From Aquimarina sp. BL5 (lineage in GTDB: Bacteria > Bacteroidota > Bacteroidia > Flavobacteriales > Flavobacteriaceae), in assembly GCF_003443675.1 (NCBI RefSeq), contig NZ_CP031963.1:5430501-5494500 (forward strand): DNA of 64,000 nt, given 5' to 3'. The notes beneath the pieces were generated by a model. It ran no database searches. It was not told where the DNA came from and saw only the letters and a program-made list of their open reading frames with translations. How positions within the stretch are numbered: position 1 is the first letter of the stretch; each line of letters opens with the position of its first letter. Both the position numbers and the translations under genes were made by a program. Shown one piece after another: positions 1-64,000 of the stretch.

Positions 1-1429
1 AATTCCAGCATTTTTGATTAATATGCATAAAATAGAAAACAAGAATGATGCTGAGGCATACGTCTCCAGGTTAGAAGGAATAGATGAGCTATTTGAACAA
101 CAAATAGAAAATATTAAGATTAGAGAAAAAAATGGAATCGTTCCTCCTAAGTTCGTTTTTGCCAAGGTTCTTAATGATTGTCGTAATCTAATCACAGGTA
201 AACCGTTTGACGATTCGAATAACGAAAGTACGTTATTATCTGATTTCAAATCTAAAATAAAGAAATTAGAGATTTCAGAAGAAGTAAAGGATAGTTTGAT
301 TTTTAAAGCTGAGTTAGCTTTGAAAAAAGATGTGAAAACTGCCTATAATCAACTAATTGCCTTATTACAAGATCAGCAACAAAGAGCTACTACAGAAGAT
401 GGAGCCTGGAAATTTCCTAAAGGTAATGCATTTTATAATAATGCATTAAGACGCACTACTACTACCAATATGACTGCAGAAGAAATTCATCAACTTGGAC
501 TAGACGAGGTGGCTAGAATTCATAAGGAAATGAAAGATATTATGACAGAGCTTAAGTACGAAGGAACGTTGCAAGACTTTTTTAAGTTCATGAAAGAAGA
601 TGAAAGGTTTTATTATAGTAATGACGAAGCGGGCAGAGAAGGATACCTTAAAAGAGCAGTGGGGTTAATTGATAACATGAAATCTAGAATGGACGAACTT
701 TTTATCACTAAACCCAAAGCTGATATTATAGTGAAAGCAGTAGAACCTTTTAGAGAAAAAAGTGCTGGAAAAGCATTTTATCAAAGAGGAACTCCTGATG
801 GATCAAGACCAGGAACTTATTATGCGAACCTTTATGATATGGAAGCAATGCCAAAATATCAAATGGAAGCTCTTGCATACCACGAAGGAATACCTGGGCA
901 TCATATGCAAATTTCTATCGCGCAAGAATTAGAAAATATCCCAAAGTTTAGAAAGTTCGGTGGATATACCGCGTATGTAGAAGGATGGGGATTGTACAAT
1001 GAATTCTTACCAAAAGAAATAGGACTTTATAATGATCCATATTCTAATTTTGGAAGATTAGCGATGGAGTTATGGAGAGCTTGTAGGTTAGTAGTAGATA
1101 CTGGCATACATGCAAAGAAATGGACAAGAGAGGATGGAATAAAATATTATACAGATAATACTCCAAATGCAGAAAGTGATGCAATAAAAATGGTAGAAAG
1201 GCATATCGTAATGCCCGGTCAAGCTACGGCTTATAAAATTGGTATGAATAAGATTCTTGAATTAAGAGAAGCTGCAAGATCTAAATTAGGGAATGATTTA
1301 TTTGATATACGAGAGTTTCATGATGTGGTGTTGACAAATGGAGCAGTGCCACTTACAATACTTGAAGAATTAGTGAATGAATGGATAGCATCCAAGAGTA
1401 AAACATTAGAAACTAAAGAAACGAGTTGA
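1..1429 (+). CDS. DUF885 family metallopeptidase-like protein, 5' end outside window
   Basis: The reading frame is open to the left edge of the window (codons in frame from base 2), so the N-terminus is missing. About 475 residues remain of a family usually near 600 residues long. The protein matches the DUF885 family: it has the motif HEGIPGHHMQ, a zinc-peptidase-like HExxxGHH arrangement, followed by a YVEGWGLYNE segment that is also typical. The substrate is unknown; family members are often exported lipoproteins, but the signal region is not visible here. A strong terminator follows the stop codon, so it is the last gene of its transcript. The family call is secure; the peptidase role is inferred from the motif. 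Confidence 0.85.
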   Translation, partial: IPAFLINMHKIENKNDAEAYVSRLEGIDELFEQQIENIKIREKNGIVPPKFVFAKVLNDCRNLITGKPFDDSNNESTLLSDFKSKIKKLEISEEVKDSLIFKAELALKKDVKTAYNQLIALLQDQQQRATTEDGAWKFPKGNAFYNNALRRTTTTNMTAEEIHQLGLDEVARIHKEMKDIMTELKYEGTLQDFFKFMKEDERFYYSNDEAGREGYLKRAVGLIDNMKSRMDELFITKPKADIIVKAVEPFREKSAGKAFYQRGTPDGSRPGTYYANLYDMEAMPKYQMEALAYHEGIPGHHMQISIAQELENIPKFRKFGGYTAYVEGWGLYNEFLPKEIGLYNDPYSNFGRLAMELWRACRLVVDTGIHAKKWTREDGIKYYTDNTPNAESDAIKMVERHIVMPGQATAYKIGMNKILELREAARSKLGNDLFDIREFHDVVLTNGAVPLTILEELVNEWIASKSKTLETKETS

Positions 1430-1466
1430 TATTTATTTGAATACGAATATTTTACATATAAGTTAT

Positions 1467-1497
1467 AGCCTTTCATCCGCTGAAAGGCTTTTTTTTT
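1467..1497 (+). terminator. Rho-independent terminator after the DUF885 gene
   Basis: A 9-bp perfect stem (AGCCTTTCA / TGAAAGGCT) with a 5-base loop is followed by an uninterrupted run of nine T. It lies 38 bases after the stop codon. Confidence 0.9.
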
Positions 1498-1636
1498 ACC
1501 TAAACTGATCTAAATTACGGGAAATCTATAAATTTAAGTAAGAATATTACTACAATATTATATATTTAAAGATATTTTTGTGTACTTTGCTGGTGTAATT
1601 GGTATTTAATCTGGTTCTAGCCCCAAAATAGATCAT

Positions 1637-3613
1637 ATGAATAAAGCAATTTTAACCTTTGTGATTTTCTGCGCAATGAACCTACTTGGTTTTTCGCAAA
1701 GTCAATTTTCAGCAGTTGATTTTTCTAAAATAGAAAACGTAAAAGATTCTTTGTTATTTAATAGCGCGGTAAATGATTTACAGCATTATGTCAATGAAGA
1801 TCAATTAGACCGAGCGGATGATATCGCTAATAAACTTATTAAGCTTGGCCATGATATTAAGTATTTTAAAGGATTAGGCTTAGTGTATAGGCTGAAAGGC
1901 GTTATTAATAACGAACTGAATAAGAGTATTGATTCTAAAGAAAGCTTTGAAAAAGCCGTGCTTAACTTTCAAAAAGTTAATGATAAAAACGGTTTAGCAA
2001 TGGTAAGTAATGATAGATACAATATCGAGAGAAATAAAGGAAATATAGAACAAGCTACTAATCATCTATTAGATGCTAAATTGCATAGGGAACAATTAAA
2101 AGACAGTGTCGGTCTTTCTGCTGTATACAATAATTTAGCAATCATTTATAAGGAGCTTAATGATATTCCGAATGCAGAAAAATTTTACCTTAAGTCAATG
2201 AATATGGGTAAGAAATTGAAGAGCAATGGTGTAGGTTTGGTTATCAATAATTTAGCTTTGTTATACACAGAAGGAGGGAAGCTTAAAGAGGCACAAAAGC
2301 TTTTAGAAGAAGCTTTGGTAATTAATAAAGCAGAAGATGATCTAAGGCATATGGCTCAGTCATATAGTATTATGGCTAAAGTAGCAATGTATGGAAAGGA
2401 ATATGAAAAAGCTAAAAAATTCTATGACACCACACAGTGCGTTGGTACCCAAGCTAATTTCAAAATAATAGTTTTAAATGCGAAACAACAATTAGGTATT
2501 ATCGCACTTGAACAACAAGAATATGATAAAGCAGAGAAATATTTAGAAATAGCAAGAGAGGATTTAGTTAAATCAAATGTTACATCATTAATTTTGAAAA
2601 ACTATAAACATTCATTTAAACTAGATTCGGCTCGAGGTAATTTGTTAAGTGCTATAGCTTGGCAAAAAAAATATCAGGAACTTTCTGATAAGAGAATGAA
2701 CGATATTACCACAAAAAAGGTAGAAAATACAAAATCTAGATATGAAGCCGAGTTAAAACAACTTAAACTGATAGATGAAAAAGAGAAGCGGGAACAAAAA
2801 ACAAAAGAAGAATTATTTAGATACAGGTTATTAGCATTTATTAGTTTGGCAGTCATTGCAGTAATCTTAGTCTTTATGGTTCTTATTATCAAAACAAGAA
2901 AAGAGAGAAAGAGATATATAAAGGAGCTTAACGAATCCAACCAGGTTAAAAATAAATTATTCTCTATTATTTCTCACGATCTGAAAAATGAAATACATGG
3001 ATTGGAAGGTAGCCTAAATTTGATGAAAGAAGATGTGATTTCTACAGAAGAGTTCAAAGAAATAGTCCCATTATTAGCTAATAGAACCCATCAAACTTCT
3101 ATTTTATTGAATAACTTACTGAATTGGTCAAAATCGCAAATGAAAGAGCTGAATGCTCAGCCCACTACATTTGACATTACAGAGGTAATTAGTAATAAAT
3201 TTACTTTTTTTAAGCCTAAAGCTGAGAAAAAAGATATTAAACTAATAAATAAGCTAGATCCTACTATGATTTTTGCAGATAAAGATATGTTTGGGATTGT
3301 GGCTCAGAATCTAATTGCCAACGCCATTAAGTTTTGTAACCCTGGAGATTCTATTGCCTTGATATCCAAAGAAAAAGAAAATCATTACGAAATCTGTTTT
3401 GAAGATACTGGCGTAGGTATTGACCCTTCTAATCTTAATAAATTATTTGCAGAAGATACATTTACAACAAATGGAACAGAAAATGAAACAGGTACTGGTC
3501 TAGGACTAAAAATATGTAAAGAGTTAATAGAGCTCAATCAAGGAAAAATAAAGGTAGAAAGCACTCTTGGAAAAGGAAGCACTTTTTATATTTCCTTGCC
3601 CAAGGCTGCATAA
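1637..3613 (+). CDS. TPR-containing sensor histidine kinase
   Basis: A 658-residue inner-membrane sensor. A signal peptide (about residues 1-20, ending GFSQ) leads into a periplasmic region of tetratricopeptide repeats (about 60-330). A coiled coil and one transmembrane helix (about 397-418) follow. The cytoplasmic part has a HisKA dimerisation helix with SHDLKNE (phospho-acceptor His447) and a HATPase domain with N-box NLIANAIKF and G-box GTGLGLKI. No receiver or DNA-binding domain is fused, and no response regulator is adjacent, so the partner is elsewhere. The gene is alone on the plus strand and ends 2 bases from the convergent HlyD gene with no visible terminator between them. The signal it senses cannot be deduced. 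Confidence 0.9.
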   Translation: MNKAILTFVIFCAMNLLGFSQSQFSAVDFSKIENVKDSLLFNSAVNDLQHYVNEDQLDRADDIANKLIKLGHDIKYFKGLGLVYRLKGVINNELNKSIDSKESFEKAVLNFQKVNDKNGLAMVSNDRYNIERNKGNIEQATNHLLDAKLHREQLKDSVGLSAVYNNLAIIYKELNDIPNAEKFYLKSMNMGKKLKSNGVGLVINNLALLYTEGGKLKEAQKLLEEALVINKAEDDLRHMAQSYSIMAKVAMYGKEYEKAKKFYDTTQCVGTQANFKIIVLNAKQQLGIIALEQQEYDKAEKYLEIAREDLVKSNVTSLILKNYKHSFKLDSARGNLLSAIAWQKKYQELSDKRMNDITTKKVENTKSRYEAELKQLKLIDEKEKREQKTKEELFRYRLLAFISLAVIAVILVFMVLIIKTRKERKRYIKELNESNQVKNKLFSIISHDLKNEIHGLEGSLNLMKEDVISTEEFKEIVPLLANRTHQTSILLNNLLNWSKSQMKELNAQPTTFDITEVISNKFTFFKPKAEKKDIKLINKLDPTMIFADKDMFGIVAQNLIANAIKFCNPGDSIALISKEKENHYEICFEDTGVGIDPSNLNKLFAEDTFTTNGTENETGTGLGLKICKELIELNQGKIKVESTLGKGSTFYISLPKAA

Positions 3614-3615
3614 AT

Positions 3616-4914
3616 TTATTTATCCAACAAGCTTCTAAATTGATAAAAGAATCTTTCTATAAGCCTTAGATTTTCTGTAATAATCTCTACAGAGCCTCTC
3701 ATTTCTTGTTGAAAAGGTATTTCTTTATTGTATGTCGTAATCAGTTTTTTAGGTAGTTTTACATCTATAAGATATAGCCCATCTTTATCCGGTAACATTG
3801 ATATATAATCTACAGTACCTTGTAGCATACCAAATTCATTGTCAGGAAAGTTTTCCAATTTAATATTAGCTTTTTGCCCAATTTTTATTTTTCCCGAATT
3901 CTGGGTTGGGGCCTTTATTTTAGCAACGTAAGAAGAAGATTCTTGTATTGGGATTACTATAAAAACAATATCACCGGCAGTTACATTTTCATTTTCAAAA
4001 CGATAATTAGAAAAAGAAACTCTTCCTTCTATATCTGATTGTAGCAGATATCTTAATTCCCAATCTTTTATACTTTTTTTCAATTGATCAAAGGACTGAA
4101 TCACTTTGTTACGTAAGCTTATTTCTTCTCTTTGCTGATTAAATTCAGTTCCTTTTGATGTTTTCTGTGCATTACTAATACTCTCCTTAATCTGAGAAAG
4201 TTGTGTGTCATAGTTTTTATAATTATTCTCAAACTGCAAATATTCAATTTTTGCTTGTTCATATTCTTGTTGAGAAATACTACCCTTATCATATAACTCT
4301 TGCTGTCTTGCAAAATCCTTTTTCTTAAAGTTTAATGCACTTCCTTCAATTTTTTTCTGACTTAAAATTCCTTCTTGCCTTCTGTAGAGTTCCGATAAAG
4401 ATATCTGATTAGCTATGTTTTCATCAGAAAAGGGTTTTAACTCTCTATTTAAAGTGTATTCTATGTAACTATTCTCAAAAGTAGCGTAACTTGTTTGGAT
4501 ATCTCCCAGTTCTAAAATTGGGGGCATTTGGTTAAACGGAAATTCAATACTACGGTTATTAATGGTGATAGTGTCAACCACTCTTTTAAGGCTAAAGACA
4601 TCAAGATAGTTTGCTGTATTTCGAAGAATTGCTAAAGGAGTTCCTTCTGGAACAGTATCTCCTTCTTTTACTAAAATTGCTTCTATCTTCTCACTAACAT
4701 TTGCCTGTTCTTTTTGCAAAGGTACATCTGTTGTTATGATTGCCTGCGCAGGAATTGTATCCGGATATTTAAGCATCCAGGAAAGAAACAATAATAAAAG
4801 TATTAGTCCTAATATCAATAGGTTACCCCATCGGATCATCCAATGCGGTACGCGTGTAAGAATTTCCTGAACCTCTTCACTTCTTAATTGTATGTCGTCT
4901 AAATTATCTGGCAT
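3616..4914 (-). CDS. HlyD-family membrane fusion protein of the peptide exporter
   Basis: A 432-residue periplasmic adaptor. A short cytoplasmic N-terminus is followed by one transmembrane helix (about 31-50). Next come a biotinyl-lipoyl-like half (around VSEKIEAILVKEGDTVPEG), a long coiled-coil hairpin (about 160-280), and a second lipoyl/beta-barrel half ending near residue 410. This is the HlyD/CvaA layout that joins a C39 ABC exporter to an outer-membrane channel. It is the last gene of the minus-strand peptide cluster, 76 bases after the exporter gene. No TolC-like channel gene is in the window, so a shared one elsewhere is presumed. Confidence 0.88.
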   Translation of the reverse strand: MPDNLDDIQLRSEEVQEILTRVPHWMIRWGNLLILGLILLLLFLSWMLKYPDTIPAQAIITTDVPLQKEQANVSEKIEAILVKEGDTVPEGTPLAILRNTANYLDVFSLKRVVDTITINNRSIEFPFNQMPPILELGDIQTSYATFENSYIEYTLNRELKPFSDENIANQISLSELYRRQEGILSQKKIEGSALNFKKKDFARQQELYDKGSISQQEYEQAKIEYLQFENNYKNYDTQLSQIKESISNAQKTSKGTEFNQQREEISLRNKVIQSFDQLKKSIKDWELRYLLQSDIEGRVSFSNYRFENENVTAGDIVFIVIPIQESSSYVAKIKAPTQNSGKIKIGQKANIKLENFPDNEFGMLQGTVDYISMLPDKDGLYLIDVKLPKKLITTYNKEIPFQQEMRGSVEIITENLRLIERFFYQFRSLLDK

Positions 4915-4990
4915 GTTTTGTGTAATTACGAATTATGAATTACCGTTAGTTTTTTAATAAAATAATCTAATTTTAACTACTCACTACTCA

Positions 4991-7195
4991 CTACTTTCCG
5001 AGTTCTAATTGATTTTTAACCAAATTATAATAACTTCCTTTTTCTTTGATCAGCGATTCGTGATTTCCAACTTCTATGATTTCACCTTTATCCAATACCA
5101 CAATTTGATCGGCATTTTTTACAGTACTTAATCTATGCGCTATCACCATAACGGTTTTGTCCTTGAAGAAGGTGTCTAATTTTTCCATAATTACCTTTTC
5201 ATTGTTAGCATCCAAGGCTGAGGTTGCTTCATCAAAAAATAAGAATTTAGGATTTTTATATACCGCACGAGCAATAAACAATCGTTGTTTTTGACCTGTA
5301 CTAAGTCCTACACCTTCCATTCCTATTTTTGTATTATAAGATAAAGGTAGTGACTCTACAAACTCTTTAATGTTCGCCACATCGACTGCGTGTGCTAATT
5401 TTTTCTTATCAACATAATCTTCTCCTACTGCAATGTTATTAGCTATGGTGTCATTAAAGATATATCCTTCTTGCATAACTACTCCAAACTGATCTCTCCA
5501 AGCCTTTTGTGATACATTCTGTAAATCATGAGAACCAATGAATATTTGTCCTTCATCAGGTTCATAGAACTTCAATAAGAGTTTCATAAGGGTAGTTTTT
5601 CCACTACCACTAACACCAACAACTGCTGTGATTTTGTTTGCAGGAATTAATAAGTCCAAATTTTGTAGCACGGGCTTATCTGATCCTACATACCTAAAAC
5701 TAAGCTTTTTGATATCAAAACCAGAATTTTCTGGGATATCCTTAAGCTTTTCATCACCTGTTTTTTCTTCGTCTTCTTTATTATGAATCTCTCCTAGACG
5801 TTCTAATGAGATTTGCGCATCTTGCAATTCTCTTAGAAAATTAATCAATTGTGTTATAGGAGCATTTAGTTGTCCTACAATAGATGTAATAGCCAACATC
5901 ATACCTAATGTGATTTCTCCATCAATAACGAGTACCGCAGAGAGAACAGTGATCAGTATGTTTTTTAGTTCATTAATAAAAGCAGAGCCAACACTTTGAT
6001 ATTGCTCCAAAGCAAGGTTTTCTATCGATATTTTAAAGAGTTTAGCTTGCACAAACTCCCAATTCCAACGTTTTCTTTTTTCTGCGTTATGGAGCTTAAT
6101 TTCTTGCATACCATTAACCAACTCAATAACTTTACTTTGTTCTTCGCTGATCTGAGAGAAACGCTTATAATCAAGCTTTTTACGTTTTTTGAAGAATATT
6201 AAAATCCAGGCAAAGTAGAAAGCACTACCAACGGCAAAAACCGTAAATATGGAGAAGCTGTAGTAGATAAGGACAATGCTAAACACAATTAAGTTTACCA
6301 TGGAAAACAACACATTTAGTGAAGACATGGTGAGTATCTGCTCTATTCTTTTATGATCATTGATTCGTTGTAATAAATCTCCAGTCATTTTTACATCAAA
6401 GTAGGAGATAGGTAGGTTCATTAACTTGATAAAAAAATCTGAAATCAAGGAGATGTTAATTCTGGTACTTAAATGTAATAAAATCCAGCTTCTTAAAACA
6501 TCAATTAATGTTCGTCCTACAAACAATGATAGCTGTGCAATTAATACTAGATATACAAAATCAATATCTTCGTTTTCTATACCTACATCAACAATACTTT
6601 GGGTTAGGAATGGTGTAATAAGCTGTAACAAACTACCAGCTGTTAAACCTAGTATAAGTTGAAAGATGAATTTTTTGTATTTAAATACGTACTTAGAGAT
6701 AAATTTAAACCCAAATTCTTCATCTTTTTCATCCAAATTGTCATTATAGAACTTTGGAGTAGGTTCTACCAATAATGCAACTCCCTCTTCAGTAGTTTGA
6801 TCGGCATTGTTACCGATCCAAGCTTTTATAAATTCTTCTTTAGTGTAGGTGATCAAACCATGGGCGGGATCAGATACATAGATCGTCATGCCACCTTTTC
6901 TGGTGTTCTTAATTTTATAAACTACGACATAATGTACTTTGTTCCAATGAACAATACAAGGTAGTGGAACTTCTAATAATTGATTTAAAGATAGTTTTAC
7001 ACCCAGCGATCTGAATCCAATACTTTCTACAGCTTCGCTTAGGCCAAGTAAAGAACTCCCTTCTCGGGTGGTTTCACTTAGAGATCTAAGCTTCTGCGTA
7101 TTCAGTACTTTCCCGTAATGTTTAGCTATGATTTTAATACAAGTGGGTCCGCAATCTTTGGATTCAGCTTGTTTATAAAAAGGAAATTTTGGCAT
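4991..7195 (-). CDS. C39 peptidase-containing ABC exporter (PCAT)
   Basis: A 734-residue inner-membrane exporter that should cut double-glycine leaders and export the released peptide. The N-terminal C39 papain-like peptidase keeps the catalytic residues: Cys15 (SKDCGPTC), His88 (KVHYVVVY) and Asp109 (VSDPAHG). A six-helix ABC membrane domain (about 170-450) and a nucleotide-binding domain follow. The latter has Walker A GVSGSGKTT, signature LSTGQKQR and Walker B FLFFDEATSALD. Its natural substrates are the two GG-leader peptides encoded at 10147-10368 and 12234-12467. It starts 8 bases after the VKOR-fusion gene, which suggests coupled translation. Confidence 0.95.
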   Translation of the reverse strand: MPKFPFYKQAESKDCGPTCIKIIAKHYGKVLNTQKLRSLSETTREGSSLLGLSEAVESIGFRSLGVKLSLNQLLEVPLPCIVHWNKVHYVVVYKIKNTRKGGMTIYVSDPAHGLITYTKEEFIKAWIGNNADQTTEEGVALLVEPTPKFYNDNLDEKDEEFGFKFISKYVFKYKKFIFQLILGLTAGSLLQLITPFLTQSIVDVGIENEDIDFVYLVLIAQLSLFVGRTLIDVLRSWILLHLSTRINISLISDFFIKLMNLPISYFDVKMTGDLLQRINDHKRIEQILTMSSLNVLFSMVNLIVFSIVLIYYSFSIFTVFAVGSAFYFAWILIFFKKRKKLDYKRFSQISEEQSKVIELVNGMQEIKLHNAEKRKRWNWEFVQAKLFKISIENLALEQYQSVGSAFINELKNILITVLSAVLVIDGEITLGMMLAITSIVGQLNAPITQLINFLRELQDAQISLERLGEIHNKEDEEKTGDEKLKDIPENSGFDIKKLSFRYVGSDKPVLQNLDLLIPANKITAVVGVSGSGKTTLMKLLLKFYEPDEGQIFIGSHDLQNVSQKAWRDQFGVVMQEGYIFNDTIANNIAVGEDYVDKKKLAHAVDVANIKEFVESLPLSYNTKIGMEGVGLSTGQKQRLFIARAVYKNPKFLFFDEATSALDANNEKVIMEKLDTFFKDKTVMVIAHRLSTVKNADQIVVLDKGEIIEVGNHESLIKEKGSYYNLVKNQLELGK

Positions 7196-7203
7196 TCAGA
7201 GTT

Positions 7204-8793
7204 TTAATTTTGTGTAATAAGATCTTCTACAAAGAAAAGTAATTCTTTTCTATTATACGCATTAGGATAAGATTTCCCGTTTAATAATATCTCAGGAGTA
7301 AAATTTTTATCATAATTTACGCACCATTGATGCTGTTTTTTAAGTAAGTTTAGGTAATTGTCATTACTGAAATCTCCATACATTTTTAGCCAATCACTAG
7401 GTGTGCTAGACGAGTAAATCTTGCTCATAGCAAGTTCACATTTTTCTTCTCCTTCATCGTTAAACAATTCGGTAAGACGCGCAGCTATTTTTGTGCTTTG
7501 ATTCTCTGGATGAATGTTCGGTATATTAAAACGCACAATGACTTGCACTTCTTTTCTATAATTTTTCAATATGTTATCAATTAATACGTGTACTTCTTTA
7601 CAATGACCGCATAAAGGATTTGTGATTACTGTAATTGATAGTTCCGGTTTTTCAGTTTTATTACCAAGAATTATTTCTTTTTTATCTAATGATTTAATTG
7701 GTAGTATTTGAGATTCAGAAAGTAGCGTGTCAAAAAGAGTATAATTTCGTTTAAACTTAAAATGTTCTATTTTTAATTTTCTGGATGTTATCTCGTTTTT
7801 TAGTAATGGTAATACATAAGACCAAGCGGTTGATATTAACAAAAAACATATTAAAACAGTACCAAAAGAATAACTATTAAATTTTAGTTCTTTTATGTCA
7901 AAATTCGCAAAATATATCGTTATTGCCTGCAACCATAAAATAAGGACAATACTTATACATAATAAACACCAGTTTTTTACAATTTTGTATTGATAAAAAA
8001 TGGAATAAATTGTAAATGGTATTGCGCTAATAGAAATTAGATATATAAGGTCAATACTACTATTATTTAGTAATGTTAGTAAAGAAGATATAAGTAGGGT
8101 GCTAAAATATACTATAGAAACATCACTAAGTTTTAATTTATTAAACAAAGTAGCTCCTTTAGAATTTAAGACAGCGTTGCAATCGATGCTTTTTTGCTCC
8201 TTATTACAGAATTTATCAATTACGGTGGATTGTATACCAAGTTCCTTTGATACTATTAATGCGCTAAATAGTAGGCCGAAAAATGACATCGAATAATGTA
8301 TAAAAGTTGTCAATTCGGGTTTTAATAGAAGAAATGATCCTAGTAAAACGAATACTAAAAAAAAGTTTACTGTAGTGCGATATTTAGTCTTTTTGAGAGA
8401 GGTATTGGTTTCACTATTTTCATTGTGTTCAATAATGAGTACAACGCCAGTCCAGATTTTTAGAAATTCTTCTACAGAAAGTATTTGAGTATACTCTCTA
8501 CTAAAAATGAGATTGATTGTATCTTTTTTCTTGATGAAAAGAACAAAATGCTCACCGGTTTCATTTCTAATTTGGATTAGAGTATAGGAGTCTAATTGGG
8601 AATATGTTTCATTATCTGTAGGAACCTTGGCTGCAATGTTTTCTATAGCAAAATGATCGAGAACCCCAGTAATTGAATGAAGACTAGGGTAGGTGGGATG
8701 ACTTAATAGTTGAAATTTAACCTCTTCTTCATCTATAGCAATTTTGTTCTTTTTTAGGAGTTTGTACAGTAAGTATATAACAGAATCTTTCAT
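7204..8793 (-). CDS. C39-like / VKOR / thioredoxin-like fusion protein (disulfide formation)
   Basis: A 529-residue fusion. Residues 1-125 resemble a C39 peptidase domain that has lost the catalytic cysteine (no DCG motif), so it probably binds leaders without cutting. Residues 140-335 form a vitamin-K-epoxide-reductase-like membrane domain with cysteine pairs Cys196/Cys205 and Cys276-x2-Cys279. Residues 385-525 are a DsbA/thioredoxin-like domain with active site Cys395-Gly-His-Cys398. Such proteins reoxidise a periplasmic thiol oxidase with quinone. Its place between the precursor/enzyme pairs and the exporter suggests it makes disulfides in the exported four-cysteine peptides. The domain calls are firm; the client assignment is inference. 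Confidence 0.85.
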   Translation of the reverse strand: MKDSVIYLLYKLLKKNKIAIDEEEVKFQLLSHPTYPSLHSITGVLDHFAIENIAAKVPTDNETYSQLDSYTLIQIRNETGEHFVLFIKKKDTINLIFSREYTQILSVEEFLKIWTGVVLIIEHNENSETNTSLKKTKYRTTVNFFLVFVLLGSFLLLKPELTTFIHYSMSFFGLLFSALIVSKELGIQSTVIDKFCNKEQKSIDCNAVLNSKGATLFNKLKLSDVSIVYFSTLLISSLLTLLNNSSIDLIYLISISAIPFTIYSIFYQYKIVKNWCLLCISIVLILWLQAITIYFANFDIKELKFNSYSFGTVLICFLLISTAWSYVLPLLKNEITSRKLKIEHFKFKRNYTLFDTLLSESQILPIKSLDKKEIILGNKTEKPELSITVITNPLCGHCKEVHVLIDNILKNYRKEVQVIVRFNIPNIHPENQSTKIAARLTELFNDEGEEKCELAMSKIYSSSTPSDWLKMYGDFSNDNYLNLLKKQHQWCVNYDKNFTPEILLNGKSYPNAYNRKELLFFVEDLITQN

Positions 8794-8843
8794 TAAACGA
8801 ATTAATTATAATAGTATTGGTTGTGAAATTTAGTTAAGTGTTG

Positions 8844-10127
8844 TTATACAAATTCAGACAATAGAATTTCATTATACATACATCGATCCATAACCAGAGA
8901 AAATAATCGTTCTTCTAGCTGTTTTTTATCCATTTGAGAAGATATAGATTCATCAGCGTATGCTTCAGACGCTGCATCTTTGATCGTATTCTCTTCTTCG
9001 AAGTAGAAAAGGAAAAAGTCCCAATCTTCCACTTTTATGGAGGTGTTTTTTAAATCTTGAGGAGATTTGTAATATAGTACTACATCGTTATTTTCATCTT
9101 CTTTGCAGATAATATTATTATTTATGATAAACTTAGTGTTCATTTTTTCATCCCAAGAAGTATTTTTTAACCAATCGAAGTGCTTTTCCAGATAGCAGAA
9201 ACGTTTTTCATTAATACTTTTGTATTCATTATCAAATAACCCGTTCCTTTTTAAGGATTCGGTTAGTTTATGAAACTCATCTGGAAATTCATACCGAAGT
9301 CTTGCTTCGATTTGTTCTTGGGTTACTGGTGATTTCTTACCGTGTCCTACGGTATGAATATAATATTCTTTTTCTGGGATAAGCTGAAACCTCATTACTT
9401 TAGAAAAAGAAGCATTCATTTCATTATAAAGAGCATTGGTACTTAGATTATTTTTTATAGCTAGATTCATTCCTAGCATTTGCTCATAAATCATATTAAA
9501 AATACCGAGATCTATTTTATCCAAATTCGACCGATTATCATCGATAAATGAGAAGACTATTTTTGCTAGCTCTTTAAAGAAAGAAGTATTGTTCCCTCCA
9601 ATTACCCCTGCGTTAAATGCATTGATGTTTCCATTTTTTAGATATTCTTTACTCAAGGTGTCTGGTACATTTACAAATTCACGTAATATCACATCCAATA
9701 CCTCCTTGTACCTTGGGAAATTAAACTCCAAATTCTGAAAACAAATATCTTTGCTAATAAATGATTCAGGAAAGCGGTTCCATATAAACACATCGGTATC
9801 GACATGAAGAAAGGGTTGATTCTGCAGCGAATACGATAAAACCTTACCTAATGCCCATAGGCCAGCCGGATAATGATGTAAGCGTTCTAACTCCGTATTA
9901 ACTGATGTATATGGGATTTGTAGTTTTTCTTTCAATAATTCATTTCCATAGTCATCAGTATACATGACTACATTTCCATATTGTTTTTTAAAAGTCAAAC
10001 AGCTTAATAGTGCGCTATAAAAAAACAGGTTGGTACTGGACCAACCCGCCTTAAATCTAGCACTTTCGTCATAATTTTGTTCCAAAAAAGGTTTAGACCA
10101 AAAACTTTGAATGATTTTTATGCTCAT
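8844..10127 (-). CDS. GT8-like glycosyltransferase candidate with C-terminal RRE-like region (enzyme A)
   Basis: 427 residues, cytoplasmic, with no signal peptide or membrane helix. Motifs recall GT-A/GT8 enzymes: a DxD in LHVDTDVFIW (Asp110/Asp112), FNAGVIGG (172-178) and a late HxxGxxK (His258-Gly261-Lys264), the usual third metal/phosphate site. It may belong to the family catalogued as DUF6734, but I cannot confirm that. Residues about 330-425 have the layout of a PqqD-type RiPP recognition element: paired strands, then helices around EDWDFFLFYFEEENTIKDAA and a last helix ERLFSLVMDRCMYNEILL. It starts 19 bases after the precursor A gene. The proposed role is glycosylation of that precursor; the sugar is unknown. 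It is a paralogue of the product of 10862-12139. Confidence 0.6.
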   Translation of the reverse strand: MSIKIIQSFWSKPFLEQNYDESARFKAGWSSTNLFFYSALLSCLTFKKQYGNVVMYTDDYGNELLKEKLQIPYTSVNTELERLHHYPAGLWALGKVLSYSLQNQPFLHVDTDVFIWNRFPESFISKDICFQNLEFNFPRYKEVLDVILREFVNVPDTLSKEYLKNGNINAFNAGVIGGNNTSFFKELAKIVFSFIDDNRSNLDKIDLGIFNMIYEQMLGMNLAIKNNLSTNALYNEMNASFSKVMRFQLIPEKEYYIHTVGHGKKSPVTQEQIEARLRYEFPDEFHKLTESLKRNGLFDNEYKSINEKRFCYLEKHFDWLKNTSWDEKMNTKFIINNNIICKEDENNDVVLYYKSPQDLKNTSIKVEDWDFFLFYFEEENTIKDAASEAYADESISSQMDKKQLEERLFSLVMDRCMYNEILLSEFV

Positions 10128-10146
10128 AAATGTCTAAAATATTGAC

Positions 10147-10368
10147 TTAATAAGAAAGACACTTTCCAGATCTTCCTCCACCAATTGATCCCATATAAGC
10201 AGGAGCAAAGTCACAAGTCAAGTCTGTTAAAGGATACCATCCGTGTACACATCGAGGTAAATTACAAGTAGGAAGTTCATATCCTCCATATCCTCCAGAA
10301 ATAGTTTTACTTTCTTCTTTACTCAACAGTTGGGCATCTTTAATCCTGTTTAAAAAATCTTTTTTCAT
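10147..10368 (-). CDS. Double-glycine leader peptide precursor A
   Basis: A 73-residue precursor. The leader (1-26) has the Bacteroidota GG-leader form LLSKEESKTISGG, with cleavage expected after Gly26. A second GG at 28-29 is a less likely site. The 47-residue core is rich in Gly, Tyr and Pro and has four cysteines at 35, 40, 52 and 70. Positions 35 and 40 match precursor B exactly. There are Ser and Thr residues (34, 48, 51, 61, 67, 72) that could carry a sugar. It is followed after 19 bases by its cognate enzyme gene. Function (bacteriocin, signal or other) cannot be told from sequence. Confidence 0.85.
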   Translation of the reverse strand: MKKDFLNRIKDAQLLSKEESKTISGGYGGYELPTCNLPRCVHGWYPLTDLTCDFAPAYMGSIGGGRSGKCLSY

Positions 10369-10861
10369 TTTGATAAATTTTAATTGTTCACCTACTCATT
10401 AGCTTTTCGGTTTCCGCTTTTTGTTTGATGAGAAGTCATAATTTTCAGACATTAACTCTCAATCGGTCTGCGGTTGCGCAACCTAAAGATTTATTATTCG
10501 AATTAATTTGCATTTGCAACTACAAACCAAATTGAATAACAAATGATTATTATTTAATTTTATTCATAAAATATTACGGATTGTGCTGTAATTGTTTTAT
10601 AAAAACTGGGATTTTTTCTGTTTGTTATTTGAAATTATGAGAAAAATATAAGAATGACTTGCTTTTTTTATGGCATCACCTCACTATTACGTTTTCGTGT
10701 TGATAAATTTTGGTTTATAATAGATTCAATTCACAAAATTTTAACAAATAAGACTCGTTTTTCTGTGCTGAACGATTTGGTCTCACCAATTAATATTTTA
10801 GGATTTTTAAACAGTTTTATAATAGATGTATTGCGGAGTTTTTATAAGGTAAAGAGCTTTA
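10369..10861. other. 493-bp gene-free stretch upstream of precursor A
   Basis: It lies between the end of the enzyme B gene and the start of precursor A, both on the minus strand, so it probably holds a separate promoter for precursor A. I see no clear TAnnTTTG box. A perfect 12-bp palindrome, GGTTGCGCAACC (10472-10483), sits in an unusually GC-rich patch about 110 bases upstream of the precursor A start. The 86-codon plus-strand frame at 10654-10914 overlaps the end of enzyme B, has no recognisable product and is taken as chance. Confidence 0.6.
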
Positions 10862-12139
10862 TTAATGGGTGCTTATGGGCTGTAGGATTTCTAATAACAT
10901 TGTTTTGTCCATAACAAAAGAAATAAGTTTGTCTTTCAATGTTTCCTTATTAGTGTTTTTAAGAAAAGTTTCATCTTCAGACAAGCCTTCATAAAGCTGA
11001 TTGATAGTTGTAGGTTCTTCAAAGTATAACAAGATGATGTTCCAATCTTTAAGTTCTTGTCGTTGAAAATTCTTGGTTTGCGGTATTATATGTTCTAAAA
11101 AGTAAGAGTCGTTTTCTTCAATTATTTTACATAAAGGATTCAGTTTAAAAGTTGTATTACTAATATCATCTACTGACTTATTAGACACCCAATCATAGAG
11201 GTTAAATAGAAAATCCATTCTTTCAGGAGTTATATCACTCTGAAATGAGTTTTCGTCAAAGTACTTAGCGAGTCTATTATTAAGTTTATCGTAAAATTCT
11301 GGGAAATGATATTTTAATCTTGCTTCAACTTGTTCACAAGCGAAAAATGATTTTTTAGCATATCCAATACAATGTACATATTGAGATTGAAAAGGAACTG
11401 TATGAAAATTAATAACTTTGGAGAAATCGGAATCAACATTTTCTAAATAATAAGACACGGGGATATTGTTTTTTTCGGCTATAGCAAACGCTAATTGCTG
11501 TTCAAATATAGTATTGAAAATCCCTATATCTATTTTATAAAGTAGGTGGTCATTTTTTTCTATGAACTCAAGGACTTGTTCTTTTAGTTTTTTAAAAAAA
11601 TGAGTTTCTTGCCCTCCAATTATTCCTGCATTGAGGGCGTGTATTCCTTTATTTTTATACAGTGAATTAATTAGTTCTGTTGGGATCCAATCAAAATTGA
11701 TAAAAACATCATTGAGTGCTTCCTCATACGCTGGAAAATTTATTTCAGCATTTTGAGCAAATAGGGGAGAAGTAGTAAGAAGTTCAGGTAATTTTTTCCA
11801 AATAAACACATCAGAATCACAATGTATAAAAGGTTCGTTCTGTTCGGCATATGTAAATATTTTTCCTAAAGCCCATAGTTTAGAATTGTATTTATCTATT
11901 TGATCAAGAGTTATGTGTACATTGGTATATGGAATATTTAAAATATCTATTAACAAATGTTTGCCGTCTGCATCGGTATATAACTCTACTTGGTCATAAA
12001 ATTGTTTAAAAGTAAGACAACTTAGAGCTTGACTATAAAAGGCATGTTTTTGATGTAGCCATCCACCTTTATATCTTGAGTTAGGATCTTCAGATTTATT
12101 ATTACTTGGTTTTGACCAGAAACTTTGTATTACCTTCAT
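10862..12139 (-). CDS. GT8-like glycosyltransferase candidate with C-terminal RRE-like region (enzyme B)
   Basis: 425 residues, a paralogue of the product of 8844-10127 along its whole length. It keeps DxD (Asp108-Ser-Asp110 in IHCDSDVFIW), LNAGIIGG (169-176) and HCIGYAKK (His256, Gly259, Lys262), plus the N-terminal VIQSFWSKP segment. The C-terminal ~95 residues again show the PqqD/RRE-like order of strands and helices (LKDWNIILLYFEEPTTINQL, then KLISFVMDKTMLLEIL). It is preceded by precursor B with a hairpin between the two genes. The proposed role is modification of precursor B. Catalysis and sugar donor are inferred only from motifs. Confidence 0.6.
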   Translation of the reverse strand: MKVIQSFWSKPSNNKSEDPNSRYKGGWLHQKHAFYSQALSCLTFKQFYDQVELYTDADGKHLLIDILNIPYTNVHITLDQIDKYNSKLWALGKIFTYAEQNEPFIHCDSDVFIWKKLPELLTTSPLFAQNAEINFPAYEEALNDVFINFDWIPTELINSLYKNKGIHALNAGIIGGQETHFFKKLKEQVLEFIEKNDHLLYKIDIGIFNTIFEQQLAFAIAEKNNIPVSYYLENVDSDFSKVINFHTVPFQSQYVHCIGYAKKSFFACEQVEARLKYHFPEFYDKLNNRLAKYFDENSFQSDITPERMDFLFNLYDWVSNKSVDDISNTTFKLNPLCKIIEENDSYFLEHIIPQTKNFQRQELKDWNIILLYFEEPTTINQLYEGLSEDETFLKNTNKETLKDKLISFVMDKTMLLEILQPISTH

Positions 12140-12180
12140 TTTTTTATTTTCTTACTGATGCTTGTGCGTTTTTATTTTTA

Positions 12181-12213
12181 AAAAACTAAAGACCCTTCAA
12201 CAGAAGAGCCTTT
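12181..12213 (-). terminator. Attenuating hairpin between precursor B and enzyme B
   Basis: Read on the minus strand, AAAGGCTCTTC-TGTT-GAAGGGTCTTT pairs over 11 positions (two G-U pairs in RNA) and is followed by AGTTTTT. It lies 21 bases after the precursor B stop, so part of the transcripts should end here. That would give more precursor than enzyme, a common arrangement in peptide clusters. Confidence 0.6.
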
Positions 12214-12233
12214 GTTTTTTTGATACATTTTAA

Positions 12234-12467
12234 TTATCCCCAACAGTATAAAGACGGATTTGGTCTGTACACATAAAGACTCCAGCTTCCATTAGATGTA
12301 GGACAACCAGGTTTGGAGGCGCGTCCAGCTTTATTTTGATCACCTCCACAGATGATAAATGAACAATTTCCTGCACCAAAAGATCCGTCATATCCTCCTA
12401 CAATAGTTTTAGTTTCTTTCTTAGAAAGAACTGACGCTTTGATTTTTTGCAAAATGTCTTTTCTCAT
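12234..12467 (-). CDS. Double-glycine leader peptide precursor B
   Basis: A 77-residue precursor. The leader 1-25 ends VLSKKETKTIVGG, the same leader type as precursor A, with cleavage expected after Gly25. The 52-residue core is rich in Gly, Ser, Asn and Pro and has cysteines at 35, 40, 55 and 75. The first two positions equal those of precursor A although the surrounding core sequence differs, so the cysteine frame is what is conserved. It is the first gene of a precursor/enzyme pair. Several Ser and Thr residues between Cys40 and Cys75 could carry a modification. Biological activity is unknown. Confidence 0.85.
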   Translation of the reverse strand: MRKDILQKIKASVLSKKETKTIVGGYDGSFGAGNCSFIICGGDQNKAGRASKPGCPTSNGSWSLYVYRPNPSLYCWG

Positions 12468-12551
12468 AATTACATTGTTTTAAATTAATAATGATTTGTA
12501 TAGTATACTATTACTCTATAATACGATTAAACCGTAATATGTTATATGGGG

Positions 12552-12594
12552 AAATATCACTTAAACGTTGTAGTGTTGATAATAAATATCACTT
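12552..12594. promoter_or_regulatory. Direct repeats and palindrome upstream of precursor B
   Basis: Two exact copies of AAATATCACTT start 32 bases apart (12552-12562 and 12584-12594), about three helical turns. Overlapping them is an interrupted palindrome, CACTTAAACGTTGTAGTG (12558-12575; arms CACT-nn-AAC / GTT-nn-AGTG). The site lies about 85-125 bases upstream of the precursor B start codon. This suggests a regulator binding in register, but no regulator gene is recognisable in the cluster. Confidence 0.4.
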
Positions 12595-12613
12595 TATGAT
12601 TTTTTTAAGAAAA

Positions 12614-13261
12614 TTACAGTAGTTCTCTCGTCCAATTGGTATTTTTTTTGATAACTCTAGCAGGAATTCCTCCTGCAATTGAATTATTAGGAATATTTTT
12701 TGTCACTATTGCCCCCATGCTTATGACACTATGATTCCCGATGTGAACACCTTTAAGAACTTTGACGTGTGCTCCAATCCATACGTGATCTCCAATGCTA
12801 ACGCTTTTTGCTTGATTAATCCTTTTGTTACTTTCCATATCAATTATGCTATGCGAATCGCTTGTGCGTATAGAAATGTTGTCAGAGAACATACAATCAT
12901 CTCCAATAATAATACTGTTATCATCTTCTGTAGCTGCTATATGAGCCCATTCAATAGTAGTTTTTGCTCCTATAATAATTTTGCAATTAGTATGTTCTAA
13001 CCAAAACATCCCTCCACTTATTCTACATTCTGATCCTATTTCTAAGTAATGATTGTCTCCTTGAATATTGATTACTATGTTCGAGATATTACAATCTTTT
13101 TTGATCAATACCTTATTGTTATTTCCATTTATGGTGATATTAAGATGAAATAAGTAATCACTTTGTTTTTCAATAATATTGTTATTTCCAACAATAAGAT
13201 CAGTTGGTGGAATAGGGTTGTGTGTTTTTTTATCGAATATTTTTTTGAAAGTTCTAATCAT
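12614..13261 (-). CDS. Left-handed beta-helix (hexapeptide-repeat) O-acyltransferase
   Basis: 215 residues of hexapeptide repeats such as IGDHVWIGAHVKVLKGVHIG, with the usual C-terminal GGIPARVI segment of the maltose/galactoside/capsule O-acetyltransferase group. His in the ADHSI-like stretch (SDSHSIID) may be the catalytic base. It has no signal peptide and is cytoplasmic. It lies 146 bases upstream of precursor B on the same strand and could acetylate a sugar attached to the peptides, or be an unrelated passenger. Acyl-CoA:sugar transfer is family knowledge; its part in the cluster is inference. Confidence 0.8.
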   Translation of the reverse strand: MIRTFKKIFDKKTHNPIPPTDLIVGNNNIIEKQSDYLFHLNITINGNNNKVLIKKDCNISNIVINIQGDNHYLEIGSECRISGGMFWLEHTNCKIIIGAKTTIEWAHIAATEDDNSIIIGDDCMFSDNISIRTSDSHSIIDMESNKRINQAKSVSIGDHVWIGAHVKVLKGVHIGNHSVISMGAIVTKNIPNNSIAGGIPARVIKKNTNWTRELL

Positions 13262-13403
13262 GTGATTAATAATATTGCGTTTTTGAGAGAGGAAATGCTT
13301 GATAGATACGTGTTTTTTTACAGAAAGATTTTTGGTCTATTATTAAGAAGAAATTCTTGAGTTGTAGTGTAATGTAATTTCTTCGATAGAATAGTTCAAA
13401 ATT

Positions 13404-13440
13404 CATAAAAAAAGGGAGCATTCCGTAGAAACTCCCTTTT
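13404..13440 (-). terminator. Terminator after the secreted amylase gene
   Basis: The 9-bp inverted repeat AAAAGGGAG / CTCCCTTTT has a 13-base loop. On the minus strand it is followed by a T-run (complement of the A-run at 13407-13413). It lies 29 bases after the stop codon at 13469. Confidence 0.75.
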
Positions 13441-13468
13441 AAATAAGACTAAATATAGTTCTTGAAAT

Positions 13469-16255
13469 TTAATTCAAACTAAGTTTAGTAGTGGCTATTC
13501 CTTTTTCGTTTTGGATTTGTACCAAGTACAATCCTCTGGATAATTCTCCAATGTCAAAACTTGTTCCTGGTTGGAAATCACCTTCGAATTTTTTGGCTAA
13601 TGCTCCTGTAATGGTGTATACAGATACTTTTTGTACCGATTCATTAATACTAAAAGCTGTTTGTGCTGGATTAGGATACGCATCAAAACTATTACCGTTA
13701 ATAAAATCCTGAACACCTAAAGTAACTGACTCCTGATTTCCAAAAACCTTAAATTCACCTGGTTGTAGTGTAATAAGAGCGTTTACATCTGTTACGGTAA
13801 TGGTCTCACCTGTTTCACTTAATAAATCATACCAAGTACCCGTTTCCTGGAAAGTTGGATTAATATCAATAGGCTCTACATCAAAGTTACCAATAATTGT
13901 AACATGTTTAAGCTCATCTCCAGTAGCTGAATCATCCGTTAGTTGAATTTTTTTAGATGTGGCAGAAGCAACAGATAATGTGAAATTATCGGTTTTAAAT
14001 ATCTTCTCATTCAACTTTAATCTAATTAATTTGGTATATGCATCATATATATCGGTTCTATCAGTAACATTTAGATAATCCCAACGAATAGGTTTGGGGT
14101 TAGTTCTACACGATTCGTCAATAGTACTATCCTCGCATCGATTGATACTAAAACCATAACCTAGTTCTCCAAATTGCCAGATCATTTTTGGACCTGGAAT
14201 AGTAAAATAAAAAGCTCCTGCAAGTTCTACTCTATCTAATGCGGTAGATAAATCTGTCACATCATACGTTGGTGCGTTGGTGTCATTACCAAACTGAACA
14301 TTTTTATACATTAATCGTTCTTCATCGTGACTTTCCATATAACTAATATTAGATGGAGTTGTCCAACCACGTGATAAATAGGATACTGATTGGAAATTAG
14401 AATCTCCATACCCCATAGTGGCCTGATTATAATTAAAGTTGCTATTTCCCCAAACGAGCATACCTTCATTTATTAATAAAGTTTCTTCAGTATTCGGAGC
14501 AAAATGTTCTAAAATTACATAAGCATTAGGATCTACTGCTTGTATAGCCGTATTCATTCTGGTTAATATATCAATACGACTCTGATCAAAACCGCCTCCA
14601 TCACCGATGGTATTTGTAAATCCTTTAGTAAAATCAAATCTAAATCCATCTACATTGTATTCGGTTAACCAATATTCATTCAATCTGTCCATGTAATCCT
14701 CTGTAGCTGTAGATTCGTGATCAATGTCATTAAAGAATGAAAAAGTTGGATTAGAATCAGTCTCTCTAAATATTGGATTTGCAGCAGTTGCTTGTCCATT
14801 GTAACAACCGTTACAATCATTCCACATTCTATAGTATGGATTTTGACCGGTAGCATGGTTGTATACCACATCTAGTATTACTGCGATTCCTCTGGCATGA
14901 CATTCGTCTACGAATTCTTTAAACGCAGTAGGAGTACCATAATATTTATCCAATGCCATATGGAAAGAAGGGTTGTAACCCCAACTATTGTTTCCATCAA
15001 ATTCTGAAACTGGCATTAATTCAATAGCATTAATACCTAAATCTTGTAAATAATCAAGTCTTGATTTTACCGCATCGAATGAATGTAATGCATCAAAATC
15101 ACGAATCAATAACTCATATATTACTAAGTCAGTAACTTCTGGTCTTTGGAAATTAGTCGTCTGCCATACATATTCAGCCTCACCGGTCTTAAACCAGGAT
15201 ACGGCATCATTGGTTTTACCATTTGGATAGCTAGGTAAATTAGGAAACGTAGTATCATCTATAAATCCATCATTAAACTCAGATAATATCAATGTAGAGT
15301 AGGGGTCAGCAACAGAGATAGAAGCATCTACTACATATTGATATAATATGTCTGCATTATTTGGTAAGTTATCTAATGTAATCCAGAATCGATCTTGAGC
15401 ACTATCTTTATTTAATAGATACGCATTATCAAGAGCCCAGTCATTACCATTAAAATTTCCTTTTACATGAACAAAGTTTTTTCCTGGTGCGTATAGTACT
15501 AAAGTAGCAGAAGTTCCATCTAAATTTAGTCCGTCTTTCATTCCTGCTGGAACAGGTGCTTCATTATTAACGGGAGTTGTAATGGCAGAGAAAGTCTCTG
15601 ATAATGAATTAGAAGTTCCTGATTCTGTTGCTACAAGTTCAAAACTTACACCTTCGGTAATAGTATAATTAGTAGTGTAGTTCGTTATTCCGGCTTGTGT
15701 ATCCACAGAAGCTCCGTTCGCAAAAAGTTCGAAGTCTGCATTTAAGGTTGTAGTTGCAGTAATTGTTAAGTCATTTCCACTATCAATGATGCTCACAGAT
15801 TCTGTAGGTGCATCTAAAGCGAGCTGAAAGATACCAACTTCGACTATATTATCTTGGGTTTTGTTATCTCCGGTACCATCCTGAGCTTTTGCTAACATCC
15901 CGATACGATCAATTCCCGTAGCACCATAAAAGATTGTGGGTGTTAGGGTGATAGAGTACGTGCCATTTCCATTGTCAGTAAAGATTTGTGGTTGAGCACT
16001 ATTCGATGAGTCTGTCCAATCTCCATTATTAGGGGAATTAATTGCAGCAGTAGTTGTTGGGCTATCAAAGTACCAAGCCCATAGATATAGGTCTGTTGTT
16101 CCCCAAACACTAAGGTCCACTCCAGATACTGTAATAGTGATTTCATCACCTTCGTTAAAGGCAGATGGTGTAATTGTGAAAGTTGCATTTTGTTGTTGCG
16201 CATTGGACATCATCAGTCCCAGAAAGAACACAAATACTAAAGTAAATTTTTTCAT
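13469..16255 (-). CDS. T9SS-secreted GH13 alpha-amylase with N-terminal accessory domains
   Basis: 928 residues. A signal peptide (1-19, MMSNAQ) is followed by two immunoglobulin-like modules (about 25-225) and a CBM48-like domain (about 235-350). The GH13 catalytic barrel spans about 375-750 and has GFRFDFTKGF (nucleophile about Asp541), VILEHF (acid/base Glu) and SHDEER (transition-state Asp). The last ~75 residues form a type A T9SS sorting domain with YPNP...GLYLVQI. It should be cell-surface bound or released and attack starch outside the cell, feeding SusCD. It is the last gene of the minus-strand sus operon, with a hairpin separating it from susE. Confidence 0.93.
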   Translation of the reverse strand: MKKFTLVFVFFLGLMMSNAQQQNATFTITPSAFNEGDEITITVSGVDLSVWGTTDLYLWAWYFDSPTTTAAINSPNNGDWTDSSNSAQPQIFTDNGNGTYSITLTPTIFYGATGIDRIGMLAKAQDGTGDNKTQDNIVEVGIFQLALDAPTESVSIIDSGNDLTITATTTLNADFELFANGASVDTQAGITNYTTNYTITEGVSFELVATESGTSNSLSETFSAITTPVNNEAPVPAGMKDGLNLDGTSATLVLYAPGKNFVHVKGNFNGNDWALDNAYLLNKDSAQDRFWITLDNLPNNADILYQYVVDASISVADPYSTLILSEFNDGFIDDTTFPNLPSYPNGKTNDAVSWFKTGEAEYVWQTTNFQRPEVTDLVIYELLIRDFDALHSFDAVKSRLDYLQDLGINAIELMPVSEFDGNNSWGYNPSFHMALDKYYGTPTAFKEFVDECHARGIAVILDVVYNHATGQNPYYRMWNDCNGCYNGQATAANPIFRETDSNPTFSFFNDIDHESTATEDYMDRLNEYWLTEYNVDGFRFDFTKGFTNTIGDGGGFDQSRIDILTRMNTAIQAVDPNAYVILEHFAPNTEETLLINEGMLVWGNSNFNYNQATMGYGDSNFQSVSYLSRGWTTPSNISYMESHDEERLMYKNVQFGNDTNAPTYDVTDLSTALDRVELAGAFYFTIPGPKMIWQFGELGYGFSINRCEDSTIDESCRTNPKPIRWDYLNVTDRTDIYDAYTKLIRLKLNEKIFKTDNFTLSVASATSKKIQLTDDSATGDELKHVTIIGNFDVEPIDINPTFQETGTWYDLLSETGETITVTDVNALITLQPGEFKVFGNQESVTLGVQDFINGNSFDAYPNPAQTAFSINESVQKVSVYTITGALAKKFEGDFQPGTSFDIGELSRGLYLVQIQNEKGIATTKLSLN

Positions 16256-16274
16256 GACGTTATGTATTTAAAGT

Positions 16275-16307
16275 AAAAGGGCTGTTATTAAATATAACAG
16301 CCCTTTT
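16275..16307 (-). terminator. Intercistronic hairpin between susE-like gene and amylase
   Basis: A perfect 14-bp stem (AAAAGGGCTGTTAT / ATAACAGCCCTTTT) has a 5-base loop. The run of T after it is short in either direction (four bases, part of the stem), so it may act as a partial terminator or an mRNA-stabilising 3' end. Confidence 0.65.
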
Positions 16308-16321
16308 GTATTTATTTTTGA

Positions 16322-17536
16322 TTATTGTAACTCTGCGGAATAAGAATATCCTCTTGGGTTACTTAAATCAAGAGTAACCAAATAAGTACCATCGGCATCA
16401 ACAGATAAATTAGGTCCGTTAAAGTCCATAGACCCATCATTTCCAGCATCTCCTCCTAAGTTTAATGCCCAATCATCATTTGCTCTAAACTTAAACTCTC
16501 CAGCACTAAGATTAATGGTAATTGTCCATACTTGCGTTGTTGCATCATATGTCATATCGTGATCGTTTCCAGGCACACCTTCGGTTCCTCCAGCTGGCCA
16601 TCCTAGTGGAGTAGCACCACCAACTAAGGCCCATTCTGAAGGTTCTATACTATATGTAATGTTAGCTGCATCAGTAAGATCAGCTTTTACTAAATAATAG
16701 CCAGCAACAGAACCTGCAGGTAACCCACAATCTACTCCACCTCCTTCAAGTAAAAGCTCAGAATAGGATCCATTACTAGCTCCAGCATCACCATAAGCTC
16801 CATCAAAACTAGTAGTGCTAGGTAAGAATTTATAATTAGCACCTGCATCATTAAAGAATACAAAACCTTCATATTGTGTATCTTCTTCATCTCTAGCCTG
16901 AATTGCCGGTGCATTTTCAGATGGAGTCCAGTTTGCACCATATCCACTTGCTTCTAAAAAGCTCCCAACTACATATAGTTTTGGAAATTCTATTTCTTCT
17001 ATTACTGGTTCTGGTAGCGAAACAACAACAGGCTGAATATCAGAAAGAATTTCTTGTCCTCCTTGAGATCCAACAGTAGCTCTTAATCTAACAAAAAGTT
17101 CTCCAGCATTATTAGGAATTGGCTCTCCATCAGCATCTAATACTGGGTCTCCGTTTTCATCTGTAGTAAATGTTTCAGGATCGTTATCTAATCCAGCCGA
17201 ATTAGCAAATTCAATCATTCTAGATACAGTAATAGGTAAGTTGTTTTCTTGTGTACTCCCTAAAACCTGAATGTCGTCAAAGGTAGAAGTGATAGAGCCT
17301 TGTAATTCATAAGTAACAGGTGTATCTACACCAAAGTCTGGAGATTCCCAAACAAACCTTTCTGCAAGATTACTAGCGGTTTCATCAGTTAATACATATT
17401 GAGAAGAAAATGTGTTAACAAAACTAACTCCTTCTGGATCAGGTTGTGCAGTGAATATTAATTGATCGTCGTCTGTACAAGCATTGAAACTGATTACAGT
17501 AACAAAAGCTAATAATAATATTGATATTTTTTTCAT
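16322..17536 (-). CDS. susE: SusE/SusF-like starch-binding outer-membrane lipoprotein
   Basis: 404 residues. A lipoprotein signal ends at FNAC (Cys20), followed by Asp-rich TDDD, a typical surface-export context in this phylum. An N-terminal SusE domain (about 30-170) is followed by two C-terminal carbohydrate-binding modules of the SusE/F type (around FPKLYVVGSF and EWALVGGATP). It helps hold maltooligosaccharides at the surface next to SusCD. It lies 39 bases after susD. The symbol is by position and family; sequence conservation in this family is low. Confidence 0.85.
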   Translation of the reverse strand: MKKISILLLAFVTVISFNACTDDDQLIFTAQPDPEGVSFVNTFSSQYVLTDETASNLAERFVWESPDFGVDTPVTYELQGSITSTFDDIQVLGSTQENNLPITVSRMIEFANSAGLDNDPETFTTDENGDPVLDADGEPIPNNAGELFVRLRATVGSQGGQEILSDIQPVVVSLPEPVIEEIEFPKLYVVGSFLEASGYGANWTPSENAPAIQARDEEDTQYEGFVFFNDAGANYKFLPSTTSFDGAYGDAGASNGSYSELLLEGGGVDCGLPAGSVAGYYLVKADLTDAANITYSIEPSEWALVGGATPLGWPAGGTEGVPGNDHDMTYDATTQVWTITINLSAGEFKFRANDDWALNLGGDAGNDGSMDFNGPNLSVDADGTYLVTLDLSNPRGYSYSAELQ

Positions 17537-17575
17537 TTTGTAACTATTTTACGTTATGATTTTTATAATGTGTTA

Positions 17576-19189
17576 TTAGTACCCTTCGTTCTGGGTAAGA
17601 TTTGGATTTGCTGATAAACTTGTAGCAGGAATAGGATATAGTTCTCTAAACGCTGGTATTGCAATTCCACTTGGAGAATTACCTTTTAAGGACCAATTAT
17701 ATGCCCCTCCACTGTAAAGGCCGAATCTTCTTAAATCCTGTCTTCTGTGAAGTTCCCAGTATAATTCTCTTGCTCTTTCGTCAATGATAAAATCTAAGGT
17801 CATATCTCCCGAAGCAATATTTGGAGCATTTGCTCTATTTCTTAAGTCATTGATGTAACCCAGCGCAGTTACGTCACTACCTCCACCACCTCTAAGGGTT
17901 GCTTCTGCATACATTAGATACACATCAGCTAATCTAAACATAGGAAAATCAACATCTGAGAACGTAAGGTCAGACCCTGGTCCTCCTGTAGATGTAACAT
18001 TAGAGTATTTTTCTAGCACATAGCCCTGGTCTCTGTCTTCTACATCCAGTATGTTTGCAGTTCTACGATCTCTAATAATAGTGTTTCTTACATCATTTGT
18101 AAAATCATCACCATCAAATTTTTCAGCAAACTGTGGAGAGATTCGTATAGCTCCTCCCCAACCTCCGGCTGCCACACCTAGGTTATCACCGTTTTGTTCG
18201 ATGCTTCCTACAGCACCATTGGTCATCACCGTGGTTGGACCGAAGTTTTGAACAAACTGTCCATCAGAAATAATTGAAAATATAATTTCGTTAGCAGCTT
18301 GATTTGCATCGTTATCTCCTCTAAAAAGGTTTTTGTAATCATCCGCTAAGGTATACCCACCATCAATAATTCTCTCACAATATGCGATGCAATCACTATA
18401 ACGGTTACTAGAAATATATACTTCTGAATTTAGGTACATTTTAGCAAGAATCATCCAAGCCAGAGCTTTATCAGATCTTCCGGTTACATTTTGTCTTGGC
18501 TCCAGTAAACTAGGTTCTATTTCAGTTAACTCCTCTTCTATAAATGTGAAAAGTTGGTTGTTATCATATTGCGGAGCAGCAAAGTTTCCTATAGGATCAT
18601 TTTCTGTGATAAACGGTGCTTTTCCGAAAGTGTCTAACATATGATAGTAGGCAAGTGCTCTTAATAATCTAGCTTCACTTCTAAAGGTTGCGATCTCAGC
18701 TTTTAGCTCACTTGAAACTCCTCTAGCATCTAATTGAGCATCGGTAGTTTGTCTAAGATAATCATTTACTAACGCAACTGAGAACATCACTCTACTAAAG
18801 AAACCTCTTACCAGTGTGTTTTGTGCTGACCATCTGTGTATCTGAATTTCGTGTACATTTCCCGCTTCATCGTTTATGTAGGACCAAACGATTTCATCGG
18901 TAGAAAACGTATTTAGATTCATTAAACCACGTCCATATTGACTCGTACCTGCATCAACTCCATCGAGGTTAGAAGATGTAGGTCCATTAGAACCTGTGAG
19001 TGTTAAGTTTCCATATATACCGGCTAGCGCTTGCTGATAAGATGCTGGATCTGCATAAAATTCTTCGATTGAAGAAGAATCATCATCTAATAATGTCTGA
19101 TTCAGATCATCTGTACAAGCATTCATAAAGATAACAGTCGCTATCAATACAAGATACCTAAAATAATTTGTTTTAAAATTCATTTTCAT
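17576..19189 (-). CDS. susD: SusD/RagB-like nutrient-binding lipoprotein
   Basis: 537 residues. The lipoprotein signal ends at FMNACTDD. The SusD TPR-like fold is recognisable from the N-terminal RALAYYHMLDTFG segment and the C-terminal end region with DLRRFGLY and FRELYPIP. It caps the SusC barrel and binds the oligosaccharide. An internal Met at residue 3 is an alternative start. The gene lies 4 bases after susC, the normal tight SusC-SusD pairing. Given the GH13 and GH65 neighbours, the substrate is most likely maltodextrin. Confidence 0.95.
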   Translation of the reverse strand: MKMNFKTNYFRYLVLIATVIFMNACTDDLNQTLLDDDSSSIEEFYADPASYQQALAGIYGNLTLTGSNGPTSSNLDGVDAGTSQYGRGLMNLNTFSTDEIVWSYINDEAGNVHEIQIHRWSAQNTLVRGFFSRVMFSVALVNDYLRQTTDAQLDARGVSSELKAEIATFRSEARLLRALAYYHMLDTFGKAPFITENDPIGNFAAPQYDNNQLFTFIEEELTEIEPSLLEPRQNVTGRSDKALAWMILAKMYLNSEVYISSNRYSDCIAYCERIIDGGYTLADDYKNLFRGDNDANQAANEIIFSIISDGQFVQNFGPTTVMTNGAVGSIEQNGDNLGVAAGGWGGAIRISPQFAEKFDGDDFTNDVRNTIIRDRRTANILDVEDRDQGYVLEKYSNVTSTGGPGSDLTFSDVDFPMFRLADVYLMYAEATLRGGGGSDVTALGYINDLRNRANAPNIASGDMTLDFIIDERARELYWELHRRQDLRRFGLYSGGAYNWSLKGNSPSGIAIPAFRELYPIPATSLSANPNLTQNEGY

Positions 19190-19193
19190 AGCA

Positions 19194-22130
19194 TTAAAAT
19201 TTTACATTAGCACCCATTAGGAATGTTCTTGGTCTAGGGTAGATTGTACTGTCAATCCCATCAAATACTTCAGGATCGAGACCGCTGTATTCTGTTATTA
19301 CAAATACATTTTGTACTCCTGTCCATAGCCTAAAAGAAGATGTCTCTCCTAAAAATTTATTGAAGGTATATCCTATAGTTATGTTATCCATTCGTAAAAA
19401 CGAAGCATTTTCTATAAATATGTCTGATACAATATTATTTCCCGAAGTACTATTAAAGTTGTTGTCCAATACCGAGGTTGGTAAATTACCTATTTGAGTG
19501 CCATCTGCTAATAAATTCAATTGTCCAAATGCAGAATCAACATTGTTATATAAATAATTTCCTAAACTCGCTCTTAGGTTGAATGAAAAATCAAAACCTT
19601 TATAATTTAAATTCGATTGAAAGCCCATAGTAACATCAGCAACAGGGTTTCTATAAATATATCTATCTAGATTGTTGATTACATTATCTCCATTTAGATC
19701 CACAAAAGCACCTTCTATTGGAGCTCCATTAGCATCATACACTTGTTTGAATGCAAAAAATGAATTAGGAGCAAAACCTTCACGGTGCACTTGAGCGTTA
19801 CCTCCAGTTCCTCCGTCTATTCCTCCAACTAATATATCAGCACCTGCCAAAGATTCTATTTCCTGGTCAAGGTAAGCAACATTATAGTTGATATTCCAAG
19901 AGAAATCTTTTCTGTCAATAATTGCAGCATCTACAGAGAATTCAATTCCTTCTGTTTGTAAGTCTCCTACGTTTTGTTCGATAGCATTCGTAAAGTTACT
20001 ACCATCGGCAACAGGTGCATCTACTAAAAGATCATTAGTTTCTTTTTTAAATACATCTATAGATCCATTTATTCGTCCATTTAAAAAACCAAAATCAAGA
20101 CCTGCATTATAAGTAGTTGCCGTTTCCCAGGTTAAATTGGGATTTATACCAGTAGGCACTGTAACAGTTACTAATTGACCATTAATAATGTATTGAGAGG
20201 TAGGTTGACCGTTTACCACACTAGAAGCGAACGATAGTTTACTACCACCTATATCCTGCTGTCCTGTGACACCATATCCTAATCTTAATTTAAGATTACT
20301 AAATAAGTTGGAGTCTGCCATAAAGTTTTCATCAGAAATATTCCAGGCAAATGCTGCTGCCGGGAAATTACCCCATCTGTTTTCTTCGCTGAACCTAGAA
20401 GTAGCATCTCTTCTGTAAGATAATGTAAGTAAATACTTCTCATTAATAGAGAAATTTGCTCTACCAAAAAATGCTAGAAGAACTAGGTTTGGATCTGTAG
20501 TAAAGTCAGGAATGGTACTTTCATTATCGTCTCTTTGTTCATTGGTAGTGAATCTATCTACTTCAAATTTTTGATAAGAATAACCACCAGTTAGATCTAA
20601 ACCAAAACTTCCTAAATCTTTCTTGTAGTTTAAATACCCATCAAAAAGGGTGTTTTTTCTATATTGTGTTTCGTCTACTCTTGATCCTACAAACGTACCA
20701 TCGTCTAATCGTATACTACCTATACTTTCAGTAGACAACTCATTAAATTCTTCGCTATCTGTTTCGTCAAAACCAACATTAACAGTACCGGTTAATTCTG
20801 GGAATGAAGGCAACGCATAACTTACTTTGAAATTCCCATAAATTCGTTGAACTTCACTACGATTCTCTCTTTGTAATAAAGCAGCAACTGGGTTTCTAGT
20901 TCCATTAAGAGGAGTTATATTGCCACTACCATCGTCCGTGAAATATTCTGTAAAACCTCCAAAAGGAGAAGTTGGATCATACACAGGTAGTGTTGGGTTA
21001 AAACGGATGGCTGCAGTTTCCTGACCAGCTGCAAATCTGTTTTTCTCCCAAGAAGCATTCGCGTTTAAATTTATTTTTAAACTTCCGTTAAGTAAAGTAG
21101 GGTTTAAAACCAAAGAAGCAGAACTTCTTTCGAACTCACTCGTTAATCGTAAACCTGGTTGGTTTAAATGACCAAGAGATAATCTTACAGGAAGAACATC
21201 GAATAGTGATCCTCTAACAGATAGATTATTGTCCGTAGAAACTACGCTTTTATATATTTCTTCTTGCCAATCTGTATTGGCATTACCTAATAGCCCAATA
21301 TCCTGAGGTCTTCTTTCTGCTATTAAAGCTCGGTACTCATCCGCAGAAAAAACATCGATAGTTTTAGGCAAGGTAAATAAACCACTCTGGAAGTTGTAAT
21401 CTACTTTTAATCCTTTACTCCCTTTAATAGTTTCAATAATAATAACCCCTGCAGAAGCTCTATTTCCGTAAATAGCAGTTGCAGATGCATCTTTTAATAC
21501 CGTAAAAGATTTAATGTTATTTGGATTAATTGTTGAGAGTATAGATCTTGCTCCCTTTGCATTTTCATTACTTAACGGAAGACCATCCACTACGATTAAT
21601 GGATCATTAGAAGCATTTAGTGAACCTCCACCTCGAATACGAATGTTAGAATTTGCTCCTGGATCTCCAGGTGTATTAATTACTAAACCAGCCACACGAC
21701 CATTTAAAAGATTTTCTGGCGTCACAATATTACCACTGTTAAAATCGTCAGCAGTTACTGTGCTAACAGAACCTGTTAAATCCTTCTTTCTGGCAGCACC
21801 ATAACCAATGACTACTACCTGTTCTAGTTCTGCTGCATCTTCTTGTAATGCAACATCGATTCTCTCATTTCCGGAATATGTGAATTCCTGAGGCAGAAAA
21901 CCCACGTAAGAAAACTCAACAATGTCTCCATCGTTAACCCCATTTAAAACGTAATTTCCATCAAAATCTGATGAAGTTCCGTTTGTTGTTCCCTTTATTA
22001 TAATATTAACACCGGGAATCGGCTGACCATTTCCAGCATCCGTGACAGTACCACTGACCGACGACTGTGCAAAAAAGCTCATTGGTATCAACCACAATAA
22101 AAACAATGCGCTTTTAGTAAATGTTTTCAT
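19194..22130 (-). CDS. susC: SusC/RagA-like TonB-dependent outer-membrane transporter
   Basis: 978 residues. A signal peptide (about 1-22) is followed by a carboxypeptidase-regulatory-like domain (SGTVTDAGNGQPIPGVNI). Next come a TonB-box region (VVVIGYGAARKKDLTG), a plug with ATAIYGNRASAGVIII, and a C-terminal beta-barrel ending in FLMGANVKF. It imports maltooligosaccharides across the outer membrane using TonB energy. It is the first gene of the minus-strand operon and is divergent from the LacI regulator, with a LacI-like palindrome between them. Confidence 0.96.
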   Translation of the reverse strand: MKTFTKSALFLLWLIPMSFFAQSSVSGTVTDAGNGQPIPGVNIIIKGTTNGTSSDFDGNYVLNGVNDGDIVEFSYVGFLPQEFTYSGNERIDVALQEDAAELEQVVVIGYGAARKKDLTGSVSTVTADDFNSGNIVTPENLLNGRVAGLVINTPGDPGANSNIRIRGGGSLNASNDPLIVVDGLPLSNENAKGARSILSTINPNNIKSFTVLKDASATAIYGNRASAGVIIIETIKGSKGLKVDYNFQSGLFTLPKTIDVFSADEYRALIAERRPQDIGLLGNANTDWQEEIYKSVVSTDNNLSVRGSLFDVLPVRLSLGHLNQPGLRLTSEFERSSASLVLNPTLLNGSLKINLNANASWEKNRFAAGQETAAIRFNPTLPVYDPTSPFGGFTEYFTDDGSGNITPLNGTRNPVAALLQRENRSEVQRIYGNFKVSYALPSFPELTGTVNVGFDETDSEEFNELSTESIGSIRLDDGTFVGSRVDETQYRKNTLFDGYLNYKKDLGSFGLDLTGGYSYQKFEVDRFTTNEQRDDNESTIPDFTTDPNLVLLAFFGRANFSINEKYLLTLSYRRDATSRFSEENRWGNFPAAAFAWNISDENFMADSNLFSNLKLRLGYGVTGQQDIGGSKLSFASSVVNGQPTSQYIINGQLVTVTVPTGINPNLTWETATTYNAGLDFGFLNGRINGSIDVFKKETNDLLVDAPVADGSNFTNAIEQNVGDLQTEGIEFSVDAAIIDRKDFSWNINYNVAYLDQEIESLAGADILVGGIDGGTGGNAQVHREGFAPNSFFAFKQVYDANGAPIEGAFVDLNGDNVINNLDRYIYRNPVADVTMGFQSNLNYKGFDFSFNLRASLGNYLYNNVDSAFGQLNLLADGTQIGNLPTSVLDNNFNSTSGNNIVSDIFIENASFLRMDNITIGYTFNKFLGETSSFRLWTGVQNVFVITEYSGLDPEVFDGIDSTIYPRPRTFLMGANVKF

Positions 22131-22163
22131 ATAAATTTAAATTAGTTTTTAATTGTTTTTAGC

Positions 22164-22181
22164 CTTATATTTTCACTTTCT
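22164..22181. repeat. 18-bp sequence repeated upstream of the MFS transporter (copy 1)
   Basis: CTTATATTTTCACTTTCT occurs exactly here, 34 bases upstream of the susC start, and again at 23433-23450. Relative to their genes the two copies have opposite orientations. A shared regulatory site within the maltodextrin locus is possible. Confidence 0.45.
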
Positions 22182-22217
22182 GGAGTCCAAAGTATGTAAA
22201 ATCTATGTTAAATTTGA

Positions 22218-22252
22218 GCTACGGTGTAGCCGTAACCTTACTCAAACGTTTG
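22218..22252. promoter_or_regulatory. LacI-type operator candidate in the susC-lacI divergent region
   Basis: CAAACGTTTG (22243-22252) is a perfect 10-bp palindrome with the central ACGT typical of LacI-family sites. It lies 113 bases from the susC start and 104 bases from the regulator start. A second small inverted repeat, GCTAC-GGT-GTAGC, is at 22218-22230. A related palindrome precedes pfkA at 34814. Confidence 0.55.
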
Positions 22253-22355
22253 CGTGTGGATAACTTTTGAAATTCTGTTAAAATTTTAAGGGTAATTGTG
22301 ATCATATCGCATATTTTCGCGTTAAAATTTGACTTTTAATAAAAATTCAAGGGAA

Positions 22356-23378
22356 ATGAAACAAAAAGTTACGTTAAAACAAATAGCAAAAGAGCTTGAT
22401 GTGTCTATCTCAACCGTGTCTAAAGCATTAAAAGATAGTGTGGAGATAAGTCTGGATACTCGACAAAAGGTAAAAGCTTTCGCTAAGTTGTATAATTACA
22501 AGCCTAACAACATTGCACTTAGCTTGAAAAACAGGAAAACCAAAACAATTGGAGTTATAATTCCTGAAATAGTTCATCATTTTTTTACTACTGTAATTGG
22601 CGGTGTTGAGAAAGTAGCCAATGAAAAAGGCTATAATGTAATCATATGTTCTTCTAATAATTCTTTTGATAAAGAAGTAATTAACTTGGAAATGTTAGCT
22701 AGCGGAAGTGCTGATGGTTTTATTTTATCCGTAGCAAAAGAGACGCAACAAAAAAAGGATTACCATCATATAGAGGAAACTATGAGCCAGGGAATGCCTG
22801 TTGTGCTTTTTGATAGAATTATCGATGAACTTGTGTGTGATAAGGTAATTATTGATGACGGAAAAGGCGCCCAGACTGCTACGAATCATCTGTTGTCTTT
22901 AGGGTGTAAAAAGATCGCTATCCTTACAACGGTAGACTACATAAGTGTTGGTAAGCTTCGAACAAATGGCTATTTAAGAGCATTAAGAGCTTATGATATT
23001 ACTGCTCGTGAAGATTATATTCTAAAGATAGAAGATATTGATAATTGTGAATCAGAAATTTCTGATTTCCTTAAAGACAAGGACGTAGATGCAATTTTTG
23101 CAGTAAATGAGCTGTTTGCAGTAACTGCTGCAAGAGTTTTAAATGAACAGGGCAGAAAAGTACCTGAAGATGTATCTATTGTAGGGTTTACAGATGGTAT
23201 ATTGTCTAAACATTTTATCCCTAGTTTAACCACCATCAGTCAGCATGGAGAAGAAATGGGGATAAGAGCCGCAAAGCTCCTTATAGACAAGTTAGAAGGA
23301 GAAGAGGATATCCCTGAAGAATATAAAACAGTGATCATAGATACTAGTTTGATCCAAAGGCAATCCACAAAAAAATAA
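22356..23378 (+). CDS. LacI-family transcriptional regulator of the maltodextrin locus
   Basis: 340 residues from the ATG at 22356. The frame could extend to a TTG at 22329, but the ATG directly precedes the conserved helix-turn-helix VTLKQIAKELDVSISTVSKALK. The N-terminal DNA-binding domain (1-55) is followed by a periplasmic-binding-protein-like sensor domain (from about 60, TIGVIIPEIVHHFFTTVIGG) that binds a sugar effector. It is the first gene of the plus-strand half of the locus and divergent from susC, so it likely controls both arms. Effector and sign of regulation are not visible. Confidence 0.92.
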   Translation: MKQKVTLKQIAKELDVSISTVSKALKDSVEISLDTRQKVKAFAKLYNYKPNNIALSLKNRKTKTIGVIIPEIVHHFFTTVIGGVEKVANEKGYNVIICSSNNSFDKEVINLEMLASGSADGFILSVAKETQQKKDYHHIEETMSQGMPVVLFDRIIDELVCDKVIIDDGKGAQTATNHLLSLGCKKIAILTTVDYISVGKLRTNGYLRALRAYDITAREDYILKIEDIDNCESEISDFLKDKDVDAIFAVNELFAVTAARVLNEQGRKVPEDVSIVGFTDGILSKHFIPSLTTISQHGEEMGIRAAKLLIDKLEGEEDIPEEYKTVIIDTSLIQRQSTKK

Positions 23379-23432
23379 CACACTAAAATTATTTTATTTA
23401 AAATAATATAATATATTTGACCCCTATCAGAA

Positions 23433-23450
23433 CTTATATTTTCACTTTCT
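23433..23450. repeat. 18-bp sequence repeated upstream of susC (copy 2)
   Basis: This is an exact second copy of CTTATATTTTCACTTTCT, 59 bases upstream of the MFS transporter start. Here it lies inside a small inverted repeat: AACTTA before it pairs with TAAGTT at about 23458-23463. Confidence 0.45.
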
Positions 23451-23509
23451 ACTAAAATAAGTTTTGATGAGTGTACGCGCTTATCAAGTAATAATCAAAC
23501 ATTTACTTA

Positions 23510-24865
23510 ATGAACAAGCGTAAGCTAAGTTTCTGGGAAATATGGAACATGAGTTTCGGTTTCCTAGGGATACAAATGGGATTTGCTTTACAAAATGCAA
23601 ATGCTAGTCGAATACTACAAATTTTTGGAGCAGATGTTCATGAATTGTCGTGGTTTTGGATTGTTGCACCCTTAACTGGTTTAATAGTCCAGCCAATAAT
23701 TGGATATTATAGTGATAAAACTTGGACTCGTTTAGGGCGTAGAAGACCATTTTTTCTTACAGGAGCTATTCTTGCATCGATTGGACTTTTATTAATGCCT
23801 AATGCAGATATGTTTACTGCGTTTTTACCATCATTGTGGGTAGGAGCAGGAATGCTTATGATAATGGACGCTTCATTTAATGTCGCAATGGAACCTTTTC
23901 GCGCGTTAGTTGCAGATAACTTACCTTCTGATCAGCGTACACTTGGTTTTAGTGTTCAAACTATTTTAATTGGAATTGGAGCTGTTATTGGTTCTTGGTT
24001 ACCATACGTACTTGCAAATTGGTTTAATGTTTCTAATGAAGCGCAAGTAGGGGAAGTACCATTACATTTGTTATTGTCATTTATTATAGGGGCTGTTGTT
24101 TTGGTAAGTAGCATCTTACTTACTGTATTTACAACAAAAGAATATTCTCCTGAAGAACTTAGCCAATTTGATGAGGATTCTGAGGAAAGTTTAGAAGAAG
24201 AGAAGTCTTCGTTAATGAATATTTTTTCAGATTTCAGAAAAATGCCGTTAACTATGAAACAGTTAAGCGGTGTTCAATTCTTTTCTTGGTTTGGATTGTT
24301 TGGTATGTGGGTTTTTTCTACTCCAGCAATAGCACATCATGTATATGGATTGCCGTTAGATGATCATAGTAGTGAGGCATATCAAAATGCAGGAGATTGG
24401 GTAGGTGTATTATTTGGTGTGTATAATGCCGTATCTGCGGTATTCGCATTCTTTCTTCCTTATATTGCTCTTAAAATAGGAAGAAAATTGACACATTCAG
24501 TTTCTTTGGTAATAGGTGGATTGGGACTTATATCAATTTACTTAGTACCTAATGAACATTGGTTAATGCTATCTATGGTAGGAATTGGAATTGCTTGGGC
24601 AAGTATTCTGGCAATGCCTTATGCTATATTGGCAGGTTCAATACCAGCAAAAAAAATGGGAGTTTATATGGGGATATTTAATTTCTTTATAGTGCTTCCA
24701 CAAATTATTAATGCCATTATTGGTGGACCTGTAGTGAAATATTTTTATGGAGGTAATCCTATTTATGCTCTAGTGATTAGTGGTATTTCATTTATTATCG
24801 CGGCCTTATTGGTTGTTAGAGTGAAAGATGCAGATGATAAGACTTTATTAAACAAAATTAACTAA
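23510..24865 (+). CDS. MFS sugar transporter (SLC45 / GPH-like), probably maltose
   Basis: 451 residues with about twelve hydrophobic helices. It has the loop motif GYYSDKTWTRLGRRRPFFLTG between helices 2 and 3, characteristic of SLC45-like and GPH sugar:cation symporters. An acidic central loop (about 218-232) separates the halves. Placed directly upstream of beta-phosphoglucomutase and maltose phosphorylase, it most likely brings maltose or short maltodextrins from periplasm to cytoplasm. The start ATG follows a 131-base leader. The substrate is inferred from context. Confidence 0.88.
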   Translation: MNKRKLSFWEIWNMSFGFLGIQMGFALQNANASRILQIFGADVHELSWFWIVAPLTGLIVQPIIGYYSDKTWTRLGRRRPFFLTGAILASIGLLLMPNADMFTAFLPSLWVGAGMLMIMDASFNVAMEPFRALVADNLPSDQRTLGFSVQTILIGIGAVIGSWLPYVLANWFNVSNEAQVGEVPLHLLLSFIIGAVVLVSSILLTVFTTKEYSPEELSQFDEDSEESLEEEKSSLMNIFSDFRKMPLTMKQLSGVQFFSWFGLFGMWVFSTPAIAHHVYGLPLDDHSSEAYQNAGDWVGVLFGVYNAVSAVFAFFLPYIALKIGRKLTHSVSLVIGGLGLISIYLVPNEHWLMLSMVGIGIAWASILAMPYAILAGSIPAKKMGVYMGIFNFFIVLPQIINAIIGGPVVKYFYGGNPIYALVISGISFIIAALLVVRVKDADDKTLLNKIN

Positions 24866-24869
24866 TAGA

Positions 24870-25535
24870 ATGACAAAAAAAGCATTCATATTTGATCTAG
24901 ATGGTGTTATAGTAGACACAGCAAAATACCATTTTTTAGCTTGGCAAAATTTAGCCAATGGTCTTGGTATATCTTTTTCTGAGGAACAAAATGAACAACT
25001 AAAAGGAGTTAGCCGAATACGATCTTTAGAAAAAATTTTAGAATGGGGTAATAAAACCATCTCAGAGGAAGAATTTACTTCCTTAATGACTAAAAAAAAT
25101 GAAGAATATCTAAATTATATTGAGACTATGGATACATCCGAAATTCTTCCGGATGTACCAAGAGTATTAGAGTATCTTTTAACCAAAGAGCAAGCCATAG
25201 CATTAGGTTCTGCCAGCAAAAACGCTCGAATTATCTTGGATAAAGTATTGCTGAAAGAGAAATTTCACGAAATTGTTGATGGGACAGACGTTTCAAAAGC
25301 AAAACCAGATCCCGAAGTATTTTTAATCGGAGCACAAAAATTAGGAGTAGCTCCTAAAGATTGCATAGTTTTTGAAGATTCTGTAGCGGGTGTTCAGGCT
25401 GCTAATATTGCGAATATGGTAAGTATTGGTATTGGCGATGCCGACGTTTTGCACGAAGCAGATTATGTATTTAGTAATTTCACAGAAATTACAGAAGAAT
25501 TTATTAACCAATTAGTTATAACCAAAAAAGTTTGA
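24870..25535 (+). CDS. pgmB: Beta-phosphoglucomutase
   Basis: A 221-residue HAD-superfamily enzyme. FDLDGVIVDT gives the Asp9 nucleophile and Asp11 acid/base, and the helical cap holds the LKGVSRIRSLE substrate loop. Motif II is ALGSASKN, motif III lysine is in DVSKAKPDPEVF, and motif IV is VFEDSVAGVQAA. It converts beta-glucose 1-phosphate, the product of the next gene, into glucose 6-phosphate. It starts 4 bases after the transporter stop. The combination with a GH65 phosphorylase makes the assignment strong. Confidence 0.95.
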   Translation: MTKKAFIFDLDGVIVDTAKYHFLAWQNLANGLGISFSEEQNEQLKGVSRIRSLEKILEWGNKTISEEEFTSLMTKKNEEYLNYIETMDTSEILPDVPRVLEYLLTKEQAIALGSASKNARIILDKVLLKEKFHEIVDGTDVSKAKPDPEVFLIGAQKLGVAPKDCIVFEDSVAGVQAANIANMVSIGIGDADVLHEADYVFSNFTEITEEFINQLVITKKV

Positions 25536-25547
25536 GAATAATAGGAG

Positions 25548-25598
25548 GTTGCCTAAGTAAATACGGTGTTTGATATTTAGGAAAGTCTTCTTAGCAAC
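25548..25598 (+). other. Possible hairpin in the pgmB-mapA intercistronic region
   Basis: GTTGCCTAAG (25548-25557) and CTTAGCAAC (25590-25598) are complementary apart from one bulged base, with an AT-rich 32-base loop. It follows an AGGAGG that is unusual in this phylum but has no start codon at the right distance. A role in mRNA processing is possible; it may also be chance. Confidence 0.3.
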
Positions 25599-25621
25599 TA
25601 AAAATAAAAAAAAGAGAACCG

Positions 25622-27928
25622 ATGAATCAGGATTATATTAAACCAGATAACTGGTCTATAATTGAAGAAGGATTTGATGTAGAAAGAGTTAAGTCCTCAG
25701 AAAGTCTTTTTAGTATAGGTAACGGTGCAATGGGGCAGCGTGCAAATTTTGAAGAGACATATACAGGCCCTACTTTTCAGGGAAGTTATATTGCAGGAGT
25801 ATATTATCCTGATAAAACCAGAGTAGGTTGGTGGAAAAATGGATATCCAGAGTATTTCGCCAAAGTATTGAATGCTCCGAATTGGATTGGAATCAATGTA
25901 GAGGTTAATGGAGAGAAATTAAACTTGCATAAATGTAAAACAGTATCGAGTTTCCGCAGAGAACTTAATATGAAAGAAGGTTGGTATCAGCGTTCTTTTA
26001 ATGCGATTTTGCAAAATAACATCGAGGTAGCTGTTAAATCAACAAGGTTTTTAAGTTTAGATTTAGATGAAGTTGGTGCTATTAAATATGAAGTAACTCC
26101 AGTGAATAAAGATGCCGTAGTTCAATTTACGCCATATTTAGATTCTGGAATTACGAATGAAGACACCAATTGGGATGATAAATTCTGGGATACTTACGAA
26201 GTATCTCATAAAGGTAATTCGGCATACATATCTTCTAAAACCATGAAGACAGAGTTTCATGTATGTACAGGAATGCTGAATCAATTATATCTTGATGAAA
26301 AATTACAAGATGTCTATCCAACTGTGGAAACGAACAAAACCTATGCAGGTCTTGCTTACAAAGTAGAAGTTGCAAAAGGTAAAACTGCTGCAATTCATAA
26401 ATTTGGTGGATACACCGTTTCACTAAACCATAAACAAGAGGATATTGCATCTGCTAACGCAGCCGTATTAAAGCAAGCATCCGAATCAGGTTTTGATGCA
26501 TTATTGGATCTTCAAAAGAAAGCTTGGTCTAAGATCTGGGAAATGGCAGATATAGCCATTGATGGAGACGTAAAGGCGCAACAAGGTATTCGTTTTAATA
26601 TTTTTCAATTAAATCAAACCTATTTAGGTAAAGATGCCAGATTAAATATTGGCCCAAAAGGATTTACGGGTGAGAAATATGGAGGAAGCACTTATTGGGA
26701 TACCGAAGCATATTGTATTCCTTTTTATATGGCTACCAAAAATCAAAATGTAGCGAGAAATTTATTGCAGTATCGTTATAACCACTTAGAGAAAGCAATA
26801 GAAAATGCTGAAAAACTAGGATTTACCAATGGAGCAGCATTGTACCCTATGGTAACTATGAATGGAGAGGAGTGTCATAACGAATGGGAGATTACCTTCG
26901 AAGAAATTCACCGAAATGGTGCGATGACATTTGCCATTTATAATTATCTGCGTTATACTGGTGATTATAGCTATATTCCAGAAATGGGATTAGAAGTGAT
27001 GATTGCTATTGCTCGTTTTTGGCATCAAAGAGCAACATTTTCTACAGACAAAGAAAAGTACGTTATTCTAGGCGTTACTGGACCTAATGAATATGAAAAC
27101 AATATTAACAATAACTGGTATACTAACTATTTAGCAAAATGGTGTATCGATTATTGTGTTGAAAATATTGAAAAAGTTAAGTCAGAGTATAAAACTGATT
27201 ATGATAGAATCATAGAAAAGACGAAACTGGATCAAAAAGAAATTAATACAATGCTAGAGGTAGCAGAAAAGATGTATTTTCCTTACTCAGAAAAACACCA
27301 GGTATATCTTCAGCAAGATGGTTTCTTAGACAAAGAACTAATTAAAGTAGATAAACTGGACGAATCTCAACGTCCGATTAATCAAAAATGGAGCTGGGAT
27401 AGAATCCTAAGATCTCCTTATATTAAACAGGCAGATACCTTACAAGGTTTCTATATGTTCGAAGATCAATTCACTAGAGAGGAATTAGAACGACATTTTG
27501 ATTTTTATGAACCATTTACAGTTCATGAATCTTCTCTTTCTCCTTGTGTGCATAGTATCCAGGCGGCTACTTTGGACAGAATGGATCAGGCATATACTTT
27601 TTATCTAAGAACATCAAGATTGGATCTTGACGATTATAATAAAGAAGTAGAAGAAGGTCTTCATATTACTAGTATGGCCGGAACTTGGATGAGTATTGTA
27701 GAAGGTTTTGGAGGTTTGAGAGTTAAAAATAATGCATTATCGTTTACTCCTAAAATTCCTAAAGAATGGAAAGGATATACGTTTAATGTAAACTTCCGAA
27801 ATAATATACTAAAGGTGAATGTTTCTCAGGAAGGAACTACCTTTAATTTAGAAGGAGAGAACGAGTTATTGATATATGTAGATGGTAAAGAATTTACAAT
27901 CTCACCCAATAGCTTAATGACTGTTTAA
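25622..27928 (+). CDS. mapA: GH65 maltose phosphorylase
   Basis: 768 residues. An N-terminal beta-sandwich (about 1-260) is followed by an (alpha/alpha)6 barrel with GGSTYWDTEAYCIPFYM and the catalytic-acid segment MNGEECHNEWEITFEEIHRN. Phosphate-site residues lie near QADTLQGFYMF and SSLSPCVHSI, and a small C-terminal beta domain follows. It splits maltose with phosphate into glucose and beta-glucose 1-phosphate, which feeds the adjacent mutase. Trehalose- or kojibiose-specific relatives exist, but the Glu-containing segment and the amylase neighbours favour maltose. The cytoplasmic location is supported by the lack of a signal peptide. Confidence 0.92.
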   Translation: MNQDYIKPDNWSIIEEGFDVERVKSSESLFSIGNGAMGQRANFEETYTGPTFQGSYIAGVYYPDKTRVGWWKNGYPEYFAKVLNAPNWIGINVEVNGEKLNLHKCKTVSSFRRELNMKEGWYQRSFNAILQNNIEVAVKSTRFLSLDLDEVGAIKYEVTPVNKDAVVQFTPYLDSGITNEDTNWDDKFWDTYEVSHKGNSAYISSKTMKTEFHVCTGMLNQLYLDEKLQDVYPTVETNKTYAGLAYKVEVAKGKTAAIHKFGGYTVSLNHKQEDIASANAAVLKQASESGFDALLDLQKKAWSKIWEMADIAIDGDVKAQQGIRFNIFQLNQTYLGKDARLNIGPKGFTGEKYGGSTYWDTEAYCIPFYMATKNQNVARNLLQYRYNHLEKAIENAEKLGFTNGAALYPMVTMNGEECHNEWEITFEEIHRNGAMTFAIYNYLRYTGDYSYIPEMGLEVMIAIARFWHQRATFSTDKEKYVILGVTGPNEYENNINNNWYTNYLAKWCIDYCVENIEKVKSEYKTDYDRIIEKTKLDQKEINTMLEVAEKMYFPYSEKHQVYLQQDGFLDKELIKVDKLDESQRPINQKWSWDRILRSPYIKQADTLQGFYMFEDQFTREELERHFDFYEPFTVHESSLSPCVHSIQAATLDRMDQAYTFYLRTSRLDLDDYNKEVEEGLHITSMAGTWMSIVEGFGGLRVKNNALSFTPKIPKEWKGYTFNVNFRNNILKVNVSQEGTTFNLEGENELLIYVDGKEFTISPNSLMTV

Positions 27929-27951
27929 TTCATTTTATAAATGGAATACTG

Positions 27952-27988
27952 AAACACCCCAAAAACTTCTGTTTTTGGGGTGTTTAAT
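27952..27988 (+). terminator. Strong hairpin between mapA and the next GH13 gene
   Basis: A perfect 15-bp stem (AAACACCCCAAAAAC / GTTTTTGGGGTGTTT) with a TTCT loop lies 23 bases after the mapA stop. Only TTT belongs to the U-tract, so read-through to the downstream amylases is expected. Confidence 0.7.
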
Positions 27989-28020
27989 TCAATATGATTA
28001 TACAAATCAAAATTAGATCT

Positions 28021-29883
28021 ATGAAGAGTATGTTTACAGTGCTTTTTGGGTTATTCGTTTCACTAACCTTTGGGCAGATAGATAAAATAGAACCTCCATT
28101 TTGGTGGAGTGGAATGCAATCTAATCAATTACAATTGATGTGTTATGGAAAGGAAATAGCCAAGTACGATATAGAAATAGATAGTATAGTAATTAATGAT
28201 ATTACCAAGACAGAGAATGCTAATTACGTTTTTGTAACCATTGATACTAAAGATGTTCAGCCAGGAAAGGTGGTCATTAACTTTAAAAAGAATGATAAAG
28301 TAGCCTTTTCGCAAGAATATGAGTTTAAAACCAGAACAGAAGGGGCTGCAGAAAGAAAAGGATTTGATAGTAGTGATGTTATGTACTTAATCATGCCAGA
28401 CCGTTTTGCTAATGGAGATACGACTAATGATTCTCATAAAGATACTGTAGAAAAAGCGGATCGATCTAATCCTGGAGGTCGTCACGGTGGAGACATTCAG
28501 GGTGTAATTGATCATTTGGATTATTTGAATGATTTAGGAGCTACTGCACTTTGGAGTACACCATTGTTAGAAGATAATGAACCAGTATATTCTTATCATA
28601 CGTATGCGCAAAGCGATCTTTATAAGATAGACCCTCGATATGGTACCAATGAGGATTATAAAAGATTAGCTTCAGAGATGCATAAATTAGATATGAAACT
28701 AATTATGGATTATGTAACTAATCATTGGGGTTCTAAGCATTGGATGATTAAAGACTTGCCAACAAAGGACTGGATACATCAGTGGGCAGAAGGATTCAGA
28801 AGAAGTAATTATCGTATGACAACACAATTCGATACAAATGCTTCAGCTGTGGATGCTAAAGGATGTATGAATGGATGGTTTGATACTACTATGCCTGATA
28901 TGAATCAAAGTAATCCTTTACTCCTTAATTATATTACACAGAATGCAATCTGGTGGATAGAATATGCAGATCTTGATGGTTTTAGAGTTGATACATACTC
29001 ATACAATGATAAAGAAGGAATTGCTAAATGGACAAAGGCGATTATGGATGAATATCCAAATTTTAATATTGTAGGAGAAGTATGGATGCATGACCAGGCA
29101 CAGATGGCATACTGGCAAAAAGACAGCAAAATTGGAGCTATTGATAACTATAATTCGAATTTACCTTCAGTAATGGATTTTACACTGCATGATGCAGTAA
29201 TGGTTATGTTTAATGAGGAAGGTAATTCTTGGGATAAAGGAATGATTAGAGCTTATGAGAATTTTACAAATGATTTCTTGTATCCGGATATCGATAATAT
29301 ATTATTGTTTGCAGGTAATCACGATACAAATAGGATTAATGAGATTTACCAAAGCGATATCAATAAATATAAAATGGCAATGACTTTGATATTTACCACG
29401 AGAGGAATTCCACAAATCTATTATGGAGACGAAATAGGAATGCTGGGGAATCGTGATAAAAAAGGGGATGGAGATATTCGTAGAGATTTTCCCGGAGGAT
29501 GGTCTGATGACAAAAGAAGTGCTTTTATTGCCGAAGGAGCTTCAGATAAAGTTAGTGGAAGAACCAAAGATGAAGAAGCATTTCATGGATTTACTAAAAA
29601 AGTACTGAACTGGAGGAAGAATAGTGATGCTATCCATAACGGAAAATTATTGCAATATATACCTCTTAATAATGTATACGTATATTTTAGATATACAGAA
29701 AAAGAACAGGTAATGGTTGTTATTAATAATAACTCAGAAGATCAGGATCTTGATATTAATCGTTTTAAAGAAGGACTAAGAGATTCTAAAGTAGGAAAAG
29801 ATATCATTACGGATAATACAATTGATGTTACGGAAAATATTACAATTCCTGCCAGAACATCAATGATCATATCATTACAATAA
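28021..29883 (+). CDS. GH13 neopullulanase/cyclomaltodextrinase-like enzyme (SusA-like)
   Basis: 620 residues from the ATG at 28021. An upstream in-frame ATG at 27994 would put nine residues before the signal peptide MKSMFTVLFGLFVSLTFGQ, so the later start is preferred. An N-terminal beta-sandwich (about 25-110) precedes the GH13 barrel. Conserved regions are MDYVTNHWG, DGFRVDTYSY (nucleophile Asp), VGEVWM (Glu) and AGNHDTNRI (Asp). The signal peptide without a lipobox points to the periplasm, where it would cut oligosaccharides imported by SusCD. SusA-type specificity (maltodextrin, pullulan) is inferred. Confidence 0.92.
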   Translation: MKSMFTVLFGLFVSLTFGQIDKIEPPFWWSGMQSNQLQLMCYGKEIAKYDIEIDSIVINDITKTENANYVFVTIDTKDVQPGKVVINFKKNDKVAFSQEYEFKTRTEGAAERKGFDSSDVMYLIMPDRFANGDTTNDSHKDTVEKADRSNPGGRHGGDIQGVIDHLDYLNDLGATALWSTPLLEDNEPVYSYHTYAQSDLYKIDPRYGTNEDYKRLASEMHKLDMKLIMDYVTNHWGSKHWMIKDLPTKDWIHQWAEGFRRSNYRMTTQFDTNASAVDAKGCMNGWFDTTMPDMNQSNPLLLNYITQNAIWWIEYADLDGFRVDTYSYNDKEGIAKWTKAIMDEYPNFNIVGEVWMHDQAQMAYWQKDSKIGAIDNYNSNLPSVMDFTLHDAVMVMFNEEGNSWDKGMIRAYENFTNDFLYPDIDNILLFAGNHDTNRINEIYQSDINKYKMAMTLIFTTRGIPQIYYGDEIGMLGNRDKKGDGDIRRDFPGGWSDDKRSAFIAEGASDKVSGRTKDEEAFHGFTKKVLNWRKNSDAIHNGKLLQYIPLNNVYVYFRYTEKEQVMVVINNNSEDQDLDINRFKEGLRDSKVGKDIITDNTIDVTENITIPARTSMIISLQ

Positions 29884-29906
29884 ACCAAAAACTAAATTAT
29901 AAAATA

Positions 29907-31292
29907 ATGAAAAAAATAATTTTCTGTCTTGCTTTAGCAGGTGTTGTATTTTCCTGCGGAAAGACAAAAAAAGAAGAAACAGTTGCAAAAGTAGAAACTG
30001 TTACCGAAGAAGTAAGTAATGAATTAGCTCCGGTAAGTGAGGCTATGATGGAAAATGCTGTGATTTACGAAGCAAATATTCGTCAGTATTCTGAAGAAGG
30101 ATCTTTTAAAGCGTTTACCAAAGATATTCCTGTTTTGAAAAGCCTTGGAGTAAAAGTGCTTTGGGTGATGCCTATATATCCAATATCTACTACCAAAAGT
30201 AAAGGGTCGTTAGGTAGTTATTATGCAATTTCTGATTATACTAAAGTAAATCCAGAATTCGGAACCATAGAGGATTTCAGAGAATTAGTAAAAACGGCTC
30301 ATGATAATGGAATTTATGTAGTATTAGATTGGGTGGCTAATCATACAGGATGGGATCACGTTTGGTTAAAAGAACATCCAGAATTCTACACCAAAAATGA
30401 TAAAGGAGAAATTACGCATACCGTAGGAACTGATTGGACAGATGTAGCGGATCTTAATTATGATAATAAAGAAATGAGAGCCGAAATGCTTAAAGCAATG
30501 AAGTACTGGGTGCAAGAAGAAGGGGTGGATGGATTCCGATGTGACGTAGCAGGAATGGTGCCAGTTGATTTTTGGGATACTACTGTATCTGAACTTAAGA
30601 AAATAAAGCCTGTTTTTATGTTGGCCGAAGGTTGGGAACCGGAATTAATGGAAAATGCTTTTGATATGGGATATGGATGGGATACACATCACGTAATGAA
30701 TCATATTGCAAAAGGGGAAAATACTGTAGCTGCTTGGGATAAAAGAATGGTTCAGGTAGATTCAATGTATGCAGCTGATGATATTTTAATGAACTTTACT
30801 TCTAATCACGATGAAAATTCCTGGAACGGAACGGTACAAGAAAGAATGGGAGATTCTAAAGAACTATTCGCAGCGTTATCTTATATGGTACCTGGAATGC
30901 CATTGATTTATTCTGGACAAGAATATGATATGGATAAGCGTTTACTTTTCTTCGAAAAAGATACTATTATTAAGAATAAAGGAATATTCTTTCCCTTGTA
31001 TGAGAAACTAGGAAAGCTTAAAAATGAGAATGCTGCTTTACATGGCGGTAAGAATGCTGCTTCCTATAGTCGTATTAAAACTTCGATAGATGATAAAGTT
31101 TTGGTATTCAAAAGAGAAAAAGAAGATAATAAGGTTGTTTTCGTTGCGAATATGACAAAAGAACCTGTGAAGTTTACAGCAGATTATGAAGGGAAATTTA
31201 AAGATTATCTTTCAGGTGAGTATATTGATGGTGCTAAAGGGCAGGAATATGAGCTAAATCCTTGGCAGTATTTTATTTTGATTCAGCAATAA
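29907..31292 (+). CDS. GH13 alpha-amylase family lipoprotein
   Basis: 461 residues. A lipoprotein signal ends at VVFSC (Cys17), and a Lys/Glu-rich linker follows to about residue 45. A compact GH13 barrel follows with VLDWVANHTGWD, DGFRCDVAGMVP (nucleophile Asp), MLAEGWEP (acid/base Glu) and TSNHDENSW (Asp). A short C-terminal beta domain completes it. It sits in the outer or inner membrane facing the periplasm or surface. It starts 23 bases after the preceding GH13 gene and is closed by a terminator. Exact specificity among amylase and maltogenic activities is not readable. Confidence 0.9.
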   Translation: MKKIIFCLALAGVVFSCGKTKKEETVAKVETVTEEVSNELAPVSEAMMENAVIYEANIRQYSEEGSFKAFTKDIPVLKSLGVKVLWVMPIYPISTTKSKGSLGSYYAISDYTKVNPEFGTIEDFRELVKTAHDNGIYVVLDWVANHTGWDHVWLKEHPEFYTKNDKGEITHTVGTDWTDVADLNYDNKEMRAEMLKAMKYWVQEEGVDGFRCDVAGMVPVDFWDTTVSELKKIKPVFMLAEGWEPELMENAFDMGYGWDTHHVMNHIAKGENTVAAWDKRMVQVDSMYAADDILMNFTSNHDENSWNGTVQERMGDSKELFAALSYMVPGMPLIYSGQEYDMDKRLLFFEKDTIIKNKGIFFPLYEKLGKLKNENAALHGGKNAASYSRIKTSIDDKVLVFKREKEDNKVVFVANMTKEPVKFTADYEGKFKDYLSGEYIDGAKGQEYELNPWQYFILIQQ

Positions 31293-31321
31293 TAATATAT
31301 CATAATAAATGATCTATTTTA

Positions 31322-31355
31322 AAGAGGCCACTTATAAAGTGGCCTCTTAATTTTT
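31322..31355 (+). terminator. Terminator closing the maltodextrin operon
   Basis: A perfect 12-bp stem (AAGAGGCCACTT / AAGTGGCCTCTT) with a 3-base loop is followed by AATTTTT. The convergent surface-protein gene ends at 31380, and the element could also serve that strand. Confidence 0.85.
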
Positions 31356-31379
31356 AAATTTCATTACAAACGATTACTA

Positions 31380-34300
31380 TTAAAATTTGATAACTCGCTT
31401 TGTAATTTGTTTTTCTTTGGTTTGTATATTAATTATATAAATACCCGATTCTAATCCTGATAAGTTAAAAGTGTTTTTGGTTGTTTCAAGTACTTTTTTG
31501 CCACTATAATCAAAAACTGTCACTTTATCTATTGGAACGCTTATATATACATTGCCCTTTGTAGGATTTGGATATATAGTAAATGTATCATTATCAAATT
31601 CATCTGTGCTAAGTAATTCGTCATAAATAATATTGAACTCTAAAGCAGATAGATTCCCATCTCCAGATGCACTAGTAGCGACGTTTGCATCAATGTTTAG
31701 CGTGATTACTCCTGTTGTAGTAGGAATAACTTCAACAGTATACATAGCATCTGAACCAGAAAAATTAGTAAGTGATCCATTTGTAATTAAGATATCATTT
31801 ATATCAAAATTTAGAACACTTTCGGAAAATGTTATGGTTACAGGAATAGGATTAGCATCTGTTGGAGAACCTTCTGTAGAAGTAATGACTACAGTTGGTT
31901 CATCATTAGCGCTAGTAATTGTTATAGTAAATGTTTGATCTGCAGAAGTGTCAATTCCTCCATTGGCAGTTCCTCCATCATCAGAAAGGTTTATAGTAAC
32001 GATTGTGCTTCCAGAAACGTTTGCGGCAGAAGTATATGTGAGGTTTCCAGTAACTTCATTAATAGCAGGTTGACTACTGAATAGTGCATTATTATCATTT
32101 GTAACATTAAAAGTAAGGTTTTGCGTATTTCCATCACCATCATCAATGTTAGATGCAAATCCATTTACCGTCTGCGCTCCTGAATCTTCTAAGGTCGTTT
32201 GATCCGGACTGACAAGTATAGAAAAGCTGGGAGCATCATTGACTTCATTAATAGTAATCATAAATGTTTGATCTGCAGAAGTATCAATTCCTCCATTGGA
32301 AGTCCCTCCATCATCAGAAAGGTTTATAGTAACGATTGTACTTCCAGAAACGTTTGCGGCAGAAGTATATGTGAGGTTTCCAGTAACTTCATTAATAGCA
32401 GGTTGACTACTGAATAGTGCATTATTATCATTTGTAACATTAAAAGTAAGGTTTTGCGTATTTCCATCACCATCATCAATGCTAGATGCAAATCCATTTA
32501 CCGTCTGCGCTCCTGAATCTTCTAAGATGGTTTGATCAGGACTGGCAGGTATAGAAAAACTTGGAGCATCATTGACTTCATTGATAGTAATCATAAATGT
32601 TTGATCTGCAGAAGTATCAATTCCTCCATTGGCAGTTCCTCCATCATCAGAAAGGTTTATAGTAACGATTGTACTTCCAGAAACGTTTGCGGCAGAAGTA
32701 TATGTGAGGTTTCCAGTAACTTCATTAATAGCAGGTTGACTACTGAATAGTGCATTATTATCATTTGTAACATTAAAAGTAAGGTTTTGCGTATTTCCAT
32801 CACCATCATCAATGTTAGATGCAAATCCATTTACCGTCTGCGCTCCTGAATCTTCTAAGGTCGTTTGATCCGGACTGACAAGTATAGAAAAGCTGGGAGC
32901 ATCATTGACTTCATTAATAGTAATCATAAATGTTTGATCTGCAGAAGTATCAATTCCTCCATTGGAAGTCCCTCCATCATCAGAAAGGTTTATAGTAACG
33001 ATTGTACTTCCAGAAACGTTTGCGGCAGAAGTATATGTGAGGTTTCCAGTAACTTCATTAATAGCAGGTTGACTACTGAATAGTGCATTATTATCATTTG
33101 TAACATTAAAAGTAAGGTTTTGCGTATTTCCATCACCATCAACAATGTTAGATGCAAATCCATTTACCGTCTGCGCTCCTGAATCTTCTAAGGTCGTTTG
33201 ATCCGGACTGACAAGTATAGAAAAGCTGGGAGCATCATTAACTTCATTGATAGTAATCATAAATGTTTGATCTGCAGAAGTATCAATTCCTCCATTGGCA
33301 GTTCCTCCATCATCAGAAAGGTTTATAGTAACGATTGTACTTCCAGAAACGTTTGAAATAGGAGTGTAGGTTAGATTTCCAGTAACTTCATCAATAGCAG
33401 GTTGACTACTGAATAGTGCATTATTATCATTTGTTACATTAAAAGTAAGGTTTTGCGTATTTCCATCACCATCATCAATGTTAGATGCAAATCCATTTAC
33501 CGTCTGCGCTCCTGAATCTTCTAAGGTCGTTTGATTCGGACTGGCAGGTATAGAAAAGCTTGGAGCAGAATTAGAGGGAAAAGTATTTATAGTGTAATTG
33601 TCGGAATTTGCTGCAATTCCAATATTTCCAGCTGCATCAGTATACCCAGTTCCTACGCTAATAATGTTTGTAGCATCCTGTATATTTGGAGTAGGGGTAA
33701 ATACTGCGGTATATATAGTTGAATCGGCTGTGATTGTAAACCCGGTTAGAGTTCCATTCTGCACGGTTACATCAGTCTCAGTAAATCCTACAGGCACTTC
33801 GCTAAATGTAAACGTTATAGTCGAAGTTTCTCCTGCTGTAAGGGTAGCGTCAGAAAGAGAAATACTTACTGTTGGGGATATCATATCTCCTAAAAATGCA
33901 TTTCCTGTAAAATTGCCAACTACATCATCTGGATGTGTGTAGTTTCCAAAATTCCAATTGTTTGTGGAGTCATATATTTGGATTAAGCAATCACCTATTG
34001 TACTATTGCAAGTAGTAGGTCCAGTATAAAGACCTTGGTCGGTGATTAGTAAGATCTGAGCACTTGATAACCCTGTATTAGTGCTATTAAATGGAAAACC
34101 ATTATCTCCATCAATTGCTGTAAGAAAAATACCAGGATTAGCTCTTGTTCCTGTTACTGCTACAATATCCTCGGGAGCTGCTAAATTAAATCCCGCATTG
34201 ATTTCGTCAACAGTGCCTATCGAGGCCATTTCCATATCTCCATCCGCATCAGTAATATTGATTACTGTTCCTGCATCAATCATGTTACCAGTGTTATTGG

Positions 34301-34571
34301 TCCATATTAAATCTCCTTCATTCGTTGCGGTTGAAAATTGGGTTCCATCCCATTCTTCATCTATGAAGGTGATAGTGGTTCCATCAATAGCATCATCTAA
34401 TAGGATAAAAGAAAATCCATCTTCTTGATCTGCGCCACCATTATCCGTATGAAAAGCTATAAAAGCAATATCACCTGGAGCGTCTATTAAGTTATTTTGA
34501 TTCTGAGAAAAAGCTTTGAATGAAATGAAAATTACCATTAACAAAGCAATGATTAGGGTGTTTTTTTTCAT
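31380..34571 (-). CDS. T9SS-exported surface protein with five cadherin-like repeats
   Basis: 1063 residues from the ATG at 34571. The frame extends to 34622, but the signal peptide MKKNTLIIALLMVIFISFKAFSQ begins here. The N-terminal ~200 residues form a domain of unknown role (LIDAPGDIAFIAFHTDNGG onward). A bacterial Ig-like module follows, then five near-identical 111-residue repeats, each with acidic DDGDGNTQNLTF and NLSDDGGT stretches suggesting calcium binding. A second Ig-like module comes next. The C-terminus is a type A T9SS sorting domain (YPNPTKGNVYI...GIYIINI). Likely an adhesin or surface-layer protein; no enzymatic domain is visible. Confidence 0.88.
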   Translation of the reverse strand: MKKNTLIIALLMVIFISFKAFSQNQNNLIDAPGDIAFIAFHTDNGGADQEDGFSFILLDDAIDGTTITFIDEEWDGTQFSTATNEGDLIWTNNTGNMIDAGTVINITDADGDMEMASIGTVDEINAGFNLAAPEDIVAVTGTRANPGIFLTAIDGDNGFPFNSTNTGLSSAQILLITDQGLYTGPTTCNSTIGDCLIQIYDSTNNWNFGNYTHPDDVVGNFTGNAFLGDMISPTVSISLSDATLTAGETSTITFTFSEVPVGFTETDVTVQNGTLTGFTITADSTIYTAVFTPTPNIQDATNIISVGTGYTDAAGNIGIAANSDNYTINTFPSNSAPSFSIPASPNQTTLEDSGAQTVNGFASNIDDGDGNTQNLTFNVTNDNNALFSSQPAIDEVTGNLTYTPISNVSGSTIVTINLSDDGGTANGGIDTSADQTFMITINEVNDAPSFSILVSPDQTTLEDSGAQTVNGFASNIVDGDGNTQNLTFNVTNDNNALFSSQPAINEVTGNLTYTSAANVSGSTIVTINLSDDGGTSNGGIDTSADQTFMITINEVNDAPSFSILVSPDQTTLEDSGAQTVNGFASNIDDGDGNTQNLTFNVTNDNNALFSSQPAINEVTGNLTYTSAANVSGSTIVTINLSDDGGTANGGIDTSADQTFMITINEVNDAPSFSIPASPDQTILEDSGAQTVNGFASSIDDGDGNTQNLTFNVTNDNNALFSSQPAINEVTGNLTYTSAANVSGSTIVTINLSDDGGTSNGGIDTSADQTFMITINEVNDAPSFSILVSPDQTTLEDSGAQTVNGFASNIDDGDGNTQNLTFNVTNDNNALFSSQPAINEVTGNLTYTSAANVSGSTIVTINLSDDGGTANGGIDTSADQTFTITITSANDEPTVVITSTEGSPTDANPIPVTITFSESVLNFDINDILITNGSLTNFSGSDAMYTVEVIPTTTGVITLNIDANVATSASGDGNLSALEFNIIYDELLSTDEFDNDTFTIYPNPTKGNVYISVPIDKVTVFDYSGKKVLETTKNTFNLSGLESGIYIINIQTKEKQITKRVIKF
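31906..33570 (-). repeat. Five tandem 333-bp coding repeats
   Basis: Period 333 bp (111 codons), five copies, inside the surface-protein gene. Copies two apart are more alike than neighbours: 72-codon antisense frames at 32199 and 32865, 666 bp apart, translate identically, while the one between them at 32532 differs. The outermost copy nearest 33570 has diverged at its core (ISNVSGST instead of AANVSGST). Confidence 0.9.
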
Positions 34572-34813
34572 GTCAGTAATGAAATTAATTTGGGTGAATT
34601 TATGACGATTTTGTACCTGCAAAGATACAAAATATGAATGAGGCTTGTGTTAATACTGAAGTATCTTGGTAATGTTAAGTAGTTAATCTAAGTTTTGAGA
34701 ATACCAAAATCAGGAATAAACTATTTTGTGATAATACTTTTTTCTTAACTTATTTTATGAAAATGTGTTAAAATCATATCTTTTTTGTCAGTAATTACTG
34801 AATTTATTAACCG

Positions 34814-34823
34814 AAAACGTTTT
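34814..34823. promoter_or_regulatory. LacI-type operator candidate upstream of pfkA
   Basis: AAAACGTTTT is a perfect palindrome 52 bases upstream of the pfkA ATG. It is followed at once by AGATTTTG, so TTTTAGATTTTG could include a -7 element. The core AAACGTTT is shared with the site between susC and the LacI regulator. Confidence 0.45.
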
Positions 34824-34875
34824 AGATTTTGGGTAAATTAGGTTATTGTGGTCAATAACAATAGATTTGACTTCA

Positions 34876-36908
<2,033 letters not shown>

Positions 36909-36930
36909 TAAGGAGTAATAAATTATATTG

Positions 36931-36961
36931 CCCCGGTTGGGATAAAAAACCGGGGTTTTTT
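36931..36961 (+). terminator. Terminator after gapA
   Basis: The stem CCCCGGTT / AACCGGGG with a 9-base loop is followed by six T. Confidence 0.92.
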
Positions 36962-36998
36962 CTTAGCAAACATACACACACAACAAATAAACTTTCAA

Positions 36999-37868
36999 AT
37001 GATTTTAATAGCTGACGGTGGTTCCACTAAATGCGATTGGATTCTTCTAAATGAATCTGGCGAGATTGTGTTTAAAACCCGTACAGAAGGATTAAACCCT
37101 GCTGTATTTGAGAAGTCTTTACTAGAAAAAAGAGTTCGTGCTAATGCAGAGTTAACGGCACATAGCACAACAATTGATGCAGTTCACTTTTATGGAGCCG
37201 GATGTGGCACCGAAAAGCCAGCGGCTATGTTAAAGAAAGTATTTGAAGACTTTTTTGTCAATGCAGATGTGCTTGTTAGAGAAGACATGGTAGCAGCAGT
37301 ATATGCAGCTACAACAGAGCCTGGAATTGTTTGTATTTTGGGTACCGGATCCAATAGTTGTTATTATGACGGAGATGATATTCATATGGCAGTAGACTCT
37401 TTAGGGTATATCCTTATGGACGAAGCAAGTGGTAATTATTTTGGAAAACGGTTAATAAGAGATTACTACTATAAAAGAATGCCTCCAGAAGTTGCTGGAG
37501 AATTCGAGAAGCGTTTTGATCTATCTTCTGATTCTATAAAAGAGAATTTGTATAAAAAAGAAAATCCAAATACGTATCTAGCATCTTTTGCAGAGTTTAT
37601 TTTCACCAGTGAGCGTAATGGATATTTTTATAAAATTATTACAGAAGGTATTCAAGAATTTGTAGAAACAAGAGTATTGTGTTTTCCTGAAGCTCAAAAT
37701 GTTCCGGTTCACTTCATTGGGTCTATAGCACATTTTAGTGAGGATATTATTAGAGCAGCAGTATGGCCATACCATTTAACAGTAGGAAATATTGTAAGAA
37801 GACCAATTGATGGTATTATAGATTACTACAGAAATGATGTGCTGAAAAAGAAACCAAATAACGTATAG
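36999..37868 (+). CDS. BadF/BadG/BcrA/BcrD-type ATPase, N-acetylglucosamine-kinase-like
   Basis: 289 residues of the ASKHA sugar-kinase fold. It has phosphate 1 motif IADGGSTKCDW, the segment YGAGCG, and the adenosine/phosphate 2 region CILGTGSNSC. The family contains eukaryotic-type GlcNAc kinases and glucosamine kinases, and Bacteroidota homologues of this length are generally called that. It sits behind its own leader after the gapA terminator. The substrate (GlcNAc, glucosamine or other) is not decided by the sequence. Confidence 0.8.
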   Translation: MILIADGGSTKCDWILLNESGEIVFKTRTEGLNPAVFEKSLLEKRVRANAELTAHSTTIDAVHFYGAGCGTEKPAAMLKKVFEDFFVNADVLVREDMVAAVYAATTEPGIVCILGTGSNSCYYDGDDIHMAVDSLGYILMDEASGNYFGKRLIRDYYYKRMPPEVAGEFEKRFDLSSDSIKENLYKKENPNTYLASFAEFIFTSERNGYFYKIITEGIQEFVETRVLCFPEAQNVPVHFIGSIAHFSEDIIRAAVWPYHLTVGNIVRRPIDGIIDYYRNDVLKKKPNNV

Positions 37869-37897
37869 ACATAGATACCAGGAAAAGAAAGGAGTGA

Positions 37898-38272
37898 TTA
37901 ATGATAATGTTCTAATATTATTAAATTTTCTCCTTTTTCCATTTTCCATAAACTGGCCACAAAAAAGTATCCGCTTTTAAAATCTTCATAATCACAACCT
38001 ACGAAATAATCATCGTCATCTTTGATGATTTTTTCGCAGATATGATGTTTCATGCTGTCGTTCCAGAAACTTTCATTTTCTTCTTTTTCAATCCAATCAA
38101 TAACATCTCTTTCCGAAATAATTCCTAATTGGGTATCCTTGTTTAATATAAGTTTATCAACTTCAGCCTCCTTGAGATATTTAACAAACTCATTACTAAT
38201 GACTTCTTCTTTCCATATTTTTTTGGAATCCCAGTTCATTAGGTATTTTGTATTTTCCTTATGTATTTTCAC
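37898..38272 (-). CDS. Hypothetical cytoplasmic protein
   Basis: 124 residues, acidic, with no signal peptide, membrane helix or recognisable motif. It contains the segments WDSKKIWKEEVISNEFVKYL and IISERDVIDWIEKEENESFW. An internal Met at residue 12 is an alternative start. It is convergent with the sugar kinase and lies 48 bases downstream of, and on the same strand as, the HK gene, so it might be the last gene of the nir operon. It could equally have its own promoter. I do not recognise a family. Confidence 0.6.
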   Translation of the reverse strand: MKIHKENTKYLMNWDSKKIWKEEVISNEFVKYLKEAEVDKLILNKDTQLGIISERDVIDWIEKEENESFWNDSMKHHICEKIIKDDDDYFVGCDYEDFKSGYFFVASLWKMEKGENLIILEHYH

Positions 38273-38320
38273 GTTACTTTTTTGGGGAATATAGTGCGCA
38301 AAAATATATAATTTTACTTA

Positions 38321-40150
38321 TTATATGGTGTAATTTAAGGTAATTCTTGTGCCTTTTCCAGGTGTAGAGCTTATAAAGATTCTACCATTTATATAATTCA
38401 TACGTTCTTTCATAAAGAACAGCCCCATTCCACCTTCTGCATTATTTTTCGGCTTAGTTGGAATATTGTCAAGATCGAATCCTTGACCATTATCATCTAT
38501 GGTAATGCTTAAAATTGATTCTGAGCTGTTTATGGAAATTAGAATATAATCTGATGTTGCATATTTAATGGCATTATTCACTGCTTCTTGAGTTACTCGA
38601 TACAAGTTTGTTTCTACTAAAGAATCAAAACGAGGTTCAGTATCGGATTTGTTTTCAAAAACAATATTCTTACCTGTCAGTTTAGAGAGCTCCTTTGCCA
38701 TTTTCTGAAGGGCAATACTAATTCCATAATCTTTTAATTCTGGAGGAGTGAGATTAAATGTGGCCGTTCTGATACCTAATATCAGATCTTTGGATAGTTT
38801 TTTGAGCCCTTCAATTTTTTGATTTGTCTTTTCAATGTTGTCAGTATTAATCGACTCAATATTAAACTTTAAGGCAGTGAGCATTTGTCCGATGCTATCG
38901 TGGATCTCTTTCGCAATTCGTTTTCTTTCCTCTTCCTGAGCTTCAACGATCATACTTGCGTTAGACTTTTGTATTTCCTCTTTTTGTTGATATTCTAAAT
39001 CATTTAATCGTTCAATTTCTTGCTGTGCCTCTTTTCTTTTGGAGATATCAGAGCAAAGCACCAATCTTTCCGAATTACCAGATTCTTTAAATACATTAAG
39101 GATGGAAATGTCTAACCACATCTTTTTGCCATCGTTAGAGGTAAATTCAAATTCTTCATTAAAAACACCTCCTTTATTTTGAGAAATAAGTCGAAGTAGC
39201 CTGTTTGTTTGCAGCTCACTTAAATTCATAAGCTCAGCTAGGTTTTTTGAATCGTATCCTTGATTCATATCTAGTACTTTACCGAAACGTTCTCCCAGAC
39301 TTTTTACCATACCTAGTTCATTAACTCGAGCATATAATAAAGTCTGATCTAAAGCTTTGGTGAGTGATAATAACTCTTGTACATTTTTATTTTGAATTTT
39401 TCTTAGTTTTTCGGCATTAGAAGCCATATCCGTAGCTTCTTTTTGCGAAGAAAGAAGATCAGATATGTTTTTTTTGATACTCAATGCCACAGGCCTGAAT
39501 AAAAGGACAAATTCAAAAATCAGAATTAAAATAATTAAGCAAAACAGTATGTATTCTATCTTTTTAAGCCTAGATATTTTTTCTTGAGCATCTTTTTCAT
39601 ATCTAAACACAATGGCATCCATTTGTTTAAGAAAAAAGGGTTCATTAAAAATCACACTCTCGAGATGAGGTTGTAGAACTTCAGGATTAATGGAATCTTT
39701 TTTTGCTATTGACAGTATTTGCAGGCTATTTTCATATATGGTTTCGAAATAAGGTTGTAGAACCAAAAACATTCGTTTTATTTCTGTGCTATCATTTTTT
39801 CCTTTAGGTATAGAGTCATTGTATCTTTTAAGTCTTTCGTGGGATGTTTTCCAAAGATCTATTGTTGTTTCTAATTCTGATAGATATCGTTTTTTTGATT
39901 TGTCGTTTTTAATATATGACAGTAGTAAAATTTCTTTAGATAATTTTTGACTAAGCATTCGTTGTCTACCAGAAATATTGATAATCTTAGAATCATCAAT
40001 TTGGGAACTGAGATATTGTTGAATAAAAAATTGTGCCCCAATGGTAAATACAGCAATAGCTCCTAAAGCAATAATATAAATCTTACTTAGGCGATTAAAA
40101 GTTTGATGATCTAATGACGTTAACTTGTTCAATGCAAATAAATTATGCAA
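38321..40150 (-). CDS. NIT/PilJ-type sensor histidine kinase of the nitrate locus
   Basis: 609 residues. Transmembrane helix 1 (about 24-45) is followed by a periplasmic four-helix region containing ISGRQRMLSQKLSKEIL (60-74), the hallmark of NarX/PilJ-like nitrate-sensing N-termini. Helix 2 is at about 199-220. A linker and PAS domain (about 265-370) follow, then a HisKA_3 domain with EEERKRIAKEIHDS (phospho-acceptor His417) and a HATPase domain (DNGQGFD, GGMGLFFMKER). It overlaps the DUF4202 gene by 8 bases and is last in the nirB-nirD-DUF4202 run. The NarL-type regulator at 45452 is the probable partner; nitrate or nitrite sensing is inferred. Confidence 0.9.
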   Translation of the reverse strand: MHNLFALNKLTSLDHQTFNRLSKIYIIALGAIAVFTIGAQFFIQQYLSSQIDDSKIINISGRQRMLSQKLSKEILLLSYIKNDKSKKRYLSELETTIDLWKTSHERLKRYNDSIPKGKNDSTEIKRMFLVLQPYFETIYENSLQILSIAKKDSINPEVLQPHLESVIFNEPFFLKQMDAIVFRYEKDAQEKISRLKKIEYILFCLIILILIFEFVLLFRPVALSIKKNISDLLSSQKEATDMASNAEKLRKIQNKNVQELLSLTKALDQTLLYARVNELGMVKSLGERFGKVLDMNQGYDSKNLAELMNLSELQTNRLLRLISQNKGGVFNEEFEFTSNDGKKMWLDISILNVFKESGNSERLVLCSDISKRKEAQQEIERLNDLEYQQKEEIQKSNASMIVEAQEEERKRIAKEIHDSIGQMLTALKFNIESINTDNIEKTNQKIEGLKKLSKDLILGIRTATFNLTPPELKDYGISIALQKMAKELSKLTGKNIVFENKSDTEPRFDSLVETNLYRVTQEAVNNAIKYATSDYILISINSSESILSITIDDNGQGFDLDNIPTKPKNNAEGGMGLFFMKERMNYINGRIFISSTPGKGTRITLNYTI

Positions 40151-40727
40151 TAGCTTGCTTAATCAAATCTAACCCTTTTTCTGTATATGATAAATTTAGT
40201 GCTGCTTGGTGACCTTTTTCCGACATTTTTTTCCAGGTTTTTTGTAAAATATCAATCACCTTTTCATCGGTATGTTTTTCGTAGAATTCCGAGTAATAAA
40301 ATTCCAGAAATACTAAGCAGATGACATCCTCTAATATTTGAGTATCCTCATCTTTTTTTAATTTTTTCTTTTGTATAAGAAAAGAGACTCTATCTATGAT
40401 TTCTTTCTCATATCCTACTTCTTGAAGTATCTCTGAAGCTTTTTCTGCATGAAACTTTTTTAACTCTTCCCTCCATTTTAAGTAACCCACTCGATCCATT
40501 GGATAGTTGTTACGAGGAATTTCCCATCTGCATAAATGCTGAGCTCTAGCAGCTAACTGTAATACTTCTGGCGCTTCAGAAGTATAAGTATTAAGAATTT
40601 GGCTCATTCGTTGACCATAGATCAATTCTTTCGAAATAGATTCTCCGTTAACGATTTCTTTATTAGGATCCTTTGCATTTTCATTGTCAAAAAGAGAAAA
40701 TGCTTCGGTTAATTTTGTGGTTAGCAT
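40143..40727 (-). CDS. DUF4202 family protein
   Basis: 194 residues matching DUF4202, a small helical family with conserved ARAQHLCRWEIPR and a C-terminal GLDLIKQA-like segment. The His/Arg-rich motif resembles an HD-type arrangement, but no activity is known. It lies 56 bases after nirD and overlaps the start of the histidine kinase gene. Genes of this family are often found beside assimilatory nitrite reductase, which fits here. A part in nitrate/nitrite assimilation is inferred from context only. Confidence 0.85.
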   Translation of the reverse strand: MLTTKLTEAFSLFDNENAKDPNKEIVNGESISKELIYGQRMSQILNTYTSEAPEVLQLAARAQHLCRWEIPRNNYPMDRVGYLKWREELKKFHAEKASEILQEVGYEKEIIDRVSFLIQKKKLKKDEDTQILEDVICLVFLEFYYSEFYEKHTDEKVIDILQKTWKKMSEKGHQAALNLSYTEKGLDLIKQAIA

Positions 40728-40783
40728 ATAAGTAATATATATTATAATACCTGCTAAAGTAAGGCTTTTAGTAATAAAATATA

Positions 40784-41161
40784 TTATTCTTCGAAACCAA
40801 TAAATACGGTATCATCTTCTATTTTTACTGGATATGTTGCAATAGCTGTTAGATTTCCATTCAGATTTTCACCAGTTTCTAGTGAAAATGTTTTTTTATG
40901 AAGAGGACACGCAACCTTAGGTACTCCATTATGGTCTCCAATCATCCCTCTACTAAGTACCATTTCATTTTTTTCAGGCGATAAGTTTTGGGTTGCATAC
41001 CATTTGTTTAGTCTGATAAAGTTAAATACAGCAATTTGTAGGTCTTTATATTTAACGCATGCTCCTCCATCTTTTGGGAAAGCATTAACTGAGGCAGCTT
41101 TAAACCAAACTTTTACATCTTCCAATCTAGTGGTTTTATATTTTGTTAGAATTTCTTCCAT
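40784..41161 (-). CDS. nirD: Nitrite reductase small subunit
   Basis: A 125-residue Rieske-like fold. It keeps one half of the cluster motif (VACPLHKKTFSLETGE) but lacks the first Cys-x-His pair, as is usual for NirD, so it probably carries no iron-sulfur cluster. It pairs with NirB for NADH-dependent reduction of nitrite to ammonium in the cytoplasm. It is 26 bases downstream of nirB. Confidence 0.93.
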   Translation of the reverse strand: MEEILTKYKTTRLEDVKVWFKAASVNAFPKDGGACVKYKDLQIAVFNFIRLNKWYATQNLSPEKNEMVLSRGMIGDHNGVPKVACPLHKKTFSLETGENLNGNLTAIATYPVKIEDDTVFIGFEE

Positions 41162-41187
41162 GTTGTTTTGAATTATAAGCTATTTTA

Positions 41188-43707
41188 TTATTTCCAAGGT
41201 TCTGGCATTTTCTGTTCTCTCATAGGCACAAAAACAATGTTGTCATCCTCTTCGTCACTATTCACAAAGTGGTTAAATCGTTTCATTATTTCAGGGTCAT
41301 TGATAGCCTGAGTCCATTCACATTCAAACTTGTTGACTAAAGTTTTCATTTCATTTTCTAAATCCATAGCAATTCCTAACTTATCGTCAATAATTACTTC
41401 TTTTAAATAATCTAACCCACCTTCCAGACGTTCTTGCCAAGCTGCTGTTCTTTGTAACGGTTTTGCAGTACGCATATAGAACATTAAATAACGGTCTAAG
41501 TATTTAATCACGGTTTCGTTATCAATTTGTTCAGCAAACAATTCAGCATGCCTAGGTGTTGCTCCACCGTTTCCACCTACATATAGGTTCCATCCACCCT
41601 CTACTGCGATTAAACCAAAATCTTTTCCTCTTGCTTCGGCACATTCACGGATACATCCAGAAACTCCACCTTTAATTTTATGAGGAGCACGAATTCCTCT
41701 GTATCTATTTTCAAGCTCTATACCAAAACTTACGCTTTCATCCATACCATAACGACACCAAGTTGATCCTACGCAGGTTTTTACTGTACGTAAAGATTTG
41801 CCGTACGCATGACCACTTTCAAAACCATTGTTAATTAAATCTTTCCATATTAACGGTAATTGATTTAATGTTGCGCCAAATAAATCGATACGGACACCAC
41901 CAGTTACTTTTGTGTATAAGTCATACTTTTTAGCAATTTCTCCTAATGCGATTAATTTATCAGGTGTAATTTCTCCTCCAGGAACTCTAGGTACTACAGA
42001 ATAGGTTCCATTTCGCTGTATGTTTGCCAAAAAGCGATCGTTAGAATCCTGAATGGCATATTCTTTATTAGCTGTATCTGCATTAATGGTAGCCATTAAG
42101 GAGGCAATTAGCGGTTTACATAATTCGCAACCGTGACCTCCGTTTCCGTGATTGTCTAGTACTTCATCAAATTTGGTGTATCCTTTTACTTGGATGATTT
42201 TATATAAATCCTGTCTGCTTAGCTCAAAATGCTCACAAACCCCATCTTTTATTTCAATACCTAAGGATTTTAGAGTAGCATTAGTTAAATCGGTAACCAT
42301 AGGTTTACAACCACCACATCCGGTACCAGCTTTTGTGCAACCAATTACTCCGGCAACATCTGTAGCTTCTCCGTTTTCAATAGCACCACAAATTTGTCCT
42401 TTAGTAACACTTTCACAAGAACAGATTTGAGCGTCATCGGGTAGATCCATAACATTCCCAAGAAGCCCACCTCCATCACCACCGCGACTACCTAATATAA
42501 GATCTTCTGGTTCTTCCGGAAGTTTTATTCCGTTAATGTAAATTTGGAATAAGGAGTTATAATCTGATGAATCACCAATTAAAATCCCACCTAAAAGTTT
42601 TTTACCGTCTTTGGAAACATTTATTTTTTTATAAATGCCTTTACGTTTATTTTCATAGGTAATTTCATCTATTACTTCTTTTGCTTCATTAAGTGCATCG
42701 CCAAAGCTTGCTACTTCGGTGCCAATTAGTTTTAATTGAGTTGACATATCAATGGATTCCGGCATTTCAGCATTACCACCGGTAATTTGTTGTACAGCGA
42801 CTTCTGCCATATCATATCCCGGAGCGACTAAACCATATATCATTTTGTTTAGCAATGCACATTCTCCTATAGCATAAATGTTTTCGTCAGAAGTTTGCAT
42901 TTTTTGATTTACAATAATACCACCGCGAGTTCCAACTTCTAACCCACATTCTTTTGCTACTTCATCGCGAGGACGAATACCCGCAGATACTACGAGCATA
43001 TCTACTTTTAATTCTGTATCGTCAACATATTGTAAACCTTCTATGGATTTTTCTCCTTGAAGAAATTGTGTTTGTTTCGAAAGATGAACTTTTAAACCTA
43101 AGTCCTCTATTTTGGCTTGTAACATATCACTCGCACCCTTATCCAGTTGTCTGGGCATAAGCCTTGGAGCGAATTCGACAACATGAGCGTTTAATCCTAA
43201 ATTTTTAACTGCATTTGCAGCTTCTAACCCTAATAATCCTCCTCCAAGAACTGCTGCTTCAGTTTTTCCTTGTGCTTTTAGTTTTTTAGCGTAAGCTTCT
43301 GTCGCTTCAAGATCTTCAATAGTTCTATAAACGAAAACTCCCTCTTTGTCAACACCCTGAATAGGAGGTACGAATGCAGAAGATCCTGTAGCTAATACTA
43401 AGTAATCATAAGTGTATGTGTCTCCACGATGATTAGCTACAGTTTTGTTTTCTCTATTGATCTCCGTAATCATTTCTGATGTATGAAGGTCAATGTTATT
43501 GTCTTTATACCAGTTAGCCGATGACATGCTCAAATCTTCTGCAGTTTTACCATCATAAAATTCACTTAGATGTACTCTGTCATATGCACGTCTTGGTTCT
43601 TCACCAAAAACTATAAGTTTATAATCGGTAAATTTTTCTGAGACCACAAACTTCTCACAAAACTTATAACCTACCATTCCATTGCCTATTATTACTACCT
43701 TCTTCAT
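41188..43707 (-). CDS. nirB: NADH-dependent nitrite reductase large subunit
   Basis: 839 residues, full length. Order: FAD domain (VIIGNGMVGYKF), NAD-binding domain (AAVLGGGLLGLEAA), a BFD-like [2Fe-2S] region (CSCESVTKGQ...GCTKAGTGCGGCKP, about 427-465) and the sulfite/nitrite reductase half. The latter has the sirohaem/[4Fe-4S] cysteines in TCVGSTWCRYG and GCIRECAEARG. It reduces nitrite to ammonium. It is first in the operon nirB-nirD-DUF4202-histidine kinase, and its promoter carries the nitrate box at 43728-43749. Confidence 0.97.
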   Translation of the reverse strand: MKKVVIIGNGMVGYKFCEKFVVSEKFTDYKLIVFGEEPRRAYDRVHLSEFYDGKTAEDLSMSSANWYKDNNIDLHTSEMITEINRENKTVANHRGDTYTYDYLVLATGSSAFVPPIQGVDKEGVFVYRTIEDLEATEAYAKKLKAQGKTEAAVLGGGLLGLEAANAVKNLGLNAHVVEFAPRLMPRQLDKGASDMLQAKIEDLGLKVHLSKQTQFLQGEKSIEGLQYVDDTELKVDMLVVSAGIRPRDEVAKECGLEVGTRGGIIVNQKMQTSDENIYAIGECALLNKMIYGLVAPGYDMAEVAVQQITGGNAEMPESIDMSTQLKLIGTEVASFGDALNEAKEVIDEITYENKRKGIYKKINVSKDGKKLLGGILIGDSSDYNSLFQIYINGIKLPEEPEDLILGSRGGDGGGLLGNVMDLPDDAQICSCESVTKGQICGAIENGEATDVAGVIGCTKAGTGCGGCKPMVTDLTNATLKSLGIEIKDGVCEHFELSRQDLYKIIQVKGYTKFDEVLDNHGNGGHGCELCKPLIASLMATINADTANKEYAIQDSNDRFLANIQRNGTYSVVPRVPGGEITPDKLIALGEIAKKYDLYTKVTGGVRIDLFGATLNQLPLIWKDLINNGFESGHAYGKSLRTVKTCVGSTWCRYGMDESVSFGIELENRYRGIRAPHKIKGGVSGCIRECAEARGKDFGLIAVEGGWNLYVGGNGGATPRHAELFAEQIDNETVIKYLDRYLMFYMRTAKPLQRTAAWQERLEGGLDYLKEVIIDDKLGIAMDLENEMKTLVNKFECEWTQAINDPEIMKRFNHFVNSDEEDDNIVFVPMREQKMPEPWK

Positions 43708-43727
43708 GAGCTACGTATTTATATGTT

Positions 43728-43749
43728 CAAAATTAAGTATTAATACGTA
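43728..43749 (-). promoter_or_regulatory. Nitrate-box promoter of nirB
   Basis: On the minus strand, TACGTATTAATACTTA runs directly into TAATTTTG (43728-43735), a match to the Bacteroidota -7 box TAnnTTTG, 21 bases upstream of the nirB ATG. One arm is the variant TACGTA instead of TAAGTA. Confidence 0.7.
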
Positions 43750-43810
43750 TTTATTTAATAAGAATTACGTAATTATGACTGCTAGAAATTGAGAATTTTA
43801 AAATAATTCA

Positions 43811-43846
43811 TAAAAAAACCTGCGAAATTAGTTTCGCAGATTTTTT
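43811..43846 (-). terminator. Bidirectional-looking terminator after the porin gene
   Basis: The 8-bp stem CTGCGAAA / TTTCGCAG has a 4-base loop. There are T-runs on both strands (ATTTTTT on plus, GGTTTTTTT on minus). It ends the porin transcript on the minus strand. Confidence 0.85.
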
Positions 43847-43866
43847 ATGAATTTATTATTGGAGAC

Positions 43867-45201
43867 TTATTGTATTGGTTTAGGGCTCCATTTAAGGAAA
43901 TTAGGTTTAATAACTAACTGAACCCATCCCCAGTTTTGTAATCCACTTGCATTAGGCTGATTTTTTAGAAACTCCATTCCATCTGCAGCAAACATTTGAG
44001 AATATCCAACTTTTACTGATGCATAAGGGAGTAATTTTTGTGTAAATACGATATCCATTTCAGTTCCAAGGTATTTGTCAGCTTCTGATCCATCAGTATC
44101 ATTAATAAGAGTAGCTGCGGATGAGAAGTAATGTCCTTTTACAAGAAGGCTAGAGGATTTTCCAAGCTTAAAATTTGCTTTGGCATATATATCAGTTAAA
44201 CCAACAGAGTTTGCGTGGTTTCCAACATAAAAGTAATCCATATATCCGTTAAACTTATGATTAGTACCATAAAGAGGAAAGAAAGAATAGTTTTTTCCAT
44301 CCGTTTCGTCTTGATCTGTACCGCTTTGGATTTCAAAACCTCCTCCAATACCAACAGAACCAACTTTTCCATTGGCTTCTAGTCCAACTAAATATGCGGA
44401 AAGATCAGTGGATGGACTTGCAGGATCACTAGTGTCAGGACCTTCTCCTGCTTGTAGATAAGCATTTAAAGCAAGACCTACTCCTCCAAATTTAAACTTA
44501 GAGTGTGTACCAAATGTATGTGTATGATAGAATCCATCTGTAGCGGCTCCATTTACCACATTTTGAAAAGTATTATTTAATGCTAAAAAGCTAAGCGTTG
44601 CTTTTTCTGAAGCTTTCCAGGTTAGGTGTGCATACTCCATAGCTTTATAACTAAAAAAACCAGTAACATTATATATAGTTCCTGTTTGATTACCAGGAAG
44701 TGCATCTAGATCATTTTGACTAAATGCAAAACCAAGATCCAATTTAATCTTTTCGTTTCCATATCTTATTAAAGCTAAATCATGAAAACGACCTTGTAAT
44801 GCCCAGTCTAAACCACCTAAGATTCTCTGATCATCATATGATATCATTTGTCGACCTACTTTAGTAGACCAACCTTTTCCAAAAGCCAAAGACGCCCAGG
44901 CTTCTGCAATTTGCAAATTATTATTAGCATCATTATCCAGAATCTGTCTGGTATCTCCCCATACTCTAACATCCTGAACACTAAAATGAGCTTTGAATTT
45001 TTCGGAAGTATATCCGAATTTTAGTCTGGCTCTCTGCTGTACAAAAGCTGCAGGATCAGCTCCTTGAGGAACTAAACTATTGAATCCGTGACGATATTCA
45101 AATCGATCTCTAAAATCTAAATCAACACTTAATTCCTGAGCTTTCCCCTTAAATACTAACACTAATAATAGTAGTATAGCATAATGTAACTTGTTTTTCA
45201 T
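43867..45201 (-). CDS. Outer-membrane porin, alginate-export-like family
   Basis: 444 residues. A signal peptide (1-21, ending GKAQ) is followed by an amphipathic beta-strand pattern through to the C-terminus (WVQLVIKPNFLKW), with FRDRFEYRHGF and VGRQMISYDDQRILGG. This matches the alginate-export/OprD-like porin group often found with denitrification or nitrate genes. It is monocistronic, with its own nitrate-box promoter and terminator, and lies between nirB and the response regulator. It probably lets nitrate or nitrite cross the outer membrane; this is inferred from position and promoter. Confidence 0.8.
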   Translation of the reverse strand: MKNKLHYAILLLLVLVFKGKAQELSVDLDFRDRFEYRHGFNSLVPQGADPAAFVQQRARLKFGYTSEKFKAHFSVQDVRVWGDTRQILDNDANNNLQIAEAWASLAFGKGWSTKVGRQMISYDDQRILGGLDWALQGRFHDLALIRYGNEKIKLDLGFAFSQNDLDALPGNQTGTIYNVTGFFSYKAMEYAHLTWKASEKATLSFLALNNTFQNVVNGAATDGFYHTHTFGTHSKFKFGGVGLALNAYLQAGEGPDTSDPASPSTDLSAYLVGLEANGKVGSVGIGGGFEIQSGTDQDETDGKNYSFFPLYGTNHKFNGYMDYFYVGNHANSVGLTDIYAKANFKLGKSSSLLVKGHYFSSAATLINDTDGSEADKYLGTEMDIVFTQKLLPYASVKVGYSQMFAADGMEFLKNQPNASGLQNWGWVQLVIKPNFLKWSPKPIQ

Positions 45202-45296
45202 CTCTTAAGTTTTTCGTTTGTTGCATAAGTGCGTTATGCACACTATTGCTATGTTCTTTTCAATTAATCCTATTAGCTGATGCATTAACTGAATAA

Positions 45297-45318
45297 CAAA
45301 TCTAAGTATTAATACTTA
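45297..45318 (-). promoter_or_regulatory. Nitrate-box promoter of the porin gene
   Basis: TAAGTATTAATACTTA (45303-45318) is a perfect 16-bp palindrome. Read on the minus strand it continues into TAGATTTG (45297-45304), matching TAnnTTTG. The leader to the porin ATG is about 90 bases. A further half site, ATACTTAG, lies near 45345. Confidence 0.75.
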
Positions 45319-45369
45319 TTTTTTGTATTTTTATTTAATAAAAATACTTAGTTATGATTTTAGGATCAT

Positions 45370-45377
45370 TAATTTTG
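45370..45377 (+). promoter_or_regulatory. Possible -7 element of the response-regulator gene
   Basis: TAATTTTG matches TAnnTTTG exactly and lies 74 bases upstream of the regulator ATG. The ATACTTAG half site is about 20 bases further upstream. Confidence 0.4.
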
Positions 45378-45451
45378 CAAAGCTATTTTTGAATTATTCC
45401 TATATTTGATGACTTTGGTGTTAAGATCAGTTTAATTATTTGTTAAGAAAT

Positions 45452-46138
45452 ATGGTAAGTATTGTATTGGTAGATGATCATTTTTTGGTAAGAGATGGTA
45501 TCCGCTCGCTTTTGGAAGATGAAAATCAATATGAGGTGATTGGTGAAGCATCTGATGGGCGCGAAGCTATAGCTTTAGTTCAGTCTCTGCAACCAGATAT
45601 TGTTATCTGTGATATAAGAATGCCCGAAATGTCAGGTATAGAGACAGTAGAGCAACTTACTGCTTTATCGGTGTCAGCTAAAACCATTATGTTATCGATG
45701 CACGATTCTGATGAATATATTCTACAATCTATAAATGCTGGAGCTGACGGATATTTGTTGAAGGATGCCAGTAAAGAAGAGTTTCTTAAAGCGTTATCAA
45801 CAGTAAGTAAAGGAAATAAGTATTTTAGTGGAGATGTGTCTTCAATATTGGTTAAAAATTTACTTAAAGGTGAAGAGAATGAGACTAAAGTGAAGGAAGT
45901 AGTTCAATTAACCAAAGAGAGTGTGAGCTTAAATAATAATCCGTTTGATCTTACAAAAAGAGAAAATCAAATACTAAAGTTGGCTGTTTCGGGTATGACT
46001 AATAAGGATATCGCAGCAGAACTGGATATAAGCAAAAGGACTACAGAAGTGCATCGCTTTAATTTGATGAAAAAAATGGGAGTTAAAAATGTGCTGGAAC
46101 TTAGTAATAAGGCCAGAAAATATAATATGATTTCCTGA
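45452..46138 (+). CDS. NarL/LuxR-type response regulator
   Basis: 228 residues from the ATG at 45452; an upstream in-frame TTG at 45440 would add four residues. The receiver domain has phospho-acceptor Asp54 (VICDIRMPEMSG) and conserved Lys in LLKDAS. The C-terminal LuxR-type helix-turn-helix is LTKRENQILKLAVSGMTNKDIAAEL. Most likely it is phosphorylated by the NIT-domain histidine kinase at 38321 and binds the nitrate boxes. NarL heptamers (TACYYMT) resemble the TACTTAA/T/G arms, which supports but does not prove this. Confidence 0.9.
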   Translation: MVSIVLVDDHFLVRDGIRSLLEDENQYEVIGEASDGREAIALVQSLQPDIVICDIRMPEMSGIETVEQLTALSVSAKTIMLSMHDSDEYILQSINAGADGYLLKDASKEEFLKALSTVSKGNKYFSGDVSSILVKNLLKGEENETKVKEVVQLTKESVSLNNNPFDLTKRENQILKLAVSGMTNKDIAAELDISKRTTEVHRFNLMKKMGVKNVLELSNKARKYNMIS

Positions 46139-46152
46139 CCTTATTTTTTTAC

Positions 46153-46986
46153 CTAATCATTAGAAATACTTTCGTAAAGGCCAGTAATTTTATTAAATGA
46201 TTTGGTTAACTGATTAGTGGTTGAAAATATTTCTTGTAATTGAAATTCTCCATTGAATAAGCCTTTCGGATTTGTTTGGAATTTCTCCCATAACCCCATA
46301 ATGGACCCTAGTTCTTCTTCGATTTCAGTACTGTTATAACTACTAATTAATAAGTTTCCGATTACAGTGTCGAACTCTGTGTATACACTAGTTAAAACTT
46401 TTCTGTATTCATCACTTTCTTCTGTGAACATTGTAGAGGCTGTGTAATATAAACATAGTCTTTGAGAAAGCATTCGTTGTTTTCCTGATACATTTATTGT
46501 GTTTACCAATTCTTTATTTTTGTTTTGGAAAAATTGGTTGTTATAACTGAAGTTGTTTTCAATACTGACAACGACATCATTACATGCTTTTAGCAACGAT
46601 GTATTCATTTTCATTATTCTTAGACAATTTTGAGGGTTTGGTGTACTTGTAATAACTTCTTTGAAAACACTCCATAATTGCTCTACCTTTTTTATGGATA
46701 ACTTAACTGATGAGCTGGATGCATTTTTCGTTAATATTTGTAACTGCTTTTCAAAAATAAATTTACTAGAATTTAACTCTTTCTTTATAGCAGCATCACT
46801 TATTCCTTTCGCAAGTAATAAATAGGCTTTAGACATTTTCTGAGATAACATTCGTTGTTTTCCAGATATATTTATTGCTTTTCCATAAGTAATGGCGCCG
46901 AAATTGTTTGACTGAGAAGATATAATATTACACGTAAAAAGGATTACAGAAATAATTAGTAAAGTGTTTGTTTTCTTCTTTTTCAT
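46153..46986 (-). CDS. Exported protein with duplicated NIT/PilJ-like nitrate-sensing motif
   Basis: 277 residues. A signal peptide or N-terminal anchor (about 1-24) is followed by two copies of a helical module. Each is marked by the same motif as the sensor kinase at 38321: NISGKQRMLSQKMSKAYLLL (first) and NVSGKQRMLSQRLCLYY (second). There is no kinase, HAMP or methyl-accepting region, so it is a free-standing periplasmic module. It is convergent with the response regulator and divergent from nrtP. It could bind nitrate/nitrite and act with the histidine kinase; this is inference from shared motif and location. Confidence 0.8.
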   Translation of the reverse strand: MKKKKTNTLLIISVILFTCNIISSQSNNFGAITYGKAINISGKQRMLSQKMSKAYLLLAKGISDAAIKKELNSSKFIFEKQLQILTKNASSSSVKLSIKKVEQLWSVFKEVITSTPNPQNCLRIMKMNTSLLKACNDVVVSIENNFSYNNQFFQNKNKELVNTINVSGKQRMLSQRLCLYYTASTMFTEESDEYRKVLTSVYTEFDTVIGNLLISSYNSTEIEEELGSIMGLWEKFQTNPKGLFNGEFQLQEIFSTTNQLTKSFNKITGLYESISND

Positions 46987-47424
46987 AAGTAAGTTTTTAA
47001 ATTATTTATAGGGATTGTATGTATTAAATTGGGATTAATACTAATTCATTATGAGGGAAAATATCTACGCTTAATAGGGGTCTTTTCTTCAAAATACTTA
47101 CTTTTTTTTGACAAAACCAAATATTTGATACTTAGTTTTAGAACGAGGTTTTTTGACTTTTAATCGATTTATGGTAAAGCCATAATCATAGTGTGTTTAA
47201 AAAGTTATTGGTCTGTTTAATAATTGTTTAAGATGAAAATCGGGATCTAAGAGAGTTTTATTATTAATCTTGTAATTATCAGGTTTTAAAATTAACAAAT
47301 ACGTAATTAAAGTTTTAAATACTTATTTTTTTGATTAAAATTTATTTTTAATAAGTGTTTATACTTAGTTTTGACATGTTATTTATGAATTAACTAAAAT
47401 TTTAACATCAAAACAATTTGTACT
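46987..47424. other. 438-bp divergent regulatory region between the NIT-module gene and nrtP
   Basis: It holds the nrtP nitrate-box promoter (47352-47373). Further half sites resemble its arms: ATACTTAC near 47095, ATACTTAG near 47128, ATACGTAA near 47300 and AATACTTA near 47318. The cluster suggests several regulator dimers bind here and serve both genes. No coding frame of note. Confidence 0.6.
47352..47373 (+). promoter_or_regulatory. Nitrate-box promoter of nrtP
   Basis: TAAGTGTTTATACTTA (47352-47367), with one mismatch in the left arm, continues into TAGTTTTG (47366-47373), an exact TAnnTTTG. The start codon is 51 bases downstream. Confidence 0.7.
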
Positions 47425-48825
47425 ATGGATGTCTTAGGAAGATCTACAACATTAAATCTTTTAAACTTAAAGAGTCTGCCAATTCGAACTTTCTGGATAA
47501 CTTCAATAGCTTTTTTCTTATGCTTTTTTGCTTGGTTTGGTATTGTTCCTTTTATGCCTGATGTGATTAGGGATTTAGGTTTGACACCAGATCAAAAATG
47601 GAACTCTATAATTGTAGCTGTTACAGGAACAGTTTTCGCTAGACTTTTAATAGGTAAATTATGTGATAAATATGGACCTCGTATATGCTATACTTGGTTA
47701 TTGATGTTTGGTGCTATCCCTGTAATCTTGTTAGGCTTGGTTCAGACTCCGTTACAGTTTATTCTGTGTAGACTTTTTATTGGGTTTATAGGTGCGTCAT
47801 TTGTAATAACACAATTTCACACATCTATTATGTTTGCTTCGAATATAGTGGGTACAGCTAATGCAACTTCTGCCGGATGGGGTAATCTTGGTGGTGGAGC
47901 AAATAGGTTAGGTATGCCTCTTATAGCAGCTGCAGTGGTGAGTTTTGGTATGGCAGAGACGGAAGCCTGGAGATATTGTATGGTGGTTGCTGGTATCGTT
48001 TGTTTTTTAATGGGGATTGTGTATTACTTTTTTACACAGGACACTCCAAACGGAAATTATAAAGAATTAAAAGCTAAAGGAGCTTTGCCTCAATCAAAAA
48101 AAGATGAAATTAGTTTTTTGTCCGCTATTAAGGATTATAGAGTTTGGATTCTTTTTGTAGTGTATGCTGCTTGTTTTGGTATGGAGTTAACTGTTTATGG
48201 TACTATGGATGATTATCTTCAGAATACGTTTGGTTTGGAGAGGGCTACAGCGGGTAATTTAGTTCTTTCCTTTGCTTTAATGAATATTTTCGCAAGAACA
48301 CTAGGTGGTTTTTTTGGAGATAAATTCGGAAAACTAAAGGGATTGCGAGGTCGTGTGTTGTTTTTAGCAGTCATTCTTGCAGTAGAAGGGCTTATGCTCT
48401 CTTTATTTTCAGGAATGAGTGGATTAGCGTTTGGAATTGTCTTTTTGGTAGGTTTTAGTTTAACTGTTCAGATGGCCGAGGGAGCTACGTTTTCTGTTGT
48501 TCCTTTTATTAATAAAAAGGCAATAGGGTCTATTTCTGGAATTGTAGGAGCTGGAGGAAATGTAGGGGCTTTTGTGGCTGCAATGGTATTGAAGTCTAAA
48601 TCCGCAGTAGCTGAGAAAATGGCTATTTCAAAGAATCAGAATCTAGGACAAGAAGCGATGGATGCGGCTCAGGCTATTGCTTCTTCAGAAGCGGTGTCTG
48701 AAGGATATTTTTTAATAGGAGGTTTTGTAGTTCTAACGGCAATTGTTTCATTAACAATAAAATTTTCTACGGAAGATGAAAAAGCTATAGAGCATGAGAT
48801 AAAAGGTGTTGCTGTGACAAGCTAA
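47425..48825 (+). CDS. nrtP: Nitrate/nitrite MFS transporter (NNP family, NarK/NrtP type)
   Basis: 466 residues and twelve hydrophobic helices. Both nitrate signatures are visible: GWGNLGGGANRLG in helix 5 and GIVGAGGNVGAF in helix 11. The MFS loop motif GKLCDKYGPR is also present. It imports nitrate (or exchanges nitrate and nitrite) across the inner membrane. It is single on its transcript, between a nitrate-box promoter and a very strong terminator. The NNP assignment is firm; direction and substrate preference are not decided by sequence. Confidence 0.93.
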   Translation: MDVLGRSTTLNLLNLKSLPIRTFWITSIAFFLCFFAWFGIVPFMPDVIRDLGLTPDQKWNSIIVAVTGTVFARLLIGKLCDKYGPRICYTWLLMFGAIPVILLGLVQTPLQFILCRLFIGFIGASFVITQFHTSIMFASNIVGTANATSAGWGNLGGGANRLGMPLIAAAVVSFGMAETEAWRYCMVVAGIVCFLMGIVYYFFTQDTPNGNYKELKAKGALPQSKKDEISFLSAIKDYRVWILFVVYAACFGMELTVYGTMDDYLQNTFGLERATAGNLVLSFALMNIFARTLGGFFGDKFGKLKGLRGRVLFLAVILAVEGLMLSLFSGMSGLAFGIVFLVGFSLTVQMAEGATFSVVPFINKKAIGSISGIVGAGGNVGAFVAAMVLKSKSAVAEKMAISKNQNLGQEAMDAAQAIASSEAVSEGYFLIGGFVVLTAIVSLTIKFSTEDEKAIEHEIKGVAVTS

Positions 48826-48849
48826 GGTTTTATACAGTTTATATTAAAA

Positions 48850-48905
48850 CAAAAAGGCTTTTATATAGATGAGAAAACAATCTATATAAAAGCCTTTTTG
48901 TTTTG
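48850..48905 (+). terminator. Terminator after nrtP with a 21-bp perfect stem
   Basis: Bases 48850-48870 pair without mismatch with 48880-48900 around a 9-base loop. The T-run is part of the second arm (GCCTTTTTG), followed by TTTTG. Confidence 0.9.
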
Positions 48906-49224
48906 TTAAGGGTAAATTAAATTCATATCGGTTGAATAAATGTGGAATCAGAATTCATTTAGTACGTAGTTTATAGGTAATTGTAAAAAAACATTTTAGT
49001 TATTTATAGTAAAGTCTATTGAATAATATTGGTCGTTTTTTGATTCTTTTCTTGATTATTTATGTTTTTAGAGTGCTGATTTTTAAGAGCTTTGTTGTTT
49101 TTTTTTCTTGGGTATTGTCATTCTCTTAAAAATAAGTGGTTAATTTTTTCTACAAAATAATATTTGCCTACTATTTTTTATAAATCAAAAATACTTAGTT
49201 AAATACGTATTTGTATATGTATAA

Positions 49225-49247
49225 TTAAGTATAAATACTTAATTTTG
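49225..49247 (+). promoter_or_regulatory. Nitrate-box promoter of nrtA
   Basis: TTAAGTATAAATACTTAA (49225-49242; arms TTAAGTA and TACTTAA, spacer TAAA) continues into TAATTTTG (49240-49247). The nrtA start is 37 bases downstream. Confidence 0.8.
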
Positions 49248-49284
49248 TTTTATTCTATTAGCTGAATAATAAAAAAAGTAAATT

Positions 49285-50691
49285 ATGATAAAACTTAATT
49301 TTAAAATTATAGCAGTACTCACGGTTTTTACATTGATGTCCTGTGCAGGAGAAAAGAAAAAAGAAATTGCATCAAGTGATGCAAGTCTAGAAGAAGAGAC
49401 ATCAAAGTTAACTATAGAGAAACCACAATTAACTTTTGGTTTTATAAAGTTGACAGATATGGCTCCTTTGGCAATAGCTAAAGAAAAAGGCTTTTTTGAA
49501 GAAGAAGGGTTGTTTGTTTCTGTAGAGGCTCAATCAAATTGGAAAAATGTATTGGATCGTGTTATCGATGGACAGTTGGATGGTTCTCATATGTTAGCAG
49601 GTCAGCCTATTGCAGCTGGGGCAGGTTTTGGTAGACAAGCAGAATTAGTAACTCCTTTTTCCATGGATTTAAACGGTAATGGTATAACGGTATCTAATGA
49701 TGTTTGGTCTAAAATGAAGTCTAATGTTCCAAAAGGTGAAGATGGAAAACCAATTCATCCTATTTCCGCCGACGCATTGAAGCCGGTAATAGAATCTTAT
49801 AAAAATGATGGAAAGGCTTTTAAAATGGGGATGGTATTTCCGGTATCTACGCATAACTATGAAATAAGATATTGGTTAGCTGCAGCAGGTATCAATCCTG
49901 GTATGTATTCTAAAGATAATATTCAAGGGCAAATTGATGCAGATGTATTACTTTCTGTAACTCCACCACCACAAATGCCTGCAACTCTAGAGGCTGGTAC
50001 AATATATGGATACTGCGTGGGAGAGCCCTGGAATCAACAAGCGGTTTTTAAAGGAATTGGTGTTCCTGTGGTTACTAATTATGATATCTGGAAAAACAAT
50101 CCGGAGAAAGTGTTTGTAATGACTAAGAAGTTTGTGGAGCAATATCCTAATACTGCAACTGCTGTAACTAAAGCATTGATTAGAGCAGGTAAATGGTTAG
50201 ATACTCCTGGTAATCGTCCAGAGGCAGTGAAAATATTATCAATGCCAGAATATGTTGGAGCAGATGAAGTGGTATTAGCAAATTCTATGACAGGTACTTT
50301 TGAGTTCGAAAAAGGAGATAAAAGAGAAATGCCGGACTTTAATGTATTCTATAGACACGATGCTACATATCCTTTCTATTCTGATGGTATATGGTTTCTG
50401 ACTCAAATGAGACGATGGGGACAAATTCCTGATAGTAAGCCTGCAGCTTGGTATGATAAAACGATTAAAGATATCTATCGTCCTGATATTTGGAAAAAAG
50501 CGGCTAAACTCTTAGTTGATGAAGGTCATCTTGAGGCTTCAGAGTTACCTAAAACAGATGGTTATAAACCAGCAACTACTGATTTTATTGATGGAAATAA
50601 ATATGATGCTAAAGATCCAATAGGGTACATCAATAGTTTTGGTATTGGAAATAAAGAAAATACGGAAGGTGTTTCAAGTATTGAGAAATAA
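49285..50691 (+). CDS. nrtA: Nitrate ABC transporter substrate-binding lipoprotein
   Basis: 468 residues. The lipoprotein signal ends at LMSC (Cys20). The NrtA/CmpA-type binding domain starts [20 protein letters not shown] and includes [12 protein letters not shown] and the [13 protein letters not shown] segment. It captures nitrate in the periplasm for the permease encoded next. It is the first gene of nrtA-permease-ATPase-ATPase. A hairpin directly at the stop codon probably lowers expression of the later genes relative to this binding protein. Confidence 0.93.
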
Positions 50692-50715
50692 AAAGAGAGT
50701 ATTCTCTTTTTGTTT
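50690..50715 (+). terminator. Attenuating hairpin after nrtA
   Basis: AAAAAGAGA / TCTCTTTTT forms a 9-bp stem with a 4-base loop overlapping the nrtA stop codon, followed by GTTT. Partial termination would give more binding protein than permease. Confidence 0.6.
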
Positions 50716-50814
50716 CTCCTTCTAGCGAAAAACAAGCAAAGTAATCTAATATCTCTAGTGCAGAAAATGATGTGTTTTAAATGACTGGAGAGAATAAGTT
50801 TTAAAAGAAATAAA

Positions 50815-51912
50815 ATGAAAGATAGGTCTATACATATTCTCAATTTTGTAGGATTAGGTTTTTTTGAACCAGCCATAAGGTTGGCTACTGGTGAGGAAAT
50901 AAAGAAGAATTTAATTGCTTTATTTAAAAAAGTATTACTGCCATTATTGTCAGTAGGATTGTTTTTGGTGTTATGGCATTCTGGTGCTACATATCTATAT
51001 AATTTAGAAAAAGATGCTCGAATCGAAAAGGCCTTAACGGATCAAGGAGAAGCTGCAGCGTTAGAGATGCGTACGTGTATTGAATCAGGTGATATAAGTT
51101 GTCAGCCTAATACATTACCATCACCGGCCCAAGTTTGGACTGCTTATGAGTCACTTTTGGCAGATCATGTGATTATATCCGATAAAAAGACAGCTTTCGC
51201 GGAGAAAGTAGCTACAACAAACGCACAAAGAGAAGCACAAGGATTAGCGCAAATTACATATACCGGAAGGCCATCATTTGTAGATCAAATATTTACAAGT
51301 CTTAAAACAGTGTTTGCAGGATTTTTGTTAGCCTTATTCATTGCGGTTCCTATTGGAATTATGTTAGGATTAAGTAAGACACTCAGATCATCTGTAAACT
51401 GGTTGATTCAGATATTTAAGCCGGTTTCTCCAGTTGTTTGGTTGTTATTGGTGTTTATGATTGTGAAAACATTGACTCGTGGTTCTGACTCTGATAGTTC
51501 CTTTATTATCTCATTTATAAGTGTTGGATTATGTTCTATGTGGGCAACACTGGTGAACACAAGTATGGGAGTGTCTTCAGTTGATAAAGATTATATAAAT
51601 GTAGCTAAGGTGCTTCAGTTGAGTGTTGCGCAAAAAGTGTTTAAGATTATTTTACCATCTTCATTTCCTTTAATATTTACAGGTTTGAGAATTACTTTAT
51701 CAGTAGCTTGGATGGTATTAATTGCTATAGAGTTGTTAGCACAAAGTCCGGGATTAGGTTCTTTTGTTTGGGAGGAATTTCAGAATGGAGCAAATGACTC
51801 AAACTCTAAAATTATCGTAGCGATGTTTGTAATCGGTATTATAGGGTTTTTATTAGATCGCATCATGTTAACGATACAAAAGTTTGTCACTTTTACAGAA
51901 GAAACAGCTTAA
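50815..51912 (+). CDS. nrtB: Nitrate ABC transporter permease
   Basis: 365 residues. The C-terminal two thirds are a BPD-type permease with about five helices and the EAA-like loop (NVAKVLQLSVAQKVFKIILP). The N-terminal half has one helix (about 40-62) and a long periplasmic loop containing two cysteines (CIESGDISC), an extension beyond the usual ~270-residue NrtB. The first Met could be replaced by later ones, but the coding frame has no break. It lies 123 bases after nrtA and 10 bases before the first ATPase gene. Confidence 0.9.
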   Translation: MKDRSIHILNFVGLGFFEPAIRLATGEEIKKNLIALFKKVLLPLLSVGLFLVLWHSGATYLYNLEKDARIEKALTDQGEAAALEMRTCIESGDISCQPNTLPSPAQVWTAYESLLADHVIISDKKTAFAEKVATTNAQREAQGLAQITYTGRPSFVDQIFTSLKTVFAGFLLALFIAVPIGIMLGLSKTLRSSVNWLIQIFKPVSPVVWLLLVFMIVKTLTRGSDSDSSFIISFISVGLCSMWATLVNTSMGVSSVDKDYINVAKVLQLSVAQKVFKIILPSSFPLIFTGLRITLSVAWMVLIAIELLAQSPGLGSFVWEEFQNGANDSNSKIIVAMFVIGIIGFLLDRIMLTIQKFVTFTEETA

Positions 51913-51922
51913 AACATAGATT

Positions 51923-52786
51923 ATGGCATATATAGAATTAAGAAATGTATCCAAATCTTTTGGAACCGGAAAAGATCGTACACAAGTATTGTCTAATATT
52001 AATTTGGAAATTGAAGAAGGAGAATTTGTTGCCATTGTTGGTTTTACTGGTAGTGGAAAAACTACGTTAATAAATCTTATATCTGGTTTGTTAATGCCTG
52101 ATGAAGGTCAGGTTTTATTTAAAGGAGAGCCGGTTACAGGGCCTAGTCACGAGAGAGGAGTGATTTTTCAGAATTACTCACTATTACCTTGGTTGAATGT
52201 TCGTAATAATGTAGGTATGGCAGTGAAGGAGGCATTTAAGAAAATGTCCAAAAAAAATAGAAGTAAACGTGTAGAGGATTATGTCGAGATGGTAAATCTT
52301 TCGCCTGCTATTGGTAAATTACCTAAAGAACTTTCAGGAGGTATGCGACAACGCGTATCTGTTACTAGAGCTTTATCAATGAGTCCTGATGTGATTTTGA
52401 TGGATGAGCCGCTGAGTGCATTAGATGCTTTAACTAGAGGGAACTTACAAGAGGAAATTCTTAATATCTGGAACAAGGATAAGAAGACGGCCTTATTGAT
52501 TACTAATGATGTTGATGAAGGGATTTTAATGGCAGATCGGATCATTCCATTGAAGCCTGGTCCGAAAGCTACACTTGGACCTGAGTATAAAATCAATCTG
52601 GAGCGGCCCAGAGATAAAGCAGCGCTTAATCATAATGAAGACTATAAGCAACTCCGTAATGGTATTATGGAATATCTTATTCAAATAGGAGAGCAAAGAG
52701 CTTCTAAAAAACAAAGCAATTACGTGTTGCCTGATATCAAACCCAGAGTTAAAGTTACACCTTTTGGGAGAATGAGTTTTAGCTAA
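51923..52786 (+). CDS. nrtC: Nitrate ABC transporter ATP-binding subunit (NrtC-like, no regulatory domain)
   Basis: 287 residues. Walker [11 protein letters not shown]-loop FQNYSLLPW, signature LSGGMRQRV, Walker [13 protein letters not shown]. The H-loop position reads [10 protein letters not shown], with Asn where His is normal, so ATP hydrolysis by this subunit may be weak and the partner ATPase may do the work. Unlike cyanobacterial NrtC it has no fused NrtA-like domain. It pairs with the product of the next gene, 11 bases downstream. Confidence 0.88.
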
Positions 52787-52797
52787 AACATAGTAAA

Positions 52798-53622
52798 ATG
52801 GAAACATTGAAAGAATTAAAAGAGGTAAGAAGAATACATAATGGATTGTTTGAGGATAAGTATATGTTAGATATTTCTCAGTTGACTAAAATCTATCCAA
52901 CACCTAAAGGAGATTATGTAGTTTTAGACGATCTTGATTTAAAAGTAAAACATGAAGAGTTTATCTCTATTATTGGTCACTCAGGTTGTGGTAAATCTAC
53001 ATTGCTCACTATGATTGCTGGACTTAATCCTATTTCTAGAGGAACAATTGTAGCGGATAATCAAACAATTAGAGGTCCTGGGCCTGATCGAGGAGTTATA
53101 TTCCAGTCTCCTAGTTTGTTGCCCTGGATGACCGCATATGATAATGTGATGTTGGGTGTTAAACAGGTATTTGGACACGGAACGAAAAAAGATAGAGATG
53201 ATATTGTGAAATATTATCTATCAAAAGTAGGTTTGGAAGATGCCATGTATAAGAAGGCAAAGGAATTGTCTCAAGGGATGCAACAACGTGTTGGAATTGC
53301 TAGAGCATTTGCACTGAAGCCAAAGGTATTGTTATTAGATGAGCCATTCGGAATGTTAGATTCTCTTACGAGAGGAGAATTGCAAGATGTGTTGATAGAG
53401 GTTTGGAATCAAGAAAAAATTACTGCTATCATGATTACTCACGACGTTGACGAGTCTATTTTTCTAGCAGATAGGGTGATTATGATGACAAGTGGGCCAA
53501 GAGCAAAAGTTGGAGATATACTGGAAATCGATTTTGAACGACCTCGTTTAAGAAAAGATGTTTTGGAGCATCCCGACTATTATAAATACAGGGAACATTT
53601 GATAAATTTTCTTGAGCATTAG
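52798..53622 (+). CDS. nrtD: Nitrate ABC transporter ATP-binding subunit (NrtD-like)
   Basis: 274 residues with a complete set of motifs: Walker [13 protein letters not shown]-loop FQSPSLLPW, signature LSQGMQQRV, Walker [13 protein letters not shown] and H-loop MITHDVDES. An N-terminal extension of about 25 residues precedes the ABC domain. It is likely the catalytically competent half of a heterodimeric ATPase, since its partner lacks the H-loop histidine. Last gene of the importer operon; a weak long-loop hairpin follows at 53656-53699. Confidence 0.9.
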
Positions 53623-54183
53623 AATTTTGTAAAGGAAATATTCAATTCTTAGTATACACCTTATATTGTTGTTTAGGTATAAATGACAGTATAAGGTGTT
53701 TCTGTTTATCGGTTTTTGTTAATACTGCTTAAACACGGTTTATGCATTAAAAAATCTATTATATCTGGGAACTACTTCAAATACAATCGCCTTTGCTTAG
53801 TTTTTTAATGTAACCATAGCGATGCTATGCTAAAATTAAGAAAACTGTTGTATTTATTGTATCTCCCAGCTTCATTACGAGGTTCTAATGCATAAATAGG
53901 GTTAAATAAGACTGTTTTATAACTATTAAACTTACTAAATATTAAAATTTCGCTAATTCAAATTGCAAAAAAAATAATTTAACTAAACGTTTTTTTGTTA
54001 AAATGTAATAATTTAGTATGAACCTCTAATTTTTTAGGGGTCATTTGCTTTTTTATGTGTTTTATGTATAGATTTGTATCGTTTTTATAGGGTTACTTTA
54101 TGATAAATTACATTTTTTGATGAAATAACCCTATAAAAATTAGGGATAGTTGTTTAGAGAAAGAATTTTTTAAAAAAAGGAGT
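53623..54183. other. 561-bp gene-free region after nrtD, with a fold-back element
   Basis: It contains a weak terminator-like hairpin (ACACCTTATA at about 53656 pairing with TATAAGGTGT at 53690-53699). Next is the 158-bp fold-back element, then a very AT-rich leader for the small gene at 54184. No plausible coding frame was seen. Confidence 0.65.
53739..53896. repeat. 158-bp imperfect fold-back (inverted repeat) element, possible decayed MITE
   Basis: The ends TTTATGCATTA (53739-53749) and TAATGCATAAA (53886-53896) are perfect inverted 11-mers. Moving inward, matching blocks occur in the same order on both arms: CTGGGA, AAATACAA, AGTTTT-n-TTAAT, and finally CATAGC-GAT-GCTATG at the centre. 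The arms differ by scattered substitutions and one ~12-base gap. No clear target duplication and no transposase were seen. Confidence 0.6.
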
Positions 54184-54513
54184 ATGAATATAGAAGAGTT
54201 GATAATGGTATCAATTACAGAATTTTTAGATGTTGAGGTACACCGGGATACCGGAAATCTTGATTTCTCTTCCAAAATAGAAATCGTAAAAAAGCGTATT
54301 ACCAATAAAGTCAAAAATAGCCCTGATGCTTATGGTATGGTTAACGGTGTAGAAGGATATGAGTATGAAATGTTTTTTAGTAGTAATCCTAATGACATGA
54401 TTAAAATTGATGGATGGATACCTATTGATACTAGTAGGATTGAAAAAGCTGATAAAATAGACGAATATATAGAAATTGGATTGCTTAGGAGGATAGGAAG
54501 CTCTTTAAGCTAA
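54184..54513 (+). CDS. Small protein of unknown function, tandem paralogue 1
   Basis: 109 residues, soluble, no signal peptide. I recognise no family. It shares with the next gene the blocks KIEIVKKRITNKVKNSP, YEYEMFFSSNPNDMIKIDGW and IPIDT. The predicted mix is an N-terminal helix (MNIEELIMVSITEFLDVEV) followed by alpha/beta segments. The position directly after an AAAAAAGG-type leader supports the ATG. It lies in the nitrate locus but has no nitrate box of its own that I can see. Function unknown. Confidence 0.7.
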   Translation: MNIEELIMVSITEFLDVEVHRDTGNLDFSSKIEIVKKRITNKVKNSPDAYGMVNGVEGYEYEMFFSSNPNDMIKIDGWIPIDTSRIEKADKIDEYIEIGLLRRIGSSLS

Positions 54514-54602
54514 CAAACATTAGTTATTGGTTTTGTTAAGAGTATGTTTTGCTAAGTCAATTTCATAATTAGATAAGTATTAACCCAAAAATAACACGAA
54601 CA

Positions 54603-54929
54603 ATGAAAGTAAATGAATTAATTACCGAAGCTATTACAGAGTTTTTAGAAGTAGAAGTAAGCAGAGATACAGGTAATCTGAATTTTGCATCTAAAATAGA
54701 AATCGTAAAAAAACGTATTACTAATAAAGTCAAAAATAGTCCAGAGTCATATGGAGTAAATAATAATTCGGATGCGTATGAGTATGAAATGTTTTTTAGT
54801 AGCAATCCTAATGACATGATTAAAATTGATGGATGGATACCAATTGATACTGGGAAAATTAAAAAAGCTGATAAAATAAAAGAGTATATAGAAATCGGTT
54901 TATTGAGAAAAATTGAAAAAGCAGCCTAG
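54603..54929 (+). CDS. Small protein of unknown function, tandem paralogue 2
   Basis: 108 residues, alignable end to end with the product of 54184-54513 and close to it at DNA level in the middle. The middle of the protein (GVNNNSDAYE) and the C-terminus differ most. Two copies 89 bases apart point to a tandem duplication with both copies kept open. The conserved FFSSNPNDMIKIDGW block suggests a common binding surface. No function can be assigned; the surrounding nitrate genes are the only hint. Confidence 0.7.
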   Translation: MKVNELITEAITEFLEVEVSRDTGNLNFASKIEIVKKRITNKVKNSPESYGVNNNSDAYEYEMFFSSNPNDMIKIDGWIPIDTGKIKKADKIKEYIEIGLLRKIEKAA

Positions 54930-54976
54930 ACTGTAACGTTATAGTTCATAAATTTTTCCAAAAAGGAACAAGTTAT

Positions 54977-55040
54977 AAGCTCTGTTTGTTGAATATTGGT
55001 ATATTTAGTCTAATATTTGAACAAGCAGAGCTTGTTTCTT
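54977..55040 (+). terminator. Long hairpin after the tandem paralogues
   Basis: AAGCTCTGTTTGTT (54977-54990) pairs with AACAAGCAGAGCTT (55020-55033) with one G-U pair, and the inner AATATT/AATATT can also pair. It is followed by GTTTCTTT. Probably a terminator for the small genes. Confidence 0.6.
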
Positions 55041-55221
55041 TAGGTATGGTTTTTTTAAACTCAATTAGATAATAAATTATGCATTTTTATAAAGAAACTA
55101 CTTTTGCTTATTTGATAGTAAAGTGTTTACATTAGTGTTTATGAAAACATATAGGGTTTTATCCTAAATAATTTAGTGTTTGAAACCTTAAAGACTAGTA
55201 GCTTTAAGTGTTTCTTGTGTT

Positions 55222-55254
55222 GCCGGTTACGAGAAGTCGTAACCGGCTTTTTTT
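55222..55254 (+). terminator. Plus-strand terminator overlapping the 3' end of ccsA
   Basis: GCCGGTTACGA / TCGTAACCGGC forms an 11-bp perfect stem with a GAAG loop, followed by seven T on the plus strand. The ccsA stop codon and its last eight codons, on the opposite strand, are inside the element. Confidence 0.85.
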
Positions 55255-57005
55255 AGAGTGCTTTTTTTTACTAGAGGTATTATCGAAATAATACAGGCTA
55301 TGGGGATGATGATGTATATCCAGTAAGGAATAGGAAAGGGATCTCCTTTTGCATAAGAATGTAATCCTGATAAGTAATAGTTTACTCCAAAAAAAGTCAT
55401 AATGAGGCTTCCTAAAGCGAATAAACTACACACATTGTAAATATATAGGTAGTTTTTGGGAATTATAATTCTTATGTGAAGTACAAAGGAATAGATGATA
55501 ATACTTATCAAAGCCCAAGTCTCTTTAGGGTCCCAACCCCAATATCTTCCCCAGGATTCATTTGCCCAAATACCTCCCAGAAAGGTCCCGATAGTTAGCA
55601 TATATAGGCCAATTGTACTGGTGATTTGATTGATATTAGTAAGTTTTTTTATTGTATTTTCTGTCTCTGTATACTTAGAAAAGGAATTAATGCACATTAG
55701 TAATAGCGAAATTAATGAAAGAAGAGATCCTAAGGCTAAAAAACCATAGCTGCCAGTTATGATCGCTACGTGAATTAATAACCAGTATGATTTTAGCACA
55801 GGAACTAAATTAGTAATCTCTGGATTCATTAGGCTTCCGTGAGCAATGCCAATCAAACAGATAGCTAATATTGATGAGGCAGCAGGGGCAAACGAGCTTT
55901 TTTTGTGAAAAATGAGCCCTGCAAACATTCCTATCCACGCGATAAATATACTTGCTTCGTAACCATTACTCCATGGCGCATGTCCCGAAATGTACCATCG
56001 CAATATAATGCCAAAGCCTTGTAAGATGAATAGAATGAATATCAAAAAGAGGGTGCCGTCAATGACTTTTTTTAAAGGATTGTTGTTTGGCTTAAATGTT
56101 ATTAGGAAACTAAGGAGTACTAATAATATTCCTAGACACGTATATCCGATTAGGCACCACAAAAATATTGGATTGTTGTTAAACCATATCTCTAAACTTA
56201 CTTTTGTGTCCGATAAGATCACCGTTGCTCCTTGATTTTTCTGGAAGCTTTTAATTAACTCAATAGTTTCATCTGATTTTTGCCAATCTCCATTTTTAGT
56301 TCCAATGGTAAGGTTTGTAAAGTAGGTAGGTATGATTTTTGAATAAAAAAGTTGATCATCTTCATTGAATGTTACTTCTTTATCTATTGGCGCATACCAT
56401 TTCAAAGATGCATCATCTTTTTTAGGAAAAATCTTAAGAAATTGTCCATTAAAGATCCCCCAAATAATATTGATGCGTTCATCGATTTTAATAACATCTT
56501 TGTCAAAAACTGAACGTTTTCCCGGAGCTTTTGCATAGGCTTTATTAACTAAAGATTCAAGTTTATAGTTACCCTGGAAATCGAAAAATTGTGAAGCACT
56601 TGTGTGTCCTAAGGTGTTGATGTCAATTAATTCTTTTAGACTATTAATTGTTTTTTTTTCAATTTTAATGAATTCTATCAGTTGCCATGAATCTGGCTTA
56701 TACTGCATACCCAAGAATATTTGGGTAGGGGTAAGTTTTTGCTTTTTGTTTTCTTTGTCAATATAACTAAAGCTGCTTTTGCCATGAATTTTTCTGATCA
56801 ATTCTAATGATAATGTGCTAATTGGCTTTATTCTTCCTTGAAAGTCTTGAACCTGAACAGTGGCAAATTTCTTTGCATGAGTAATGTCAATAAGTTGTCT
56901 GCTAATTAACTCATAAGGTTCTAAGTGATGTAATTGTTGCGCTTGTACTTGGTTTGCAAAAAGCAATAGAAGGCTTAAAACCCTAAATAGGATGTTTTTT
57001 TTCAA
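55227..57005 (-). CDS. ccsA: Cytochrome c maturation protein CcsA/ResC (system II), with periplasmic N-terminal region
   Basis: 592 residues from a TTG at 57005. This codon overlaps the ResB stop as TTGA and starts the signal-like MKKNILFRVLSLLLLF; the longer frame upstream to 57113 lies wholly inside the ResB gene and is rejected. A periplasmic region (about 25-270) is followed by about eight helices. These hold the haem-handling tryptophan-rich motif WGRYWGWDPKETWALI and the conserved His in ISGHAPWSNGYE and LIHVAIITGSY. It exports haem and attaches it to c-type cytochromes together with ResB. The products of 58458-62005 are the likely clients. Confidence 0.88.
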   Translation of the reverse strand: MKKNILFRVLSLLLLFANQVQAQQLHHLEPYELISRQLIDITHAKKFATVQVQDFQGRIKPISTLSLELIRKIHGKSSFSYIDKENKKQKLTPTQIFLGMQYKPDSWQLIEFIKIEKKTINSLKELIDINTLGHTSASQFFDFQGNYKLESLVNKAYAKAPGKRSVFDKDVIKIDERINIIWGIFNGQFLKIFPKKDDASLKWYAPIDKEVTFNEDDQLFYSKIIPTYFTNLTIGTKNGDWQKSDETIELIKSFQKNQGATVILSDTKVSLEIWFNNNPIFLWCLIGYTCLGILLVLLSFLITFKPNNNPLKKVIDGTLFLIFILFILQGFGIILRWYISGHAPWSNGYEASIFIAWIGMFAGLIFHKKSSFAPAASSILAICLIGIAHGSLMNPEITNLVPVLKSYWLLIHVAIITGSYGFLALGSLLSLISLLLMCINSFSKYTETENTIKKLTNINQITSTIGLYMLTIGTFLGGIWANESWGRYWGWDPKETWALISIIIYSFVLHIRIIIPKNYLYIYNVCSLFALGSLIMTFFGVNYYLSGLHSYAKGDPFPIPYWIYIIIPIACIISIIPLVKKSTLKKAGYDFS

Positions 57006-58387
57006 CGTAATAGTTTTAGTGTTAATCCGAAATGAGAACTTTTCCAACATAGACTTAATAACATTCCAAGTGCCAATAATGCATAACCAAGATAGGTGGT
57101 GAAGGTTCCCCAATAATCATGATTTACAGAAAGAATAGTGCCGCTTTCATCAGGAAGATATGCGGATTGAAAAAAGCGATACCCTTTATGATTCAGGACA
57201 TTATTCATGAAAATAGTGTAGTCAAAGAACCTGTTTTTTTCTTGAATTTCTACATTGCTGTAAAAAGCTGATGGACTATTAGATCCTGGATATCGCTCTA
57301 GTATAAAATCTTTTAAAAAGATAGAGAAAGGGAGTTTAATTGGTTTGGAGCCATATCGAAGGTTTATATGAATGCCATTTATGAATAAAGTGCTATAAGG
57401 GTTCATGTATCCTGGACCTCCAAATAATGTGATTTCTTTTGTTTCTTTACCCGACTCTAAGGATATTATGATAGCGGCTTCTGGGTTTTTAATTTCTGGA
57501 TCTTTTTCCTTTGAAATGATTTCTAAATAGTGGTTTTCTGATATTTGGTTAAAAACTATGGGTACATTGTTGATTTCACTCAGTGCTTTAAATTGTAATG
57601 GTACAAGAGTGTCTTTGGGGTAAAAACTGGCTTTGTTTAGTATCATAGAAAAGTAATTTGTGTCTTCTGGGAATGATGCTAACCAAGTGTCATTGTTTTT
57701 GGTAATGAAAATATCTTTCTTTGATTTGTGTGAGCTTTCAAAAGCAATTGGGATTCCATAAATTGTTTCTCGTGCTCCTTTTTTGATGTAAAAATCCTTT
57801 CTATCATCATTATCAGCAATTACAATGTGTAGATAGGTTGCCCCTTTAATAGTATCTTTCAGACGATAATGTGCTCTAGGGATGTATTTTTTTAGGTTAA
57901 CCTTAATATTTTTATTTTCAAAATCGTAATTCTCACTAATAGTATTGAGTCCAAGTTCGCTCATGAAAATTGGATTGCTAGAAAAATTCTTATTAACTGA
58001 ACCGTTACCTGCCTCCAGTTGGAGATAGCTATCTATAGAGATCATTCTGTTACTGGCAGTCTCTTCTTTTATGGTCATTAATGCTTCGTAGCCTCTATAT
58101 CTAGTGATTCCAGAACCTAGAATAATTATAATAAATGCTATATGAAATAAAAAAACAGGTGCTTTTTCCCAGCTAAAAAGATTGTATTTGGCAATATTGC
58201 CCAGAAAATTGAAAGCAAGAAGAAGTACTAATATTTCGAACCATTTCGCATTGTAAACGAGTGCTTTGGAGGTTTCAGTTCCGTAGTCGTTCTCGATAAA
58301 AGTTGCAATAGCCATAGTAACAGCAAATACAAGTAATAGTATTCCGCTTGTGCGATTAGAAAACAGTATTTTTAATATGTGTTTCAA
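57002..58387 (-). CDS. resB: Cytochrome c maturation protein ResB/Ccs1 (system II)
   Basis: 461 residues. Three N-terminal helices (about 12-32, 47-66 and 78-97, including FSWEKAPVFLFHIAFIIIILG) are followed by a large periplasmic domain and a last helix near the C-terminus (YLGYALLALGMLLSLCWKSS), as in ResB/Ccs1. It works with CcsA to deliver reduced haem and hold the apocytochrome. The stop codon overlaps the ccsA start by 4 bases, so the two are translationally coupled. Confidence 0.88.
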   Translation of the reverse strand: MKHILKILFSNRTSGILLLVFAVTMAIATFIENDYGTETSKALVYNAKWFEILVLLLAFNFLGNIAKYNLFSWEKAPVFLFHIAFIIIILGSGITRYRGYEALMTIKEETASNRMISIDSYLQLEAGNGSVNKNFSSNPIFMSELGLNTISENYDFENKNIKVNLKKYIPRAHYRLKDTIKGATYLHIVIADNDDRKDFYIKKGARETIYGIPIAFESSHKSKKDIFITKNNDTWLASFPEDTNYFSMILNKASFYPKDTLVPLQFKALSEINNVPIVFNQISENHYLEIISKEKDPEIKNPEAAIIISLESGKETKEITLFGGPGYMNPYSTLFINGIHINLRYGSKPIKLPFSIFLKDFILERYPGSNSPSAFYSNVEIQEKNRFFDYTIFMNNVLNHKGYRFFQSAYLPDESGTILSVNHDYWGTFTTYLGYALLALGMLLSLCWKSSHFGLTLKLLR

Positions 58388-58457
58388 TGGCTTTCCCTTT
58401 TTAAATATTCTCTCTCTTTTATTCTATGTATTCTGTTTTTTTTGAATATAAATGAGG

Positions 58458-58826
58458 TTATTCTTGCATTCCTAATTCCACCCATTTCTTGATCACTTCA
58501 ATTGCACAACTATCGATTTTAACTCCTTTTCGGTAAGGCATAGGAATGAAGCCCTGAGCGTGAGTGATGGATCCAATTAATTGCCCGCTTTCTCCGGATT
58601 TTTTTAAGTTCGTGTAATCAAAAATTTTATGTCTTGATGCTTTTTCTTTATATACATCCTGGGCGTGGCATTTAAAACAGTGAATTTCTATTAGTGATGC
58701 TACCTGATCGTTATAAGTTATATTTTGAGGGATGTCACACTGTGGTTTTGGTTCTCCGTTGCAGGATGTAAAATTGATGAATAGTATTAGTAAGAATATT
58801 AGCTTTATTATTGTAGTAGAGTTCAT
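58458..58826 (-). CDS. Monohaem c-type cytochrome lipoprotein
   Basis: 122 residues. The lipoprotein signal ends at NFTSC (Cys22). One haem motif is visible, HCFKCH, and the likely axial Met is in FIPMPYRKG. It resembles the small cytochrome c domain found at the end of planctomycete-type haem proteins (WVELGMQE end). A membrane-tethered periplasmic electron carrier is expected. It lies 70 bases upstream of resB in the same run. Confidence 0.85.
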   Translation of the reverse strand: MNSTTIIKLIFLLILFINFTSCNGEPKPQCDIPQNITYNDQVASLIEIHCFKCHAQDVYKEKASRHKIFDYTNLKKSGESGQLIGSITHAQGFIPMPYRKGVKIDSCAIEVIKKWVELGMQE

Positions 58827-58858
58827 GATCAGTTTTTTTTATTCAAATGTTTAAGGTG

Positions 58859-59578
58859 TCATTTGACGGAATATTTCTTTTTCATTTTTAACCATTCTTC
58901 TTCACTTAATGGTTGATATTTCTTTTTGTCCGAAAAAGGATCTGCTCCTCCTTTTAGGTATTCCTGAATTTTTTCTAACGGAATGGTGTCTTTCATTTTC
59001 TCAGCTACTTTATAAATATGGTTGCCATGAAAATCGTGGCATTGTAGGCAAGTATTCCATTGTTTATTAGCGATCAGTTCTTCATGAGGGGTGTCGATAG
59101 GGTCATTTTTCACCTCTAAATCATAGTGACAATTCACACAGAATGCAGCATCTTTAAGAACTATTCTGGTATCATTGTGTTCTCTATGGCAAGTTTCGCA
59201 CTCTGTAGCGTTTATATTTGCGATTGCTTCTTTAAATCTAGGTTCTAGAAAACGATGCGTAGGATGACGGTCATTAGGCCTATCGTGGCATTCCAAACAT
59301 TTTTTGTTATCTACATTTTCAGTTCCAAAATCAGCTTTGGTTTCACGCATTCCAAATGTGTAAGCTATATTAGATTGTAATTGTTGTATTAAGTTTCCCT
59401 TTGCATCCGTATGGCAAGCGTTACAAGACAAGCCTTCGTGTCCTGTATTAAGTGGTCCTAGACTTAAAAAGTCTTCTGATTGTTTTAGAGGTAAAATAAT
59501 ATATATGATGATACCTATAATGATTCCAATTATAGAGCCAATCCGTTGCCTTTTTCTTAGTGGATTTTTACTAAACAT
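58859..59578 (-). CDS. Membrane-anchored pentahaem cytochrome c
   Basis: 239 residues. One N-terminal helix (about 13-31) anchors the protein with the rest periplasmic. Five CxxCH motifs are seen: CNACH, CLECH, CETCH, CVNCH and CLQCH. Extra histidines (DRHPTH, HREH, HGNH) can act as sixth ligands. The spacing resembles the doubled-CxxCH cytochrome c3/c7 group rather than NapC/NrfH. It should move electrons along the membrane face, perhaps from the cytochrome-b-like protein encoded nearby. Confidence 0.88.
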   Translation of the reverse strand: MFSKNPLRKRQRIGSIIGIIIGIIIYIILPLKQSEDFLSLGPLNTGHEGLSCNACHTDAKGNLIQQLQSNIAYTFGMRETKADFGTENVDNKKCLECHDRPNDRHPTHRFLEPRFKEAIANINATECETCHREHNDTRIVLKDAAFCVNCHYDLEVKNDPIDTPHEELIANKQWNTCLQCHDFHGNHIYKVAEKMKDTIPLEKIQEYLKGGADPFSDKKKYQPLSEEEWLKMKKKYSVK

Positions 59579-59584
59579 ACAGTT

Positions 59585-60625
59585 TTAATCGTTTAGAAAG
59601 CTAATGCTAACATTATTAGAAGCTGGGAAACTTATACAGGTTAAAATATCTCCGTTTGCAACTTCTTCCTCTGATAAAAAGTGACCATCAATCATTTTTA
59701 CTTTTCCTTTTATACATTTAGCTTTACAACTACTACACATGCCTGATCTGCAGGAGTAGGGTAGCATGATGTTTTCTGACATTGCCGCTTGCAGGATCGT
59801 TTTGTCTCCCGAAACGCTTATTTCATGCTTCTTTTTTTCTTGATAGATAATTACATTGCTTATTAGATCTTTAGCATCACTAGATGTTATAAAATTGGAA
59901 CTAAATGCTTCTAGTTTAATTTGATTCCTAGTAATACCATTATTTGCCAATATTTCTTTAGCTTTATTCATAAAACCTTGTGGGCCACACATCATATATT
60001 TACCATCGTGATACTCTAACATGTGTGTTTCCATAATTTCTGTAACCAGTTCTTCATTTAATAAATCTTGATGGTAGTTTAGTTTGTTAGAGATGTTTTT
60101 TTCCAGTATATGTTGGGTGCTTAAACGGTTTGGATACTTTTCTTCAAGATCTTCAAGTGCTTTTTTAAATATGATGGATTCCTCATTTTTATTTGCATAA
60201 ATCAAAACGATTTTAGATAAAGGCTCTTTTTCTAAAACAGTTTTAATAATAGAAAATATAGGTGTTATACCACTTCCTCCTGCGAAAAAAATATAGTTGT
60301 GTTTTGCCTTTTTATCAGGTTCTATGTAAAAACTACCAGCGGGTTTTTCAATCTCTATTTTTTGACCTGCGGTTAAGTTTTCACAGATATAATTAGAAAC
60401 TAATCCTTTCTGTACTTTCTTGACAGTGATTCGTAGGAATTTATCTGTGAATGGACTGCTGCTAAACGAATAAGCCCTTTTTTCAATTTTATTTTTAATA
60501 GGAATTTTTACAGTAAGAAATTGTCCTGGTTTGTATTTGATTTTGTTAAAGAATCCTCCTTTGTTAAGAATAACACTAACGGCATCTTCGGTTTCGTGAA
60601 TTATCTCTTTGACGGTTAACAGCAT
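59585..60625 (-). CDS. Flavin-dependent NAD(P)H oxidoreductase with C-terminal [2Fe-2S] ferredoxin domain
   Basis: 346 residues from the ATG at 60625, which avoids overlap with the gene before it; the frame runs up to 60664. It has an FAD-binding barrel (RAYSFSSSPF), an NAD(P) domain (FAGGSGITPIFSI, CGPQGFM) and a plant-type [2Fe-2S] domain with CRSGMCSSCKAKC and a last Cys in ILTC. This is the PaaE/Hmp-reductase-like family. It is cytoplasmic. It sits in one operon with a globin and a cytochrome-b-like protein and could reduce either one; the electron acceptor is not shown by the sequence. Confidence 0.9.
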   Translation of the reverse strand: MLLTVKEIIHETEDAVSVILNKGGFFNKIKYKPGQFLTVKIPIKNKIEKRAYSFSSSPFTDKFLRITVKKVQKGLVSNYICENLTAGQKIEIEKPAGSFYIEPDKKAKHNYIFFAGGSGITPIFSIIKTVLEKEPLSKIVLIYANKNEESIIFKKALEDLEEKYPNRLSTQHILEKNISNKLNYHQDLLNEELVTEIMETHMLEYHDGKYMMCGPQGFMNKAKEILANNGITRNQIKLEAFSSNFITSSDAKDLISNVIIYQEKKKHEISVSGDKTILQAAMSENIMLPYSCRSGMCSSCKAKCIKGKVKMIDGHFLSEEEVANGDILTCISFPASNNVSISFLND

Positions 60626-60638
60626 AATACTTAGTTTT

Positions 60639-61118
60639 TTATTTGTAATAAAACACAACACCAATATGAAAAACTACTAAAAATGTAATAACTACAGAGA
60701 GCAGTACATGGGTAATCATCCAGGATTTGAATATCCATTCTTTTTGATTTTTAATAATATCAAGATTGATAGTGCCTAAAATCATATTAATGAAAAATAT
60801 ATAGGATAATAGTGCCAAGTATCCATATCCAAATTCTAGTGCGTGTATGTAAAAAAATATTGGCGAAACTACTCCAATCCACTTGTGCAAGCTTGTAAAA
60901 CGGATGGCGTGTTTTTTTAATTTTTTGGACACTCTGGTCAAGGTAAGTATCCATTGAAACAGTATGAATGCTCCAACAAATACTCCAGACCATCTTTTGT
61001 ATTCTTCATCGAGTTGTAGATCATATAGCCATTGCCACTTTAGATCTAAAAGGTATTGTAGGATATAGAATGTGAATAAACTAAATCCAATAAACAAAAA
61101 ACTATATGATTTTTTCAC
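60639..61118 (-). CDS. Four-helix cytochrome-b-like membrane protein
   Basis: 159 residues and four hydrophobic helices. Histidines are placed for haem binding within or at the ends of the helices (TSLHKWIG, FYIHALEFG, MITHVLLS, VFHIGVVFYY), recalling the ferric-reductase / cytochrome b561 group. It lies 20 bases before DUF3365 and 13 bases upstream of the flavin reductase start. It may carry electrons across the inner membrane between the cytoplasmic reductase and the periplasmic cytochromes. I cannot name the exact family. Confidence 0.7.
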   Translation of the reverse strand: MKKSYSFLFIGFSLFTFYILQYLLDLKWQWLYDLQLDEEYKRWSGVFVGAFILFQWILTLTRVSKKLKKHAIRFTSLHKWIGVVSPIFFYIHALEFGYGYLALLSYIFFINMILGTINLDIIKNQKEWIFKSWMITHVLLSVVITFLVVFHIGVVFYYK

Positions 61119-61138
61119 TCTATCCGAAGTATTTGTTC

Positions 61139-62005
61139 TTAATTAGAAGCTAAGCCTTTTGTCTTAGTTGTTTTTTGGTTCTCGGCCAGTAACAATTTTT
61201 CAAGACTATGATAGGAAGCTAATTTCCTTACGCTGTCAATAAATACTTCTGCTGTTGGTAGGTAGAAGCCTTTAGAAGGCCATTTATTACCAATTTGTGG
61301 TTTTGTGCTATCGTTTTTAAAAGCAGCTATTTCTTCGAGATATGCATTGTAGATAGCTTTTGTGCCATTTCTGTATGCATTTATAACTCCTATGGCTTCT
61401 TTGTATGATAAAGAGTCAGAAGGATATTGCCAGGTAGTTGCACCCATAACATCACCTAGTTTCCAATCAGTTTTTGTAGTGCTTTTATGATCGTTGTGGC
61501 AGTTAACACAAGGAGCTGCTACAGCGAGATCTGCAAACATAGAAGTGTATAATTTCTGATCTTCTTCATAGAAATGTTGTGGTTTTTGATCCGTCTTTAT
61601 TTTAGCAAATAGTTCTGCTTGTTTTCCCTGAAATTTGTTTGAAGCATTAATAGGGAAGTCAGAACCTAAGTATAACCCTAGCGGCACATCACTTTTTCGA
61701 ATATCAGAAGAAATTCCTCTTAAGAATAGTGCGGGAAGTGGACCTGCTTCTACTTCGTCATCTTGCCAGTCCTCGTCGAATTTTAATCCTTGTTTTTTTC
61801 CGGCTCCTACAATTCCTTTAGTGTACAATGTTCTAGTGATATCATTTTCTTCAGCAACTAAGGTAAGTACGTCTGCAACCGCTAGTACTTTGTCTGATGA
61901 TTCATTTGATGCGGTTTCTTCTGGTACCCCGCCACAGGATTGAAGAATAACAGAATATCCTGTTACTAGTAAGAAAAATATTCCCTTTGCTTTTAGATGA
62001 TTCAT
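61139..62005 (-). CDS. DUF3365 (Tll0287-like) haem-binding lipoprotein
   Basis: 288 residues. The lipoprotein signal ends at LQSC (Cys24). A DUF3365 / Tll0287-like domain (about 45-250) has one c-type haem motif, PCVNCHND. It also has the usual helical N-terminal region and a conserved PLPALFLRG segment. These proteins are proposed redox or gas sensors; the role here is not established. It is the second gene of the globin operon, 38 bases after the globin gene. Confidence 0.85.
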   Translation of the reverse strand: MNHLKAKGIFFLLVTGYSVILQSCGGVPEETASNESSDKVLAVADVLTLVAEENDITRTLYTKGIVGAGKKQGLKFDEDWQDDEVEAGPLPALFLRGISSDIRKSDVPLGLYLGSDFPINASNKFQGKQAELFAKIKTDQKPQHFYEEDQKLYTSMFADLAVAAPCVNCHNDHKSTTKTDWKLGDVMGATTWQYPSDSLSYKEAIGVINAYRNGTKAIYNAYLEEIAAFKNDSTKPQIGNKWPSKGFYLPTAEVFIDSVRKLASYHSLEKLLLAENQKTTKTKGLASN

Positions 62006-62043
62006 TTTGTTGTGTTTTATGTTAATTACTTTTACTAATATTT

Positions 62044-62472
62044 CTATGCCACTTCTCCGTATGCGGCAGTTTTCATAACAGATGCCATAACACCATAAGT
62101 GTCAGCCCAAGCTGTTTCTACTTCTGGTGTGAAATCTTCTCCAAGTCCAGTTTCCAAAGTACTTAGTAATGCAGCGCCTACTGTATCATAATGCGAAGAT
62201 TCCACTTTGTAATCGACATGTCTTTTTCCTAAATCTTGTAATATTGGTATAAGTCTATCTATATTGCTTAGTCCAGCTACTGCAGAAGAAAGCATAGTCA
62301 TTAATTTGTTTCCTTGTCCTTTCATAGCTTCTGCATCGTTAGCTGGGAATATCTTTTTTAACTCAGGATCTAATTCGAAAAGTTTATCGTAAAAAATTCC
62401 TGCGGCAGCTTCCGCAATGGGTGCAACTTTACTAAAAGATGTTTGTACCAATTCAATTGTGCGTTTTTCCAT
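62044..62472 (-). CDS. Single-domain globin
   Basis: 142 residues, full-length 3/3 globin with no reductase domain. The B-helix tyrosine and CD phenylalanine are in FYDKLFELDPELKKIFP, the distal position is Gln in MKGQGNKL, and the proximal His is in LGKRHVDYKV. This Tyr/Gln distal pocket is typical of nitric-oxide dioxygenases. It is the first gene of the eight-gene haem operon and has a nitrate-box promoter. It probably protects against NO formed during nitrate/nitrite metabolism, with the nearby flavin reductase as a possible electron donor. Confidence 0.92.
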   Translation of the reverse strand: MEKRTIELVQTSFSKVAPIAEAAAGIFYDKLFELDPELKKIFPANDAEAMKGQGNKLMTMLSSAVAGLSNIDRLIPILQDLGKRHVDYKVESSHYDTVGAALLSTLETGLGEDFTPEVETAWADTYGVMASVMKTAAYGEVA

Positions 62473-62500
62473 AATTACGTTTTTTTAAAGTGAAACAATA

Positions 62501-62526
62501 AAAATTAAGTATAACTACTTAATTTT
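62501..62526 (-). promoter_or_regulatory. Nitrate box of the globin/cytochrome operon
   Basis: This is the most perfect copy: 11-base arms, AAAATTAAGTA and TACTTAATTTT, around TAAC. On the minus strand the -7 match is TAATTTTT (one off consensus), about 30 bases before the globin ATG. On the plus strand it reads TAATTTTG. Confidence 0.7.
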
Positions 62527-63001
62527 GTTTCAAATATATTCGAATGACTAGTAAAACACAAATATCAAATATTTAATAAAAACGTTTTTATGTCTATTTT
62601 TTATTCATAAAAAGCTTATATTCTATATATAATTGATTTATTTAACTTTTTATTTGAAAATAAATTAATTTTAAATTATTGATATTACATGACTCTTAAA
62701 AATACGTATTTGAACTTAATTTACACGTTTTGTGATAATCGTTTTATTCTGTTCTTTTTTTGCAAAAATGACAATTATATGCAGTATATAGACCTAGTGG
62801 AATGCATGTGGCTAAACCTAGATGAAAGATTGTATTCACTCGTTTTTAGATATAGTACAGTACTTTGAGTTCGTTTGAATTTTAAATATTAGAGAATCAG
62901 TATGCCTCTTTTTTTTGAAAAATGTTTTTTTGATATATTCTTTTATGGATTTCATAAATCACAACACTATTTGAAGTCTTCTCATATAATTTGGTTTGGT
63001 T

Positions 63002-63024
63002 TTAAGTAATAATACTTAATTTTG
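63002..63024 (+). promoter_or_regulatory. Nitrate-box promoter of nasA
   Basis: TTAAGTAATAATACTTAA (63002-63019) continues into TAATTTTG (63017-63024). The nasA ATG is 31 bases downstream. Confidence 0.8.
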
Positions 63025-63055
63025 TGATTGTGTTTAATCGTAACAAAACTCTTTT

Positions 63056-64000
63056 ATGGCATTTAAATCTTATAAGACTACCTGTTCGTATTGTGGTGTT
63101 GGTTGTGGAATAATAGCTAAAAAAGATGCTAAGGGGGTGATTACTGTAGAGGGAGATCCCGATCATCCTGTGAACAAAGGAATGTTATGTTCTAAAGGAA
63201 TGAACTTACATCATGTTGTTCAAGACAAGAGTGATCGGATTTTGTATCCAGAGATGCGATGGAGTAAAGGACATGAGCGTCAGCGAGTATCTTGGGATCA
63301 GGCTTTTGATCGTGCAACAGCAGTTTTTAATACTATTATTGATAAATATGGTCCTGATAGTGTAGGATTTTATGTTTCAGGACAATGTCTTACCGAAGAA
63401 TATTACCTGGTAAACAAACTGACTAAAGGATTTATTGGGACTAATAACGTAGATACTAATTCTAGATTATGTATGAGTTCTGCAGTTGTGGGATACAAAC
63501 AGGCGTTAGGGGAAGACAGTGTTCCCATTGCATATGAAGATATAGAATTAGCTGATTGTTTTATGATTGCCGGAGCTAATCCTGCATGGTGCCACCCAAT
63601 TTTATTCAGAAGAATTGAAGCGCATAAAGAACAAAATCCGGATACCAAAATTATTGTAGTTGATCCAAGAAAAACGCAATCTTGCGATATTGCGGATTTA
63701 CATTTACAAATCATACCTGGTACAGACGTTGTATTATATAATGCCATTGCTAAACGATTAATCGATCGAAGAAAAATCGATAAAAATTTTATAGCAAACC
63801 ATACAGATAATTACGAATTGTTAAAAGAATCTTTGCAATCCACTTCATTAACGGATGCTGCAAAAATATGCGGGATTACTGTCGCTGATATTAAGAAAGC
63901 AGCTTCCTTTATAAGCAATGCTAAAGGGTTTATAACGCTTTGGGCAATGGGATTAAACCAGAGTTCCATAGGAGTAAATAAAAATAATGCGCTTTTAAAT
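63056..64000 (+). CDS. nasA: Assimilatory nitrate reductase catalytic subunit, 3' end outside window
   Basis: 315 codons from the ATG at 63056, open to the right edge, so roughly the N-terminal half or less of a molybdopterin oxidoreductase is seen. The [4Fe-4S] motif is Cys10-x2-Cys13-x3-Cys17 and Cys45 (TCSYCGVGCG ... GMLCSKG). The molybdenum-ligand cysteine is Cys139 in NSRLCMSSAVVGYK. The segments MIAGANPAWCHPI and VVDPRKTQSCDIAD are also typical. There is no Tat signal, so it works in the cytoplasm and reduces nitrate to nitrite for NirBD. It is divergent from the globin operon, with its own nitrate box. Confidence 0.95.
   Translation, partial: MAFKSYKTTCSYCGVGCGIIAKKDAKGVITVEGDPDHPVNKGMLCSKGMNLHHVVQDKSDRILYPEMRWSKGHERQRVSWDQAFDRATAVFNTIIDKYGPDSVGFYVSGQCLTEEYYLVNKLTKGFIGTNNVDTNSRLCMSSAVVGYKQALGEDSVPIAYEDIELADCFMIAGANPAWCHPILFRRIEAHKEQNPDTKIIVVDPRKTQSCDIADLHLQIIPGTDVVLYNAIAKRLIDRRKIDKNFIANHTDNYELLKESLQSTSLTDAAKICGITVADIKKAASFISNAKGFITLWAMGLNQSSIGVNKNNALLN

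Follow-up and report, generated by a model that had tools for sequence, protein, structure and literature searches.

What kind of product is made by a gene cluster in which two short precursors with double-glycine (GG) leaders are each followed by a large enzyme of uncharacterised family? The question is raised by a locus of Aquimarina sp. BL5, which lies in the window studied here, a stretch of 64,000 nucleotides. We consider it probable that the cluster makes two ribosomal, exported, Cys-rich peptides, each with its own DUF6734 enzyme in which a glycogenin-like GT-A domain is joined to an RRE-like winged-helix domain, so that sugar transfer would be guided by the leader. The features of the locus are as follows.

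3616..4914, minus strand: ORF for a HlyD-like membrane-fusion protein, named from sequence and position
4991..7195, minus strand: C39 peptidase-containing ABC exporter (PF03412 E 1.2e-32, ABC_membrane, ABC_tran; CGPTC at residue 15)
7204..8793, minus strand: C39-like/VKOR/thioredoxin-like fusion (PF03412 E 2e-6, VKOR E 5e-14)
8844..10127, minus strand: enzyme 2 (DUF6734), 427 aa, with the two-domain architecture of enzyme 1 by alignment to it
10147..10368, minus strand: precursor 2, 73 aa, a 26-residue GG leader (MKKDFLNRIKDAQLLSKEESKTISGG) and a 47-residue core with four Cys and Tyr as its first residue
10389..10420, minus strand: DUF805b RNA element (RF02914), about 20 nt ahead of the precursor 2 start codon
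10862..12139, minus strand: enzyme 1 (DUF6734), 425 aa, with the predicted GT-A catalytic domain at residues 1 to about 290
10865..11236, minus strand: predicted RRE-like C-terminal domain of enzyme 1, residues 302-425
12188..12213, minus strand: terminator-like hairpin of 11 pairs and a T run, between precursor 1 and enzyme 1
12234..12467, minus strand: precursor 1, 77 aa, a 25-residue GG leader (MRKDILQKIKASVLSKKETKTIVGG) and a 52-residue core with four Cys and Tyr as its first residue
12614..13261, minus strand: hexapeptide-repeat acyltransferase (PF00132 E 3.1e-8)

The four ORFs of the two pairs were confirmed in the arrangement given by the preliminary description, each precursor gene directly preceding its enzyme gene. 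Along the minus strand, which carries all four, the first pair comes before the second, each with its precursor ahead of its enzyme. Behind them lie the genes of the C39-VKOR-thioredoxin protein, the C39 ABC exporter and the HlyD-like protein, while the acyltransferase gene is upstream of precursor 1. The leaders end in ETKTIVGG (precursor 1) and ESKTISGG (precursor 2), and the spacing from precursor to enzyme is 94 nt in the first pair and 19 nt in the second. The hairpin in the first spacer may raise the expression of precursor 1 relative to enzyme 1; the region 8600-13400 holds 4 terminator-like sites against a mean of 1.6 in shuffles. The DUF805b match scores 36.8 bits against a gathering score of 35.6. 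Comparison of loci in the relatives indicates that alike precursors precede alike enzymes.

In the pathway that we propose, the RRE-like tail would, judging from its fold, bind the GG leader, and the GT domain, by its fold and motifs, would then glycosylate a core side chain, with a nucleotide-sugar as donor. One possible acceptor is the Tyr that directly follows GG in 31 of the 33 paired precursors. The VKOR-thioredoxin protein, whose degenerate C39 domain may hold the leader, would form two disulfides. Cleavage after GG and export of the peptide would finally fall to the C39 ABC exporter, in partnership with the HlyD-like protein.

The two enzymes are indeed paralogous (42% identity over 423 aligned columns), and no other DUF6734 protein was found in the 6.0-Mb genome. 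Their matches to PF20508/DUF6734 (E 8.5e-101 for enzyme 1 and 6.9e-91 for enzyme 2), with scores of 305 and 337.6 bits, exceed the curated Pfam cut-off of 27 bits, and both enzymes carry the DxD, NAGxIGG and HxxGxxK motifs in the order described for them earlier. Across 67 aligned homologues D108, D110, G172, G175, G176 and H256 (enzyme 1 numbering) are invariant, and N170 and K262 are conserved in at least 90%. The structural comparison gives the catalytic half of enzyme 1 a GT-A fold, with glycogenin as the nearest solved fold at about 10% identity. The label "GT8-like" used at the outset is therefore sustained by fold and motif order, but not by sequence: PF01501 is absent from the Pfam matches of the enzymes up to E 1, and GT8 sequences taken from relatives gave at best a weak profile match to DUF6734. 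Against three clear GT8 sequences the profile comparison yielded P 0.32, with 10 of 25 shuffles reaching the score; with two weak GT8 sequences added to the profile P was 0.017 and 0 of 25 shuffles reached it. Since the GT-A fold is accompanied by the expected succession of motifs, DUF6734 is predicted to work like a GT8 enzyme, though it is not filed as one.

The distribution of the family was studied in genome contigs scanned by a pattern around the DxD motif. Of the 305 loci obtained, the 80 best entered the analysis, together with 15 further loci, two of them the window's own. Among the resulting 103 DUF6734 ORFs (101 distinct proteins), 40 had the window architecture, 41 were tail-less, 19 belonged to a form of about 550 aa, and 3 were of other kinds. 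The nearest named locus, L016, is 91% identical and comes from an uncultured Aquimarina isolate; DUF6734 is carried by 16 of 395 sampled Bacteroidota genomes, in part of them in other architectures.

A gene was counted as paired when an ORF fitting a fixed GG-leader pattern lay at most 400 nt upstream on the same strand. By unweeded script counts this was the case for 34/40 genes of window architecture, 3/19 of the 550-aa form and 2/41 tail-less ones, and within 1.5 kb on either side for 34/40, 12/19 and 11/41, respectively. The control set, drawn from the same loci, consisted of 256 ORFs in any frame that were at least 280 aa long and over 4 kb away from DUF6734; a GG-leader ORF lay within the narrower limit for 5 of them and within the wider one for 25. 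Weeding by eye, confined to the window-architecture class, removed one match (L072) as spurious on reading, which leaves 33 of the 40 homologues adjoining a GG-leader gene against 5/256 control ORFs. The pairing of precursor and enzyme exceeds chance. Among the 40 are the window's own two genes and some near-identical relatives; clustering at 90% identity reduces the set to 33 groups, and 26 of these contain a paired gene. The unpaired genes are those of L034, L045, L053, L056, L058, L072 and L093, L034 having a second enzyme without an adjacent precursor. A strict rule of one enzyme per precursor was rejected, as L016, L018, L035, L036 and L039 possess more precursors than DUF6734 enzymes.

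The tail of the enzymes had been likened to PqqD-type recognition elements over about 95 residues. The folded tail domain is longer, nearer 124 residues (302-425). In enzyme 1 it is predicted to comprise strands at 330-333, 338-342, 345-352 and 357-362, helices at 365-374, 379-386, 390-393 and 398-414, and a last strand at 419-421. With its strands succeeded by helices, the domain has an RRE-like, PqqD-like winged-helix fold, whose matches are RRE-fused RiPP enzymes and discrete RREs (TbiB1, ThcOx, TbtB, NisB/MibB, PqqD); the predicted RRE with its modifying enzyme stands beside a precursor in the 33 paired genes of window architecture. A direct profile-profile link between the window-type tail and PqqD was not significant once trimmed and shuffled, its score being reached by 13/150 and 6/100 shuffles, and the RRE assignment is for this reason based on the fold, together with the longer tail, itself related, that the 550-aa proteins carry. 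The score of that longer tail against the PqqD profile was reached by 0/100 shuffles, in a comparison that left out 4 of the 19 rows (L038, L047, L077, L078), which looked window-type. Against PDB sequences the tail profile found no RRE and no match below E 0.07, the whole-enzyme profile found no RRE up to E 10, and a Pfam scan of 31 tails gave scattered weak matches only, with PF05402 unmatched.

Among 31 non-redundant precursor-enzyme pairs, leader distances followed those of the C-domain, with the GT domain controlled for, at a partial r of 0.29 (95% bootstrap interval 0.12 to 0.45), and less closely those of the GT domain, with the C-domain controlled for, at 0.09 (-0.03 to 0.22); core distances were without clear preference (partial r -0.02 and 0.12). 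The C-domain was the better tracker of leader divergence in 92% of bootstraps and not in 8%, in a setting where the two domains co-vary strongly (rho 0.855). These values fit leader reading by the tail and lend partial support to the matched specificity suggested in the preliminary description, to which the five relatives with surplus precursors are opposed.

The cores of the paired precursors have features of their own. Tyr follows GG in 18/74 of the other pattern-matched GG ORFs of the same loci, an unweeded comparison set, against the 31/33 given above. The four Cys columns are kept in 29-32 of the 33 paired precursors, and no Ser or Thr column reaches 24/33. Cys 1 and Cys 3 are jointly missing from the precursors of L023, L025 and L030, of which those of L023 and L025 are identical; this suggests pairing 1-3 and 2-4.

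C39 ABC exporters in general cleave after GG and export the product. As in this GG-leader/C39 export class, both leaders of the cluster end in GG and the exporter has the catalytic Cys; it presumably cuts off the leader and exports the peptide. The C39-VKOR-thioredoxin protein has its first Cys at residue 196 and CxxC at 276 and 395, so that its C39-like domain is without the catalytic Cys, and its thioredoxin-like matches (E 0.0024 and 0.048) are both below the curated cut-off. Its domains and cysteines mark it as a likely disulfide-forming enzyme for the four-Cys cores, and its degenerate C39-like domain is perhaps leader-binding. BLAST with the window's genes at 32 window-architecture loci outside the window's genome found the ABC exporter in 19 and the VKOR-type protein in 15, and a HlyD-like relative in 17 of the 19 loci showing the exporter; in all nine Tenacibaculum loci neither exporter nor VKOR-type relative occurs within about 10 kb on each side. 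The acyltransferase, with BLAST relatives in the related clusters L016 and L030, is a possible accessory modifier of the sugar or peptide.

Other architectures of DUF6734 bear on the role of the tail. Directly after several tail-less DUF6734 genes stands a gene for a protein of 205-237 aa that is homologous to the tail of the 550-aa form (for example L090, E 1.8e-10; L064, 1.8e-8; L092, 9.2e-6). Long LanC-like partners show partial homology to this tail in their C-terminal region (L059, 1.1e-5; L060, 1.1e-4). The long partner in L044 also matches it (6.5e-8), its LanC-like label being given without a Pfam scan; by Pfam, 6/10 scanned neighbours are LanC-like (L040, L043, L050, L059, L060, L065). 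Part of these loci hold, by reading, very long NRPS-like ORFs. In three homologues, each about 650 aa long, the place of the tail is taken by a C-terminal C39 domain that lacks the CGPTC motif. Given these variants, leader-binding modules seem to have been exchanged on one catalytic domain.

The same evidence may be read differently. The DUF6734 enzymes could glycosylate another target, such as a surface glycan or other metabolite, the GG peptides being coincidental or merely co-regulated; the tail-less homologues in NRPS-like and other loci, and one cluster with a GT2-like ORF (by reading) between two DUF6734 genes, would suit this, but we regard it as unlikely in view of the pairing of the tailed form in 33/40, the RRE-like fold predicted for the tail and its replacement by a degenerate C39 domain in three homologues. 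A GT domain that is catalytically dead or altered, in a protein serving only as leader-binding chaperone or scaffold, would agree with the distance of DUF6734 from GT8 in sequence. We hold this to be very unlikely, as the expected nucleotide-sugar site (DxD, N-x-G..GG, His, Lys) is invariant or at least 90% conserved in the 67 homologues.

The enzymes might also be leader-guided glycosyltransferases whose sugar, attached inside the cell and taken off again afterwards, acts as a carrier or as a mark for self-protection, in which case the exported peptide may be unglycosylated. Self-protection would need explaining, since no dedicated immunity gene was recognised among the seven Pfam-scanned cluster proteins; however, no sugar-removing enzyme was recognised among these seven either, and glycocins retain their sugar, so that such a transient mark seems quite unlikely.

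Our preferred reading, leader-guided glycosylation of exported peptides, may be extended to the family, although as a whole the extension is rather doubtful. DUF6734 would then define a class, not yet described, of ribosomal peptides of Bacteroidota that are glycosylated. Their glycosyltransferases, glycogenin-like in fold, would put the sugar on tyrosine, either the Tyr directly after GG or an aromatic residue that precedes the last Cys. The one catalytic domain would be combined with interchangeable modules for leader binding, namely the RRE tail, the longer PqqD-like tail, a dead C39 domain or a partner protein encoded separately, and some precursors would share the 5'-UTR element DUF805b, marking genes for exported products. 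If leader-guided glycosylation is right, a function-less Pfam family can serve to find exported peptides of Bacteroidota that are rich in disulfides and decorated with sugar, the module exchange is a natural experiment on how such enzymes gain substrate recognition, and, with a glycosyltransferase bearing its own leader-reading domain, leader swaps could perhaps direct sugar to other peptides.

The initial statement that no such system had been described is partly upheld: DUF6734 and PF20508 occur in none of the open-licence PubMed Central main texts searched, and DUF6734 is absent among the matches listed for literature on glycosyltransferases with RREs or GG leaders. Proteins joining an RRE to a glycosyltransferase have nevertheless been mentioned, among possible new clusters in one sentence on Fig. 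S7 of PMC7470986, a passage that names no glycosyltransferase family, and in PMC12710340, where the glycosyltransferase family named is PF00535. RRE-fused RiPP enzymes and discrete RREs likewise have a winged-helix peptide-binding domain with or beside the modifying enzyme; in DUF6734 the putative domain is C-terminal on a glycogenin-like glycosyltransferase, and PF05402 is unmatched. The bacteroidetocins, likewise peptides of Bacteroidota, are accompanied by a thiol oxidoreductase and by an ABC exporter with a GG-peptidase, and the word "glycosyl" occurs 0 times in the text on them (PMC6671954). Ten glycocins are known experimentally, from Bacillota, according to PMC9576775.

The gene pairs described here point to an undescribed kind of bacterial peptide that would be decorated with sugar. 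With glycogenin, which glucosylates its own tyrosine, and GT8 the enzymes appear to share the GT-A fold and the order of the DxD, NAG and HxxGxxK motifs, but they differ in the identity of about 10% and in lacking a PF01501 match. Glycocins also combine a GG leader, a Cys-rich peptide, a dedicated glycosyltransferase and a C39 exporter, and carry their sugar on Ser, Thr or Cys of the core. Their glycosyltransferase is SunS-type; no enzyme of this type was found by Pfam and NCBIfam among the seven cluster proteins, in which the only glycosyltransferase candidates are the two of DUF6734.

A match to the DUF805b RNA family lies about 20 nt before the start codon of precursor 2:

10389-10420, minus strand, DUF805b RNA element (Rfam RF02914; Rfam match)

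The genome of the strain contains 17 matches to RF02914 (loci L096-L112), of which 12 exceed the cut-off, and the set taken from its relatives comprises 28 loci (L143-L170), a part of all the matches found there. The distance from the motif to the next ORF at these sites was 16-32 nt, with a single case of 80 nt. In raw counts, the first ORF past the element was classed as a GG-leader peptide at 9 of the 17 sites of the own genome, as Sec/lipoprotein-like at 5 and as another product at 3; in the relatives the corresponding figures, equally raw, are 7, 17 and 4 of 28. Six further ORFs (L106, L151, L153, L160, L163 and L170) resemble GG-type leaders by eye, with AG or GSG replacing GG in some of them. 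Since the ORFs that follow it are so often of the GG-leader or Sec/lipoprotein-like type, the DUF805b element seems to be a mark of genes for exported products. The term 'DUF805b' was absent from the literature searched (article texts in open-licence PubMed Central).

Further GG-leader genes of this genome (L096-L098, L101 and L110) adjoin long ORFs that read as TPR-type regulators, and these pairs would possibly represent peptide signalling systems.

In a close relative, an Aquimarina isolate (L016:8287-9514), the hexapeptide acyltransferase gene is preceded by a third GG precursor, unlike in the window, where none was seen ahead of the acyltransferase (12614-13261). Beside the cluster lies a region interpreted from sequence only, with genes for a secreted amylase-like protein and a lipoprotein:

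13469-17536, minus strand, apparent start of a starch/maltose utilisation locus

Three DUF6734 homologues (P0107, P0110 and P0111) are fused to a C39 peptidase-like domain from which the CGPTC motif is missing. Downstream of tail-less DUF6734 genes, a LanC-like protein is encoded in 6 of the 10 neighbours scanned with Pfam (L040, L043, L050, L059, L060 and L065). Some clusters with this gene pair also hold very long ORFs, NRPS-like as judged from their sequence, and DUF6734 may therefore glycosylate non-ribosomal products as well. In Flavobacterium silvaticum an ORF of 279 aa, read as GT2-like (L034:11262-12101), lies between two DUF6734 genes, which suggests the addition of a second sugar at this locus.
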